Shown here: in pieces, positions 1 to 64,000 of the stretch | Layout of the letters: each line of letters starts with the position of its first letter | Position numbering within the stretch: position 1 is the first letter of the stretch | From: Xestospongia bergquistia | Lineage: Eukaryota > Porifera > Demospongiae > Haplosclerida > Petrosiidae | Reading direction: 5' to 3' | Length of the DNA: 64,000 bases | NCBI GenBank assembly: GCA_963965975.1 | Contig: OZ014411.1 | Coordinates: 2,775,001-2,839,000 of the forward strand | Notes under the pieces: generated by a model | Databases searched by the model: none | Told to the model about the DNA's origin: nothing | What the model saw: the letters and a program-made list of their open reading frames with translations, nothing else | Position numbers and translations under genes: made by a program

Positions 1-575
1 CAGCTGATGTATGCCCTTCTAACTAAAACTGAAAGTATTCTTATTACTACAATTAAACAGAGAGTAAGAGAAATGAATAGTGGGTAATATTAAAGTGAAA
101 ACTGTTCTATGATTGCAATTATGTCCTTTTAACTAGGACAATCATTGTTCCAATCTCTAATCCAACACCATGGTCCTGCCAAGTCATAAAAATCATGAAC
201 AAATGAAATCCAATCAACAAGTAATGGAAAAGGATAGACATAAGTATATAAGCTTTTAAAGTTTTTTAAACACAGAGCCAGGCTGAAAAGGTGAAACATA
301 AGGCACAAAGTGAAGAGAAGCTTCACATATTTTGCATACTGTACAAGAAAAGCTCTAGTACTACAGGCAGTGATGTAATATTTGTTTTGTGAAGTATAGT
401 TAATAATCATCAGAACTAAAACTAAAGAAGAGAGAAGACTTGGTAAAGTGCTAACCTATACACAAAATACTTCTACATTGTTTAATATAGGGCTAATAAT
501 ATAGCAATAGAACTTATCAAAGAAGACACGAGTCCAGAAGATGCCATTGCCACCAAAAGGTCATTCCTGTGCTGA
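1..575 (-). pseudogene. Decayed third copy of the seven-span receptor gene
   Basis: This stretch matches the minus-strand receptor genes at 12.9-14.0 kb and 42.3-43.3 kb over about 570 bases and runs off the left window edge. The longest open piece (129-410) still reads the TM3-TM4 loop with the family's DLAGPWCWIRDWNNDCPS signature. Small insertions and deletions shift the frame several times, the amino-terminal end past 575 is lost, and the promoter region next to it is not recognisable. It is therefore a dead paralogue, not a working receptor. The match to the two intact copies, base for base over long runs, makes this call firm; how much remains outside the window is unknown. Confidence 0.85.
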
Positions 576-804
576 CCTGGTGGAAAAAATCTGTAACGCA
601 ACAGTCACAAATTTGACATATGAGAAATCGAGGGGTTACTAAACAATCTAACGACCACAGGCCACTGACCCCAATGACAAAAGTAACTTTAATGATAGCA
701 ACTTCTGTGACAACAACAGTAACAACTATATGAACTTATAAAAGCATATAACAATGAATATAATTAAGAATGTAAGTTCAAAGTTTACCAGGTAGTTTAG
801 TATA

Positions 805-1560
805 TCACACTCCACCCACTTTAGGATGATGTACAGACAGCAAAGAATTACAAAATGAAAAAAAGATCAGGACAATTTTGATGATTCTCCCATTGTAAGA
901 CATCCCCAAAAATCTGTCTCCAACACTGATCCTTCCTACAGTTACATTATCAGCACCTGCCAATACTTGTATTACACCATTATTACGTCGCTTGAATAGA
1001 GAGAAAAGACAACCAGAGTATTTGGCCCGTATATTTCTGGAACGAAGTTGATCAACATGTCTACAGATGACAATGCCACTCTCAGTTTCTATGTGGTATG
1101 ACAGTGAACCAGTAATTTTGATTACTGTAACAGGAATCCATGCAGATGAACAAGTTTTTTGTTTAAAGCTTGTCTCCAGCTGAAAAGGTAAAAATCTTAT
1201 GGTGTGGTAGCTGAATTTTGTTTTGTTTCTGTTCAATTTTCTTTGGTATATCTGGATGAAGGAGATCAAAAACAGTATGTAGTCGTCCACCCATCAGCAA
1301 TTCTGAAAGAGAGAGACCTGTAGGGGTAATACGAACTGTAGAAGAAAAAGGGAAAGTCTTGTTTCGAGTGGTCCTGCTAATTTGTTTATAGTAGTTTTGA
1401 ATGTCTGTACTACACGTTCAGCTAGCCCATTGGATCGGGGGTGGTATGGTGAAGCAAGAGAGTGTTGGATACCATTTTTAATTTGTCCATGAATACTTTA
1501 AATCATGACTGATAAATGCTGGACAATTGTCTGATACCAATATTGTTGTGGTAAGTCATG
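805..1560 (-). mobile_element. Fossil fragment of a Ty3/gypsy-type retroelement (integrase end)
   Basis: On the minus strand the open stretch 805-1290 reads a typical Ty3/gypsy integrase C-terminal region (WIPVTVIKITGSLSYHIET followed by HVDQLRSR). The sequence just upstream, to about 1560, continues with integrase-core-like words. The element is a broken fragment; only integrase is recognisable and no terminal repeats were seen. It is not the same family as the larger element at 6.0-9.3 kb, since the C-terminal words differ. Confidence 0.75.
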
Positions 1561-1719
1561 GATTGAAAAAATACATTGAAGAATGTTCATCTACTGAGTT
1601 AAAGTCTATCATTTAACAAAAGGAATACTGAGTTTGATGATGTTATTATGTATACTCAATAACAGTGTGGTTTTCTTGTATTGTAATATTTAATGAGCTG
1701 CATATGTCATAAAATAATT

Positions 1720-2335
1720 AATTGTGATAGCTACATATTGTCATTGCCAACAGTTTTTATAACCCTAGGTTTCCATTTTAGCTATTGTTCATTCAATTCA
1801 GTCTAGTATGCTATTTTAATTAATTACTAAATAACACAGCTTACACATGGTACAGCATACATAACTTGACGTTCAGACACGCAAGTGGAAGTTGCATTGT
1901 TTGAGTTTATTAAGTAAACCACAGCTACTTGTGAAGTATTTCTAAGCTGTTATAATAGCTATTTTTGAAGAGAAGGCGTAACTCAGTTACAGTCGCATAA
2001 GAAGAAAGAGAATCTATAGGGTAAATAATATCTGTGTTTTAACGTAAATATGATGTTTTTTGTTGTATTTTATGATAACCTATTGTAAGTAAAGTTGTCT
2101 AGTGTTTTTATTTGCCCACCCTTCGAATCCCTGTGGCATTAATGAGACCAGGTTTTGTATTAATGTTGATGGTATTTTTTCCCAAACATTGTTTTAGTGT
2201 ATCCCATGATTGATTCACCAGATCTGAAAATGAGACAAGACAAGACATTCAAAGACGAAACTACACAACCTATTTTATAGTTAAGTGCCCAAAGACTATG
2301 ACTACGTTATTTGAAGACAATGAAGTTGTACAGCA
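1720..2335 (+). repeat. Duplicated block, copy 1, with orphan methyltransferase exon 1
   Basis: About 600 bases match 3715-4330 almost throughout, including a shared GACGTTCAGACACGCAAG word and the whole 5' region of the methyltransferase gene. The copy includes the gene's first coding exon (ATG at 2298, reading MTTLFEDNEVVQ), but the splice donor and second exon are replaced by repeat sequence right after it, so it cannot make the enzyme. It shows that the methyltransferase locus was duplicated in direct orientation and that this copy then lost its body. Confidence 0.85.
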
Positions 2336-3714
2336 GTTACCTCCTGGTCCTATTGAAAAATTATTGTTCTTTATATACCAAATGCATTTTGATTGTCTTG
2401 TACAAACATTTTTGATTGTCTTGTACAAACATTAATTTGTCATTTCTATATATGATATCTGTCTAATATAAATATACTTTTATTATATAACCTTTGTCCT
2501 TAATGGCATTGATGAGACACTTATTATGACTTCATAATGCTTTCATTTGTAGATGCATATGCCTTAAAATCATGTAGTCAAATAAAGCACATTAAATGTC
2601 TTCTCATAAAAGACCAGTTACCTCCTGGTCCTATTGAAAAATTATTGTACTTATAATACTATATATAACAAATGCATTTTTGATTGCTTTATACAAACAT
2701 TAATTTGTCATTTCTATATATGATATCTGTCTAATATAAATATACTTTTATTATATAACCTTTGTCCTTAATGATAATTATTACTTGGTTTACCACATGA
2801 TGGTTTAACTACATATGGTATACAACAACTTTAAATCACCTGGGGAAAGTCCCACTTACTGAATAATCCCCTTCTATAGAATGCATATATAATACTAACT
2901 GCATATGCTGTTCCATCTTTGGGTTTGTTTGCAATTATCTAAGGCTTAATCACTCTTATCACTTCAGCACTCTCTGTGATCTCAGAAAGGCAAAGATCTT
3001 GTTAAAGTCCTAATACTCTATTAGGTTCTAAAACAGTAACAATGGTATTCTGAGTGATTTTAAGCCTTTAATATGAATTTTTACCTTGCCAAAGATGTAT
3101 CAAAATTCTTGACATTATGGGATGATTAGGATATAACCACTTCTAAGCTTATAATATTTTTTATTGAAACAACAACAGATGGAATATTTCAAATGTTCTG
3201 AAAAGGTGTTAATAGTCAACAAAACAACAGATATTTATGTCCAATCTTTTCCTTATCAATTCACTATAATTGTTATTTTGACTGCTAGTTTGAATCTTGC
3301 TTAGATTATTACTAGAATTCAAATTCATATAAATTACTCATTGTATAATTTGTTTTTTTAAAAACATACCAACAAATTATACAGTGAGTAATTCACATGT
3401 TTTCTAGATGCCATTGTTAACCATCCATAAGCAATCAAGTATTGTCCAGAGAGGCCTGATCACTGTGCCACGAATTCATTGTTTCTTTAACATTAAATGA
3501 TTATTTTATATTAGATTCATAATTTATGGAAAGATATAATTCAGCCAATAATTAGATATCAGCCAGATTACATAGTTTTCTCATTAATATTTTTGGTATT
3601 AATTAACATCAATTAATATTTGTCTAAGTATCTAAATTAGATATGTTTCCTGATAGTCCAGTTCAAATTTATGTTGAATCATACAACTTACAGCTGTATA
3701 TGACATAAAATTGT
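2336..3714. other. Gene-free AT-rich stretch with internal repeats
   Basis: A unit of about 160 bases (beginning with TTACCTCCTGGTCCTATTG) occurs at 2338-2490 and 2620-2770, and again more diverged near 5265-5420 after the methyltransferase gene. The stretch therefore represents the 3' flank of the deleted gene copy. A longer match continues from 2770-3240 to 5400-5860. I see no coding potential. Confidence 0.7.
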
Positions 3715-4296
3715 GGTAGCTACATATTATTGTCATTGCCAACAGTTTTTATAACCCTAGGTTTTTATAACCCTAGGTTTCCATTTTTAGCTATTGTTCA
3801 TTCAATTCAGTCTAGTGTGCTATTTGTATTAATTAGTAATTAACAAAGCTTACACATTGTAAGGCATACATAACGTGACGTTCAGACACGCAAGCGGAAG
3901 TTGCTTTGTTTGAGTTTATTAAGTAAACCACAGCTACTTGTGAAGTATTTTTTAGCTGTTATAGCTATTTTTGAAGAGAAGGCGTAACTCAGATAAAGTC
4001 GCATAAGAAGAAAGAGAAACTATAGTGTAAGTAATATCTGTGTTTTAACGTAAATATGATGGTTTTTGTTGTATTTTATGATAACCTATTGTAAGTAAAG
4101 TTGTCTAGTGTTTTTATTTGCCAACCCTTCGAATCCCCGTGGCATTGATGAGACCAGGTTTTGTCTTAATGTTGATGGTATTTTTTCCCAAACATTGTTT
4201 TAGTGTATCCCATGATTGATTCACCAGATCTGAAAAAGAGACAAGACAAGACATTCGAAGACGAAACTACACAAGCCATTTTAATGTCCAAAGACT
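3715..4296 (+). repeat. Duplicated block, copy 2 (5' region of the methyltransferase gene)
   Basis: This is the partner of 1720-2297 and lies directly before the methyltransferase start codon. It includes a 17-base local duplication (TTTATAACCCTAGGTTT, twice near 3750-3780) not seen in copy 1. It probably contains the promoter and 5' untranslated region, because the homology begins well upstream and runs into the first exon. Confidence 0.7.
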
Positions 4297-5128
4297 ATGA
4301 CTACATTATTTGAAGACAATGAAGTTGTACAGAAATACATAAAGTAAGTTGCTAAGGAATAGTTAAATTATTATGAAATCTATCAATCCACAGATTTCGA
4401 CCTACATATCCAAGAGAAATTTATGATAAAATCAAGCACTTTACTGACAAACACAGTATACAGCTAGACTTAGTTGTTGACATAGGGTGTGGATCAGGTC
4501 ATAGTACTTTCCCATTGAGCTCTTTATGTCAGCAAGTGTTAGGGATTGATGTTAGTCAGGCACAGATTGACCTTGCTCTACAATTGCAACATGACAAATC
4601 CATATCAAATGTTGAGTTCAAAATAGCAAATGCACATCAAATTCCTGTTGCTGATGAATCTGTATCAATGGTAACATGTGGAGAAGCTTGGCATTGGTTT
4701 GATACAGTCACAGTTCATCAGGAGCTTCAAAGGATACTTAAATCTCCTGGCTGCCTCGCTGTTTATGGATACACACGACCACATCTTAAAAATGATCAAT
4801 GTGATACTCTTTGTGAGGATTTCCTTACTATGGTAATGAAAGGTTATGTAGACGACAATACAAAAATAATTGATGCTCATGTGCGTAATGATCCTGGAGT
4901 TACATTTCCTTTTCCAGTGCTAGAGCGACACGATATCCAAATTCTGAGATAAGCATTGAAAAATTATGTGGTATTATTGAATCTTTGGGAACATATTCTC
5001 TTTATATAAAAGATAATCCTGGTACAACAATTTTAAAAGATTTTGCTGATTGTCTAAGGGAAGTCTCATTTTCTGACATCTTTGATGCATTTTATACCTT
5101 TTATTTGTACATCTGCTTAAAGAAGTAA
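4297..5128 (+). CDS. SAM-dependent methyltransferase, two exons, frame break near the 3' end
   Basis: Exon 1 (4297-4343) reads MTTLFEDNEVVQKYIK and joins, across a GT-AG intron (4344-4393), to FRPTYPREIYDKI. The SAM-binding motif I is VVDIGCGSGHST, with GIDVSQAQI as motif II and HWFD after VTCGEAW. This order matches the Methyltransf_11 class and the cytosolic DDB_G0268948-type or trans-aconitate-methyltransferase-like proteins; the substrate is not known. The main frame stops at 4952. A different frame then continues to 5128 with a family-like C-terminal half (SEISIEKLCGIIESLG...), so there is probably a one-base shift between about 4920 and 4945. Either the gene has recently died or the assembly has an error there. 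Relics of it lie at 2298 and 37,778. Confidence 0.8.
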
Positions 5129-5935
5129 TTCTTAAATATGTAAGTATCAATTTATACTTATTATGATTTCATATTGTCTTTATGTTACCTCACATGTAGA
5201 TTCACATGCTTTATAATCATATAGTCCAATAAAGCACATTACATCTTTTCTCATAAAAGACAAGTTACTTCCTGCTTATACTGAAAAATTATTTCATTTA
5301 TAATACTATATATACCAAACAGATTTTTGATTGTCTTGTACAAATATTAATGACTGCTTTTGGTAAAAGATATCTGTCTAACATAAATCCACTTTTATAT
5401 GTAATCATTTTCCTTAATGTTAACTATTACTTGGGTTATCACATGATGGTTTAACCATATATGGCATATAAAAACCTTAAATCACCTGGGGAAAGTCCCT
5501 CTTACTGAATAATTGACCTTCTCTAGAATACATATATATTTATACTAACTGCATATGCTGTTCCATCTTTGGGTTTGTTTGCAAAGTATCTAAGTCTGAG
5601 TCACTTGCATCACTTCAGCATTCTCTATGATCTTATAATTAACTGGAAGGCAAAGATCTTGTTAAAGTTCAACTTATTTATTTAAAGAAAAAGTGACTAA
5701 AACAATAAGAATGATATTCTGAGTGATTTCAAGCCTTTGAGTTTTTGTCTTGTCAAAGAGGTATGGAAATCCTTTGACATTATGGGATCATTGGGATGTA
5801 ACCACATCTAAGCTTATAATATCTGTGATTGAAACAACAACAGTTGGAACATTTCTGTAGTAACTCCGTCTAGCACGACTACCTTAGGTATTTCACTGAA
5901 TTGAATATCTTTAATCTGAAGAACAATGGCAGAAT

Positions 5936-5970
<35 letters not shown>
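5129..5970. other. 3' flank of the methyltransferase gene and (AT)n tract
   Basis: This is the second copy of the repeat-bearing flank seen at 2336-3240, more diverged. It ends in a pure (AT) run at about 5938-5967, which directly abuts the left inverted repeat of the retroelement. No coding signal was seen. Confidence 0.65.
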
Positions 5971-5972
<2 letters not shown>

Positions 5973-8900
5973 ATGTATCAATGACGTCACAATTTAAAAC
6001 AATCAATTACCATGCATATATAACACAACATAATAAGTCTCAATATGCTACACTCCTTCCGATTATGTTCAAACATACTTGACAACTCTAACATATCGAC
6101 CATACCAATTTGGAGATTGATGATCACGCCTTGGATATCTGGGAGTCTCGGGGACAATATCTTGGTTCCTGTTCTGACCAGGGGGCTCAGGTGGAGTAAT
6201 AATTTCTTCAGGAGGTGTACCTATGGGAGTGGTATCTCCTAAAGGAATATCCAGATCTGAAGGGTCTGATTCTGTAGATTGTGGAGTCTCTGTTTGACTG
6301 TCCATCTTCAGCTCACGCAAGAGATCAATATGTCTTTTCCATTAAAAATGTTCAGCTGTTTCTACTAGATATGTTAGAGGTCCTAGTCTTTCAATGACAA
6401 CAGCAGGTACCCAATCAGGACCAGGATGCTTATTACGAGCCATGACTGATTGTCCTACAAAGAATTCTCGATCCTGAGCTCTTCGATCATGCTGAGCCTT
6501 CTGCTGAGCTTGTTTTGCTAAGACTCGAGAGGGATAGTCTGGACGGATTAAATCCAGTCTAGTTCGAATGTGACGATGCAAAAACAGTGATGAAGGAGAT
6601 ACACCAGTAGTATCATGTGGAGTACTACAGTAGTTTAACAGAAAATTTGAGAGACGATATTGAAGAGATAGTCCACTGTTAACAGTTGATTTAAGTGCCA
6701 TCTTGAGAGACTGAACAAATCGTTCTGCCAACCTGTTTGAAGCTGGGTGATAGGGAGCACATCAAATGTGTTTAATCTCATTGGATTTCAGAAGTGGGAG
6801 AAATCTTCTGATACAAATTGTGGACTATTGTCTGTAACAACTTGCTCCGGTAGTCCAAATCTACCAAAAATGACATGCAAATTTTCAATGGTTTTGGTGG
6901 CTGTAGTTTCCTTCATAACAAACACTTCTGGCCATTTAGAATGAGCATCAACAGCAATAAGGAGGATTGAACCTTGGAAGGGACCAGCAAAGTCCAAATG
7001 TATTCTCTTCCAGGGCTGATTTGGCCATGTCCATGGCTGTACTGGAGCAACAGCTGGAGAATGTTTTACAGCTTGACAGGACAAACAGCTTTTGACCTCT
7101 TCCTCTATTGCTTTATCAAGACTAGGCCACCAGATGTAACTTCTTGCAACAGATTTTATACGTTTAATGCCTGGGTGGTCTTTATGTAGCTCTTCCAACA
7201 ATTTCTTTTGGAGTTTCTTTGGAACAATGACTCGTATGCCACATAGCAGACATTCTCCCTCTACTGTTAATTCAAACCTACGGGACCAATAAGGATGTAA
7301 GGTAGTGCTACAATTTTGTGGCCATCCTGATCGAACATAACTTACAATCTTACTTAAATCAGGATCTGTTCTAGTAGCTGTTCTAAGTTGTTGTGAAGTG
7401 ACAGGGAGGCTCTCTAGTTGTGATACATTGAAGACAGCTGGTTCATCAGACGTGATGGGGGCTTCCTGTGATTTCAAAGGTAATCTGGACAAAGTGTCCA
7501 CATTAGCATGAGCTTCTGTTGGGTGATAAACTATGTTGTAGCTGTATGCTGACAAGATCAATGACCAACGCTGTAGACGAGCAGCAGCGAAGGAAGGGAG
7601 TTCCTCTCTCTGCTCCAAAAATTGTTGGCAGCGGCTTGTGGTCAGTCACTAAAGTAAATGTCCGCCCACACAGATACATAATTATGGAACTTCTTTATAC
7701 CAAAAATGAGTGCCAGAGCTTCTTTCTCTATTTGAGAGTAGTTCTGTTCACTCTTAGACAACGTACATGATGCAAAGGCAATAGGTTGTTCCTGTCCATC
7801 CTCCATCACATGAGAGATTACAGCTCCGAGGCCGTAAGGAGAAGCATCAGCTGCTAACCTAAGGGGTAAACTAGGATCATAATGGGTAACAAAAGTGGAA
7901 GATACCAGAACATCCTTGATGTGTTAGAAGGCTTTTGTACAGTCTTTAGTCCATTTCCAACGAGCATCTTTACACAGTAAACTGTTCAATGGCTGAGTCA
8001 GACTAGCTTGATTTGGGATATATCGTCCATAGTAGTTAAAGAGTCCTAGAAATGCTCGAAGTTCCTGTGCATTCCTAGGTGGAGGTTCGTCACCAATAGC
8101 TTTTAACTTGTTATCTGTTGTATGAAGTTTTTTTGAGTCTACTCGGTGACCCAAATATTCAACACTGTCCACCATAAAGCGACACTTTTCTAACTTGATA
8201 CGTACTCCATGGTTCTGAAGTCTCTGCAGTACTTCTGACAAATTCATTAGGTGTTCCTCATCCGATTTACCTGTAATAAGAATATCATCTAAATAACATG
8301 TTACCTTCTCCATTCCTTGGAGGATTTGGTCCATGACATGTTGGAATAGGGCTGGAGCAGAAACTATACCGAATGGAAGTCTGGTATAATGGTAGAGACC
8401 ACGATGAGTGTTCACAACAACATACTTCCTGGACTCTTCATCCAAGATCAGTTGATTGTAAGCATGAGACAAATCAAGTGTAGTGAACCTCTTGGCACCA
8501 GCAAGAGTTAGCAAAAATATCCTCTGGTCGAGGTAGTGGGTACTTATCCACATCTAGCACTGGATTAACAGTGACTTTATAGTCTCCAGACACTCTGATA
8601 CTACCATCTCTTTTAGGAACAGTCACGATCGGTGCTGCCCAGTCATTGTGAGTAACGTTTTCCAGAACACCATCTGCTTCTAATTGGTTGAGTGCTTCCT
8701 CTATGTGAGTATTCAAGGGAAAAGGAACAGGTCAAGCCCTATGGAACCGAGGTTTAGCATCATTGACAACAAACAATGTTGCTTTAAAGGGGTAAATAGG
8801 TCCTAACCCACTGGTGAATACATCTTGGAAATTGTCTAGGACAGCCTGTACTGCCCTAGTTGAGGCTCCTTGTGATACAACAGCAATTGATGACCAGTTT

Positions 8901-9337
8901 AAATGAATGACCTGTAACCAGTCTCTGCCCATGAGGCAAGGACCATTACCAGAAACAACTACCAGTTCCAGGTCAAATGGGCCTTGTGACAGATTACACA
9001 CCTTAACAGCCAGTGTTCCCAATACCTGCATGCGTTCTCCCGTATACGTTTTCAGTAGCAATGGAGAAGGCTTAAGCTTAACTCCTAAGAACAACTGTTG
9101 AAAAATCTTCTCTGATAAGATAGATACAGCTACCCTAGTGTCTACATCCAAGGTCAGCTTCCTACCAGAGACCTCTAGATCTACTCGAATAGGTTCAACA
9201 GAGGGGTTGCCTATGGTAAGTGCATGCATTGCTAACTCACCATCAGTGTTAGCAAGCCTTATATCTTCATTCACCACATTTGTTTTCCAGCTCTTCCTTC
9301 CACTTTTGTAATAATTTATGACGTCATTGATACATTT
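5971..9337 (-). mobile_element. Fossil Ty3/gypsy-type pol element bounded by 19-bp inverted repeats
   Basis: Reading from right to left, the parts are an aspartic protease region (about 9.2-8.9 kb), reverse transcriptase (8.7-7.95 kb, with the CYLDDIL active-site word), an RNase H region (to about 7.6 kb), integrase with an HHCC zinc-binding region and DDE core (7.6-6.4 kb), and an acidic, proline-rich tail ending near 6.07 kb. The element is broken, with about five breaks in the coding region. No long direct terminal repeats were found. The coding block sits between inverted copies of a 19-base word, AAATGTATCAATGACGTCA at 5971-5989 and its complement at 9319-9337. Age is moderate: domains are still easy to read. 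Confidence 0.85.
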
Positions 9338-9504
9338 TTAATAAACAACATGTGAGTCTCCAAATTTGTTTTGTGCACCACTGAGCTTCACAGGTATGTA
9401 TTACATTTGTAATATGTTTCTTAATGGACAAACTTTTCCATGGCATTTTCACCACATGAAGAGGTACATATGATACTTGTGTATCATATATGATTATGGC
9501 TCCG

Positions 9505-10390
9505 ATATATCACATATATCTATTTAATTGATCATAGATAAATATACCACATCTATACCCTATTGGATGAAGATGAGATAGTTGTTTTTACTACGCCTAT
9601 GAATCTATATCCTAGCTATCAAATATATACTTATATTCATGAGGTCACTATTCATATATTTCTTAATAATAATAATAATATTATAAGTTCAAAATCAGTT
9701 AGAACTTTATTTGTATATATTCATTATTGATCTGTGATGACATTGAACTTAATCTGCTGACTTTATTACTGATCTATAACTTATACTTTGTCAAAATAAA
9801 ACATTGTACCTCTATAACAGTTATTGATCACTTGATTGAAATTGTCATAGCGTAGCTAACAGTCAACACCTACAGTAAGATTAATAATTATGTTAGCACA
9901 TATTAATCTTCACAATTAGTTTTGAAATAGTTATTGTTCTTTATTGTAACAGATTTTGATATAAGTAATTTCAAATACCTCTGTATATAAGAATAACGTA
10001 TAACGTACATTATCATAGCTACATTTGTGATTGTAATTACACAAAAATCAATACATTTTCAACATAAATTAAAACAATGAATGTATTCAATATATTTTCC
10101 TTTGTAATCATTAAGATACGTTCCACTTGATTTTAATACCAGGACATAATCGACCATGAATCTATATAATATATCTTAATCCTCATAAACACTGGGAAAA
10201 AGTCTATTTACAATGTTTGGAAAGAGATAGGTATAATACATATATAGGGAAAATAAGAATAGTGACCTTACTAATTTTTATTATATTTTGATTGCTAGGA
10301 TATGGATGAATAGGTGTAGTAAAAACAGCTATCTTATCTTTACCCTATAGGGTATAGATGTATTCATCAATTAATCATATATAAGTATTA
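9505..10390. repeat. Fold-back repeat, arms about 9505-9665 and 10235-10390
   Basis: The two arms are inverted copies of each other. Both contain the words CATCTATACCC and GTTTTTACTAC (or their complements) in matching order. The loop between them is about 570 bases of AT-rich sequence without genes. A word from the right side, GGGAAAAAGTCTATTTAC, recurs at 10,194, 10,411 (variant) and 26,570, so this is a dispersed fold-back or MITE-like family. Confidence 0.7.
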
Positions 10391-11866
10391 TATCTATCTC
10401 TTAAGCACAGGGAAAAAGTCTATTTGAAAATGTTTACATTATTTTTGTTACTATATATATCTAATCTAATTATCTATGCAAACTTAGCACTGGATGTAAT
10501 ATTGACAGTTTTTGTATTAAATTTTACAAGTCACAATGGGGGTGATGAAAATATCTCTTGTATTATTAAACAATTACATTTCTAAAATTATTTGTTACTA
10601 ACCTTATGATTGTAATATATGCATTAATCTTAGCTATTGCTTAATTAACACAATTATATCGGGTTAAGTTGTCTTTAAAGTGATCAAATCATCACTTGCT
10701 ATTCAAGGTGAACAAATAAACTGCAAGTCTAGTTGAGTCACATGTAGGTTGTTAGTGTCTATGGATGATGTTAAATTATAGCTGTATTATTGCTTTAAAC
10801 TTTTTTGAGTTTGAGTTATACTAGCCGTAACTGATATATATTTGATTATCTTGACAAAACTATAATGAAAAGATTAAATGTACTTGTACACTAAATGTGT
10901 ATAGCATGTGTCATGCATGTAAATACAACAATAACAACATATATATGTATATATATATATATATAATTATATATATAGAAATATGTATTAATGTATTAAT
11001 TCAACATGCTACCTGTTCAGGTCACTGAGATATTGTTTCACTGGTGTTAAAAATCTTATTTTACTAGATATAACTATGACATTGGTCATATATAATATAT
11101 GATATAATACTCAATATATAATAATGATTAAGACCTAATGCTGTTTGCAAAATGCCTACATTTTCTTTTTGATATTAATATAATTATGTATACCTATAAC
11201 ATAACAATCATGTATACTAAATATTATAACATGATACCATGCACATTTGCAGACTAAGAGATCCTAGCTAATGCCACCACTATTAGTGCACCAGTTGATT
11301 ATGATGTTGTGTAAGATGTTTACATGTACATGCAGTGTTAACTCTAAAAGTTAATTGATTAAATTAATACTCAGCATATTGAAATCTGTAAGTATAAATA
11401 AGAACAGTAAATATTCATTTGTCTAAAAGTTCCTCTGTATGTTCATCAGTCTGTCTGTCTGACCATCCATCTGTCTATCCATACATCTACTGATTTATCC
11501 ATTTAACTGTTCATCATCTTTTTTAATTTCAATAGCATCCATACCAGAGTAGAGTTATATCAATCTTTCATGTTTGTTTGTCTAAAAGAAAACTCAAATT
11601 ATATTAAAGCTAAAACCAAATGTTTACATCTAGATTAATATTGTTTTATGACATACATAAACAATTTTTGCAAGTTTACAACAACTTTTGATTATTGTTT
11701 ACTTATACATATGTATGTATCAAAGGTTTATATACATCAGATCATTTCTAGAAGCTATATGTAGTATATGTATAGTACATCATTAGTTGAAAACAAACAT
11801 TGAATGTACTTTGATGAAACTTTGGCTATTAGCTGCCACAATACTTATCATTAAGGCACTGCACAA
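10391..11866. other. Gene-free AT-rich sequence
   Basis: Nothing coding was seen. It contains short AT microsatellites (about 10,940-10,975) and a region rich in CTGTCTGTC/CATCCATC words (11,450-11,510). A segment of similar AT-rich repeat sequence (about 10,030-10,110) recurs near 32,225-32,300. Confidence 0.6.
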
Positions 11867-11981
<115 letters not shown>

Positions 11982-12923
11982 TTAGATGTCATGGTAGATT
12001 TAATGAATGCACTGGGTCATAGAGTCAGATTAGTTAGCTGAAATGAGTTAAGAGATCTGATATACTTATGTGGTCAAACAAGCTTTCCTGTCTACTGCAG
12101 AAAGGACTCATCAAACTAACCATAACAGAAGTGAGTTGAGCTAGAGTTTGTTTCCAAAAAATTTAATTTGTCTGTTGTTAAAGGAACAAACTCTCTAGCT
12201 ATTTCTAATAAGTTTATGTTATCAGTACAGTCCTTATGTGTATGTAACAGCATGACATGGTTTAGTCATTCTTGGGTCATAGTACTTCATAAGTAATTTT
12301 TTTGTTGGAGTAAGGTTGAAAAGTACGTTCTGTTCTTTTGTAACATGACCACACAATAATGTGGTGATTGACCAATTGTACACAAAATAACACAAAACCA
12401 CTTCAGTCAGTCAAGAGGTTATTGTATACATAGTCTTGAGTGCAAATCAGGGGGGGGGGGCTTAGCCCCTGATTTGAAGTTGGAGGGGGTCTTCAGCCCC
12501 CCTCCCCTCCCCTTTCGTACCCCTATGATTATCCTTATATTATTAAATACAGATAAAGACAAGCCATATATATCATCAGATAGTGAAAGTAATATTATAG
12601 CAAATTGTTTACAAACACAAATGAATCAACTTTTGGAGTTCAATAAAAGCACTTTATACAAATAATGTTGACAATTTAAAAATGAAGCTAACTCTTCCTT
12701 TAGATAAGGTCACTCTTATCTAATCTCATGATGACCTTGGGTGAACACTATAAGCTCTATTTACATTTCATAGATATAATCAGAAACATGAGATATTTAA
12801 TGTTTATAAATATTTGAGTTTGACTGTCTCTCAAAGAAATTTATTCATTAATTGTTTAAATGTAAATGAAGTCTAGTTCAAAGGTTAAACACTTATATTA
12901 ACAACAAAAGGTAGTATTATTTA
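11982..12923. other. Intergenic stretch with a C/G-rich double hairpin
   Basis: At about 12,444-12,475 the words AAATCAGGGG and CCCCTGATTT form perfect arms around a G run, and GGAGGGGG...CCCCCTCC follows at once. This G/C-rich pair is out of keeping with the AT-rich surroundings and looks like a piece of a dispersed repeat. The remainder (12,540-12,900) is the 3' flank of the receptor gene, with a diverged copy at 41,870-42,250. Confidence 0.6.
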
Positions 12924-13973
12924 TCAATCATGTTCATTTTCAGACTCTGTTGGCATAAGATATTCACTAAGAGCATTTGTAGAAGCAACAGAAGATGAAG
13001 TATAAACTACTGTATTGCATTCTATGTCCATTTGAATGTGTGCAGGTTGGGTAGATGTTTGATGACGTAACTTATGTCGAAGACATACATGTACTAAAAG
13101 TGCCAAAGCTGAAAATGATCCCCATGATGCCTCAGATAGAGCATGAATTAACAGTAAGTTAAAACTACCATGTGGTGATATAGCTCCATAGATACGATCA
13201 ATCAAAGGAAAAAGAGCTAATACAAAGAATATAATAGGATATGCCAGTAATGGTAAGATCTCTTTTAATGCTGTTTTATTACGACTTTCTTGTACCAATA
13301 AAAGTTCTGATTCGTTACTTTGGCTAACATAAGCTCTTTTAACTAAAACAAAAAGTATTATAACTACTGCAATTAAACAGAGACTAAGAGAAATGAATAG
13401 TGGGCCATACCAAAGTGAAAACTGTTCTATGATTCCAATCATGTCCTTTTGACTAGGACAATCATTGTTCCAATCTCTAATCCAACACCATGGTCCTGCC
13501 AAGTCATAAAAATCATGAACAAATGGAATCCAATCAACAAGTAATGGAAAGAAGATTGACACAATTATGTATGCTATTTCAAAGCTTTGAAGGTTTTTTA
13601 AACACACAGCCAGATTGAAAAGATGAAACATAAGGCACAATGTGAAGAGAAGTTTCACACCCATTGCATACTGTACAAGAAAAGCTGTAGTACGACAGGC
13701 AATGATGTAATATTTGTTGTCTGAAGTATAGTTAATCATCATCAGAACTATAACTTCTGACAAACTAAAGAAGAGAGAAGAGAAAACTTGGTAAAGTGCT
13801 AACCGATACACAAAATACTTGTACATTTTTAAATAAAGGACCAATAATATTGCAATAGAACACATCACAGAAGACACAGCTCCAGAAGATGCCATTGCCA
13901 CCAACAGGTGATTCCTCTGTCTGATAGTAAAGGAAACATTACAGTCACTTGAACTGTTATAAAGAGGATCCAT
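12924..13973 (-). CDS. Seven-span receptor (GPCR-like), single exon, 349 residues
   Basis: The protein has a short outside N-terminus with glycosylation sites (NSS, NVS), then seven hydrophobic segments at roughly 22-48, 54-80, 92-122, 132-153, 184-212, 238-262 and 268-296, and a Ser/Thr-rich tail inside the cell. The extracellular loop after TM4 has the word AGPWCWIRDWNNDC. Loops of this type (xGxWCWI) occur in cAMP-receptor-like, GPR157-like and adhesion/secretin-like receptors, which suggests a plasma-membrane GPCR. I do not recognise a ligand. Cys93 at the top of TM3 and Cys163 or Cys172 in the loop could form the usual disulfide. The start MDPLYN is shared with the paralogue at 43,303. 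The frame is intact and intronless. Confidence 0.85.
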   Translation of the reverse strand: MDPLYNSSSDCNVSFTIRQRNHLLVAMASSGAVSSVMCSIAILLVLYLKMYKYFVYRLALYQVFSSLFFSLSEVIVLMMINYTSDNKYYIIACRTTAFLVQYAMGVKLLFTLCLMFHLFNLAVCLKNLQSFEIAYIIVSIFFPLLVDWIPFVHDFYDLAGPWCWIRDWNNDCPSQKDMIGIIEQFSLWYGPLFISLSLCLIAVVIILFVLVKRAYVSQSNESELLLVQESRNKTALKEILPLLAYPIIFFVLALFPLIDRIYGAISPHGSFNLLLIHALSEASWGSFSALALLVHVCLRHKLRHQTSTQPAHIQMDIECNTVVYTSSSVASTNALSEYLMPTESENEHD

Positions 13974-15253
13974 TCTCTTTTCATTTCACTGACAATAATA
14001 CTGGCACTTACAAATAGGATACAAGTCAAGGCGCACGTGAGTTAAGAGTTTAACAACTAATTCTGTGGTGAATTTGAATTCCTTTAAATACAATAGGACG
14101 AACCATAATAAGACAAGGCAAGGTTGTGTGCCAAACGTACGTTATCTCATAAATCTCATAATTATGTATTAAAATTAACTATTGTAACTGTAATGATCAG
14201 CATTGCTTATTAGTTATAATATGCATTTACTAGCAAACATCGACACTGACTGTTAGTTGAGCCTCCAAGACCAATACAATTTTCTTTTATGAAATGGTTA
14301 CGCTAAATCTTGTTGCTAACAAGCAACAAATTTGAGTAGTATTACGTCTTCTATCAATATAAAATCAAAATGTGCCCAAACTGTGTCTATATTTAGCAAT
14401 TTTCAACTCTTACCTTATCATATGCCTTTTTCCAGTTGGGAATTGATTCGTCAGTTGATATATAAAAATGTTGTCATTTTGGAGTCACATAGGTCTATGT
14501 TAATTTTTATACAATAGATGTCAAAAAAGTATTAGTGATAAATAATAAGCAAACATATATAGAGTGGGAACATAAACTGTTTTATACACAACGTACAAAA
14601 ACCATTCACATAATTTGTCAACAAAACTAGCCTGGGACATCTCTCTTTCAGTGAATAATCTATAGAATAAATGAATTTGATTATTAACATCACTAGTGGT
14701 ATGTAGTCCTGAACTTAATTGACATTGTCAATGCATGACTTTTCCTTCTCTAGCTCTTCATCTACTAATGAAGTTAATTATAAAATCTATCATTTGGTGA
14801 TGTGGTTGTTGTGTTTGATGGTAATAATGTTATTAATCATATTCAATAACCAAGAATAGCGCTCAGAGGTTGGATGAGAAAATTAAATGATATGTATATC
14901 ACATACAAAAGGTCATAGATTTCTATTATAGCTGATACTCATTGTCATTGCCAGTATTTTCTATAACTTTAGTCCATTATGCTACATAGTATTTAACATA
15001 GCCCACACGATATATCATACTGTGGCATTCTGACACACTCGTCATTGATCCTTCTCAATTCTCAATTATACATTACATTTTTAATATCTTTCTTGATGGA
15101 TTAAATTTCCATAGTATTTTGTGATGTAAGTATGTTATTATAATGTGTAAAAATGGTAAACAACAATCACAGATGTTAAGTGGAAATAAAAACCATGTAC
15201 TTTTATAGTAGTGAATGAAGTAATGTCTGAAGCATTCCGCTAAAGAAATTCTT
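13974..15253. other. Receptor promoter region and duplicated spacer
   Basis: The first 350 bases match the upstream region of the second receptor (43,304-43,680). From about 14,315 the sequence matches 32,300-33,260 and, in part, 43,680-44,010. These are the spacers of duplication units A, B and C. The short ORF at 14,332-14,517 is not conserved in the other copies. No gene was seen. Confidence 0.65.
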
Positions 15254-17174
15254 CTAGCTTGTTGGTGCTGACTGAATAACAGACAAATGAATACATGAAT
15301 TGGTAGGAATGTTGCTACCTTCCTGAGGTATATGTTGACTTTTCATGCCCTTTTTTAATGGCAATTGTTCTTCTTGTGTTAATGAAACTGGTGGACAAAC
15401 ATGATTAATTATATTTGATATCTTAACCTCATTTGACTGCAAACCTTTTTATATTTAGAGTGTGGGATTTTTCTTTAGCAGGTAATTGTTGTAGCTCTTC
15501 TTGGAATTCAATCATTCCTTTTAACCTTGGTGGTAATTTAGGAGGGTTTATTAATGTTGCTGACCTCTCACTAATACTGGTTGGATAACTATAAAAATAA
15601 ATGAAAAAACCAATAATCAGATGGTGGATGTTTCTTGGTAACATAGTTAACATGTATTTGCCTATTAACTGACCTTTCTTCGAATTGAGTCTCTTTATGT
15701 TCTACTTTTTTGGTGGAACCTATAATTAATTGTTCATGTACATTTGTTACACATATGGTATTTAAGGATGTAGCTATATTTTTTGTCTTAACAATAGAAT
15801 GACAACTAATTCTTTCCAACAATAGTTGGTTGCGTACAGACTGTAGCATTGTCAGATATTTTAGCTGTAGAGAATGAGGGCACTGTAATGTAGTACAATC
15901 ATGTAATTGAGGACGTAACTGATTAAAATTCACAGAATCAATTACTAAAGCATTGTTTTCACTTAAAGAAATTTGTTCATTAATTGGTTTGGTGTTTTGT
16001 AAGAAAGAAATGCAATTAGTTGATTGTTGACTTGTTACTTTGTCTAATTGAGGAACCCTCTTCACAAATATATCATTATCACTTGAACTACATTGTTCCT
16101 TGAATTGTTGCTTACACATTGTTAAATTTGAGGTGTTTAGAGGTTCTGGAGTAGATAGATGACTAACTGTCTCAGGTACTTGTTCTTTATTAGATAAAAT
16201 TGACTTGCCTATTACTGAGTTATTATCTACAGTAACTGTTAAATCAATATCACTCAATAATAGTTGGTCTCCTGTTGATTCTTCTATTTTTAGAGGCTCA
16301 AATATTACTGGTGAAGGCTTGTATTGAATGTAATTAGTAGCTTGGAGGCCTGCCACCTCATCCATGTCTAATTGAGGAGGCTTGTTCACAAATGTATCGA
16401 TATCACTTAAGCTACTTTGTTCTTTGAGTGGTTGACTTAGCACTAATAAAGTAGAAGTATTCACAGTTACTAGAAAGTCTACTGATATCTCTTGATCATG
16501 AGTGATTAATGAGATGATAACTCACCTGATATAGTTTGTTCTTCAATTGGTTGGCTTGTTTCTGAGGACATGGGGTCATTTTCATTATCGTCTTCTTCAG
16601 TCTGTTCCTCTAAAGTAAAGGCAACGTAAACAGCATAAGCTATTGATTTTCCTCGATCAGGTCCTCCAGAAGTGACGTTTCATTATGTAATCGTTGATCT
16701 CCTATATCTAGTTTGTAATGATGAAGTAACATTTGTTCTAATGCTAGACCATATTGTTCTTGATGGATTTCTTGACGACATTGTTGTGGTACTGCATCTT
16801 TAGGTACAGCTGCCAGAACTACTAAACCATCTCTACCATACTCCATTTTGTTATGGCAACGCCATCTGTTACTGATACCATTCTTCTTCCAAGTATATGG
16901 GTCCATTGGATCAAACTTCACAAACTTTTTTCTGTTATTTGGACGTCTTCGCTGCTTAATGAAAGTTTTCCCAATATAATACTTCTTTACTCTATGTTCA
17001 GTCTGGAGTTCTACGTCTTAAAAAAGTTCATCAAGTTTGACTTTTAATTCTTCCTTTGCTTCATTGTTATCTTTACCTATTAAGTTCACCCATAATTCTT
17101 AGATTCTCTCTATATATCATCAAGAGTACATCCACCAAATGTAGTCCTACTCACAGCTTCACTTATTTCAGCCA
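15254..17174 (-). pseudogene. GIY-YIG-like family gene, copy A, dead
   Basis: The whole region aligns to the intact minus-strand copies B and C, from the start codon at 17,174 (MAEISEAVSRTTFGGCTLDD) to the C-terminal exon region. The amino-terminal part has stops and a short deletion, and the central domain survives as an open piece at 16,640-16,921 (MKFDPMDPYTWKKNGISNRW). The repetitive middle is open at 15,589-16,464, and a C-terminal piece is open at 15,254-15,442. The introns and exon order of the family can still be traced. At least three frame breaks make a working product impossible. It is more diverged than B is from C, so it is the older copy. Confidence 0.85.
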
Positions 17175-18139
17175 TTTTCTAAGAACAAACGCGAAATGGG
17201 CGTGCGAAGGGGAATGGCTACCAACCCATGTGATTTTTTTATTAATAGTTATTAATTATTTATTAAGTTAGGTCAATTAATAAATTATAACCTCGTACTC
17301 GATTTCAGGTGAATGACAATCAGTCCTACAATAGTATTTGGTGAAAAAAGCAGCAACCAATTTGTCTTCTATAAAATAACTGGTAAGTTTCTGTTTCAAT
17401 TTAAGTCTTCATTTTTCCATCATAAGAAAAATATAGGTTTCGTTTTTCTGTACTAATGATCACAGAGAATATATGGAATTTAACATTAAGAATGACCTAA
17501 GTTGTCATTGTAACGAAGTTTTAAAAAGACAAATAATGTAACATTTAAATGTGTGCAATGAAATAAACTACTACCTTTTGAATCCTATTCTTTTATAGTC
17601 ACTGTAATTACTTTAAATGGTTTTAATTATGTTATTCAGTTCTATTAGTTTAAGTATTACATTTATAGTAGATTTTGTCATTTAAATAACTAAAAAATTG
17701 TTACTTAAAATAATTTAATGTTTGTTCAAACTATTATAAGGAATATCAAAATAGTATGTGCTCTGCTGGTATAGTGCAAACATATAGGAAATTTGCTAAA
17801 AACATTGCTACAAATGTACAGTTAATAGAGTGTTTTAAGTCCAATAAGAAGTAGAAAAAAGGTAAAAGCATTGGCTTCGAGTATCAATACCAATTCAGGC
17901 ATATAAATTAAATAATTAAGCAGGGTCAAACAAACTGTTTCTAAGATATCGTTTGTAAATACTAATTCAAGCAATTAGAAACAAAGAAAGTTGACTTTAT
18001 TAAGTCAGGGATGTGATTTATGGAAAATAGCTCAGAAGAGATGCAATGGTAGATTCGAAAATAGTCTACTATTAATTAATCTAGAGTGTGTCCATGATAT
18101 CACAAGCTGACTTGAGAAATCCAAATGTATGTCTTCAAT
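17175..18139. other. Upstream flank of copy A, AT-rich
   Basis: The conserved promoter palindrome seen before the intact copies is not evident here; only a short GGGCGTG word remains near 17,200. A segment at about 17,875-18,090 matches the upstream flanks of B (36,205-36,420) and C (46,855-47,065). No coding signal. Confidence 0.6.
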
Positions 18140-18470
18140 GACTGAAAACACACATTTCAATGTTTCTACTACAGTAGATCCTCAAACTTGATAGGTGGTT
18201 AGCAATATCTCACAAAAGACTGCATTTACATTTCATTTGCCTGGATATTGAATATCTTTTCCACCAACTAGATAGGTAACATTTTTGGCAATTGGTTTAC
18301 GTGCTTATACTTGAATAAATATATATTTTCTATTGTTTACTTTTTATAATTATTAATTTTATAGTGAATTAAAAATTTATATATTTAAACAATATCTGTT
18401 TTACTAACACCTTTCACTATGTAAGTTTTAATGGTGACAATGAATCACTTAAAGAAACCCAAATGTTACT
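18140..18470 (+). repeat. Detached copy of the 3' flank of the GIY-YIG-like genes
   Basis: It matches the sequence just downstream of copies D (22,590-22,870) and E (56,100-56,385), including ACAGTAGATCCTCAAA and TGACAATGAA words, but has no gene in front of it. It is a relic of a further family copy. Confidence 0.75.
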
Positions 18471-18779
18471 TGGGAAAGCTGTAGTGAAAAGTGACGCAAA
18501 CTACTCATAAAAGTTGTAGAAAAGCAACACAAATACAATCTATAAATCTTGGTCCTGTCTAAGGTACTGACAGTGAAGCAAAGAGTTATGAAATCATTTC
18601 AAAGTATGGTAGACACTGTAGTCAAACATATATATAAGAGACAAAAAAATTCTTATTAATACAAGTAGTACTTTTAAATTATGCATGTTTTTTTAGTCAC
18701 CATACATGAGTGTGTGTGTGTGCATATGGGGATGAATGTATTATGTCATTCAATTTCAAGCATGTAAGATTGTAAAGGT

Positions 18780-19150
18780 ATAAACAGTTGCCATTCCTTG
18801 ACAATTTACTAATGACTATCAATCATACAGTATATTTTAGTAAGACTGCAAGACTATGTTATTTACTATTCTACATATCTTCCTTATTTATATGCTTCAA
18901 GGATACCATGGATTATTGATAAATCAACTAATCCAATTTCCATTTTCACAGTGTATTACCACAAAGTTCACAGAATATAAACAATAATTTCTTATCAGTT
19001 AAATCAAGCAAATGGATGTAGTAAGGGCTATTCACTGTGAAATTATAGGACATACCTATAGAACTACTATGTACATACCTTTCTTGGGAGGTCATTTGTT
19101 TAACTTTACAAACTGTGTGATTCCATAGTAGTTAGTTATCAAGACAGTGC
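18780..19150 (-). repeat. Inverted relic of the D/E 3' flank with an unoccupied transposon site
   Basis: Read on the minus strand, the part 19,075-19,130 matches 23,255-23,320 and 56,770-56,840. The part 18,780-19,040 matches 63,786-64,000. In this copy the two halves are joined directly at about 19,035-19,045 (TATAATTTCACAGTGAATAG on the minus strand). At 56.8/63.8 kb they are separated by about 6.9 kb of transposon. This is an empty-site allele of that insertion in a paralogous position. Confidence 0.75.
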
Positions 19151-19465
19151 ATTTTGTCAACATATTGAATTTATTTGATGGAGGTGTATGCAACGCTTTC
19201 TACTAACTATAAATCAGTTAAAACAACAAGTCTATTTAAACAGTGATATATAGTTGTAGCTCTATGTACAATGTATCAATCAGTCAGGAGATCAATAATA
19301 AGATTAAGGTCAGAGAAAGAAAGTCAATCAAAAACGATTGATACCAAAGATTTATTCAAACAGTTAGAAACACAAAATATTTGAGAAAAGGGGTAGAGTT
19401 AAACTCATGTATAATAGGAGAATATATATCCAAGCAGCTGAAGACTTAAATAAAAAGATAGCACT

Positions 19466-20161
19466 ATGAATACAAGAGAGATAGGAAAATCTCCAAGGTG
19501 TCTTATGTTATGTTTTATGCTTATGGAGACAATGAACAGCCAAATAGCTGTTTTGGCAAAAAATGTTAATTTTAATTGTCATTCAACAAATTTGAGACGT
19601 CAAGGTGACAATCATACATCAGTACAGTTATACTTGAACCAATTACTCAAGTCAATATAATGCAGTAGTATTAGTATTATAGACCATGTGACATGCCACA
19701 AATAAATCTATTGAGTATCTAATCTTATCGTACCTTTCAGAATATCTGTGAAAATGATGCTTAGTAGTCTTGACTGACTTCTTCTGACACGTGCAAGAGT
19801 GGTTGAATAATCATAGTCGCACCTACTTAGCAAATTTCCTCTGAAAAATAACGATGCGTTAGCAGATTTGATATGTTTGATTATACTGTTGTAGTTCCAT
19901 CGTTACTTGATAACAACCGTCATAGCCTTCTCGCTTTGCTTGGTTCTTGAAGGAATTTTGGCGATTGAAAGATTTACATCATGCTTGTCCGCTTACTGCT
20001 GCCTACGAAAATTTTTTTCAAAGCCTTGTTGTTATTCACAGCAGCTTCCTAAAACTTTTAAAGCACTTGGTATATTAATTAATCACGTCATAGTTTACAG
20101 CAGTAAGTTAGAAATGCCAGTTGTCTTGGTAGTTTATCTTGCTAGACGCGGCCGAAAGTGA
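19466..20161. other. Conserved block D with two short ORFs (+) and an exon-like piece (-)
   Basis: Two plus-strand frames, 19,466-19,660 (64 residues) and 19,907-20,161 (84 residues, ends LARRGRK), stay open in block E with a three-residue insertion in the first and about five substitutions in the second. On the minus strand 19,734-19,840 is a 107-base piece bounded by AG and GTACG splice-like signals, open in one frame (CDYDYSTTLARVRRSQSRLL) in both copies. I recognise none of them. Either strand could be the true coding one, and since D and E are young duplicates, open frames alone prove little. Confidence 0.35.
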
Positions 20162-20509
20162 TACGTCCGTTCTTATGTAATTTACTATACTCTAATGTGA
20201 TAAAACATCAAGCATTAATCTAGTGAAACGCTAAAAATGCTATCATCATATATATATGCTAGTTATATTAAAATATGTCAAGAAATGTTCAGAGATGTTA
20301 TTCTGATTTGCTATTAGTTTTTAGCTTAAAGTGTAGTAAAATAAACATCCTCAACAATTATTGACTTAGATAAACTATTCACCATCATCTTATGGTCTTA
20401 TTCTAAATCTGATAGTTAGATACCAAGTAATAGTGAAGATATCTCAGCTATAACCACTATATAGAAATCAGTGACTTCAAAATAGATACTTTTAATTGAT
20501 GCTGATATT

Positions 20510-20822
20510 TATGGAATACAAACTACGACAAAAATAGGCGTCTGATTCACGATTATTGCATATTCAAAATTCACGATATTACCGGGGAAATTGGCGATTT
20601 TCATCGAAAATTGTAAATTCACCATAAAATAGTGATTTCGCGAATTGCACTAATGAAAACTCTGGGTAAAATCGTGAATCGAGAAGTGGAATAATCGCGA
20701 ATCCACCTTATAATCGTGAATTGTGAAATATGGTAATCGCAAATTTCCTGTAAAATCGAGATTTTTGAATATGCAATATCGCGAATTGGACGCCTATTTT
20801 TGTCGTTGTTTGTATTCTATAG
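20510..20822. mobile_element. MITE with about 60-bp terminal inverted repeats
   Basis: The ends are inverted near-copies: GAATACAAACTACGACAAAA on the left and its near-complement on the right, including ATAGGCGTC and TGCATATTCAAAA. The interior (about 190 bases) repeats TCGCGAAT/ATTCGCGA-like words and has an unusual CpG content. A TA at each edge may be the target duplication. The element lies in a stretch (about 20,390-21,050) that block E lacks. Confidence 0.85.
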
Positions 20823-21503
20823 TTATTACTTACTATTATTTTTCAAACAACTTTTTTTGTATTTGAGTGTATTATTTTTAATTTCTTAGTTTAAGAAAGG
20901 GAAGAATATTACAGAATTATGAATATTATTATTATTAATATTAGACATTATAAATGCACTTGTTTGTTTGTAAGTTCAGTTGTCATTCAGTGAATATCGA
21001 AAAAAAATCAGTAATCTAGCTTACTGTTAATATAGTAGCTATAAAAAGTAAAGAGTGCAGAAGTAGATTTGTTTTTATATGTTCAGTTATCATTTAGTTT
21101 CAGTTTATAAATGGATTCTAGTGACTATACTAGAAACATGTTTAAGTTTAGAGTTTAAGATAAAGTAAGAAATACTTTATTAAACGCCACTGTTAACAAT
21201 AATTTAATATTGTTATTTTTTTCCTCATTACAGTTTGATATTACGTAAGGTAAAAAGTTAAAGGGTTAATTTACTGAAATTTTCATAATAAAGAGGCGTG
21301 GCCCCTTGAGTCATTGTGACTTCAGCGAAGTATGCAATCTGTAAAATTATTTTAACATCTGGCATCCGGCATTGCCTTAGAGTTAAAAAGGATGTAACAT
21401 TAAAAGTTTGAGCATTTCCTATTTGTCTTAGAGTCTAGAAATGCAACATTAGAAGTTACTAAACTTAGGACTTTAAATACAAATTACTTGTTTTTAGTAA
21501 CAA

Positions 21504-21668
21504 ATGGCTATAAGAAGTCAAGGTGTGAGTAGGACTATATTTGGTGGGTGTACTCTTGATGATCTACATAGAGGATCTAAGAATTATGTATGTGATGCCA
21601 GTTCCTTAATGAACTTATTAGGTAAAGATATTCATAAAAAAGAGGGGTGGTGTGATGAGTCATTGTGA
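21504..21668 (+). pseudogene. Truncated mini-copy of the GIY-YIG-like gene in block D
   Basis: It reads 54 residues, beginning MAIRSQGVSRTIFGGCTLDD, and matches the first 40 or so residues of the full gene 110 bases downstream. The body is cut off after GKDIHKKEG, where the sequence changes into the promoter of the full gene. It has its own upstream copy of the promoter-like sequence (GAGGCGTGG at 21,291 and GAGTCATTGTGACTT at 21,316). The same mini-copy is in block E, so it arose before D and E separated. It may be expressed as a short leader-like peptide or be inert. Confidence 0.7.
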
Positions 21669-21700
21669 CTCTAAACTACGCCCACCTACTAATTTTAGTA
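21645..21700 (+). promoter_or_regulatory. Conserved promoter palindrome of the GIY-YIG-like gene, copy D
   Basis: GTGGTGTGATGAGTCATTG followed by TGACTC forms an AP-1/bZIP-like palindrome (GAGTCA - TTG - TGACTC). A CGCCCACCTACTAA word and ACAATTTGAAAAGTAGCAA follow, 60-110 bases before the start codon. The same arrangement stands before copies B, C and E. Confidence 0.55.
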
Positions 21701-21780
21701 AACGCCGCCTTACAATTTGAAAAGTAGCAATACTTAAACTTACAAACTTAAATACAAGTTACCTGTTTTATTGTTAACAA

Positions 21781-22569
21781 ATGGCTGCAAGTTGTGAAGC
21801 TGTGAGTAGGACTACATTTGGTGGATGTACTCTTGAACATCTGCATAGAGGATCTAAGAATTACGTATGTGACGCTAGTTGCTTAGTAGACTTAGTAGGT
21901 AAAGATAGCAAAAAAGCAAAAGAAGAATTAAAACACAAACTTGATGAACTTTTTCAAGACTTAGAACTCCAGACTGAACGTAGAGTAAAGAAGTATTATA
22001 TTGGGAAAACTTTCATTAAGCAGCGAAGACGTCCAAATAACAGAAAAAGGTTTGTGAAGTTTGATCCAATGGACCCATATACTTGGAAAAAGAATGGCAT
22101 TAGTTCAAGATGGGGTTGTCATAAAAAAACGGAGTATGGTAGAGATGGTTTAGTGGTGCTGGCAGCAGTAACTAAAGATTCGGTACCACAACAATGTCCT
22201 CATAAAGTCCATCAAGAACAATATGCTCTAGCATTAGAACAAATGTTACTTCATCATTACAAATTGGATATAGGAGATCAACGATTGGATAATGATACCT
22301 TTACTGCTGGAGGGCCTGATGGAGGAAAATCAATAGCTTATGCTGTTTACGTTGCCTTTACTTTAGACATTCAGAAAATTGATATAATACAACACAACAA
22401 CTCATTAATGGAAAACTCTATTTTACTAAATATGGAACAAATGCTTGAGACAGTTAGTTTTCCATCTAGTCCTCCTCCCCCAATACCCGCAATGATTGAG
22501 CCAGAGATAATCATCCTGGCTTGTGAATTATATTACAAAGTGACTTATGAAATTAAAAATGTATTCTAG
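21781..22569 (+). CDS. GIY-YIG-like family protein, copy D, 262 residues
   Basis: Residues 1-195 carry the family's common part: an N-terminal SRTTFGGCTLEHLHRGSKN segment, a charged helix, and a domain with KKYYIGKTF, SSRWGCHKK, LALEQMLLHHY and a GGPDGGKSIAYAVY end. Spacing of Y-I-G, Arg, Glu and Asn fits a GIY-YIG nuclease fold, though the first GIY strand is not obvious. The C-terminal half is short compared with 575 residues in copies B and C: after FTLDIQ the protein jumps to a DIIQHNNS segment and a PSSPPPPIPAMIE tail. A large internal part present in E is deleted here. The frame is intact to the stop. Its function is unknown; nuclease activity is an inference from motif spacing. Confidence 0.7.
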   Translation: MAASCEAVSRTTFGGCTLEHLHRGSKNYVCDASCLVDLVGKDSKKAKEELKHKLDELFQDLELQTERRVKKYYIGKTFIKQRRRPNNRKRFVKFDPMDPYTWKKNGISSRWGCHKKTEYGRDGLVVLAAVTKDSVPQQCPHKVHQEQYALALEQMLLHHYKLDIGDQRLDNDTFTAGGPDGGKSIAYAVYVAFTLDIQKIDIIQHNNSLMENSILLNMEQMLETVSFPSSPPPPIPAMIEPEIIILACELYYKVTYEIKNVF

Positions 22570-23500
22570 GATGATGCCTCTTCCATGACTGGAAGCACAT
22601 ACTTTAATCTTTCTATTACAGTAGATCCTCAAAATCATTATGGTAGTTAGCTATATCTCACAAGACTGCATTTATGTAAAAAAACTTTTACCAACTAGAT
22701 AGTGGACATTCTTGGTGATTTGTTTACCTTCTCACACTAATAATTATATTTTCTACTGTTAAATTTTTATCATTATTATTTTCATAGTGGATTTTAAAAG
22801 TTTGTTTTTGACAATGTCAAAAACAAACACTATCATTTTTTACTATATAAGTTTATTGGTGACAATGAAGCACTTAATGATTAGTCCAAAATGTTTCTAG
22901 AGGCATCTGCAGTAAAACTGAAGGTATAAAACAGATAATGAAAAATATCTACAAATGTTCATAACATAAACATACAATTAATACATGCACAAATTTGTAA
23001 ACAGATATTATTTATATGAATATTACTAGATTAATGTAACATTAAGATTAATTAGTCTATAAAAATTGATGGTTGATTTAACTAATATATGGTTATACAG
23101 GTTGCATATGCCAAATTTAATGATAATATACAATGACAATGACCTTTATGTGGCTACAAAAACAGTACTAGTAATAAAAACAGTATTGTCCACCAAATAC
23201 ATCAAATACATCTACAAAATGCATTGTTTTGATAAGTAATTATTATAGAATTGCACAGTTTGTAAAGTTAAACAAATGACCTCCCAAGAAAGGTATGTAC
23301 ATAGTAGTTCTATGAGTATGTCTTATAATTCCACACACTGTAAATTTCATGGTGTCATGATGACACCAAAACAAGGTGTCAACAACCTGTGCAAAAATGA
23401 CACCTTCTTAGTGTCATCCTTAACATCATTCAAGTGGTGTCATCGTTAAAACCTTTAACTGTTGTCATGATGACACCAATCTGTAAATAGAGTGTATATT
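22570..23500. repeat. Block D 3' flank and left end of a CACTA-like element
   Basis: The flank matches 56,068-56,850 in E. At about 23,332 the sequence enters the terminal repeat CACTGTAAATTTCATGGTGT, followed by about 120 bases of GTGTCAT/ATGACAC repeats, the same left end as at 56,846. The element then loses homology near 23,485, so only its left tip remains clearly traceable here. Confidence 0.75.
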
Positions 23501-23584
23501 TTTTGTGCAATTTAAGTTTAGGAATGATCGCACAATTGTCATACATGTACATTCACATAGTTTGTGAGTTCTTTTAAGTTTTTA

Positions 23585-25100
23585 ACATATTTCATTAATA
23601 ATGAAAAATTGGCCCCTAACTACTAAAACATAGTCAGGGATAAATATAAAAAGGCTAAAAATGATATTATAAGTGAATTGTTGCCAAAAATAACTAGCAA
23701 GACCATTTCTTAAATACAATACTATAGTCTTCCCTTCCTTGGGTGTTCAGTTTAACACATAGGTTCACGGTTTAATGGGCTTAATCCTATCAACACAAGG
23801 ATTAAATAATTTTTGCATGTAATAATTGAATTCCAACATCAAATCGTAAGTTGCCATAGGGATACAGTGTGGTATGTTAATTCCACAGTATATATGCAGT
23901 CAATCCAGTATTAGCCTGTTGATCTTAGAATGTAAGATGCACAGCATCTAGTTGATCTTTTAAATAATGATTCTGATTGAATTGGTTGCATATATGTATA
24001 AATCAATTTAATCAATTTTTAAATGTTAAATCAAAAAAATTAATTTTAAAGGCCTATACCATTCCTAGAACCTATATGTAGTATATCATTAATTAGAAAC
24101 AAAAATTATTTCATGTACTTTGATAAAACCTTGATTATTTGAAAGTACAATAGTTTTCGAGCCCTAAAATAAAAAGCAGAGATTTACATACAAACATAGC
24201 TATTTTAGAGATTGAAGAAAAGGAGTTAATCTACTGTTACTTGACATGTATCAATATTGTGCCCTTTACCTTTCTAATACATAGGGCGGAGACAAAGTCT
24301 GCATCATTTGCAACAGGCTAAAGAAGACAGACAATAACGACTAATTGACTAAGTCTATTTAAGTTTTTTCCATTAACAATGTAATGTAATGTACACACTA
24401 AATATGTACTTCTTATTAATCAACTTACTAAAACACTTCTTGGTATTCTGAACTTGTACTTGAGTATAGGTTGACTTACGTATTTTTGATAAATATAGAA
24501 AGAGTTGTTTTCCGATCCTAACAGATCAGACAGTGTGTCATATATAAAGAAATATTAACACCTTACCACAAGCAATATATCCATTGTTTACAGAGGGCTA
24601 GAGTCCTACGGACTTAGTTTTATTTGTATGACCTTTGTACGTTTTTTGACAGGTTCCTGTCTCCACACACCAAAGTTTAAGTTGACCATCTGTCGAGCTA
24701 TGAAAAGTACAATTGATTCATCACTCAGCTAGCCAGACATCTATCTTTACAGTAATAGTAACTTACGCTGAGACTAACTCCTTATCGTTAACGTACTGCA
24801 GATAGGAAACAGAATTTTTATGACCTGTCAATATTATACAGGTTGTCCTAATATCCTAATATCCACTCCCCAGTACAGTATACGTGGCGTTCCGTCAACT
24901 GCACAGATCCCAGAACCTGCAGCAAGCCTAGCCAGTGGTACCAGATGTGTTAGCAAGTTGACTAGAAATACAATATTTAAGAAATGGTTTTGCTAGGTAT
25001 TTTTGGGAACAAATCACTTATAACATCATTTTTATCTTTTTTATGTTTATCCTTGACTATGTTTTAGTAGTTAGGGAATGAAACCAAATTTTATTAAGAA
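23585..25100. mobile_element. Inverted-repeat element enclosing COP1-like exons
   Basis: Arms of about 125-135 bases at 23,585-23,725 and 24,963-25,095 are inverted copies, sharing CTAACTACTAAAACATAGTC and ACCATTTCTTAAATA words. Between them lie about 1.2 kb, of which the right half is a COP1-type WD40 gene piece that ends within about 30 bases of the right arm. No transposase is seen inside. This has the form of a non-autonomous transposon that has taken up host exons, but target duplications were not resolved. Confidence 0.6.
24285..24935 (-). pseudogene. COP1: COP1-like WD40-repeat gene fragment
   Basis: COP1 is a RING/WD40 E3 ubiquitin-ligase substrate receptor; only its C-terminal WD40 part is present. 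In order on the minus strand: LAAGSG...DIR, then ILTGHKNSVSYLQYVNDKEL ending at a GTAAGT donor, then STDGQLKLWCVETGTCQKTY-KGH, then GYIACG, an intron, GSENNSFYIYQKY, and a last exon piece with NDADFVSALC. The order and wording match the animal COP1 repeats from the fifth blade to the C-terminus (for comparison, human has STDSQLKLWNV and GSENNSLYLY). At least one in-frame stop and an 8-base tandem duplication (ATATTAGG twice) break the frame. RING and coiled-coil parts are absent. Introns are kept, so the copy was made from DNA, not from mRNA. Confidence 0.8.
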
Positions 25101-25999
25101 CATATATAATTGTCACATCATTTACTTGATCCCTAATTTAATTTATTTTTAATCAGCATATATGAGTACATAAGATCTTTCTCTCTCCCATAGGGTGTAC
25201 CAACTATTAGAGGAATACTTTGGCTAACTTTCTAACCTTTTTATATCAAACCATGGCTCCTGCATGTTGTATATGATTTTATAAGTAGTAATTAATTAGT
25301 TAGCTGAAAAAAGTTGAGATCTAATATAATTAATAACCATTACATGAGTAAGTAGACTACTGGTCTTAATTCAACTGTTTAAATTGTATGTCATACATCG
25401 TATATTTACTATAATCATAACGACCAGTCACACTGGGTCATAGAGTTGGATTAGTTAGATAAAAAGAGTTAAGAGATCTAATATTCTTACATACACCATA
25501 ATCAATGAGTATTATTGCAAAGCATGACTTATATATTCAACTGTTTCACCACAACTTTTCTTTTTTCCCTTAGATAGAGATCATTCAAATACCATTAGAG
25601 AACATTCTTACAGAGATTGACTTCCCTCTGGACTCTCTTCATTGTTATAACACACTTGTTCCATTCTAAAGTTAATGTGTGAAGGAGTGACCTACGTCAA
25701 GGCATGTTTGCATAAGAGAACACTCTTACAGAGATTGACTTCCCTCTGGACTCTCTTCATTGTTATAACACACTTGTTACAAAGCTCCTTTAACTTGATT
25801 ATAATCTCTCTCTCCTTTTCTCGAAAATAATATAGTTATAATTCTTGTTCGCGTACGTTTACTAATTACAGAAACCATATGCTTAAGCATAAGCATAAAC
25901 CAAGTGAGGATGGAAATGAAATTGGCGGAAGCTCGTCTGTTGAAGAGATGCAAGGAGAGGAATCTAGTGGAGTCATTTCTGACCACTATGATGCTGCTT
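25101..25999. other. Gene-free stretch with a tandem pair of 65-base repeats
   Basis: The segment AGAGATTGACTTCCCTCTGG and the following 45 bases occur twice, at about 25,612-25,672 and 25,731-25,791. Other parts match 12,000-12,070 (CACTGGGTCATAGAGT) and 31,360-31,490, indicating a dispersed repeat family. The short minus-strand frame 25,777-25,986 is not supported as a gene. Confidence 0.55.
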
Positions 26000-26295
26000 C
26001 TGATCTAATTAACATCATACTGTGCTAAATGGATTCTCAAGACAAGTGAAACACGAAAATTAACTAGAACTGCATTGGTTGGTATTGTTACAGACAGCAC
26101 ATTCTTATTCCCATCATTGTGATCTCATAGAAAATATTCCTGAATTAGCTAATCATTATTCTACAATTTTTGGAATAAAATGTTGCTCACTACTGGAGAC
26201 ATAGTCATATTTTTCTGTTGCAGAAGGGTCTATAATACCAGACATCATGCACGATGTTTAGAATTTGTTTTGCCCCTAGAAATGAAGAATATGTT
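26000..26295 (+). pseudogene. Fragment of a CACTA/EnSpm-type (TNP2-like) transposase
   Basis: The plus strand reads HHCDLIENIPELANHYSTIF followed by GI, then SYFSVAEGSIIPDIMHDV and, after a frame change, a leucine/glutamate-rich LPLEMKNMLQ end. The order (CDL, YS..YGI, F.V..G, DIMHDVLE) is that of the catalytic region of animal CACTA-like transposases. Two in-frame stops and at least one frame shift are present, so it is dead. It may belong to the element whose left tip lies at 23.33 kb. Family assignment is by motif order only. Confidence 0.5.
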
Positions 26296-26519
26296 GCAGG
26301 TAGTGTGTACTGTGTATAAGTATGTAGTTATCTTTAAGCATAAATAGGTGTCAATTTGTGACTTAACACCATAAACCTGCTATTTAGCAGGTTTAAAACT
26401 TCTTAACTTACAATATATGGATGAAAATAACATCTCCACTTGAACCATCTTGCTTGTCATCTGAAGGTTAGCTGAAGCAAAATGGTGCGGAAGTAAAATT
26501 ATAATCATTTATTAATAAT

Positions 26520-27135
26520 TATTGCTATTAATATTTTAATTAATAGCATCACAAATATATCGCAGGGAAAAAAGTCTATTTACGATGTTTGGAAAATAAT
26601 ATATTTTCATCAGTTGTATTACTATATATGTATGTATATTTACCAATGGATGTAATCTTGATGGTTTTTTGGAGGAAATTTTACAATTATACAATATTAG
26701 TGATAAAAATATCTGACAATAATCTTATGATTGTAATCAATATTAAAAAAATACGATGATTGTATCATCAATGATTTACATTGTATCATCAATATAATTA
26801 TATCTAATGATTGTAATATTAATATATTAACATTGTATCATCAATATAATTATATCCAATGATTGTATTATTAATGTATAAACATTGTATCATCAATATA
26901 ATTATATACAATGATTGTATTATTAATGTATTAACATCGTAAAACCATTATTAATAATACATCGCTTTTCTACAATTGTATATGTGATGATAATTAATCC
27001 AATGATTGTATTAATACAATACATTAACATTGTAAAACAGATGTAAATAATACATCGCTTTTCTTTAGTAGTTCTACAATTGTATATGTGATGATAATTA
27101 ATCCCATGATTGTATTATTAATGTATTAACATCGT
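26520..27135. repeat. Tandem AT-rich minisatellite
   Basis: A unit of about 60 bases built on ATCAATATAATTATATCCAA-TGATTGTATTATTAATG is repeated at least four times from about 26,750 to 26,945, then in a variant with ACATCGCTTTTCTACAATTG twice to 27,130. Each unit is partly palindromic, so the array could fold into several hairpins. Confidence 0.75.
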
Positions 27136-27620
27136 GAGCTATATAGCTCACGATTTCTGTTCCATCTGTTAACTGTAGATTGACTCTGGTGTAACATTTC
27201 AATAGGAGAGAAGGGCATAGGTCCTGCTTTGATGCTGTTATCAAGGTCATCTTGAGCTTGCCTCCTTGGAGTTATTGTCAAACTATCGTGTCAGCCGTAA
27301 GAGTTTTTACAAGAGATATTCAAGCACTTAGCTTGAAGGTGAATTTCTACTGTCAGCCATTGTCGCTTATTTTTAATTATAATAAGAAGTGGAGTAATTT
27401 ACTAATTACAACTAAAGAGATTGAATTTTAATATCTTCAACTACACCTTACCCTGCCTTCCAGATTACATTAAAGGCAAGGTGTTATTTGTTCCTGTGAT
27501 TGTGGCTTGTGACTGGATGTAGCTTCAGACAGCTTGACAGATTTAATCTTGCATAAGAACTCTATGATTTTCTTGTTTATATTTATGTCTGATTATTATT
27601 GTACAGTTAAGAATTACAAT

Positions 27621-27667
<47 letters not shown>

Positions 27668-27900
27668 CATATATATACCGTAATTTGCTTTTTTTCTTTC
27701 TCAAAATATCCGTTTCAAAAAAAATCGTGTTGCTAAAATTTTGTCCGACTCTAATTAGACGAAAACTTTGCATGTAAATTAATTATAAGTTAACAATTCA
27801 CTACAGGAAGTCATAAACCAATGATTTGTAGCCATGTCTTATAAAAACTGTGACACTAATTTACAAAGCAGGTTTAAATTGTTGTACACTGAGAGTGTAG
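27136..27900. other. Gene-free stretch with an (AT)n tract
   Basis: A pure (AT) run lies at about 27,622-27,663. The sequence after it (27,690-27,770, with CGTAATTTGC and TCGTGTTGCTAAAATTTTG) resembles AT-rich MITE-like sequence near 28,560-28,690 and 29,420-29,500. No coding signal was seen. Confidence 0.55.
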
Positions 27901-28445
27901 GTTTACATTTAGTCTCGTCCCCTGAACTACTCGCAAGAGAAAGTAGGTCTGGTCACATGTTTGTGTTCCCAGTAAGAAATATGGCGCGGGTGTTGGTATG
28001 CAATTAGAAGTAGTGTGAAATATGAATATTATTAAATTGAAGTGTTGAAGTATGGAGATACTTTTATTGCAAATGTTGTTTGAAAAAGTTGTTAAAGAAT
28101 TTGGATTTGCTATCAAATAAAGAGAAACCCAAAAAATTACAAAAGAGTTTGTCTATTTTTGCGAAGTTTCTCTGGTTGCTTCTTAAGTTTCTCTACAACT
28201 ATGGAGTATAGACAGGAATATTCATCGTTCTTGTTTCTTATAATAACATGATTTAGGGGTTTACTACTTAGGTCAAAGCAGAAGGAGTAGCAGATTTCTT
28301 GAAGAGTATCCATGCATACACTTTCACACCAACTTAAATTTAATGATTTCATATATGTCACACTACTTCTAATTGCATACCAACACTCGCGCCACATTAC
28401 TGGGAACAACTCGATCGCTTGCGAGTAGGTCTGGGTACGAGACTA
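27900..28445. repeat. Inverted duplication of a gene-like segment
   Basis: 27,900-28,060 and 28,330-28,445 are inverted copies, both carrying GGTATGCAATTAGAAGTAGT (or complement) and the GCGCCA-type word, with TCTCGTACCC/TCTCGTCCCC at the outer edges. The minus-strand copy keeps an open frame of 90 residues (28,137-28,409, MFPVMWRECWYAIRSSVTYM start); the plus-strand partner is broken by stops. I do not recognise the protein. The right arm ends about 360 bases before the CDO1 start. Confidence 0.65.
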
Positions 28446-28809
28446 TGCATGGAGAAGTATCACTTACAGAATCGGAAAATGGCGGTTCGATACTGTGACA
28501 ATCAATAAATGCTACGTCTACGCCTGCCAGTAGAGATATACATTATTCATAGACTATGTTCGCAATTTTTTTGCTGAATCAAAAATTAGCCCGAATATGC
28601 TATATTTAGCGAAATTATTAGCTAACGTTTGCTTTCTTCGAATTTCTTCACGTTATCTACGTGTCGTATATTTACGTTTGCAATTATTTTGCTGAAATAG
28701 TTGTGTAGTCCAAGTATATATAAATGCGTTTCATTCAACTCTTTTGTTGCTTGCAGTTGGATAAACTTAGTGTCTAATCTTGCTTTACTGGACTAGATTT
28801 TTTGCTGCT

Positions 28810-29348
28810 ATGGCTGAACCTAATGCAATAACTTGGACCCATTTGTGTGATGAAGTGAAGAGAGTATTCAGCTCTGATTCTGTCAATGTTGATGAAGTAA
28901 AGGAATTAATGGCCTCATACAAAAGTAATAATGATGATTGGGCGCAGTATTTATTATGGGATCCAGATGTGAAGTAAGTTATATTATTACACTGTACAAT
29001 ACTTTCTATACATGATACTACACTTTTACTTGTTATGATAAATAATTTTATTATTGTTGGAGAATATATTACATAATCAAAATGGGAATTCTACCATAAA
29101 TATTGCATATATATACATATAAATAGATAGATAAATAGATTTTTTAAAAGCCATTATGTATGTGGGGGTAACACTGATAATTACTATATTATGAATAAAA
29201 GTTATAATGCATATAGTGTGAATTATATATAAAAAATGATAAGTATGCTAACATCACAGTGATAATACATGTATACTTTGTCTTATTTGAGCAGCTATTT
29301 AAATAAAGTACATGTATGTAGTGATTTGGAAAATGCAAATACTGTATT

Positions 29349-29395
<47 letters not shown>

Positions 29396-30247
29396 GTAAA
29401 ACTGACACTCAGCGTACCGTATACCGGGATTTATAATTGGCGACGATAAAATTTTGTGAAATTGTAAAATTTTATAATTGGCGAGATTAAATTTGCTGAA
29501 TTTAGCACATGTCTTGTTACCACACCCACTTTAATGAAGGAGTTGCAGCCACAATCTTTCACGTGTATAGATTAAAAATTAGGGCGTGTGGGCGTGGTGA
29601 CTACGTGGATATATGTTATGTAATTTGGCAAAGACACTCTAACGACTTATTGGTTAAAAGTTAAAATTGTTAGTTTGAGGTTGTTATTTTTAATATAAAT
29701 CCCATTTCATTGTTATGTAGTTTCCCACGTAATTTAGTGGATATTGATGATGGTAAATATGAGCTAATTGTTTTATGTTGGAATTCAGAACAGAAAAGGT
29801 ATGTTCAATAAAAAGGTATTGCATATAATTTGCATTGATAACTTTGCTAGTCCAATTCATGATCATTCCAACTCTCATTGCTTCATGAAGATCTTAGATG
29901 GTACCCTTGAGGAAATCCACTATTATTGGCCAAAGGAAGGGGAAAGTCAAGCAATAAGGGAAAAGGAACGTTTTCTTCATTCAAGAGATGATGTCACACA
30001 TATCGAAGGCAAGTGATTTTAATTATATTCTGTGCTTCCAATAAAATAAATAATGAATAATGTAACTTTTACATTTTGTTTAGATTCTATAGGTCTTCAT
30101 CAAGTTAGAAATCCAAGCAATGTTGAGGGAGCTGTTTCACTTCATTTGTATTATCCGCCCATCACCAAATGCCAAAAATATGATGACACCACTAAGTTGC
30201 CCAAAGAGGTCCTATTAAATTTTATAGTAAAAGAGAAGGAGAAGTAA
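28810..30247 (+). CDS. CDO1: Cysteine dioxygenase type 1, four exons, 187 residues
   Basis: The enzyme oxidises cysteine to cysteine sulfinate with a mononuclear iron and O2, the committed step towards taurine and sulfate, in the cytosol. Exons are 28,810-28,973, 29,721-29,798, 29,851-30,008 and 30,084-30,247, giving 564 bases and an unbroken frame. The iron ligands are His84 and His86 ([12 protein letters not shown]) and His139 (DSIGLHQV). The Cys91-Tyr156 pair (SHCF, LHLYYPP) that forms the thioether cofactor is also kept. Human CDO1 is 200 residues; this one is shorter at the C-terminus. I chose ATG 28,810 because MAEPN...[10 protein letters not shown] aligns with the human N-terminus; an upstream in-frame ATG at 28,780 exists. 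The third intron (30,009-30,083) begins with GC, not GT. No breaks were seen. Confidence 0.93.
28974..29720. other. CDO1 intron 1 with a TA microsatellite and a MITE-like insert
   Basis: The 747-base intron is far longer than the other two (52 and 75 bases). It holds a (TA)n run at about 29,357-29,392 and, after it, an AT-rich segment with repeated TTTATAATTGGCGA words and their near-complements, ending in a GTGGGCGTGGTGAC word. This looks like a short transposon insertion. Confidence 0.6.
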
Positions 30248-31745
30248 ATGTTCTAAATGACAACTTTTGTCTTGTCTTTTGTGCTGCTCTAGCAAATGCT
30301 AAAATATTACTAGTTGGCTGCATATATTTAGAAGACATTTTATCACATTTTTAAAATATGTTTAAGATTTAGTTTAAAAACATAACACATTATTTTAATT
30401 TAAATTATACTTACTAAATGCTAGTAGACAAAAATTGATTAATTCATTGCAAATTTTAGAATAATAAATAATCAGTGGACAATGCTGAACTGAATGACAC
30501 TACCTTTAATGTTCAGGTTAGAGATCCTGGTTAGTTGAATGGAAAGATGAAGACATAAGTGCACAAGTACATCATATACAATATAAATTTGCTTAAACCT
30601 ATACATTATTCTACTAAATCTTTGAATTAATTAAATGTGTAAATTAAAACTATATTGTATATACATTTTCTGTTAATGTTACCACATCCTGTATAACTAG
30701 GTGCACATAACTGTTAAAACATTCTTGAGGAGTAAACTCTACATTGACAAAAGCTTGACATTTTGACAACAATACTGCTGTCTTCTTCATGCAGTGGTTA
30801 TGGGCTAACAATTCTATCTTAATGTGTAGTGCTAGTTGAGTCACTCTAGCTATCATCTTTCAGAAACAGATTATAAAGAGGAACTAGCTTACTTGTTATT
30901 TGATTGCTATATCTAAGGAGGAAGCTATGAGAGACCAAATGTCTAATAAAATGGTGATTGACTATTCCAGTATCTCATTATACAAGTATATTGATGAAAG
31001 AACAACCCATATTCCAACACTCCAGATATTATTTGGTTCAGACATTGTAGTGTTGACTGCGGACCTAGTCAATGTTGTGTTGAGTTCATAGAGTTGTTCT
31101 ACTACTGCACACTCGTATCACTTTTCTCTGACCCCTCTGACAGATGTTTAATTGTTCATTGATTCTTGCCTGTATACCTGTCTGCTGATCATATGTTAGG
31201 ACAGCCCTCACATTTAATATCTGACTTATTCCTCAACTGATACCTAGTCTTTATTACCCTCTGTTGTATAGTTCCTGATATTGAGATTGTTGAAATGGAA
31301 GTCTAGTTGATTTTATCCAGTTATGATAGCCTGAATAGCAGATCCAATTGAATGAATAATTATAATTAATAACCATTACAAGAGTGAGTAGACTACTGGT
31401 AAAGAGGAATACTAAGTAATCATTGTTGTCTATATTCAACTGTTTCACCAATTTCCTTTTTTCCCTTAGAGATCACTCAAATACTATTTTTCACTCTTTG
31501 ACCACACCCTAAATTAACCCCAGTGGATGCTCTCAAAATTTTTAAGTACAATTATTATATGTTGTAATATGATTATATTACATAAATTGTTGTCATTTCT
31601 AAGGTTTTTTTACAATATTACAGTCATATTATTCATGTATATAAACTGTTGGATTTTTGTTTTATATAATTAATTACAAATACACAATGTCAAAATTAAC
31701 AACGTTAATACAATGGTATAAAGACAGTGATATTATGGATGAAAT
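30248..31745. other. Intergenic stretch, nothing firm
   Basis: Two short frames, 30,650-30,856 (-) and 30,900-31,091 (+), show no recognisable family and no splice context that I could support. From about 31,350 to 31,490 the sequence matches the dispersed repeat near 25,340-25,600. Confidence 0.5.
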
Positions 31746-31747
31746 AT

Positions 31748-32170
31748 TTAAGATAATTTTACAATCATGACAAAAGGATTGTAATATATACATTGTATAA
31801 ACAACAATTGTATTAATAATGTATATATTACAACAATGTTACAATTTTTGTAATATATACATTGTATAAACGATAGTGGTATTGACAATGTATATATTAC
31901 AACAATGTTACAATTGTTGTAATATATACATTGTATAAACGATTGTGGTATTGACATGTATATATTACAACAATGTTACAATTGTTGTAAAAGGAATTGT
32001 AATATATACATTGTATAAATGACAGTGGTATAAACAATGTATGCATTACAACAATGTTACAATAGTTGTAAAAAGCATTGTAATATATACATTGTATAAA
32101 TGACAGTGGTATTAATAATGTATATATTACAACAATGTTACAATTGTTGTACAAAATATGTAATATATTA
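31748..32170. repeat. Tandem minisatellite, about six units of 60-75 bases
   Basis: The core ATGTATATATTACAACAATG-TTACAATTGTTGTAATATAT recurs with TACATTGTATAAACGA links from about 31,780 to 32,160. The core is itself a near-palindrome, so each unit can form a hairpin. Open frames here (CNIVVIYTLLIPLSFIQCIY repeated) are produced by the repeat and are not a gene. Confidence 0.85.
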
Positions 32171-32289
32171 TGTATATATATAACACCTAAAAAAATACAT
32201 GGCACATTTTTGTTGGTATATTTAAAATTGTAATTACAAAAAAAAAAAAACGATACATGTACAACATAAAAACAATTAATGTATTCAAT

Positions 32290-33844
32290 ATATTTTTTCC
32301 TAACAAGCCACAAATTTGAGTAATATTACTTCTTCTGTCAATATAAAGTCAGAACGTACACAAACTGTATTGAAATACAGTAATAGTGATTTTGAAATCT
32401 TGCTTTATCATACTCTTTTTTCCAGTTGGAAATTGATTCATCAGTTGATCTATAAAAAATTTGTCATTTTGGAGTCACATAATTTTTAGTCAAAAAGTAT
32501 TATTGATATATAACAGATTATAATAAGTAGACATAATTATATATATACAGTGGGAACATACACTGTTTTACACACAACATTCAAAAAGAATTCACATAAT
32601 TTGTCAACAAAACTAGACCGGGACATCATCATGAATAATCTATAGAAAGTGTAAATGATTATTAACAAAAAATAAATGAATAAATGAATTTGATTATTAA
32701 CATCACAAGTGGTATGTAGTCCTGAACTTGACATTGTCAATGCATGACTTTTTCTTCTCTAGCTCATCTACTGACGAAGTTAATTATAAAATCTATCATT
32801 TGGTGAGGTGGCTGTTGTGTTTGATTGTAACAATGTTATTAAATATGTTCAATAACTGAAAAATAGTGTGATTTTTCTCACAGGATGGATGTGAAAATTA
32901 AATGATAAGTATATCACCTAAAAAAGTCAGTTTTCAATTATAAATGCTACTCATTGTCATTGCCAACAGTTTCTATAACTTATTCTAGCTATTAGTACAG
33001 TATACTAAATGCTTTAATTAGTATTTAACACACGATACATCATATATACTGTGGCATACAGTCATCATTGAGCCTTCTCAATTATACATTACATTTGTAA
33101 CATCTTTCTTGATTGTTCCATGATATTTTATGAGGTAAGTAGAGGTTACAAGAACCCTAGTATAAAATGGTAAACAACAGTCACAGAGATTAAGTGGAAA
33201 TAAAAACCATGTCTTTTATAGTAGTGAATGAAATAATGTCTGAAGCATACATCATCATCACTAGAGAAATATTGAGTTACTTTAATAAATCACAAATCTT
33301 ATGAAATTTAGCATATGTTTAGGACACATTTTAATACTTCTGGAATAATTTAATATGAAGAATCTATCAGGGTTACCAAATTACCTGAACCAAAACTAAA
33401 ACTGATGTTATTCAAGTTAATTAGAATGTTGTTATTTGTCAAATCTGAGGTTTATTGTATATTAACAGAAGCTTTATCAAAAGTTTTACAAGGTTGGATA
33501 TTCACAAGCTAATGACAATGAGGGTGAGAGCAAGAAAATAACATAGTGTATTAACAAGCATAAAGATAATGACAAAGATACAGAGTTTTATAGTTAAATA
33601 ATAGTAACAAAGATGGATAATTTAAATGTAGAAATTGAAAGGAAGATTTAACAATTTGAAACATGTGAAGTATAACCACAAAAGCAAATCTTCTAGCTTG
33701 TTGGTTCTTAATGGATAACAGACCAACGAATACATGAATTTGTAGGAATGTTGCTACTTTCCTGAGGTATGTGTTGAATTTTCATGTCCTTTCTTGTATG
33801 GCAATTGTTCTTCTTGTGTTAATGAAGCTGATGGACAAACATGA
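32290..33844. other. Spacer of duplication unit B
   Basis: It matches 14,315-15,250 (unit A) and, from about 32,900, 43,700-44,639 (unit C). Unlike A and C, no receptor gene precedes it; unit B seems to have lost it or never included it. A gene-free stretch. Confidence 0.65.
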
Positions 33845-35649
33845 TTAGTTGTATTTGATATGTGCACCACATTTGATTGCAAACCTTCTTTTGTATTTAT
33901 AGCGTGGGAATTTTTCTTTAGTAGGTAATAGTTTTAGCTCTTCTTCCAATTCAGTCATTCCTTTTAACTTTGGTGGTAATTCAGGAAGGTTTATTAATGT
34001 TGGTGAGCTTTCACTAGTAATGGTTGGATAACTATAAAAATAAATGAAAAACAATAATCAGCTGGAGGTGTTTCTTTGTAATATAGTTAAATTGTGTTTT
34101 CATTCACTCACCTTTCTCCTAAGGATGTATGCAATTGAGTCTCTTTATGTTCAAATTTTTTGGGAGAACCAATAGCTGTTGCATTTGTCACACAAGTGGT
34201 ATTTAAAGATGTAGCTACATTTTTTGTTTTAATAATAGGATGACAGCTAATTGTTTCCAACAATAGTTGGTTGGGTACAGACTGTGACATCGTTAGATAT
34301 TTTAGCTGTAGAGAAGGAGGGCACTGACATGTACTACAATCATGTAATTGAGATTCTGCTACTTTCTTAAGGTCTAATTTATGAGAATTCATGGAATCAA
34401 TTACTAAAGAATTGTTCTTACATAAAGAACGTTGTTCATTAATTGGTTTAGTTCTTTGTAATGAAGAAATACAATTGGTGGATTGGTGACTTGTCATTTT
34501 GTCTAATTGAGGAGGCCTGATCACAGATGTGTCATTGTCACTTGAGCTACTTTGTTCCTTGTTATGTTGCCTCAGCATTGTTAAAGCAGATGTCGTTACA
34601 AGTTTTAGACTAGATGGATGACTAACTGTCTCAGGTACTTGTTCTTTATTGGATAATATTGATTTCCTTATTAAGGAGTTGTTATATACTGTTTTATCAA
34701 TTTCACCCAATAATTGTTGGTCTCTTGTTGATTCTTTCACTATTACTTGCTCAAATGTTACTGATGAAGGCCTGTGTAGAATGTAATTGGTTGCTTGGAG
34801 ATCTGTCACCTCATCCATTTCTAATTGAGGAGGTCTGATCACAAATCTATCGTTATCATTTAAGCTACTTTGTTCTTCGAGTGGTTGATTTAGCACAGAC
34901 GAAGTAGAAGTATTCACAATTACTGGAACATGAATTGATGTCTCTTGTGCCTGATTAACTAAATAAGATGATAACTCATCTGAGGTAGTTTGTTTTTCAT
35001 TTGGTTGGCATGTTTTTGGGTATGCAGAGCCATTTTCATTATCGTCTTCTTTAGTCTGTTCTTCTAAAGTAAAGGCAACATAAACGGCATAAGCTATTGA
35101 TTTTCCTCCATCAGGTCCACCAGAAGTGAAGGTATCATTATGTAATCGTTGATCTCCTATATCTAATTTGTAATGATGAAGTAACATTTGTTCTAATGCT
35201 AGAGCATATTGTTCTTTATGGACTTCTTGACGACATTGTTGTGGTACTGCATTTTTAGTTACAGCTGCCAGCACTACTAAACCATCTCTACCATACTCCA
35301 TTTTTTTATGACAACCCCATCTTGAACTGATACCATTCTTCTTCCAAGTATATGGGTCCATAGGATCAAACTTCACAAACTTTTTTCTGTTATTTGGACG
35401 TCTTCGCTGCTTAATGAAAGTTTTCCCAATATAATACTTCTTTATTCTACGTTCAGTCTGGAGTTCTAAGTCTTGAAAAAGCTCATCAAGTTTGTGTCTT
35501 AATTCTTCCTTTGCTTTATTTCTATCTTTACCTACTAAGTTCACTAAGCAACTGGCGTCACATACATAATTCTTAGATCCTCTATGTAGATCATCAAGAG
35601 TACATCCACCAAAAGTAGTCCTACTCACAGCTTCACTTCTTTCAGCCAT
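33845..35649 (-). CDS. GIY-YIG-like family protein, copy B, two exons, about 575 residues
   Basis: Exon 1 is 35,649-34,112 and exon 2 is 34,031-33,845, joined by a GTGAGT...AG intron of 80 bases. Residues 1-40 are a Cys-containing N-terminal segment (FGGCTLDDLHRGSKNYVC), 41-70 a charged helix, and 70-195 a domain with KKYYIGKTF (71-79), Arg110 and His114 (SSRWGCHKK), Glu153 in ALALEQMLLHHY, and Asn171 in RLHND. This order suits a GIY-YIG nuclease fold, but the first GIY strand is not clear. Residues 195-512 are Ser/Thr/Gln-rich with three or four loose repeats of the type QSSSSDNDTSVIRPPQLDKM, probably unstructured. Exon 2 adds INLPELPPKLKGM, a possible SH3/proline-motif site. Function unknown. 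The unit is duplicated as C. Confidence 0.75.
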
Positions 35650-35689
35650 TTGTTTACAATAAAATAGGTACCGTTTTTTCTTAAGTATT

Positions 35690-35765
35690 GCTACTTTTCA
35701 AATTGTAAGGCGTTACTAAGTGGGCGCAGTTCTGGGAGTCACATTGACTCACGACACCACCTCTC
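35690..35765 (-). promoter_or_regulatory. Conserved promoter palindrome, copy B
   Basis: On the minus strand: GAGGTGGTGTCGTGAGTCAA then TGTGACTCCC, the AP-1-like inverted pair, followed by CGCCCACTTAGTAACGCC and the ACAATTTGAAAAGTAGCAA word. The position, about 85-110 bases before the start codon, equals that in C, D and E. Confidence 0.55.
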
Positions 35766-38413
35766 GTCGTTATGAATAATGTTAATAAAATTAACACTTC
35801 TACTGCGTTGTTTCACTTTAATTAGTATTTAAAACACAGTAGTATATTAGGGAATGACCACCAACTTAGTGTCATAACTTTGGCTAGAAATTAGCTTAAT
35901 AGAAATGATTACACAACTCAAGTGTGTTAAGCCATAAATCTCAAATATAGTGAATATTGTTATATGAATTCAATCATGACCAGACTATTGAGTAAGGACA
36001 ATTTTCTACAAATGCAACCTTTAATGGAATGTTCTGGGATGTGATAGATGCAGACTGTCTCCATCATATTTCATCCTACACTTGTGTAACTTGAAGCTAT
36101 ATTTTGAAGGTAACAATTAGAGCTAAAAATATACAAAAGTTTCACAGACTTCTTTAAAGGCTAGTCAAATATTACTGAAATTTTATAATAATTTAAAAAA
36201 TTGAGGCTTCGAGTGGCAATATCAATTCAGGCATATAAATTAAATAAAGCACGGTCAAACAAACTATCTCTAATACATCATTTGTAAAATACCAATTCAA
36301 GCAATTAGAAACAAAGAAAGTAGACTTTATTAAGTCAGGAACGTAATGTTATGGAAAATAGCTAAGAAAAGATGGAATGGTAGATTTGAAAATAGTCTAC
36401 TATTAATTAATCTAGCAGGTATATACCTCATGCCAGATGACATGGAGTCAACATGTTTAAACAAGCAACCCAACTAGACAACCTATGTGATGTAATTAAA
36501 GTGTCATGCTTTATTTAATAGAGAGAGTGAATCTATTGCATGTAGATATTGATTATAATGATCATTGCCATGTATCCGTTTGTGCTTTTTAAGATTCATG
36601 TAACAAATTTTGTTTGGTCACATGATCACTATTTTAAAAAATAAAACATAATCCAAACACCTGCTACTATCATAATCACAGGGAGTTATAGTAACCTGCA
36701 GGTGGCCACTGCCATCACATCCTCCTTGATTTTTAGGAATAAATTTTATTAGGGTTTAGTGTGTAGTTGATTCAAGTCTGCCATTCCTTTTTAGACTATA
36801 GAAGTAAGAGTACTACTCTTTGGTGTAAATGAACACTGTGATCTAGGATATTCTTACTGCAAATGAAGTGTAGCATGAATATATATTAGTGTTCAGAATA
36901 TTAGTGGTAGTATATGGATACATAGTAAGTCATAAAATGGAATTGAGGTGATACATAATTAGTATGGAGTCTATAGCTGAACTTGATATAAAGGGGTTAA
37001 TTTATTGTACGATTATTATCATGGATGTTATTCACAAGACTGGTAAAGAACATCAATGACATAAGTTACTGATAATTGAGAAAGGTTTAATATAAGTACA
37101 TTCCTGTCTCTCTTAAATTAGATGTGGTAAATCACCTAGTACTTCATGATTTGGGTAGTGCCAAAACATAGGTAACTGAAAATTGATTATTCATTATCAA
37201 GATGGCGAGTTTTGCACTTTTAGATACTGTTGTTGTGATTTTTGATTCTATGAATAATGTAACAATCTGCTGACAAGTTCAAGAACGAAAATGATCAATA
37301 GTTATGGATGCATTTCTTTGTATGATTTGTATGACATATAATAATAATAGTGAATAAAGTAAGCAAGCTTTATAGCTTTAAAATGTCAAATATTTTTGTA
37401 GAAATAAATCCATCCGTATAATTGTAGTAATTGACTTCATCTTTAATTTTCAAAAATTTCAGCCCTCTAGGTTTTTTAATATTATTATTTGATGTCTCCA
37501 ACCATTGCAGATATTAAGGAATACATTTACATTTCTGCAAAGTAATAGGGTTTAAAAAATTTTTTGAAGCATGATCAATTATTAGAAGAAGTATCTTCAC
37601 ATGATTGCATCATAAAAAAGCTGAAAAAAATTTCAGATATTTCTATCTTAATCAAACACTAAGACATTGCAAAAATAGAACTTATAAGAACAATGTGGTT
37701 TGACTGTGTCCAATGAAAAACTTGTCCTGTTCCTATGTACATGATCTGTGGAGAATGGTAGTAATATACTTGTATTTGGATTGATGTTAGTCAAGCACAG
37801 ATTGACCTTGCTCTATAATTGCAACATGACAAATCAATATCAAATGTTGAGTTTAAAATAGCTAATGCACATCAAGTTCCTGTTAATGATGAATCTGTAT
37901 GAATAGTAACATGTGGAGAAGCTTGGCATTGGATTGATTCATACCAATAAATTATATAGTGAGTAATTTAGGAGAGATGTTGTAAACAATCAATGTAAGC
38001 TACAATAAGTAGTTAAAAGTAATGATTGATTTTTAAAGTGTAATTTTATATATATAAATATAAATATAAATATATATATATATAACCACAAGTAATTATT
38101 GTCAAGAGAGGCCTGATCAATGTTTCAACATCACCCTTAAAGACCTAATGATACAAAATTAGTGATTCATAATAGATTTTCATGGATAGACATAACTCAA
38201 CCGGTAATTAGAATCAGAAAGATTAAAGCCTATGACATTAATATTTTTAGTATAAAATAACACCAATTAAATGTTTATGGTTTAGAGTTCGTAATTAATG
38301 AACATAATTTCTAAAGGTAAAACCTAGGTTTTGTATTTAATTTCTAAGTTTGTCTAATCATAAAAATCTGTAGTTGTACTTGGACAATTAGATATTAACT
38401 AGCAATCACTATT
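35766..38413. other. Upstream flank of unit B; gene-free apart from a relic
   Basis: It matches 46,563-48,412 in unit C nearly throughout, with B carrying about 150 extra bases near 35,930-36,085. No gene is seen except a methyltransferase relic at the far end. At 37,202 a 24-codon frame starts with AAGATGGCG and is kept in C (47,836). An AT microsatellite lies at 38,047-38,083. Confidence 0.65.
37778..37942 (+). pseudogene. Methyltransferase gene fragment inserted at the end of unit B
   Basis: About 160 bases match 4544-4702 of the methyltransferase gene (GATGTTAGTCAAGCACAGAT onward to the GAAGCTTGGCATTGG word). Two in-frame stops show it is dead. Unit C ends its match to B exactly where this fragment begins (48,413), so the fragment marks a duplication or insertion junction. 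Confidence 0.85.
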
Positions 38414-38414
38414 G

Positions 38415-39311
38415 GATAAATTATTAGAGAAAAGTAATACTAATACCTTGTTTAGTGTACGTGATTAAACTGTATAATCAGATTGTTTGAATTTACATCA
38501 CATTTTTGTTAATAGTTAATTTTGACTCTAAGGAGAGAAAACAACAATAAAAAAGCAATCTTTGAGATAACTGTGACTAAGTAGTAAACATTTAGGTGAC
38601 ATTATGAGTTATGCCTAAAAATAGAGCAATTAAAAATCATTTTTCAATTCAATTAAAAAGCAAATAGTGTGGATCATGGAATTGTTTTTCCTAAAGTCTT
38701 GACTGACATTTTAAAGTGTCTCTGACAATTTGAAGGAGTGTTATTACACTAGCTAGTATATTTGATAGGCAGTACATACTTGTTCTACAGGAAGTGCATG
38801 TTTAACTCTGTATTAAGGTGATCCCCACCACCTAAAACTCCTTAAAGTATGACTTCCGGTCAAACGTATGGCTCTACCTATTTGTCAATTGAAACTTTGG
38901 TTGCGGTCTATCAGGAAGTCATAGTTTGTTACTCATAGATAGTGTTTAGATAAAAAGGTGTGGGATCAGTTTATTAAATGTACACAACCAAGTACGTACT
39001 TGATCCTGCCAAGATCAAGAGGTACTACCTTTGAACATTTTCCTGTTAGTGTAGATGTCAGATTTCAAGTTATTATTCAATTTTGAGAGTTAACTTCAGT
39101 TGTAATTTGTATAAAGTATTGTTATCTTTGAAACATTTCTTTTGTTATTTTGAAGCATCGCGCACGTCCGTTGTAGTTAATAATCAAGATAAATTTCACG
39201 TGAATGAGTATGCGTGTTGAGTATGTATGTTAGACTGTCGCGCTAAATTCCGAGACTGTTCTCTTCGATATATCGTTTGGCATTTTAAGCTCAGGCTAAC
39301 CCAAGAGACTA
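38415..39311. other. Intergenic, upstream region of the four-span protein gene
   Basis: No coding signal. The last 150 bases before the ATG at 39,312 have several CpG sites (CATCGCGCACGTCCG, TGTCGCGC), unlike the AT-rich surroundings, and may be the promoter. Confidence 0.45.
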
Positions 39312-40552
39312 ATGGAGTGCAAACAGGAAAAAACTAGAATGACCGTCGCTATTTTACAAGTTGGATTAATTATATCATATAGTTTTGCCTTTGCGCTCGT
39401 CATTATTGTGATTGGTCTCTTTGGTAAAGCACAAGATGGCAGAAGTGATTTGCTATTTCTTTCAAACTGCCCCCTCTTTTTTGCACAAGATAATGTAAAT
39501 CCTACGATAGCAAACTGTAACTATGTGTTTGTTGGAGAAGCATTAACCTCTGAGGGACTATTTGTATTGATCATTCTTGGGACATTGAAGTTGGTACTTG
39601 GATTAATGAAGTAAGTATAGTGAAATCTTTAAGAGCAATAAAAATTTAGAATTTGAATTTTAATTAATTGATAGTCTTATTTGGTAAAATGCATATTTTT
39701 ATACACACTGAGTTTATATTCAAATTGTATATAATAGTTACACCTGCACATTCAGGTATATGTAGTAATGTTATGATATAAATTTAAGACTTAGGAATGT
39801 GCTTAAAATAATTATAATTTTTGTTATTTTAATGTTTTAATTTTTTTAGAAATGTTGCATTTCTTATAGCAGATATCATATGGCTAGTGCTAACTAGTGT
39901 ATTTGCAGTCACAGCTATGATTGTTTTATGTGCTGGATGGGGTACTACTTGTAACAATATCAATGAGTGAGTAAATCATTAAGTTGTCCACTTTTTTATT
40001 TATAAAATTTGCTAAAAAAGAAAACAAAAAAAGTTAACAGTTACATCTTACTAACAATAGCCATGATAAAATGTGACAGAGATTATAATTCCAAGGTGTG
40101 ATGTAGTGCATGTTCTTCACTACCACTGCCTAATTTTAGAGTGTTTTGAAACTTCCTATAGATAGAAATTGTTGATGCTTCCTAACTATATATATATATA
40201 TATATTATATATATATAATGTTTGAGCAAGTTTATAAAGTCCATTTCAATTCATCATTACAATATATTATTACTGCATTAGTATTATGTTATTATTATTC
40301 TTGGTTGATGTCTGTCTTTACTATATATTAGTTTAACTGATGAATCAGGTTTTTCCTGTAGTGACTTAAAGTACTACAATGAAATAACAGCAGCAGCTGT
40401 AAGTACACTATAACTGACTGAACATCTTTGTACACTGCATTCACATGCCATTTAATTTCTTTCTATAGGTTTTTAGTGGTCTAGTCAGCATTTCTATTGC
40501 ACTAAGCATTGTCATGTATGTTGTGACTGCAGTGATGAGTTTCATCAAGTAA
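39312..40552 (+). CDS. Four-span membrane protein, TMEM179-like, four exons, 188 residues
   Basis: Exons 39,312-39,610, 39,850-39,966, 40,332-40,398 and 40,469-40,552 join in frame (567 bases) at GT-AG introns. Four hydrophobic spans lie at about 13-37 (LQVGLIISYSFAFALVIIVI), 80-98, 105-130 (DIIWLVLTSVFAVTAMIVLC) and 160-187. The first outside loop has CPLFF and CNYVF cysteines, and the second has GWGTTCNN and SGFSCSDLKYY. This layout, with cysteines in both loops and the FxGLVSISIALSIV end, resembles the TMEM179 family; that assignment is by eye. The stop follows TM4 at once, leaving almost no C-terminal tail, and the final AAGTAAAT could instead be a splice donor to a further exon. The frame is unbroken. 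Function unknown. Confidence 0.7.
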
Positions 40553-42253
40553 ATTCTTTTAAAAATACAGAACTGAAGGAAGTTTTTTATTATGAAATCC
40601 TTAATTAATATGATATTTTTTTGTTGTTAATAGTGTTTAATTGTAGTGAGTACATTAATTTGATTAATAAGCAATTTATTGATTTTTCTTATATTAAACA
40701 CTATACATTACCATCAGCAAATGAATAGTAAAAATTTCATTCTTGTGATAGACTGAAACTATTAATGACATGGTGAATTGTTAGATAACTACATGTATAA
40801 TAACCTATTTCGAGCTACATATAAAATTAAATTTAAAATATTTTATTTTTAGTAATTAAATATTATTTCCCTCTATCTTATTGGTAAGACTATATATGAA
40901 AGCATTGTAGAGTTGTTGTCTTTTGGACTTTTTATCTTGTCAATATCTCCTTTAATCTTTGTTGAATATGTTATGCACAGTTATAGTTAAAAGACAGTGC
41001 CATAATAATTCTTAGCTAAGTGATATATAAAATATTTGTACCTTCACTTCTGGCTAGAAAATCTAATAAATGAAATAGAATATGTCACAGAGGACACAGC
41101 ACCAGTAATAGTCACTGTTATTAAGAAGCATATATATTTTCTTCTCTAGGCAATAGTGAAAGAAACATTACAAAAAATGTATGTATAACTGCATGTCATC
41201 AATAGCTCCCATTGAGTTTTTTTTTAAAGTTGAATATATTCACGTCATTAATTCACAACAGGACAAGCTTTTGTGGACAGTAGACTGTTTAAAACTCAAG
41301 AATTTCCGGAGATTAGTTTTGTCAGTGGATCCACTGATAAAACTAATAGGTAAATTAACATTGTATGTTAATATATAATTATATATGTATATATTATCCA
41401 TGTTTGATGAAGTATTGTAGTCAGGTCACTTGGTCAGCACTAATAGTGTTGTGGACATCCTTTAGGAAAACCCCATTTGGTACTGTGAAGATGCACTAAT
41501 CCAATTCATGATGAAAGTCAAGCATCAGTTGTCTGTCATTGTTGCCTTAATTGGTATCATTTTTCATGCTTGGATATGAAGAACCCATCAAATCTAAGTT
41601 ATGGTTTTGCAAGAAGTGCTATGATTAATTACTTGACTTGTATAAACTCAACTCTTAATGATGAGTGTTGTTTTTATGATAATGATAATAATGAGACTTA
41701 AAAGGAACAAAGTTAAAAATAATTCTTTACTTTCTTTCATGCTTTAATAATTATTATTAACTGCAGATACAGGAAGGGTTAAAAAATCTTTCTGTGCATG
41801 CGCAGACAGACTTCCGGATTAATACCTAACTATTGCATCCGGCAACTGCCATAATTTAAAATACTGATAAAACAAATGCTATATATCATCATATGGTGAA
41901 AGAAATATTATAGTGAATTGTTTATAAATATAAATAACCAATTTTGTTCAATAAAAACATTTTACATAAACAATGTTCACAATGTAAAATGATGCAAACT
42001 TGCTTTACTCAGCTTTAGATAACATCATTCTTATCTAATCTCATTACCAACATTGGATGGGCACTCATCAGAGCTCTGATTACCTTTTTTTGACGTAGTC
42101 AGAGACACGAGGCATGTAATGTTTTAAATATTTGAATTATATGTATCTTATCAACATCAAAGGAGCATATTCATAAGTTGTTTAAATATAAATAAAGTCA
42201 GGTTCAAAGGTATAAAAAACGTATAGTAACAACAAAAAGGTAGTATTATTGGG
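40553..42253. other. Intergenic, with 3' flank of the second receptor gene
   Basis: No firm gene. The frame at 41,181-41,378 has no recognised homologue. A fragment near 41,090-41,180 resembles receptor 5' sequence (GAGGACACAGCACCAGTAAT) and may be a receptor relic. 41,870-42,250 matches the 3' flank of the first receptor (12,540-12,920). Confidence 0.5.
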
Positions 42254-43303
42254 TCAATCATTTTCATTTACAGACTCTATTGGCATAAGATATTCACTAA
42301 CAGCATTTGTAGAAGCAACAGTAGATGAAGTATAAACTACTGTATGGCATTCTATGTCCATTTGAATGTGTGTAGGTTGGGTTGATGTTTGATGACGTAA
42401 CTTGTGTCGAAAACATACATGTACTAAAAGTGCCAAAGCTGAAAATGATCCCCATGATGCCTCAGATAGAGCATGAATTAACAGCAAGTTGAAACTACCA
42501 TGTGGTGATATAGCTCCATAGATACGATCAATCAAAGGAAAAACAGCTAATACAAAGAATATAATTGGATATGCCAGTAATGGTAAGATCTCTTTTAATG
42601 CTGTTTTATTACGACTTTCTTGTACCAATAATGGTTCTAATTCATTACTTCGGCTGACATAAGCTCTTTTAACTAAAACAAAAAGTATTATTATTACTAC
42701 AATTAAACAGAGAGTAAGAGAAATGAATAGTGGGCCATACCAAAGTGAAAACTGTTCTATGATTCCAATCATGTCCTTTTGACTAGGACAATCATTGTTC
42801 CAATCTCTAATCCAACACCATGGTCCTGCCAAGTCATAAAAATCATGAACAAATGGAATCCAATCAACAAGTAATGGAAAGAAGATTGACACAAGTATGT
42901 ATGCTATTTCAAAGCTTTGAAGGTTTTTTAAACACACAGCCAGACTGAAAAGGTGAAACATAAGGCACAACGTGAAGAGAAGTTTCACACCCATTGCATA
43001 CTGTACAAGAAAAGCTGTAGTACGACAGGCAATGATGTAATATTTGTTGTCTGAAGTATAGTTAATCATCATCAGAACTATAACTTCTGACAAACTAAAG
43101 AAGAGAGAAGAGAAAACTTGGTAAAGTGCTAACCGATACACAAAATACTTGTACATTTTTAAATAAAGGACCAATAATATTGCAATTGAACACATCACAG
43201 CAGACACAGCTCCAGAAGATGCCATTGCCACCAACAGGTCATTCCTCTGTCTGATAGTAAAGGAAACATTACAGTCACTTGAACTGTTATAAAGAGGATC
43301 CAT
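42254..43303 (-). CDS. Seven-span receptor (GPCR-like), second copy, 349 residues
   Basis: Nearly identical to the protein at 12,924-13,973, with about fifteen substitutions spread over the TM segments and tail (for example RSNELEPLL for QSNESELLL after TM5). All seven spans, the AGPWCWIRDWNNDC loop, Cys93 and the Ser/Thr-rich tail are kept. An upstream in-frame ATG (43,342) would add 13 residues, but MDPLYN at 43,303 is the start conserved in both genes. Substitutions look mostly conservative, which suggests both copies are under constraint or very young. Ligand and G-protein partner are not known. Confidence 0.85.
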   Translation of the reverse strand: MDPLYNSSSDCNVSFTIRQRNDLLVAMASSGAVSAVMCSIAILLVLYLKMYKYFVYRLALYQVFSSLFFSLSEVIVLMMINYTSDNKYYIIACRTTAFLVQYAMGVKLLFTLCLMFHLFSLAVCLKNLQSFEIAYILVSIFFPLLVDWIPFVHDFYDLAGPWCWIRDWNNDCPSQKDMIGIIEQFSLWYGPLFISLTLCLIVVIIILFVLVKRAYVSRSNELEPLLVQESRNKTALKEILPLLAYPIIFFVLAVFPLIDRIYGAISPHGSFNLLLIHALSEASWGSFSALALLVHVCFRHKLRHQTSTQPTHIQMDIECHTVVYTSSTVASTNAVSEYLMPIESVNEND

Positions 43304-44639
43304 TCTATTTTTAATTTTACTGACAATAAATAACACTGGCACTTACAAATAGGATACAAGTCAAGGCGCACGTGAGTTAGAGTTTAACCACAACTAATTA
43401 CTGTGGTGAATTTGAATTCCTTTAATACAAAAGGACAAGACATAATAACGTATATATAATTGCGTGCTAGTTCAAGCAAACGTACAAAGTTAGAGCATCA
43501 CTTAAATTGCATAAAGTACGCATGCCTTAAATTAACTACTGTAACCGTAATTATCAGTTATAGTTATATTAGTTATAGTATACATTTACTAGCAAACACT
43601 GACACTGTCTCTCGTAAATTGAGACTCCAAGATATATACAATTATCTTTTGTGAAATGATTACGCTAAACCTTGTTGCTAACAAGCCACAATTTTGAGTA
43701 ATATTACTTCTTAATGATATGTATATCACCTAAAAAAAGTAAGTTTTGAATTATAGGTGCTACTCATTGTCATTGCCAACAGTTTCTATAACTTATTCTA
43801 GCTATTAGTCCAGTATGCTACATGCATTAACTAGTATTTAACACACGATACATCATATATACTGTGGCATACAGTCATCATTGAGACTTCTCAATTCTAA
43901 ATTAATTTGTAATATCTTTCTTATGAGGTAAGTAGAGGTTACAAGAACCGTAGTATAAAATGGTGAACAACAGTCACAGAGATTAAGTGGAAATAAAAAA
44001 CATGTACTTTTACAGTAGTGAATGAAGTAATGTCTGAAGCATACATCATCATCACTAGAGAAATATTGAGTTACTTTAATAAATCACAAATCTTATGAAA
44101 TTTAGCATATGTTTAGGCCATATAAGCAAAGTTTTTAATACTTCTGGAATAATTTAATACGAAGAATCTATCAGGGTTATGAAATTACCTGAACTAAAAC
44201 TGATGTCATTCAAATTAATTAGAATGTTATTTGTCAAATTGGAAGTTTATTGTATCTTAACAGAAGCTTTATCAAAAGTTTTACAAGGTTGGATATTCAC
44301 AAGCTAATGACAATGAGGGTGAGAGCAAGAAAATAACATAGTGTATTAACAAGCATAAAGATAATGACAAAGATACAGAGTTTTATAGTTAAATAATAGT
44401 AACAAAGATAGATAATTTAAATGTAAAAATTGAAAAGAAGATTTAACAATTTGAAACGTGTGAAGTATAACCACAAAAGCAAATTTTCTAGCTTGTTGGT
44501 TCTTAATGGATAACAGACCAACAAATACATGAATTTGTAGGAATGTTGCTACTTTCCTGAGGTATGTGTTGAATTTTCATGTCCTTTCTTGTATGGCAAT
44601 TGTTCTTCTTGTGTTAATGAAGCTGATGGACAAACATGA
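43304..44639. other. Receptor promoter and spacer of unit C
   Basis: 43,304-43,680 matches the first receptor's upstream region. 43,700-44,639 matches unit B. The frame at 43,460-43,654 is not conserved in the paralogue and is rejected. Confidence 0.6.
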
Positions 44640-46446
44640 TTAGTTGTATTTGATATGTGCACCACATTTGATTGCAAACCTTCTTTTGTATTTATAGTGT
44701 GGGAATTTTTCTTTAGTAGGTAATAGTTTTAGCTCTTCTTCCAATTCAATCATTCCTTTTAACTTTGGTGGTAATTCAGGAGGGTTTATTAATGTTGCTG
44801 AGCTTTCACTAGTAATGGTTGGATAACTATAAAAATAAATGAAAAACAATAATCAGCTGGAGGTGTTTCTTTGTAAGATAGTTAAATTGTGTTTTCCTAT
44901 TCAGTCACCTTTCTCCTAAGGATGTATGCAATTGAGTCTCTTTATGTTCAAATTTTTTGGGAGAACCAATAGCTGTTGGATTTGTCACACAAGTGGTATT
45001 TAAAGATGTAGCTACATTTTTTGTTTTAATAATAGGATGACAACTAATTCTTTCCAACAATAGTTGGTTGGGTACAGACTGTGACATCGTCAGATATTTT
45101 AGCTGTAGAAAAGGAGGGCACTGTAATGTACTACAATCATGTAATTGAGATTCTGCTACTTTCTTCAGGTCTAATTTATGAGAATTCATGGAATCAATTA
45201 CTAAAGAATTGTTCTTACATAAAGAACGTTGTTCATTAATTGGTTTAGTTCTTTGTAATGAAGAAATATAATTGGTGGATTGGTGACTTGTCATTTTGTC
45301 TAATTGAGGAGGCCTGATCACAGATGTGTCATTGTCACTTGAGCTACTTTGTTCCTTGTTATGTTGCCTCAGCATTGTTAAAGCAGATGTGGTTACAAGT
45401 TTTAGACTAGATGGATGACTAACTGTCTCAGGTACTTGTTCTTTATTGGATAATATTGATTTCCTTATTAAGGAGTTGTTATATACTGTTTTATCAATTT
45501 CACCCAATAATTGTTGGTCTCTTGTTGATTCTTTCACTATTACTTGCTCAAATGTTACTGATGAAGGCCTGTGTAGAATGTAATTGGTTGCTTGGAGATC
45601 TGTCACCTCATCCATTTCTAATTGAGGAGGTCTGATCACAAATCTATCGTTATCACTTAAGCTACTTCGTTCTTTGAGTGGTTGATTTACCACAGACGAA
45701 GTAGAAGTATTCACAATTACTGGAACATGAATTGATGTCTCTTGTGCCTGATTAACTAAATAAGATGATAACTCATCTGAGGTAGTTTGTTTTTCATTTG
45801 GTTGGCATGTTTTTGGGTATGCAGAGCCATTTTCATTATCGTCTTCTTTAGTCTGTTCTTTTAAAGTAAAGGCAACATAAACGGCATAAGCTATTGATTT
45901 TCCTCCATCAGGTCCACCAGAAGTGAAGGTATCATTATGTAATCGTTGATCTCCTATATCTAATTTGTAATAATGAAGTAGCATTTGTTCTAATGCTAGA
46001 GCATATTGTTCTTGATGGACTTCTTGACGACATTGTTGTGGTACTGCATTTTTAGTTACAGCTGCCAGCACTACTAAACCATCTCTACCATACTCCATTT
46101 TTTTATGACAACCCCATCTTGAACTGATACCATTCTTCTTCCAAGTATATGGGTCCATTGGATCAAACTTCACAAACTTTTTTCTGTTATTTGGACGTCT
46201 TCGCTGCTTAATGAAAGTTTTCCCAATATAATACTTCTTTATTCTACGTTCAGTCTGGAGTTCTAAGTCTTGAAAAAGCTCATCAAGTTTGTGTCTTAAT
46301 TCTTCCTTTGCTTTATTTCTATCTTTACCTACTAAGTTCACTAAGCAACTGGCGTCACATACATAATTCTTAGATCCTCTATGTAGATCATCAAGAGTAC
46401 ATCCACCAAAAGTAGTCCTACTCACAGCTTCACTTCTTTCAGCCAT
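44640..46446 (-). CDS. GIY-YIG-like family protein, copy C, two exons, about 575 residues
   Basis: Exon 1 is 46,446-44,909 and exon 2 is 44,826-44,640. The protein is almost the same as copy B: only about fifteen residues differ, several of them in the low-complexity middle (for example VVNQPLKERSSLSDNDRF for VLNQPLEEQSSLNDNDRF). The domain residues Y73-I74-G75, Arg110, His114, Glu153 and Asn171 are all kept, as is the INPPELPPKLKGM tail. Both splice sites are intact. Keeping a 575-residue frame open in two copies argues that both are real genes, although their youth weakens the point. Confidence 0.75.
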
Positions 46447-46489
46447 TTGTTTACAATAAAATAGGTACCGTTTTTTCTTAAGTATTGCT

Positions 46490-46565
46490 ACTTTTCAAAT
46501 TGTAAAGCGTTACTAAGTGGGCGCAGTTCTTGGAGTCACAATGACTCACGACACCACCTCTCGTC
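46490..46565 (-). promoter_or_regulatory. Conserved promoter palindrome, copy C
   Basis: The same GTGAGTCATTGTGACTCC pair (minus strand) and CGCCCACTTAGTAACGC word as in copy B, at the same distance from the start. Here the palindrome centre is ATTG where B has AATG, so the GAGTCA and TGACTC halves are kept while the spacer drifts. Confidence 0.55.
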
Positions 46566-48764
46566 GTTATGAATAATGTTACTAAAATTAACACTTCTAC
46601 TGCGTTGTTTCACTTTAATTAGTATTTAAAACACAGTAGTAGTATATTAGGGAATGACCACCAACTTAGTGTCATAACTCTGGCTAGAAATTAGCTTAAT
46701 AGAAATGATTACACAATTCCATCCTACACTTGTGTAACTTGAATCTATATTTTGAAGGTAACAATTACAGCTAAAAATATACAAAAGTTTCACAGACTTC
46801 TTTAAAGGCTAGTCAAATATTACTGAAATTTTATAATAATTTAAAAAATTGAGGCTTCGAGTGGCAATATCAATTCAGGCATATAAATTAAATAAAGCAC
46901 GGTCAAACAAACTATCTCTAAAACATCATTTTTAAAATACTAATTCAAGCAATTAGAACAAAGAAAGTAGACTTTATTAAGTCAGGAACGTAATGTTATG
47001 GAAAATAGCTAAGAAAAGATGGAATGGTAGATTTAAAAATAGTCTATTATTAATTAATCTAGCAGGTACCTCATGCCAGATGACATGGAGTCAACATGTT
47101 TAAACAAGCAACCCAACTAGACAACCTATGTGATGTAATTAAAGTGTCATGCTTTATTTAATAGAGAGAGTGAATCTATTGCATGTAGATATTGATTATA
47201 ATGATCATTGCCATGTATCCGTTTGTGCTTTTTAAGATTCATGTAACAAATTTTGTTTGTTCACATGATCACTATTTTAAAAAATAAAACATAATCCAAA
47301 CCTGCTACTATCATAATCACAAGGAGTTGTAGTAACTTGCAGGTGGCCACTGCCATCATATCCTCCTTGATTTTTAGGAATAAATTTTATTAGAGTTTAG
47401 TGTGTAGTTGATTCAAGTCTGCCATTCCTTTTTAGACTATAGAAGTAAGAGTACTATTCTTTGGTGTAAATGAACACAAGGATATTCTTACTGCAAATGA
47501 AGTGTAGCATGAATATATATTAGTGTTCAGAATATTAGTGGTAGTATATGGATACATAATAAGTCATAAAATGGAATTGAGGTGATACCTAATTAGTATG
47601 GAGTCTATAGCTGAACTTGATGAAAAGGGGTTAATTTATTGTACGATTATTATCATGGAGGTTATTCACAAGACTGGTAAAGAACATCAATGACATAAGT
47701 TACTGATAATTGAGAAAGGTTTAATATAAGTACATTCCTGTCTCTCTTAAATTAGATGTGGTAAATCACCTAGTACTTCATGATTTGGGTAGTGCCAAAA
47801 CATAGGTAACTGAAAATCGATTATTCATTATCAAGATGGCGAGTTTTGCACTTTTAGATACTGTTGTTGTGATTTTTGATTCTATGAATAATGTAACAAT
47901 CTGCTGACAAGTTCAAGAACAAAAATGATCAATAGTTACGGATGCATTTCTTTGTATGATTTGTATGACATATAATAATAATAGTGAATAAAGTAAGCAA
48001 GCTTTATAGCTTTAAAATGTCAAATATTTTTGTAGAAATAAATCCATCCGTATAATTGTAGTAATTGACTTCATCTTTAATTTTCAAAAATTTCAGCCCT
48101 CTAGGTTCTTTAATATTATTATTTGACGTCTCCAACCATTGCAGATATTAAGGAATCAAATTACATTTCTGCAAAGTAGTAGGGTTTAAAAATTTTTTTA
48201 AAGCATGATCAATTATTAGAAGAAGTATCTTCACATGATTACATCATAAAAAAGCTGAAAAAAATTTCAGATATTTCTATCTTAATCAAACACTAAGACA
48301 TTGCAAAAATAGAACTTATAAGAACAATGTGGTTTGACTGTGTCCAATGAAAAACTTGTCCTGTTCCTATGTACATGATCTGTGGAGAATGGTAGTAATA
48401 TACTTGTATTTAAAATTGATGTTGCATGAAAGGAATCACAAATCATGACACATAAAATATGAAGGAAAGTAGTAAATGGTAAAAAATGGTCACCGACTGA
48501 AGTAGTGAAGTGTAATATTAAACAAAAGACAAAACATAATAGCAGTCATGTGACCATTGATTATTAAAAAATTAATCAATTGTTTACTATATAACAACTA
48601 TTTACCATAATACTTTAATGATCAGTTAATGTTAATATTAATATTATAGTTGTACTAATAAACTGTCATTTTATTGATTATTATATCATAACCAAATTAC
48701 TACTATGATACAAATATGATGATGAGTGTTCTGTTTGTTCTACTTTTAGATGAATGAACAATAC
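46566..48764. other. Upstream flank of unit C and junction
   Basis: It matches unit B to 48,412 and then changes to unrelated AT-rich sequence. No gene is seen. Kept features include the AAGATGGCG word at 47,833-47,841. Confidence 0.6.
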
Positions 48765-51265
48765 CTGATATCAGTGGACAATGTATGCCACCTAATAGTA
48801 GCTTTGTTATGGAAATGATACATAATACTAGATCAATCATATTTGGTGGTATTATTGAAATGGCGCAACAAGTAATACTATATATATAGTGGACATTATA
48901 AACAATATATTGGTATATTATATTATCATTTATACACTAACTAATAACATGTTATAAAGAGTGTTAGTTGAATTCATTTGTCTATATCTAGCACTGGCAG
49001 GCTATCACTAAACCTGATGCAGTAGTAAAGTGGGCTGAGAAAAGGTGTCTTCATACTGCCAGTATTATTACTGGATCAATAAAACCTATATTAGTGGTGA
49101 TAAGTGGAGTGGATAATGATGACAAAATACTGAAAGACTGCTGGATACTGGATATTAGTAAGAACTAAGAAGTCATGGACAAAGGTATATCATGATGTGT
49201 TACTCTAACCAGTTCTATGATAGTATGTATCTGTTAAGTAAAAGTGTTAATTGTAAATGACATATCTCATACATTGTCTTAACAATATCAGTTAGTAATA
49301 ATTACACACTGTATTACTTTAATATGATAGATGTATTATAATGTTTTGATGATTTGTATATATGTCTATAATTATAAGATTATATTTATAATTTGATAAC
49401 ATTCAAGTTACTATACTGTAGTGTATCTTGTCTTTAATACTAACACATAATGATGTAATAATATTCATATCTCTACATACTACAGATTAATCTACCTGAC
49501 TCTGTCACTGAGAGATGTGCCTACTCTCTATCAACCTACATGATGGGACCATACTGTATGTGGTTAGTTATAGTAGAAGGTTTATTGAAGTTAGATGGTA
49601 CAGCTGTCACGGCCTCTAATCTAACAATGTTAATAGAACTAGGTAAGTAAGTCATTACACACGTAAACACATTGAGTTCATGTGACAAATACACAATTGA
49701 TGTCATAGTATATCTGTTATACATAGTAGGAGGCGTGGTTAGATGTACATAGTAGGAGACATAATTGGATGTACTAGTAAACTTTTTTAATGTGCTACTT
49801 ATATCCACATATTCATCATAAGAGATAATACTGTATGCATTATCAGTACTATAACTCTTCTTTCTGTTTATTTAGTACATGTACTATTATATAGATGACC
49901 TTGTTATGTACTATAACTTAGTATAGTTTTATTACTTCCATACATGTTATACTAGTAGTAGACTACCACATTATATACTGACATTAGTATTCTTGTGTTC
50001 TCTCATATAGTCCTTAATGATGATCAATGGTCAGTAGGGTTTGTACTAGACTCTAATGAACTGACCTCAACTGATAACTATCAACAAAGAGTATTAAAAC
50101 AACTCACAGAAATAAGGAGACAATGGATAGAACAACAACAAACAAAATCAACTCAAGACAACTTGTCAACTAAGGAGACAGTTCTTCAAGCTAACTATCA
50201 AGATGATCTTTTAGTTGTCCAACAAAACATACAAAGTCTTCAAGAAAGACTACTAGAACCAGAATCTCAACAAGATAGACAACAAGGTAACCTACTATAT
50301 ATTATATAGAGAGAATTTATGATTTAAAATTGTGTTAACTTTTTTATAATTTAATTTTAAGTGTATTTAATGATGAAGCATTATTCTGAGAACAGAATAG
50401 TTTCATAAATAGATAGATAGATGGGTTAATAATAATAATGACGGATGGACAGATAAATGGCAAGTAGTGATATGTGAGTTAATAAGGTGTTTTATACATA
50501 TATTCATTAACTTTATTAAGTTTATTTGTATGTTATCTGTTTAGACGAACTATAAGAGACAAAATCTACTAGAGATCAATATCAACAAAGCAATCTCCGC
50601 CTACTGCAACAACTACAACAAACAGAACAAGCTAGACAAGATATGAATATCAACAACAAATGCAGAAGTCTCAAGAAACAGTTCATACTTTGCAACAACA
50701 GTTAGAACAGCATCATTCTCAACAGAGGCAGTGTTATTGGGTTGTGGATAGAGAGGAAGTGACTATGACACAGGAGGTCTTAGGTGATGGGTCATATGGT
50801 AAAGTTAAAGTGGCTATGTTCAGAGGTGTAAGAGTAACTGCTTAGTTTCTTCATGGTATCATCATCTCAGACAATACACAAAATGTTTTCTCCAGGGAAA
50901 TGAAGATTGCTTCTAGAGTATGTCATCCTAATCTTGTCCAATTTATTGGAGCTACTAGAGTAGGTACACGCATTATCCTTACAGAGATCATGACCTTATA
51001 AAGAGCTCCAAAATAAAGCATTGAAACAACCTCAAATACTTGATATCAGTCAAAATGTTGCTTCAGCTCTGAACTACCTCCATCTATCGAAGCCCAACCC
51101 TATTATACATAGAGATATTAGTAGTCCTAATGTCCTGTTAGAATCATCAGTAGGTGATAGTTTCAAAGCTAAAGTAGCTGATTATGGAGCAGCTAACCTC
51201 CAACAACAAGCAAAGACAGACATGCCAGGAAACCCATTATCACATGTAGGGCAATACCAAGTCCC
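48765..51265 (+). pseudogene. Broken kelch / coiled-coil / protein-kinase gene
   Basis: In order: kelch-like blades (SFVMEMIHNTRSIIFGG at 48.82 kb; HTASIITGSIKPILVVISG and DCWILDI at 49.05-49.16 kb; LPDSVTERCAYSLSTYMMG at 49.49 kb), a Gln-rich coiled coil (49,995-50,290 and 50,560-50,720), then a kinase of TKL or tyrosine-kinase-like type. The kinase shows a glycine loop (LGDGSYGKVKVAMFRG), a VCHPNLVQFIGA segment, the catalytic loop HRDISSPNVLLE and DYG in place of DFG. Several stops and frame shifts fall in and after the N-lobe (around 50,840-51,010). The C-lobe ends abruptly near 51,265, after GNPLSHVGQYQVPF, where unrelated sequence begins. Introns with GT-AG ends separate the kelch exons. 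It is a dead and truncated member of what is probably a larger family. Confidence 0.75.
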
Positions 51266-51548
51266 TTTTGGTTTTCTCTTAAGATTAGCTCATTCTAAAT
51301 GCCACCAGCCAATTGAGCAATTTGTACTGTCACGATAAATCATTCTGCCAAATTGCCACTGACTGCAAATGCAGTGCTTTTCCACATCATATATTATTGC
51401 AAGTGAGTAATATAAATGCTATGATTTAGTTATAATTTATTGGTGGCTCAACAATGGTTGTCTTTTGAAACGTGTCTGAATACTATTGACATCACTTCCT
51501 TCCTTGTACGTTGAAATCCCATTTTTGCAGTCTCCAATAAAAATGCTA

Positions 51549-51818
51549 CTAGCTCTTCTTTTCTTCATCTGTTAGATACTTTTGACCACTCTTGCTACAA
51601 CTTAAAAGTTTTGCCAAAACATTATCTTGAATAGTAGATTTGGGGATTTGGTACTCTTCTGCTGCCTGTCTAAAAGACAATCCACTCTCAACTACTCGAC
51701 ATGCCAGTTTTAAATTCTCAGAAGTCCTAGGTCGAGCAAAACAAGATTGTGGAATGTCATGTGTGAACATGAATGAATAGATTACATGCTCACTTAGAGG
51801 AAGTGATTTATATGCCAT
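51549..51818 (-). mobile_element. N-terminal fragment of a pogo/Tigger-like DNA transposon
   Basis: The open stretch reads an HTH of the psq/CENP-B type: LKLACRVVESGLSFRQAAEE followed by YQIPKSTIQDNV. This is the DNA-binding head of pogo-class transposases. The DDE domain is not seen to the left. The surrounding sequence from 51,270 to 51,860 probably belongs to the same insertion, which cut off the kinase gene. Confidence 0.65.
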
Positions 51819-51859
51819 TTGGAGTGAAATAAAGACTACAAATGAATAACATGCACAAC

Positions 51860-53246
51860 ATACCTATCAGAGATTCTTTAATAGCTGTCTTGAGATATTG
51901 AGAATGTGTTTGGAAGAGAGTACTAGAGTTAAAGTGAGACACTAGGTGCATAACAACATCAAAGGATAATACAAAACGAAACTGACCTATTAACAGTGGT
52001 TGTTACCTTTTCAGATAGAGAATGTATTTGAGTTATTATAGTGATAATATCAGTTAATGCAGGATAAGTGACACTGTAGAATTTATCTCTATATGTACTG
52101 GACACTCAGATCAAACATTTGAAGATTGATCTAAACATAAATGATTGTAATTATCTAAGTGTAGCAGCAGTAGACTAAGTTTTCAGTTGAACATATAGTT
52201 ATTTAACAAGAGGCTGTTACAACACTAGTTCATTGAAATAACCGAGCGCACACAATCACAGTCCACAAAGAACAATTGAATAACATCGAATGAAAACACA
52301 AATGACTCAAATAACAGTATGAGAATTATACAAAAATAGGGCTGACAAAACTTACTCACTAACTCACTGAAATACAAAAACAAAGCATTAAATACAAAAC
52401 TATATTATGAATATTAATAAGTAAGGCAGGATATGACATGCATTAAGGACTGGGTCCATCCACTTTGTTCTTAAAATAGTAATGTACACTTGTAGATCTC
52501 ATTGGGTTTGCCAAGGATTTACAAATAGAATGACACCACATATGACAATGACATAACATATGCTAGTTCCTATACTTGTATAACTTGGCCTTAGGTTTAG
52601 ATATAGAAATATTATAAGCTAAACCCACCATTCAATGCAAAATTTTTGAAGAATATTTTTATGAATTTTGCGAACTTATAAATTGTATAGTTTTATGATG
52701 AGATTGATAGGAAATTCTTGAAAATTTCCATTTGTAAATGCTCCCAAAGAAGCTATATTTCAAATATTCTTTCTTGAAAAATTTTTGCTGTGTATGGTGT
52801 TATCTGTTATAATTTTGTCAGTGCTGGTCACCATCATACCAAAAGTCTTTTTGTGGTAAAATATTATTAAAACGTCATATGGGGAAAGCCCTAGGCTATT
52901 AATATGAAAGCTATGACTTGCTGTTGCACTTTTGATTTCCAATGGCAACAAAAAGTGAAAAGATTTTAATGTGTGTATTCTCTACAACTGCAAGTCTGAT
53001 AAAGTTCTCCAGTTTGTTTTGCTATACTTGACAACACTACCAATAACTTTAGCACTTGAATCAGGCATATCTCAAATAAGAAAGCAGACATCAATTATAT
53101 GTAAGTTAATTAGCCTCAACTTTATCAGATGGCTATTCTAGTTTCCTTTAAAGTAATGGGAACACTGTCATAGTTAATTACTTTATTACAAAAAATGTTT
53201 CTTTTGAATTATGGTAAGGTAATATGAATATAGTAGCATCTTTAAT
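51860..53246. other. Gene-free AT-rich sequence
   Basis: No domain, splice pattern or long repeat recognised. The short minus-strand frame 52,760-52,951 has no support. Confidence 0.5.
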
Positions 53247-53951
53247 ATGAATACAAGAGAGATAGGAAAATCTCCAAGGTGTCTTATGTCATGTTTTATG
53301 CTTATGGAGACAATGAACAGCCAAACAGCTGTTTTGGCAAAAAATGTTAATTTTAATTGTCATTCAAGTTCAGGCACCAATTTGAGACGTCAAGGTGACA
53401 ATCAGACATCAGTACAATTATACTTGAACCAATTACTCAAGTCGCTATAATGCAGTAGTATTAGCATTATAGACTATGTGACATGCCACAAATAAATCTT
53501 TTGAATATCTAATCTTATCGTACCTTTCAGAATATCTGTGAAAATGATGCTTAGTAGTCTTGACTGACTTCTTCTGACACGTGCAAGAGTGGTTGAATAA
53601 TCATAGTCGCACCTACCTAGCAAATTTCCTCTGAAAAATAACGATGTGTTAGCAGATTTGATATGTTTGATTATACTGTTGTAGTTCCATCGTTACTTGA
53701 TAACAACGGTCATAGCCTTCTCGCTTGGCTTGGTTCTTGAAGGAATTTTGGCTATTGAACGATTTACATCATACTTGTCCGCTTACTGCTGCCTCCGAAA
53801 ATTTTTTTCAAAGTCTTGTTGTTATTCACAGCAGCTTCCTAAAACTTTCAAAGCACTTAGTATATTAATTAATCACGTCGTAGTTTACAGCAGAAAGTTA
53901 GAAATGCCAGTTGTCTTGGTAGTTTATCTTGCTAGACGCGGCCGAAAATGA
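53247..53951. other. Conserved block E with two short ORFs (+) and an exon-like piece (-)
   Basis: The partner of 19,466-20,161. The plus-strand frames 53,247-53,450 (67 residues) and 53,697-53,951 (84 residues) are kept; the first has SSG inserted in-frame relative to D. The minus-strand piece 53,524-53,630 is again open between AG and GTACG. Function is not known, and which strand is coding is undecided. Confidence 0.35.
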
Positions 53952-53954
53952 TAC

Positions 53955-54713
53955 GTCTGTTCTTATGTAATTTACTCTAATGTGATAAAAATCAAGCATT
54001 AAGCTAGTGAAACGCTACCGACAACGATATCTATGACAGAAAAAGAGGATTTGTGTAGAAAAATGCTATCATTATATATATGTGCTAGTTATAATAAAAT
54101 ATATGAGAATATTCTCGATGGCTGTCATGAATATTTGTTGGAAAGACTGGAGTAGTGTCAAGAAAATGTTCAGAGATGTTATTCTGATTTGCTATTAGTT
54201 TTTAGCTTAAAGTATAGTAAAATAAACATCCTCAATAGCTATTGACTTAGATAAACCATTTACCATCATCTCCTAGTCTGATTTTCAAAGCAGTAGCAGA
54301 AGTAGATTTGTTTGTACGTTCAGTTATCATTTAATTTCAGTTTATAAATGGATTCTAGTGACTATACTAGAGACATGTTTAAGTTTAGAGTTTAAGATAA
54401 AGTAAGAAACATTTTATTAAACGCCACTGTTAACAATAATTTAATATTGTTTTTTTTTTTCATTACAGTTTGATATTCGGAAGGTAAAAAGTTAAAGGGT
54501 TAATTTTACAGAAATTTACATAATAAAGAGGCGTGGCCCTATGCAATCTGTAAAATTATTGTAACATCCTGGTATCTGGCATTTCCTTTGAGTTAGAAAG
54601 GATGTAACATTAAAAATTTGAGCATTCCGTAATTGTCTTAGAGTCTAGAAATGCAACATTAGAAGTTACTAAACTAAGGACTTTAAATACAAACTACTTG
54701 TTTTTTGTAACAA
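53955..54713. other. Spacer of block E
   Basis: It matches 20,165-21,500 in D apart from the 650-base stretch with the MITE, which E lacks, and about 110 bases near 54,017-54,165 present only in E. No gene. Confidence 0.6.
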
Positions 54714-54869
54714 ATGGCTATAAGAAGTCAAGCTGTGAGTAGGACTACATTTGGTGGATGTACTCTTGATGATCTACATAGAGGATCTAAGAATTATGCA
54801 TGTGATGCCAGTTGCTTAGTAGGTAAAGATATTCATATAAAAGAGGGGTGGTGTGATGAGTCATTGTAA
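54714..54869 (+). pseudogene. Truncated mini-copy of the GIY-YIG-like gene in block E
   Basis: Reads 51 residues, MAIRSQAVSRTTFGGCTLDD to KEGWCDESL, the counterpart of 21,504-21,668 in D. A three-codon in-frame deletion (after DASCLV) separates the two. Both end at the same point, where the sequence becomes the AP-1-like promoter of the next gene. The stop codon differs (TAA here, TGA in D). Confidence 0.7.
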
Positions 54870-54910
54870 CTCTAAAGTACGCCCACCTACTAATTTTAGT
54901 AAACGCCAGA
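54849..54910 (+). promoter_or_regulatory. Conserved promoter palindrome, copy E
   Basis: GTGATGAGTCATTGTAACTC is the counterpart of the D palindrome with one change in the right half (TAACTC), then CGCCCACCTACTAA. It overlaps the last codons of the mini-copy. Confidence 0.5.
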
Positions 54911-54987
54911 TAACGCTTTACAATTTGAAAAGCAGCAATACTTAAACTTACAAACTGAAATACAAGTTACCTATTTTATTGTTAAAA

Positions 54988-56067
54988 ATGGCTGCAAGTA
55001 GTGAAGCTGTGAGTAGGACTATATTTGGTGGATGTACTCTTGAACATCTACATAGAGGATCTAAGAATTACGTATGTGATGCCAGTTGCTTAGTGAACTT
55101 AGTAGGTAAAGATAGCAAAAAAGCAAAAGAAGAATTAAAAGACAAACTTGATGAACTTTTTCAAGACTTAGAACTCCAGACTGAACGTAGAGTAAAGAAG
55201 TATTATATTGGGAAAACTTTCATTAAGCAGCGAAGACGTCCAAATAACAGAAAAAAGTTTGTGAAGTTTGATCCAATGGACCCATATACTTGGAAGAAGA
55301 ATGGCATTAGTTCAAGATGGGGTTGTCATAAAAAAACGGAGTATGGTAGAGATGGTTTAGTGGTGTTGGCAGCTGTAACTAAAGATTCGGTACCACAACA
55401 ATGTCCTCATGAAGTCTATCAAGAACAATATGCTCTAGCATTAGAACAAATGCTACTTCATCATTACAAATTGGATATAGGAGATCAACGATTGCATAAT
55501 GATACCTTTACTGCTGGAGGACCTGATGGAGGAAAATCAATAGCTTATGCTGTTTACGTTGCCTTTACTTTAGACATTCAGACACAAGAGACATCATTAC
55601 ATGTTCCAGTATTTGTAAACACATCTGCTTCATCAGTTCCAAGGCAACAAATTAATGCAGAAATTCCTTTAGGTGAGAATGCTTTACCAACTGTTTCTGT
55701 AAATTCACCTCATCCTATACAGCTAAATGTGGAGTCAATGGTAAAGTCTGTATGCACCCAACTATTGCTAGAAAAGTTAAGTCATTATTCAATTTCTAGC
55801 ACATTAAATAAAGATACACCTCAGTTGCATACATCCTCTGCAGGAGAAAGGTTAAATAACAGACTGGATGAAATTGATATAATACAACACAACAACTCAT
55901 TAATGGAAAACTCTATTTTACTAAATATGGAACAAATGCCTGAGACAGTTAGTCAACCATCTAGTCCTCCTCCCCTACCACCAAGAATACCAGCAATGAT
56001 GGAACTGGAGATATTGAACCAACATAGTCATGATGGTTTGTCAATTATATTACAACCTGACTTATGA
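54988..56067 (+). CDS. GIY-YIG-like family protein, copy E, about 359 residues
   Basis: The start MAASSEAVSR at 54,988 matches the starts of the other copies; an in-frame ATG at 54,979 would add three residues. The first 195 residues carry the same domain as B-D (YYIGKTF, SSRWGCHKK, LALEQMLLHHY, RLHNDTF, GGPDGGKSIAY). The C-terminal half is shorter than in B and C and differs in order, with one DIIQHNNSLMENS segment and a PSSPPPLPPRIPAMMELE end equivalent to the LPPKLKGM exon of B and C. Here that end is in the same exon. The frame is complete. It is the longest member of the plus-strand branch and the probable parent form of D. Confidence 0.72.
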   Translation: MAASSEAVSRTIFGGCTLEHLHRGSKNYVCDASCLVNLVGKDSKKAKEELKDKLDELFQDLELQTERRVKKYYIGKTFIKQRRRPNNRKKFVKFDPMDPYTWKKNGISSRWGCHKKTEYGRDGLVVLAAVTKDSVPQQCPHEVYQEQYALALEQMLLHHYKLDIGDQRLHNDTFTAGGPDGGKSIAYAVYVAFTLDIQTQETSLHVPVFVNTSASSVPRQQINAEIPLGENALPTVSVNSPHPIQLNVESMVKSVCTQLLLEKLSHYSISSTLNKDTPQLHTSSAGERLNNRLDEIDIIQHNNSLMENSILLNMEQMPETVSQPSSPPPLPPRIPAMMELEILNQHSHDGLSIILQPDL

Positions 56068-56845
56068 AATCAAAATGTATCCAAGGATATTGCCTCTTCC
56101 ATGACTGGAAACACATACTTTAATGTTTCTATTACAGTAGATCCTCAAAATTATTTGTAGTTAGCTATATCTAACAAGACTGCATTTATGTAAAATCTTT
56201 TTACCAACTAGATAGTTGAGATTCTTGGTTATTTGTTTACCTGCTCACACTTGAATAATTATATGTTCTACTTTTAAATTTTTATAATTATTATTTTTAT
56301 AGTAGATTTTAAAAGTTATGTTTTTGACAATATCTGTTTTACACTACCAGTTTTTACTATATAAGTTTAATGGTGACAATGAAGCACTTAATGATTAGTC
56401 CAAAATGCTTCTAGAGGCATCTGCAGTAAAACTGAAGGTATAAAACAGATAGTCTACAAATGTTCATAACATAAACATGCAAAGTTATAATTAATACATG
56501 CATAAATTTGTAAACAGGTATTATTTGTATGAATATATATTACTAGATTTAATGTAACATTAAGATTAAGTAGTCTATAAAAATTGATGGTTGATTTAAC
56601 TAATATATGGTTATACAGGTTGCATGTGCCAAATTTAACCATAATATACTATGACAATGGCCTTTATGTGGGTACAAAAACTACTAGTAATAAAAACAGC
56701 ATTGTCCACCAAATATATCAAACATCTACAAAATGCATTGTTTTGATAAGTAATTATTATAGAATTGCACAGTTTGTAAAGTTAAACAAATGACCTCCCA
56801 AGAAAGGTATATACATAGTAGTTCTATGAGTATGTCTTATAATTC
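56068..56845. other. 3' flank of copy E
   Basis: It matches 22,570-23,331 in D and relics at 18,140-18,470 and 19,075-19,150 (inverted). No coding signal; the short frames at 56,454 (-) and 56,584 (+) are not conserved. Confidence 0.6.
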
Positions 56846-56861
56846 CACACACTGTAAATTT

Positions 56862-57110
56862 CATGGTGTCATGATGACACCAAAACATGCTGTCAACAAC
56901 CTGTGCAAAAATGACACCTTCTTAGTGTCATCCTTAACACCATTCAAGTGGTGTCATCGTTAAAACCTTTAACTGTTGTCGTGATGACACCAAAACAAGG
57001 TGTCAACAACCTGTGCAAAAATGACACCTTTTTAGTGTCATCCTTAACACCATTCAAGTGGTGTCATCATTAAAACCTTTAACTGTGGTAATGTATGACA
57101 CTAAAAATTG
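56862..57110. repeat. Subterminal tandem repeat, two units of about 117 bases
   Basis: Each unit contains GATGACACCAAAACA, TGTCAACAACCTGTGCAAAA, GTGTCATCCTTAACACC and GTGGTGTCATC words. Block D (23,347-23,480) has a single unit with the same wording. Inverted GTGTCAT and ATGACAC halves allow hairpins in every unit. Confidence 0.85.
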
Positions 57111-58557
57111 ACCACAGCAACACTACAATAGTGTCCTCAATAGAAGAATTAACAAATCAATTAATTCAAATAACAAATCAACAAACAATATGAAATAACC
57201 AAAATCAATTATACATTAACTTTTGATAAACTATTTAAAAAATCTTGAGGATGCCTTGCTGATTTTAAACAATAAACAGTCTCCAAAAAAAGACAAATAC
57301 TTTTAGTTTGTTGAGGATATACAATATTAAAGACATAGTATGTAACTAAACAAGAATGGATGGCTGTCACAAGGTTCGGGATGTTAACTACAACCATTGT
57401 TTCGTTCAGGTTAATTAAATCCTCACCAAACATAGCAACAAATGGTTGTACTAAGTTAATGGAGTCTAATTCCTCATCAATATCTAAATTGCTACAATAA
57501 TTAATTAAAGATATAATAATCACAAAACTATATTTGACCTACCAAAAAGGGTATTAAGAACATGCTTTTATCTTTTCCTCTTTGCATGGCCAAGTACACA
57601 CATTGCAATACTCAAACTGTATGCTACCACTTGTTCTAAGTAGGATCAGCCAATTTAATTACATACATGTACTTAAATTCACTAACCATTACTAAATTGT
57701 CAATTTCTTTAAAAAGATGGAATAATTTTTTCACCTCCTTTCGAGACTCGACTTCAGCATATAATATGATTTTCTGAGAAAACGTCAGAAGATTTTAATC
57801 AAAATTGTCAGATGTAATGTTTGCTACTAGAGCAAACTCCTGAATTATAACTAACAAAGTAAACATCAAATCAATGTTTTTATTCATAACTTGCATACTA
57901 TTTGTGGTTGCATAAAACAAGGAAACTCCTCCAAAATTTCAGTAACATGTGGTTGATCATTTTCAATCCATTTTCTACGAATGGCTACATACATGTAAAA
58001 TATAAAGATGTTTTTATGTATTATTATTATACCTGATGTCTCTGACATTAATGACTTCATTCCTACCACAGTCCAATTTTTTGATGTATACAAAGTTTTG
58101 ATTGTTTTCACGTGACGCTTGTAAACCTTTCTAGCTGAATCAGTAATAATAAAAAAGGATATCTGCAATTCATGGATGTCTTCTTTACATAGTTTCTTAG
58201 GAGGGCCATTATCCTCAAGTATTCCCGTAGTGTGTGTTCTATCAGGTCTATGGAGGTTTTTGAACTTATTTTGTAAGTCTTTCTTCCATGAATCCTTATT
58301 AAAGTAGCAAAATAATTTGTATACTATATTTTTATGAAATCAACTTACATAACCACTACCAACTTAGTCTCGTAAACTAGTATGTTGTATAATCAGCCTT
58401 TCTGCAACTCGTTCTAACTTTTTAGCAGATGGATATGAAGTTAAAATACTATTATTCAGAGTAACAGTTGTAGGCTAAAAGAAAATGTAAAATAAATGTA
58501 TATATGTTTATATTTAAAGAGCTAACTCGAGAGAAGTTCATAGGAATTGTAATGGTT

Positions 58558-61500
58558 TGTCACGAAAAATTTGGTCCGGGTGCAAAATTTGGACCTAGGA
58601 CCAAATTTGGCAACAAAAAGTCTGCAAAATTAATTCCGCCTTGCAATATTTGGACCCAGGCGTCTCAGACTGTATAACTTGGTAAAGAGAAGTGGAATTT
58701 GACACATACAAATTGATTTATCACTTCTTATGTTATATGTACTTAAATGGAGAGCTTTAGCCACCTGGTGAAGTTTTCAAAGTGTCAAAAAAGCGATGTC
58801 ACAGCAGAGAGAAGATGGGAACCTGACAGAGGAAGCAATAAACTACATAGAAAATGGAACTTATGGCTCAGATTGTTCCGCTAACAGGAAGAGAAGCATT
58901 AGGAAAAAGGCTGGCAAACTAGCAATGAAAGAAGGAGAAGTGTACTATGAGAAGAAACCAGGACAAGTTTGTATTGTTTTCTCAGTTTCTTTTTTATTGT
59001 TTTAAAATAATTTATGATAATATTTCTGTTTTCAGTGGGTAAGGTATGTACGATCAGAGACTGAAAAGTTACGAATTGTGCGTTGTTGTCATGCTGACCC
59101 AACATCTGGACATCTTGGTGAAAAAAAGACCTATAATAGAATTATTGAGAGATTTACATGGAAAGGAGTTATGAAAGATGTGAAGCAAGTTGTAAGTGAT
59201 GTGTTTTTCTTAATTATAAGTTGTACTGTGACTTATTGTAGGTATCTGCATGTGATGAGTGTCAAAGAACAAGAGACAAGTTGACAACTACAAGACCAGA
59301 GCTACACCCTATACCAGTTCATTCCCCATGGTACCACATCGGAATTGATTTTATTGGACCATTGTCGCCTGTGTCTCAATCAGGAAATCGATATATTTTA
59401 ACAATTAGTGATTATTTCACAAAATGGGTCACAGCAGCTGCTTTACCAACAAAAGAAGCTGTAGGAGTGGCTTATGAGTTGTTGAAGGTAGACAGATCAA
59501 TATTTTAAACAGTGGTAATGATCCATTCCTTTACTAGGTTTTTATGACAATGGGTCTCCCAAGAATTATAACATCAGATCAAGGGAGAGAGTTTAGAAAT
59601 GTTTTAAATGGAGAATTAATGAGAAAACTCAACATCAAACATCACTTAACCACTCCATATCACCCACAGGTCAGAATTCACATTTAAGTTAACTATAATT
59701 AACTAAGATTCTGTGTTTTTTTGTTCTTAGGTTAACGGTTTAGATGAATGATTTAACCAAACTCTACAGAGAATGCTTATTAAGTTTTGCCATAACAACA
59801 AAAATACCTGGGATGAATATCTAAATAGCTGTATTTTTGCCTATAACACTTCCAGGTATTTGAGAATCATCAGCAAACTGTTTTGATATCGACTGCTTTC
59901 TTTCTATCCAGGCATGAATCTTCACTGTATTTACCGTTTGAAGTAATGTTTGGTCGTAAACCTGTTTTGCCTATAGATATAAACGAAAAACAGACCAAAG
60001 CAGACATACCAGATTTAGACAAGCAGTGTAATATGGAAGAAGTTGTAAGTAAGCTTACAGTGGAACGATTATGTGTCTTTAAGAAAGTCAAGGAAAATAT
60101 TTGTAAAGCCCAGAGTAAGCAAAAAAGGCTTTATGACCAAAAACATGCCATTCCCATGGCATTTGAGGTATGCATTTTGTGTATGCAAACAGTGGACTAT
60201 CTTTACTATTATTAGGTTGGTGCAAATGTACTTATGAAAGACTTCAGAAGAAAAAAGAGGAAGGGAGGGAAGCTAGATTATAAGTGGAAAGGACCTTATG
60301 AAATAACAGATTGTCTTGGGAAAGGTTTCTATAGGCTAAAACTTTCAAGTAATAATGATTGCCATGTTTGAACTTATTGACTTTTTTGTATTAGATCAGG
60401 ACAATGTCATTGTTAAGAGAGTGAATGGAGCTCATCTAAGGCTGTATAAAATGCCAGTTGAAGGTTCATCATCGAGTCTTTCCAATTCAATTCCATCAAA
60501 TCCATCACACTCGTCTTTAACTTGCTCACTTCAATTAACTCCAATAAACTCAAACTCATCACCATATTCACCTCAAACACCTCCAATAAACTTGTCTTTG
60601 TATCCACCTTACTCACCACAATTATCCCCAAATTATTCATCTTCTCCACCTTACTTACCACAACACACATCAAATTTGTCATCATTCTCTGTTTCCACTA
60701 TCCCCATCCCCAACACCTTTGCTGATTTAGAATTGGTTTGTAGTACACCTAACAAGTGTAGAGGTAATAATACGTTGCCAATTAATCGGCTTACTCCAAT
60801 TAAAGAAGCACACATAGAAGATGAAAAGATGTCGTCTTTTCAGAAAAAGAAAGACAAGAGGATTCCACTAATTCTTGTCAACAAAGGGAAAGAGAATGAA
60901 ATAGGTACTTCACAGCAGACTAATAAACAAGATGGTAAAGGAAGACATGATAAAAGAAGCCTATCATTAGCTGTAATGAAGGATGCTAAAAGGAGGAAAC
61001 GGCAGCAATGCACATGGACGAAGAAAGCTATTAATTCTGAAGGTATGTACACTTTACATGCTCTACTTCACTATTAGCTCTTTATCAATAGAATGTGTGG
61101 ACCTAACAAACAAGAAAGATGTCCCCACAATATATTGGATACAAGAATTAACATTGTTTCCATCAGACAAAAATTCATTGATCAATGGTAGGTGGCTGAG
61201 TGATGCACTCATCACTGCTGGACAGAAACTCCTGAAAGATGCCTATCCACACATTGGTGGACTTCAACCCACTATATTGGGGATGACATTGGCATTCGAA
61301 GTGCAGAGGAAACAATTTGTACAAGTACTTCACATCAATGAAAATCACTGGATCACTGCTAGTAATATTGGCTGTCCTGTTGCAACTGTTGATATATTTG
61401 ACTCTATGCGATGTACTAGACTATCATTTAGAGCTAAGGCACAGATTGCAGCAATGCTGTTCACAGACCAACCTGAAATAACTGTGCGTTTTCAGCCAGT

Positions 61501-62198
61501 TCAACTACAACATGGTACAAGTGATTGTGGGGTTTTTTCATTGGCTTTTGCCACATCTCTTTGCGGTGGACAAACCCCAACACAAATAACCTACATTCAA
61601 CATCAATTGAGGGACCACCTTTGTCACTGTCTTGAAAATAAGACAATTACCCCTTTCCCTTGTCAGCAGCGAAAAAAGAAAGCAAAACCATATGTTGCTG
61701 ATATGAAATTCAGAGTATACTGCAAGTGTCGTCAACCAGAAGAGGGTAGAATGATTGAGTGCGAAGACTGCAAAGAATGGTATCATGAAGATTGTGTTGA
61801 AGTCCCAAGTGTCATTTGGCAGACCAACAGTCACATATCATGGATATGTGACTCTTGTATAAAAACTCTTAATTAATTGTAACATTATCTATATAATATA
61901 ACCTATAATTACATAACTTGTACTGACTTTATTTAGATTAAATGCTAAATCTTATTATAATCAGATCAAATTGGGCTTGGGACCAAGTCTTGCTGCCAAA
62001 AGTAGACCTAGGTCCAAATTTTGTTGCAAAAAGTGGACCTATCTCTAGGAACAAATTTTGCAGTATAGGTCCAAATTAGGCAGCAAAATTTGGTCCTAGG
62101 TCCAAATTTAGCTTGCATAAATTGGACCTAGGTCCAAATTTTGCATGCAAAAATTGGACCTAGGTCCAATTTTAACTAGGAACAAATTTTCCATGACA
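58558..62198 (+). mobile_element. Ginger1 DNA transposon, 3641 bases, target duplication GGTT
   Basis: The ends are inverted: TGTCACGAAAAATTTGGTCC on the left and, as complement of the right end, TGTCATGGAAAATTTGTTCC. GGTT stands directly outside both ends (58,554-58,557 and 62,199-62,202), a four-base target duplication as known for Ginger1. Subterminal palindromes TTTGGACCTAGGTCCAAA and variants are repeated, about twice on the left and five or six times on the right (61,970-62,175). The element carries one multi-exon transposase gene on the plus strand. Ginger1 elements with a C-terminal Ulp1 or OTU protease are established in the literature; this one adds a PHD finger. It lies inside a coding exon of the SAM-domain gene. 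Confidence 0.9.
58796..61876 (+). CDS. Ginger1 transposase: integrase-like core, Ulp1-type protease, PHD finger
   Basis: Nine exons with short GT-AG introns: 58,796-58,965, 59,036-59,191, 59,242-59,487, 59,538-59,669, 59,731-59,855, 59,912-60,167, 60,216-60,348, 60,395-61,042 and 61,092-61,876. Domains in order: HHCC zinc finger (CHADPTSGHLG, CDECQRTR), DDE core (IDFIGP, ITSDQGREF, VNGLDE), GPY/F motif (YKWKGPYEI), a Pro/Ser-rich linker (60.45-60.7 kb), a lysine-rich basic stretch, a Ulp1-like cysteine protease (His in NENHWITA, Asp in VDIFDSM, Gln in FQPVQLQ, Cys in GTSDCGVF), and a C4HC3 PHD finger (YCKCRQPEEGRMIECEDCKE onward). The protease triad is complete. The integrase part has at least one in-frame stop, so the copy is probably not active. 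The protease and PHD part is open in one exon of 262 codons. Confidence 0.85.
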
Positions 62199-62591
62199 GG
62201 TTTCCTCCAATTTAGTTGACGTTGGAGTTACCTGGAAATTCTCAGAAGAGCTTTCAACCTGGAATATTCAAAAGATTATAAATCAATGTTGTACATTATT
62301 AAATATTAAAAATAAACATACTGGAAGAATTTAATTTGCATGACTTTGGAGTTGAAGGAGATGAGATACATTCTACACATGTTTGAACAATTTTCTTTAT
62401 TTTCATATGGCTACCAAGTACAGGACATAATTCTCGAAGATATTCATCATTAAGTTATATATAAATGCAATTCCACCAATTCTATTCTGTTTAAAAGTTT
62501 CAATAACATCTTCGTCTAACGATGGCAACTCTTCCCTAAAAAAAACACAAATATCATCAGATGTCATAGTGCTAAAGTCGTGAAGACTCAT

Positions 62592-63185
62592 TTTGATACA
62601 GAGAAGTCCAACATAACTAGTAATTAAGAGAAAAAGAATATCAGTATAGAATACTATTGACTTATACCTACCACTTATGCAAGAACACTTTATATTATCA
62701 TTTACATGTTAATCATTGGACAATGAGGTTTGAAGCGAAGCATCGTTACTTTAAACAGTTGGTTAATGTTCTAGGAAATTTCACTAACATCTGCTACTCA
62801 TTGGTTCTTAGATATCAGCTATACTAATGCTTCCTAAACCTAAACGTTGACACTCTACAAGGAGAAGAATTAGAAGTTGGCCCAGGTATTCCTAAAATTG
62901 TCTGTTTTTACCATTAGTCCCAAAGACTTAAGCTATTTATATAATATAAGTGTGGCTTCAACAGTAACCCAATTTATACCTTAATAAATTCATATAACTG
63001 CCTGGTCAACACATTTAAATATTAAATTTAGCTGAATGAAATGTGATTTGGTTATTAGAGTGTTCAGGTCAAAAACATTATCCTTCAAGAGTATCCTGTA
63101 TGGCAACTAACAACACTAAGTAATTTTATTGGATATAAGTATAATTACATAACTTTGAGTTAACATATATTATATCACATTTTCA
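62592..63185. other. Gene-free interior of the CACTA-like element
   Basis: It lies between the start of the SAM-domain gene (minus) and the transposase tail (plus), so it is a candidate divergent or internal promoter region. I see no coding signal. Confidence 0.5.
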
Positions 63186-63430
63186 AGGAGTAATTGGGTA
63201 AAGCACAATGGAGTATGCTTTCAAGAAAAAGCCTGTGCTGTCCTTAAAAAAGAAAATGATGAACCCACTTTGGACAAATTTCAAGCATTTTTATCATTCA
63301 AAACCATTTGCTTTTACTAGTAACAAAACTTCATACAATTCAGTTCAGTGAACATTATCATGCTGTTGTTGTTAGCAAAACCAACAGATACATGTATGTG
63401 TGGGCAAAAAGCCTCCAGGATTTTCATGTT
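63186..63430 (+). pseudogene. C-terminal tail of a CACTA-type transposase
   Basis: The plus strand reads NWVKHNGVCFQEKACAVLKK followed by ENDEPTLDKFQAFL, then after one frame change LVTKLHTIQFSEHYHAVVVS and WAKSLQDFHVYG. This order (NGV.F..K..V....ND.P.FGK, then L.T..F.EH.HAY.V, then L.D.HP) is that of the conserved tail that follows the catalytic region in many animal TNP2-like proteins. Only the tail is left. It has the same orientation as the fragment at 26.0 kb. Confidence 0.5.
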
Positions 63431-63589
63431 TATGGTATGTATTCTATTCTTCATATTGATACTTATATGACTACTAACTTTATTGTGATAAAATGGAATT
63501 TTTTTGAATAGAATTTTTTATATTAAAAAGTAAAAATGATTACAAGAAATTTTGACTAGTATTCATTCATGTTTTTAATAGACCTAAAA

Positions 63590-63786
63590 CACAGTTTTAC
63601 TATAACACTATATGGTTCATCATAACACCTGGAGAGACAAGGCAGCACCTTAGTGTCATCATAAGAACAAGATCTTTAAGACTGGTGTTACTACGACACT
63701 AAAATCCAAGATAACACTAAGGTGTTATTGTAACAACATGTCCCTTGACACTATGGTATTACCATGACACCAGCAATTTTACTGTG
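63590..63786. repeat. Right terminal and subterminal repeats of the CACTA-like element
   Basis: Words such as TAGTGTCATCATAAG, TAACACTAAGGTGTTATTG and ACCATGACACCAGCAATTTT are inverted partners of the left array. They are more diverged than the left units, which suggests the element is not very young. Confidence 0.65.
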
Positions 63787-64000
63787 CAGTGAATAGCCCT
63801 TACTACACCCATCTGCTTGATATAACTGATAAGAAATTATTGTCTATATTCTATGAACTTTCGGGTCATACACTGTGAAAATAGATTGGTTGATTTAACA
63901 TTAATCTGCATGCATGCATTGTATTCATGAAGTATATAAAAAGGGAAGATTTGTAGAGTATTAAATATCACAGTGTTGCAGTCTTACTAAAATATACTGT
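63787..64000 (+). repeat. Right flank of the insertion, matching 18,780-19,040 inverted
   Basis: CAGTGAATAGCCCTTACTAC onward matches the complement of the region left of the empty site at 19.04 kb, including TGATAAGAAATTATTGT and AATACACTGTGAAAAT-type words. It is a continuation of the D/E flank family, with no coding signal. Confidence 0.75.

Follow-up and report, generated by a model that had tools for sequence, protein, structure and literature searches.

A Ginger1-type DNA transposon with a Ulp1-PHD tail and an altered target preference in a sponge genome

The closest described counterpart of the transposon reported here is Ginger1-9_HM of Hydra, which is listed with the entry "Ulp1, PHD", a length of 3,758 bp, 120-bp terminal inverted repeats (TIRs) and 2 introns (Bao, Kapitonov and Jurka 2010, PMC2836005, Table 1). 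Like our element, it joins a Gypsy-type integrase to a C-terminal Ulp1 protease and PHD finger, so the three-part architecture, which the first-pass annotation of this locus pointed out, was already on record in 2010. The other Ginger1 families share with our element the integrase, the GPY/F motif, a C-terminal cysteine protease and the TIRs, but as listed in Table 1 of the same paper they carry either an OTU protease replacing Ulp1 or Ulp1 without PHD, and have 0-4 introns. The target site duplications given for 112 Ginger1 elements of Hydra are CCGG in 75% and CCGT/ACGG in 24% of the cases, and the statement in the annotation that Ginger1 elements with Ulp1 or OTU tails and CCGG/CCGT-type duplications had been described agrees with this source; a role for Ulp1/OTU, and for SUMO/ubiquitin, in transposition was also proposed there (Bao et al. 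2010, PMC2836005). Mutator-type transposons are likewise DDE transposons that encode a Ulp1 protease, but they belong to a different transposase superfamily; figure 1e of PMC2836005 aligns Ginger1 with Mutator transposases over the Ulp1 and PHD domains. Finally, the integrases of Gypsy LTR retrotransposons have the H2C2, rve and GPY/F regions in common with our element.

The window, that is, the whole stretch of 64,000 nucleotides of Xestospongia bergquistia DNA that was analysed, contains a 3,641-bp DNA transposon with the ends TGTCAC...ATGACA, the features of which are collected in the table below. The TGTCA ends and the GGTT duplication with which the element was originally delimited both proved exact. 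Motifs of the form TGGWCC/GGWCCA run inward from the right TIR to approximately position 61980, and the end regions (the first 250 and the last 300 bases) hold 14 of the 18 TGGWCC-type motif positions of the element; the total of 18 was reached in none of 2000 base shuffles. The clustering of these motifs at the ends is seen in two of the three relatives examined and is absent in the third (C3:5482505).

Table. Features of the element in the window (positions are those of the window)
Feature	Positions	Strand	Basis
Left target site duplication, GGTT	58554..58557	.	Sequence
Whole element, TGTCA...TGACA, 3,641 bp	58558..62198	+	Sequence; recurrence of the ends elsewhere
Left TIR, ~61 bp, imperfect; with TGGWCC-type subterminal motifs	58558..58618	+	Local alignment of both ends
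Exon 1: N-terminal part, YPYY-like motif	58796..58966	+	Gene model; comparison with relatives
Exon 2: HH half of the Integrase_H2C2 zinc domain	59036..59191	+	Gene model; Pfam
Exon 3: CC half of H2C2, then the beginning of the integrase core; first catalytic Asp 59347-59349 (by inspection)	59242..59487	+	Gene model; Pfam
Exon 4: integrase core; second catalytic Asp 59577-59579 (by inspection)	59538..59669	+	Gene model; Pfam
Exon 5: catalytic Glu 59746-59748 (by inspection), then in-frame TGA 59749-59751	59731..59855	+	Gene model
Exon 6: C-terminal integrase region; alone, no Pfam match over cut-off	59912..60167	+	Gene model; Pfam
Exon 7: GPY/F motif 60291-60299; SH3_Tf2-1 match below cut-off	60216..60348	+	Gene model; Pfam
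Exon 8: basic, Ser/Pro-rich linker; no domain over cut-off	60395..61042	+	Gene model; Pfam
Exon 9: open; Ulp1-type protease and PHD finger	61092..61876	+	Gene model; Pfam
Peptidase_C48 match; His 61346-61348, Asp 61400-61402, Gln 61508-61510, Cys 61526-61528	61328..61591	+	Pfam; alignment of copies
PHD finger (C4HC3)	61721..61858	+	Pfam; PDB sequence search; alignment of copies
Right TIR, ~60 bp	62139..62198	-	Local alignment of both ends
Right target site duplication, GGTT	62199..62202	.	Sequence

The nine exons originally proposed for the gene are separated by eight GT-AG introns, each 46-69 bp long, and join without a shift of frame; the spliced gene comprises 883 codons, including one internal TGA. 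The integrase core, with the translation read by inspection, is of the DD35E type, and the TGA in exon 5 follows directly 3' of the inferred catalytic Glu, so that a truncated product would contain no GPY region, protease or PHD finger. The description of the integrase part as broken thus holds with respect to this in-frame stop, but the damage consists of one nonsense codon only. When the read-through protein of 883 amino acids, with X at the stop, was compared with Pfam, the matches to Integrase_H2C2 (4.2e-16), rve (7.9e-10), zf-H2C2 (4e-6) and PHD (2e-6) all exceeded the respective cut-offs and that to Peptidase_C48 did so barely (1.9e-4; 21.8 bits, with a cut-off of 20.7), so that the profile searches for the protease, the finger and the integrase core each gave a match over cut-off; rve_3 and SH3_Tf2-1 fell below theirs. 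The GPY motif, the complete His/Asp/Gln/Cys set and the C4HC3 finger, all noticed at first reading, are present, the residues of the latter two with a spacing that we take to be the usual one. The YPYY-like motif of the window copy has Y-G instead of Y-P, plus YY; the six relatives for which this region was printed keep Y-P, with FF, FL or YY further on. In searches of NCBIfam, exon 4 matched IS481 below the cut-off and the tail gave no match; tblastn of the tail against a phage collection gave no match, nor did three neighbouring frames against Pfam.

Two other placements of this gene were considered and rejected. No reverse transcriptase is found among the Pfam matches of the 883-residue read-through protein to E 0.01, and the terminal repeats are inverted rather than direct, with no LTRs, unlike in a Gypsy LTR retrotransposon. 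The Ginger2/Tdd group, in which the integrase lacks GPY/F, a motif suggested to have been lost there (PMC2836005, section 9), does not fit an element in which GPY is present.

The ends of the window element recur across the genome that contains the window (146.5 Mb in 21 contigs). With the 643-bp query from the 5' side, element base 1 or 2 was the start of at least 32 matches (32 of the 40 that were scored, the best of 104 candidates), and with the 639-bp query from the 3' side at least 25 matches extend to the last base (best 40 of 108 candidates scored). Within the subfamily of the window copy, all nine exons are fully matched only in the window copy itself (45 merged stretches compared, some of them partial), and in one set of pairs of ends from this subfamily the two ends lie 992-2,254 bp apart, indicating internally deleted copies; the copy at C1:13959004 is 3,230 bp long, with a frame break in exon 1 and much of exon 8 missing. 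At C1:13960179 and C7:3597842 the sequence that matches exon 5 lacks the stop. Close copies differ at dS 0.006-0.03, and the value of 0.006 between the window copy and the nearest tail copy suggests recent movement. Two deletion derivatives of 1,563 bp, at C11:1300001 and C5:8051426, have equal search scores, differing flanks and the duplications TAGC and GTAC, respectively, and probably represent a non-autonomous form that moved recently. Doubled right ends occur in C13:2628413-2630666 (L013, L014) and in C7:1424632 (L078), with the 4-bp duplication fitting the outer end, and at C7:3595236-3599016 two copies of the window subfamily lie in opposite orientation with their right ends three bases apart.

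The comparison of target sites covered 34 pairs of ends, taken from three subfamilies (that of the window copy and two relatives); single-ended copies were left out, C1:10100973 was omitted because its left flank resembles that of C7:593843, and where the right end is doubled (C13:2630666, C7:1427087) the comparison was made with the outer copy of it, the inner giving a mismatch. An exact 4-bp duplication is found in 25 of the 34 pairs (15 from the window subfamily, and 7 and 3 from the two others). Among the nine others, four match at 3 of 4 bases (C4:2307653, C15:1316828, C15:3280275 and C2:11536487), the pairs in L008, L028, L031 and L038 show no match, and the pair at C7:3595236 abuts another copy (C7:3599016, outside the comparison). 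The first position of the duplication is G in 20 of the 25 exact cases and the fourth is C in 20 of 25, and GNNC accounts for 15 of the 25 compared with 2.3% of the 4-mers of the window (binomial p ~1e-18). Where the flanks are long enough to tell, in 24 sites, the target is never preceded by C and never followed by G. None of the 25 is CCGG, CCGT or ACGG, the three targets that together make up ~99% of the Hydra Ginger1 set (111/112 in the Fisher test, both figures computed from the published percentages), and this GNNC-type preference is the main difference between the copies examined here and the described family. GGTT had been singled out as an unusual target for the family; it is indeed not of the CCGG/CCGT type, but it is no lone oddity, being one of the five duplications of 25 without the final C within a shared G...C preference. 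No report of other Ginger1 target sequences was found in a literature search that covered few subscription journals and excluded Repbase; passages of PMC10045372 give only the 4-bp length for Ginger1 targets, and a look through PMC12863088 for relevant terms had no result.

So how should this element be classified? As in the Ginger1 group, it has a TGTNR 5' end with TIRs in the range of ~40-270 bp (TGTCA...TGACA, with an imperfect TIR of ~60 bp), 4-bp duplications (the 25 exact ones among 34 pairs), the H2C2, DDE core and GPY/F regions, and a C-terminal protease of the OTU or Ulp1 kind, with a PHD finger as in one listed family. The first-pass identification as a Ginger1-type element with Ulp1 and PHD is accordingly supported both by domains over cut-off and by the published features of the group. 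Nevertheless, the GNNC target instead of CCGG/CCGT, together with the eight introns where the Ginger1 families of Table 1 have 0-4 and Ginger1-9_HM has 2 (PMC2836005), could point to a separate lineage of DNA transposons derived from a Gypsy integrase that gained Ulp1 and PHD independently. We consider this quite improbable, given the shared TGTNR, 4-bp duplication, H2C2, DDE and GPY features, the partly YPYY-like N-terminus in the relatives, and the presence of Ulp1 plus PHD, in an element of similar length, in Ginger1-9_HM, to which ours is likened by its published description. As the assignment is made by architecture and not by a tree, and the CCGG-type target is absent, we class the window element as a Ginger1-type element with altered target preference, a variant rather than a full member.

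The tail, used as a query, retrieved further subfamilies at roughly 40-50% identity, and most of these were also found with exon 3, at roughly 60-65% identity; the identity of exon 3 to long open frames of the genome that are probably Gypsy is roughly 33-43%. The residues were counted in 20 distinct tail copies, leaving out repeat views, the second C13 copy and L076, which is under the length limit. The His/Asp/Gln/Cys set is complete in 16 of the 20; the defects of the remaining four are Cys replaced by Tyr, a stop at Cys, His replaced by Tyr, and a frame break. The full set of eight PHD ligands is kept in 14, and the other six comprise three matches too short to take in the whole finger and three with a single ligand substitution. 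A Pfam scan of three relatives gave Peptidase_C48 over cut-off in all three and PHD over cut-off in one and below it in two, so that the Ulp1-PHD tail is common to the subfamilies examined and not confined to the window copy. In lineages ~40-50% identical, most copies have kept the residues of the protease and the ligands of the PHD finger, which suggests that the tail belongs to the transposition machinery. In several subfamilies, short hydrophobic-acidic stretches (VDLT, IVINVD, VIDAD) precede the Ulp1 domain closely (window 61092-61110); a SUMO-interacting motif was considered here by eye, but the strict patterns are not satisfied.

Several matches to the tail cover Ulp1 only and end near residue 193, and Ulp1-only Ginger1 elements may exist elsewhere in the genome; two of these matches that were examined adjoin DDE_1 frames. 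With a view to SENP genes of the host, the Peptidase_C48 profile was run against the genome and gave 6 matches. At L097 (C7:5973900-5977300) and L098 (C6:2486900-2490300), two frames, one for a DDE_1 (pogo-type) transposase and one for a Ulp1-type protease, are arranged tail-to-tail; at L098, the matches to DDE_1 (4.5e-16) and Peptidase_C48 (21.2 bits) exceed their cut-offs and that to HIRAN does not, at L097 both DDE_1 and Peptidase_C48 are below, and the two loci are ~98% identical across ~1.9 kb. A Ulp1 protease seems to occur, on a frame of its own, in a second transposon class of this genome.

Could the tail have been domesticated, or maintained by selection in its own right, as the integrase fell into decay? 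In the window copy the stop lies in exon 5 and exon 9 is open, and the copy at C10:4619450 retains all of exon 9 and otherwise matches only residues 1-28 of exon 1; in that copy, however, the catalytic Cys is lost, stops occur in the tails of other copies, and with exon 9 making up 785 of 2,652 coding bases, ~70% of random single stops would miss it. Comparison of the integrase and the tail by NG86 counts, within three subfamilies represented by hand-chosen copies (10, 6 and 5 merged stretches), gave no consistent sign of such a role. Pairs with fewer than 40 shared codons were dropped, stops were skipped and pieces of one copy in different frames were pooled. The pooled pN/pS is 0.57 for the integrase and 0.67 for the tail in the window subfamily (28 pairs each), 0.92 and 0.78 in the second (15 pairs each), and 0.49 (1 pair) and 0.66 (10 pairs) in the third, so that the tail is the more constrained part in one subfamily but not in the other two. 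For the Ulp1 part alone the three values are 0.63, 0.89 and 0.77, and for the PHD part alone, with few changes, 1.05, 0.40 and 0.54. Because the pairs are non-independent and many copies are plainly dead, these figures show that there is no consistent extra constraint on the tail and are not to be read as rates. With broken tails elsewhere as well, the suggestion that the open tail had a role of its own is not supported, and we regard such a role as highly improbable.

As to what the tail might do in transposition, the likeness of its domains suggests removal of SUMO by the Ulp1 part and chromatin targeting by the PHD finger. In a PDB sequence search, the nearest solved PHD fingers are those of DIDO1, Pps, PHF1, SPP1, EBS, PHF2 and TAF3; lower in the list of 49 solved PHD matches stands PHF21A, which reads unmodified H3. 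In sequence, the tail PHD resembles H3K4me3 readers, although PHF1 and PHF21A are also among the matches. A Met and a Trp of the window copy are spaced by nine residues, as are M882 and W891 in the TAF3 numbering. This putative cage Trp is present in 18 of 18 covering copies, and the same 18 have Met or Trp at the other position, three residues before the third PHD ligand; a Tyr or Phe stands just before the first ligand, except in one copy with a stop there. The third cage position, W868 of TAF3, has no matched counterpart in the tail PHD. TAF3 contacts H3K4me3 through D877, M882, W868 and W891 (PMC12238850), and H3K4me3-bound DIDO is mentioned in PMC10124903.

For the protease part, both the Pfam family and the best solved match, weak at E 0.014 in the PDB sequence search, are Ulp1/SUMO-protease-like. 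The match to Ulp1 is nonetheless distant, and in other Ginger1 families an OTU protease occupies the same place, with the two never found together (Bao et al., PMC2836005), so the domain could instead cut ubiquitin, NEDD8 or another modifier, or a modification of the transposase itself, which we hold to be possible if somewhat unlikely.

With SUMO or a related modifier as the preferred substrate, the scenario that we consider highly probable is that the window holds a recently mobile, now broken Ginger1-type cut-and-paste transposon that would have moved through steps of end binding, GNNC integration, SUMO stripping and chromatin tethering. The transposase would bind the element ends, perhaps via the subterminal TGGWCC-type repeats; the DD35E core would join the TG...CA ends, with a 4-bp stagger, to weakly palindromic targets of the form G-N-N-C. 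At the donor or target site, the Ulp1 domain would free proteins of SUMO or a related modifier, and the complex would be tethered to H3K4-methylated chromatin by the PHD finger. The window copy, with its stop after the catalytic Glu, cannot yield a full-length protein and, like its internally deleted siblings, would rely on protein from other copies. A bolder version, in which a reader of H3K4-methyl promoters and a SUMO-type protease deliver a Gypsy-like integrase to active, SUMO-controlled chromatin and unlock it, the core having shifted its target from CCGG to GNNC in this host, appears to us doubtful.

If the tail is indeed part of the transposition machinery, the old proposal of SUMO or ubiquitin involvement in transposition would become testable with single domains. 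Furthermore, should the shift in target hold in a wider sample, comparison of the CCGG elements of Hydra with the GNNC elements described here may allow mapping of the integrase residues that set target choice.
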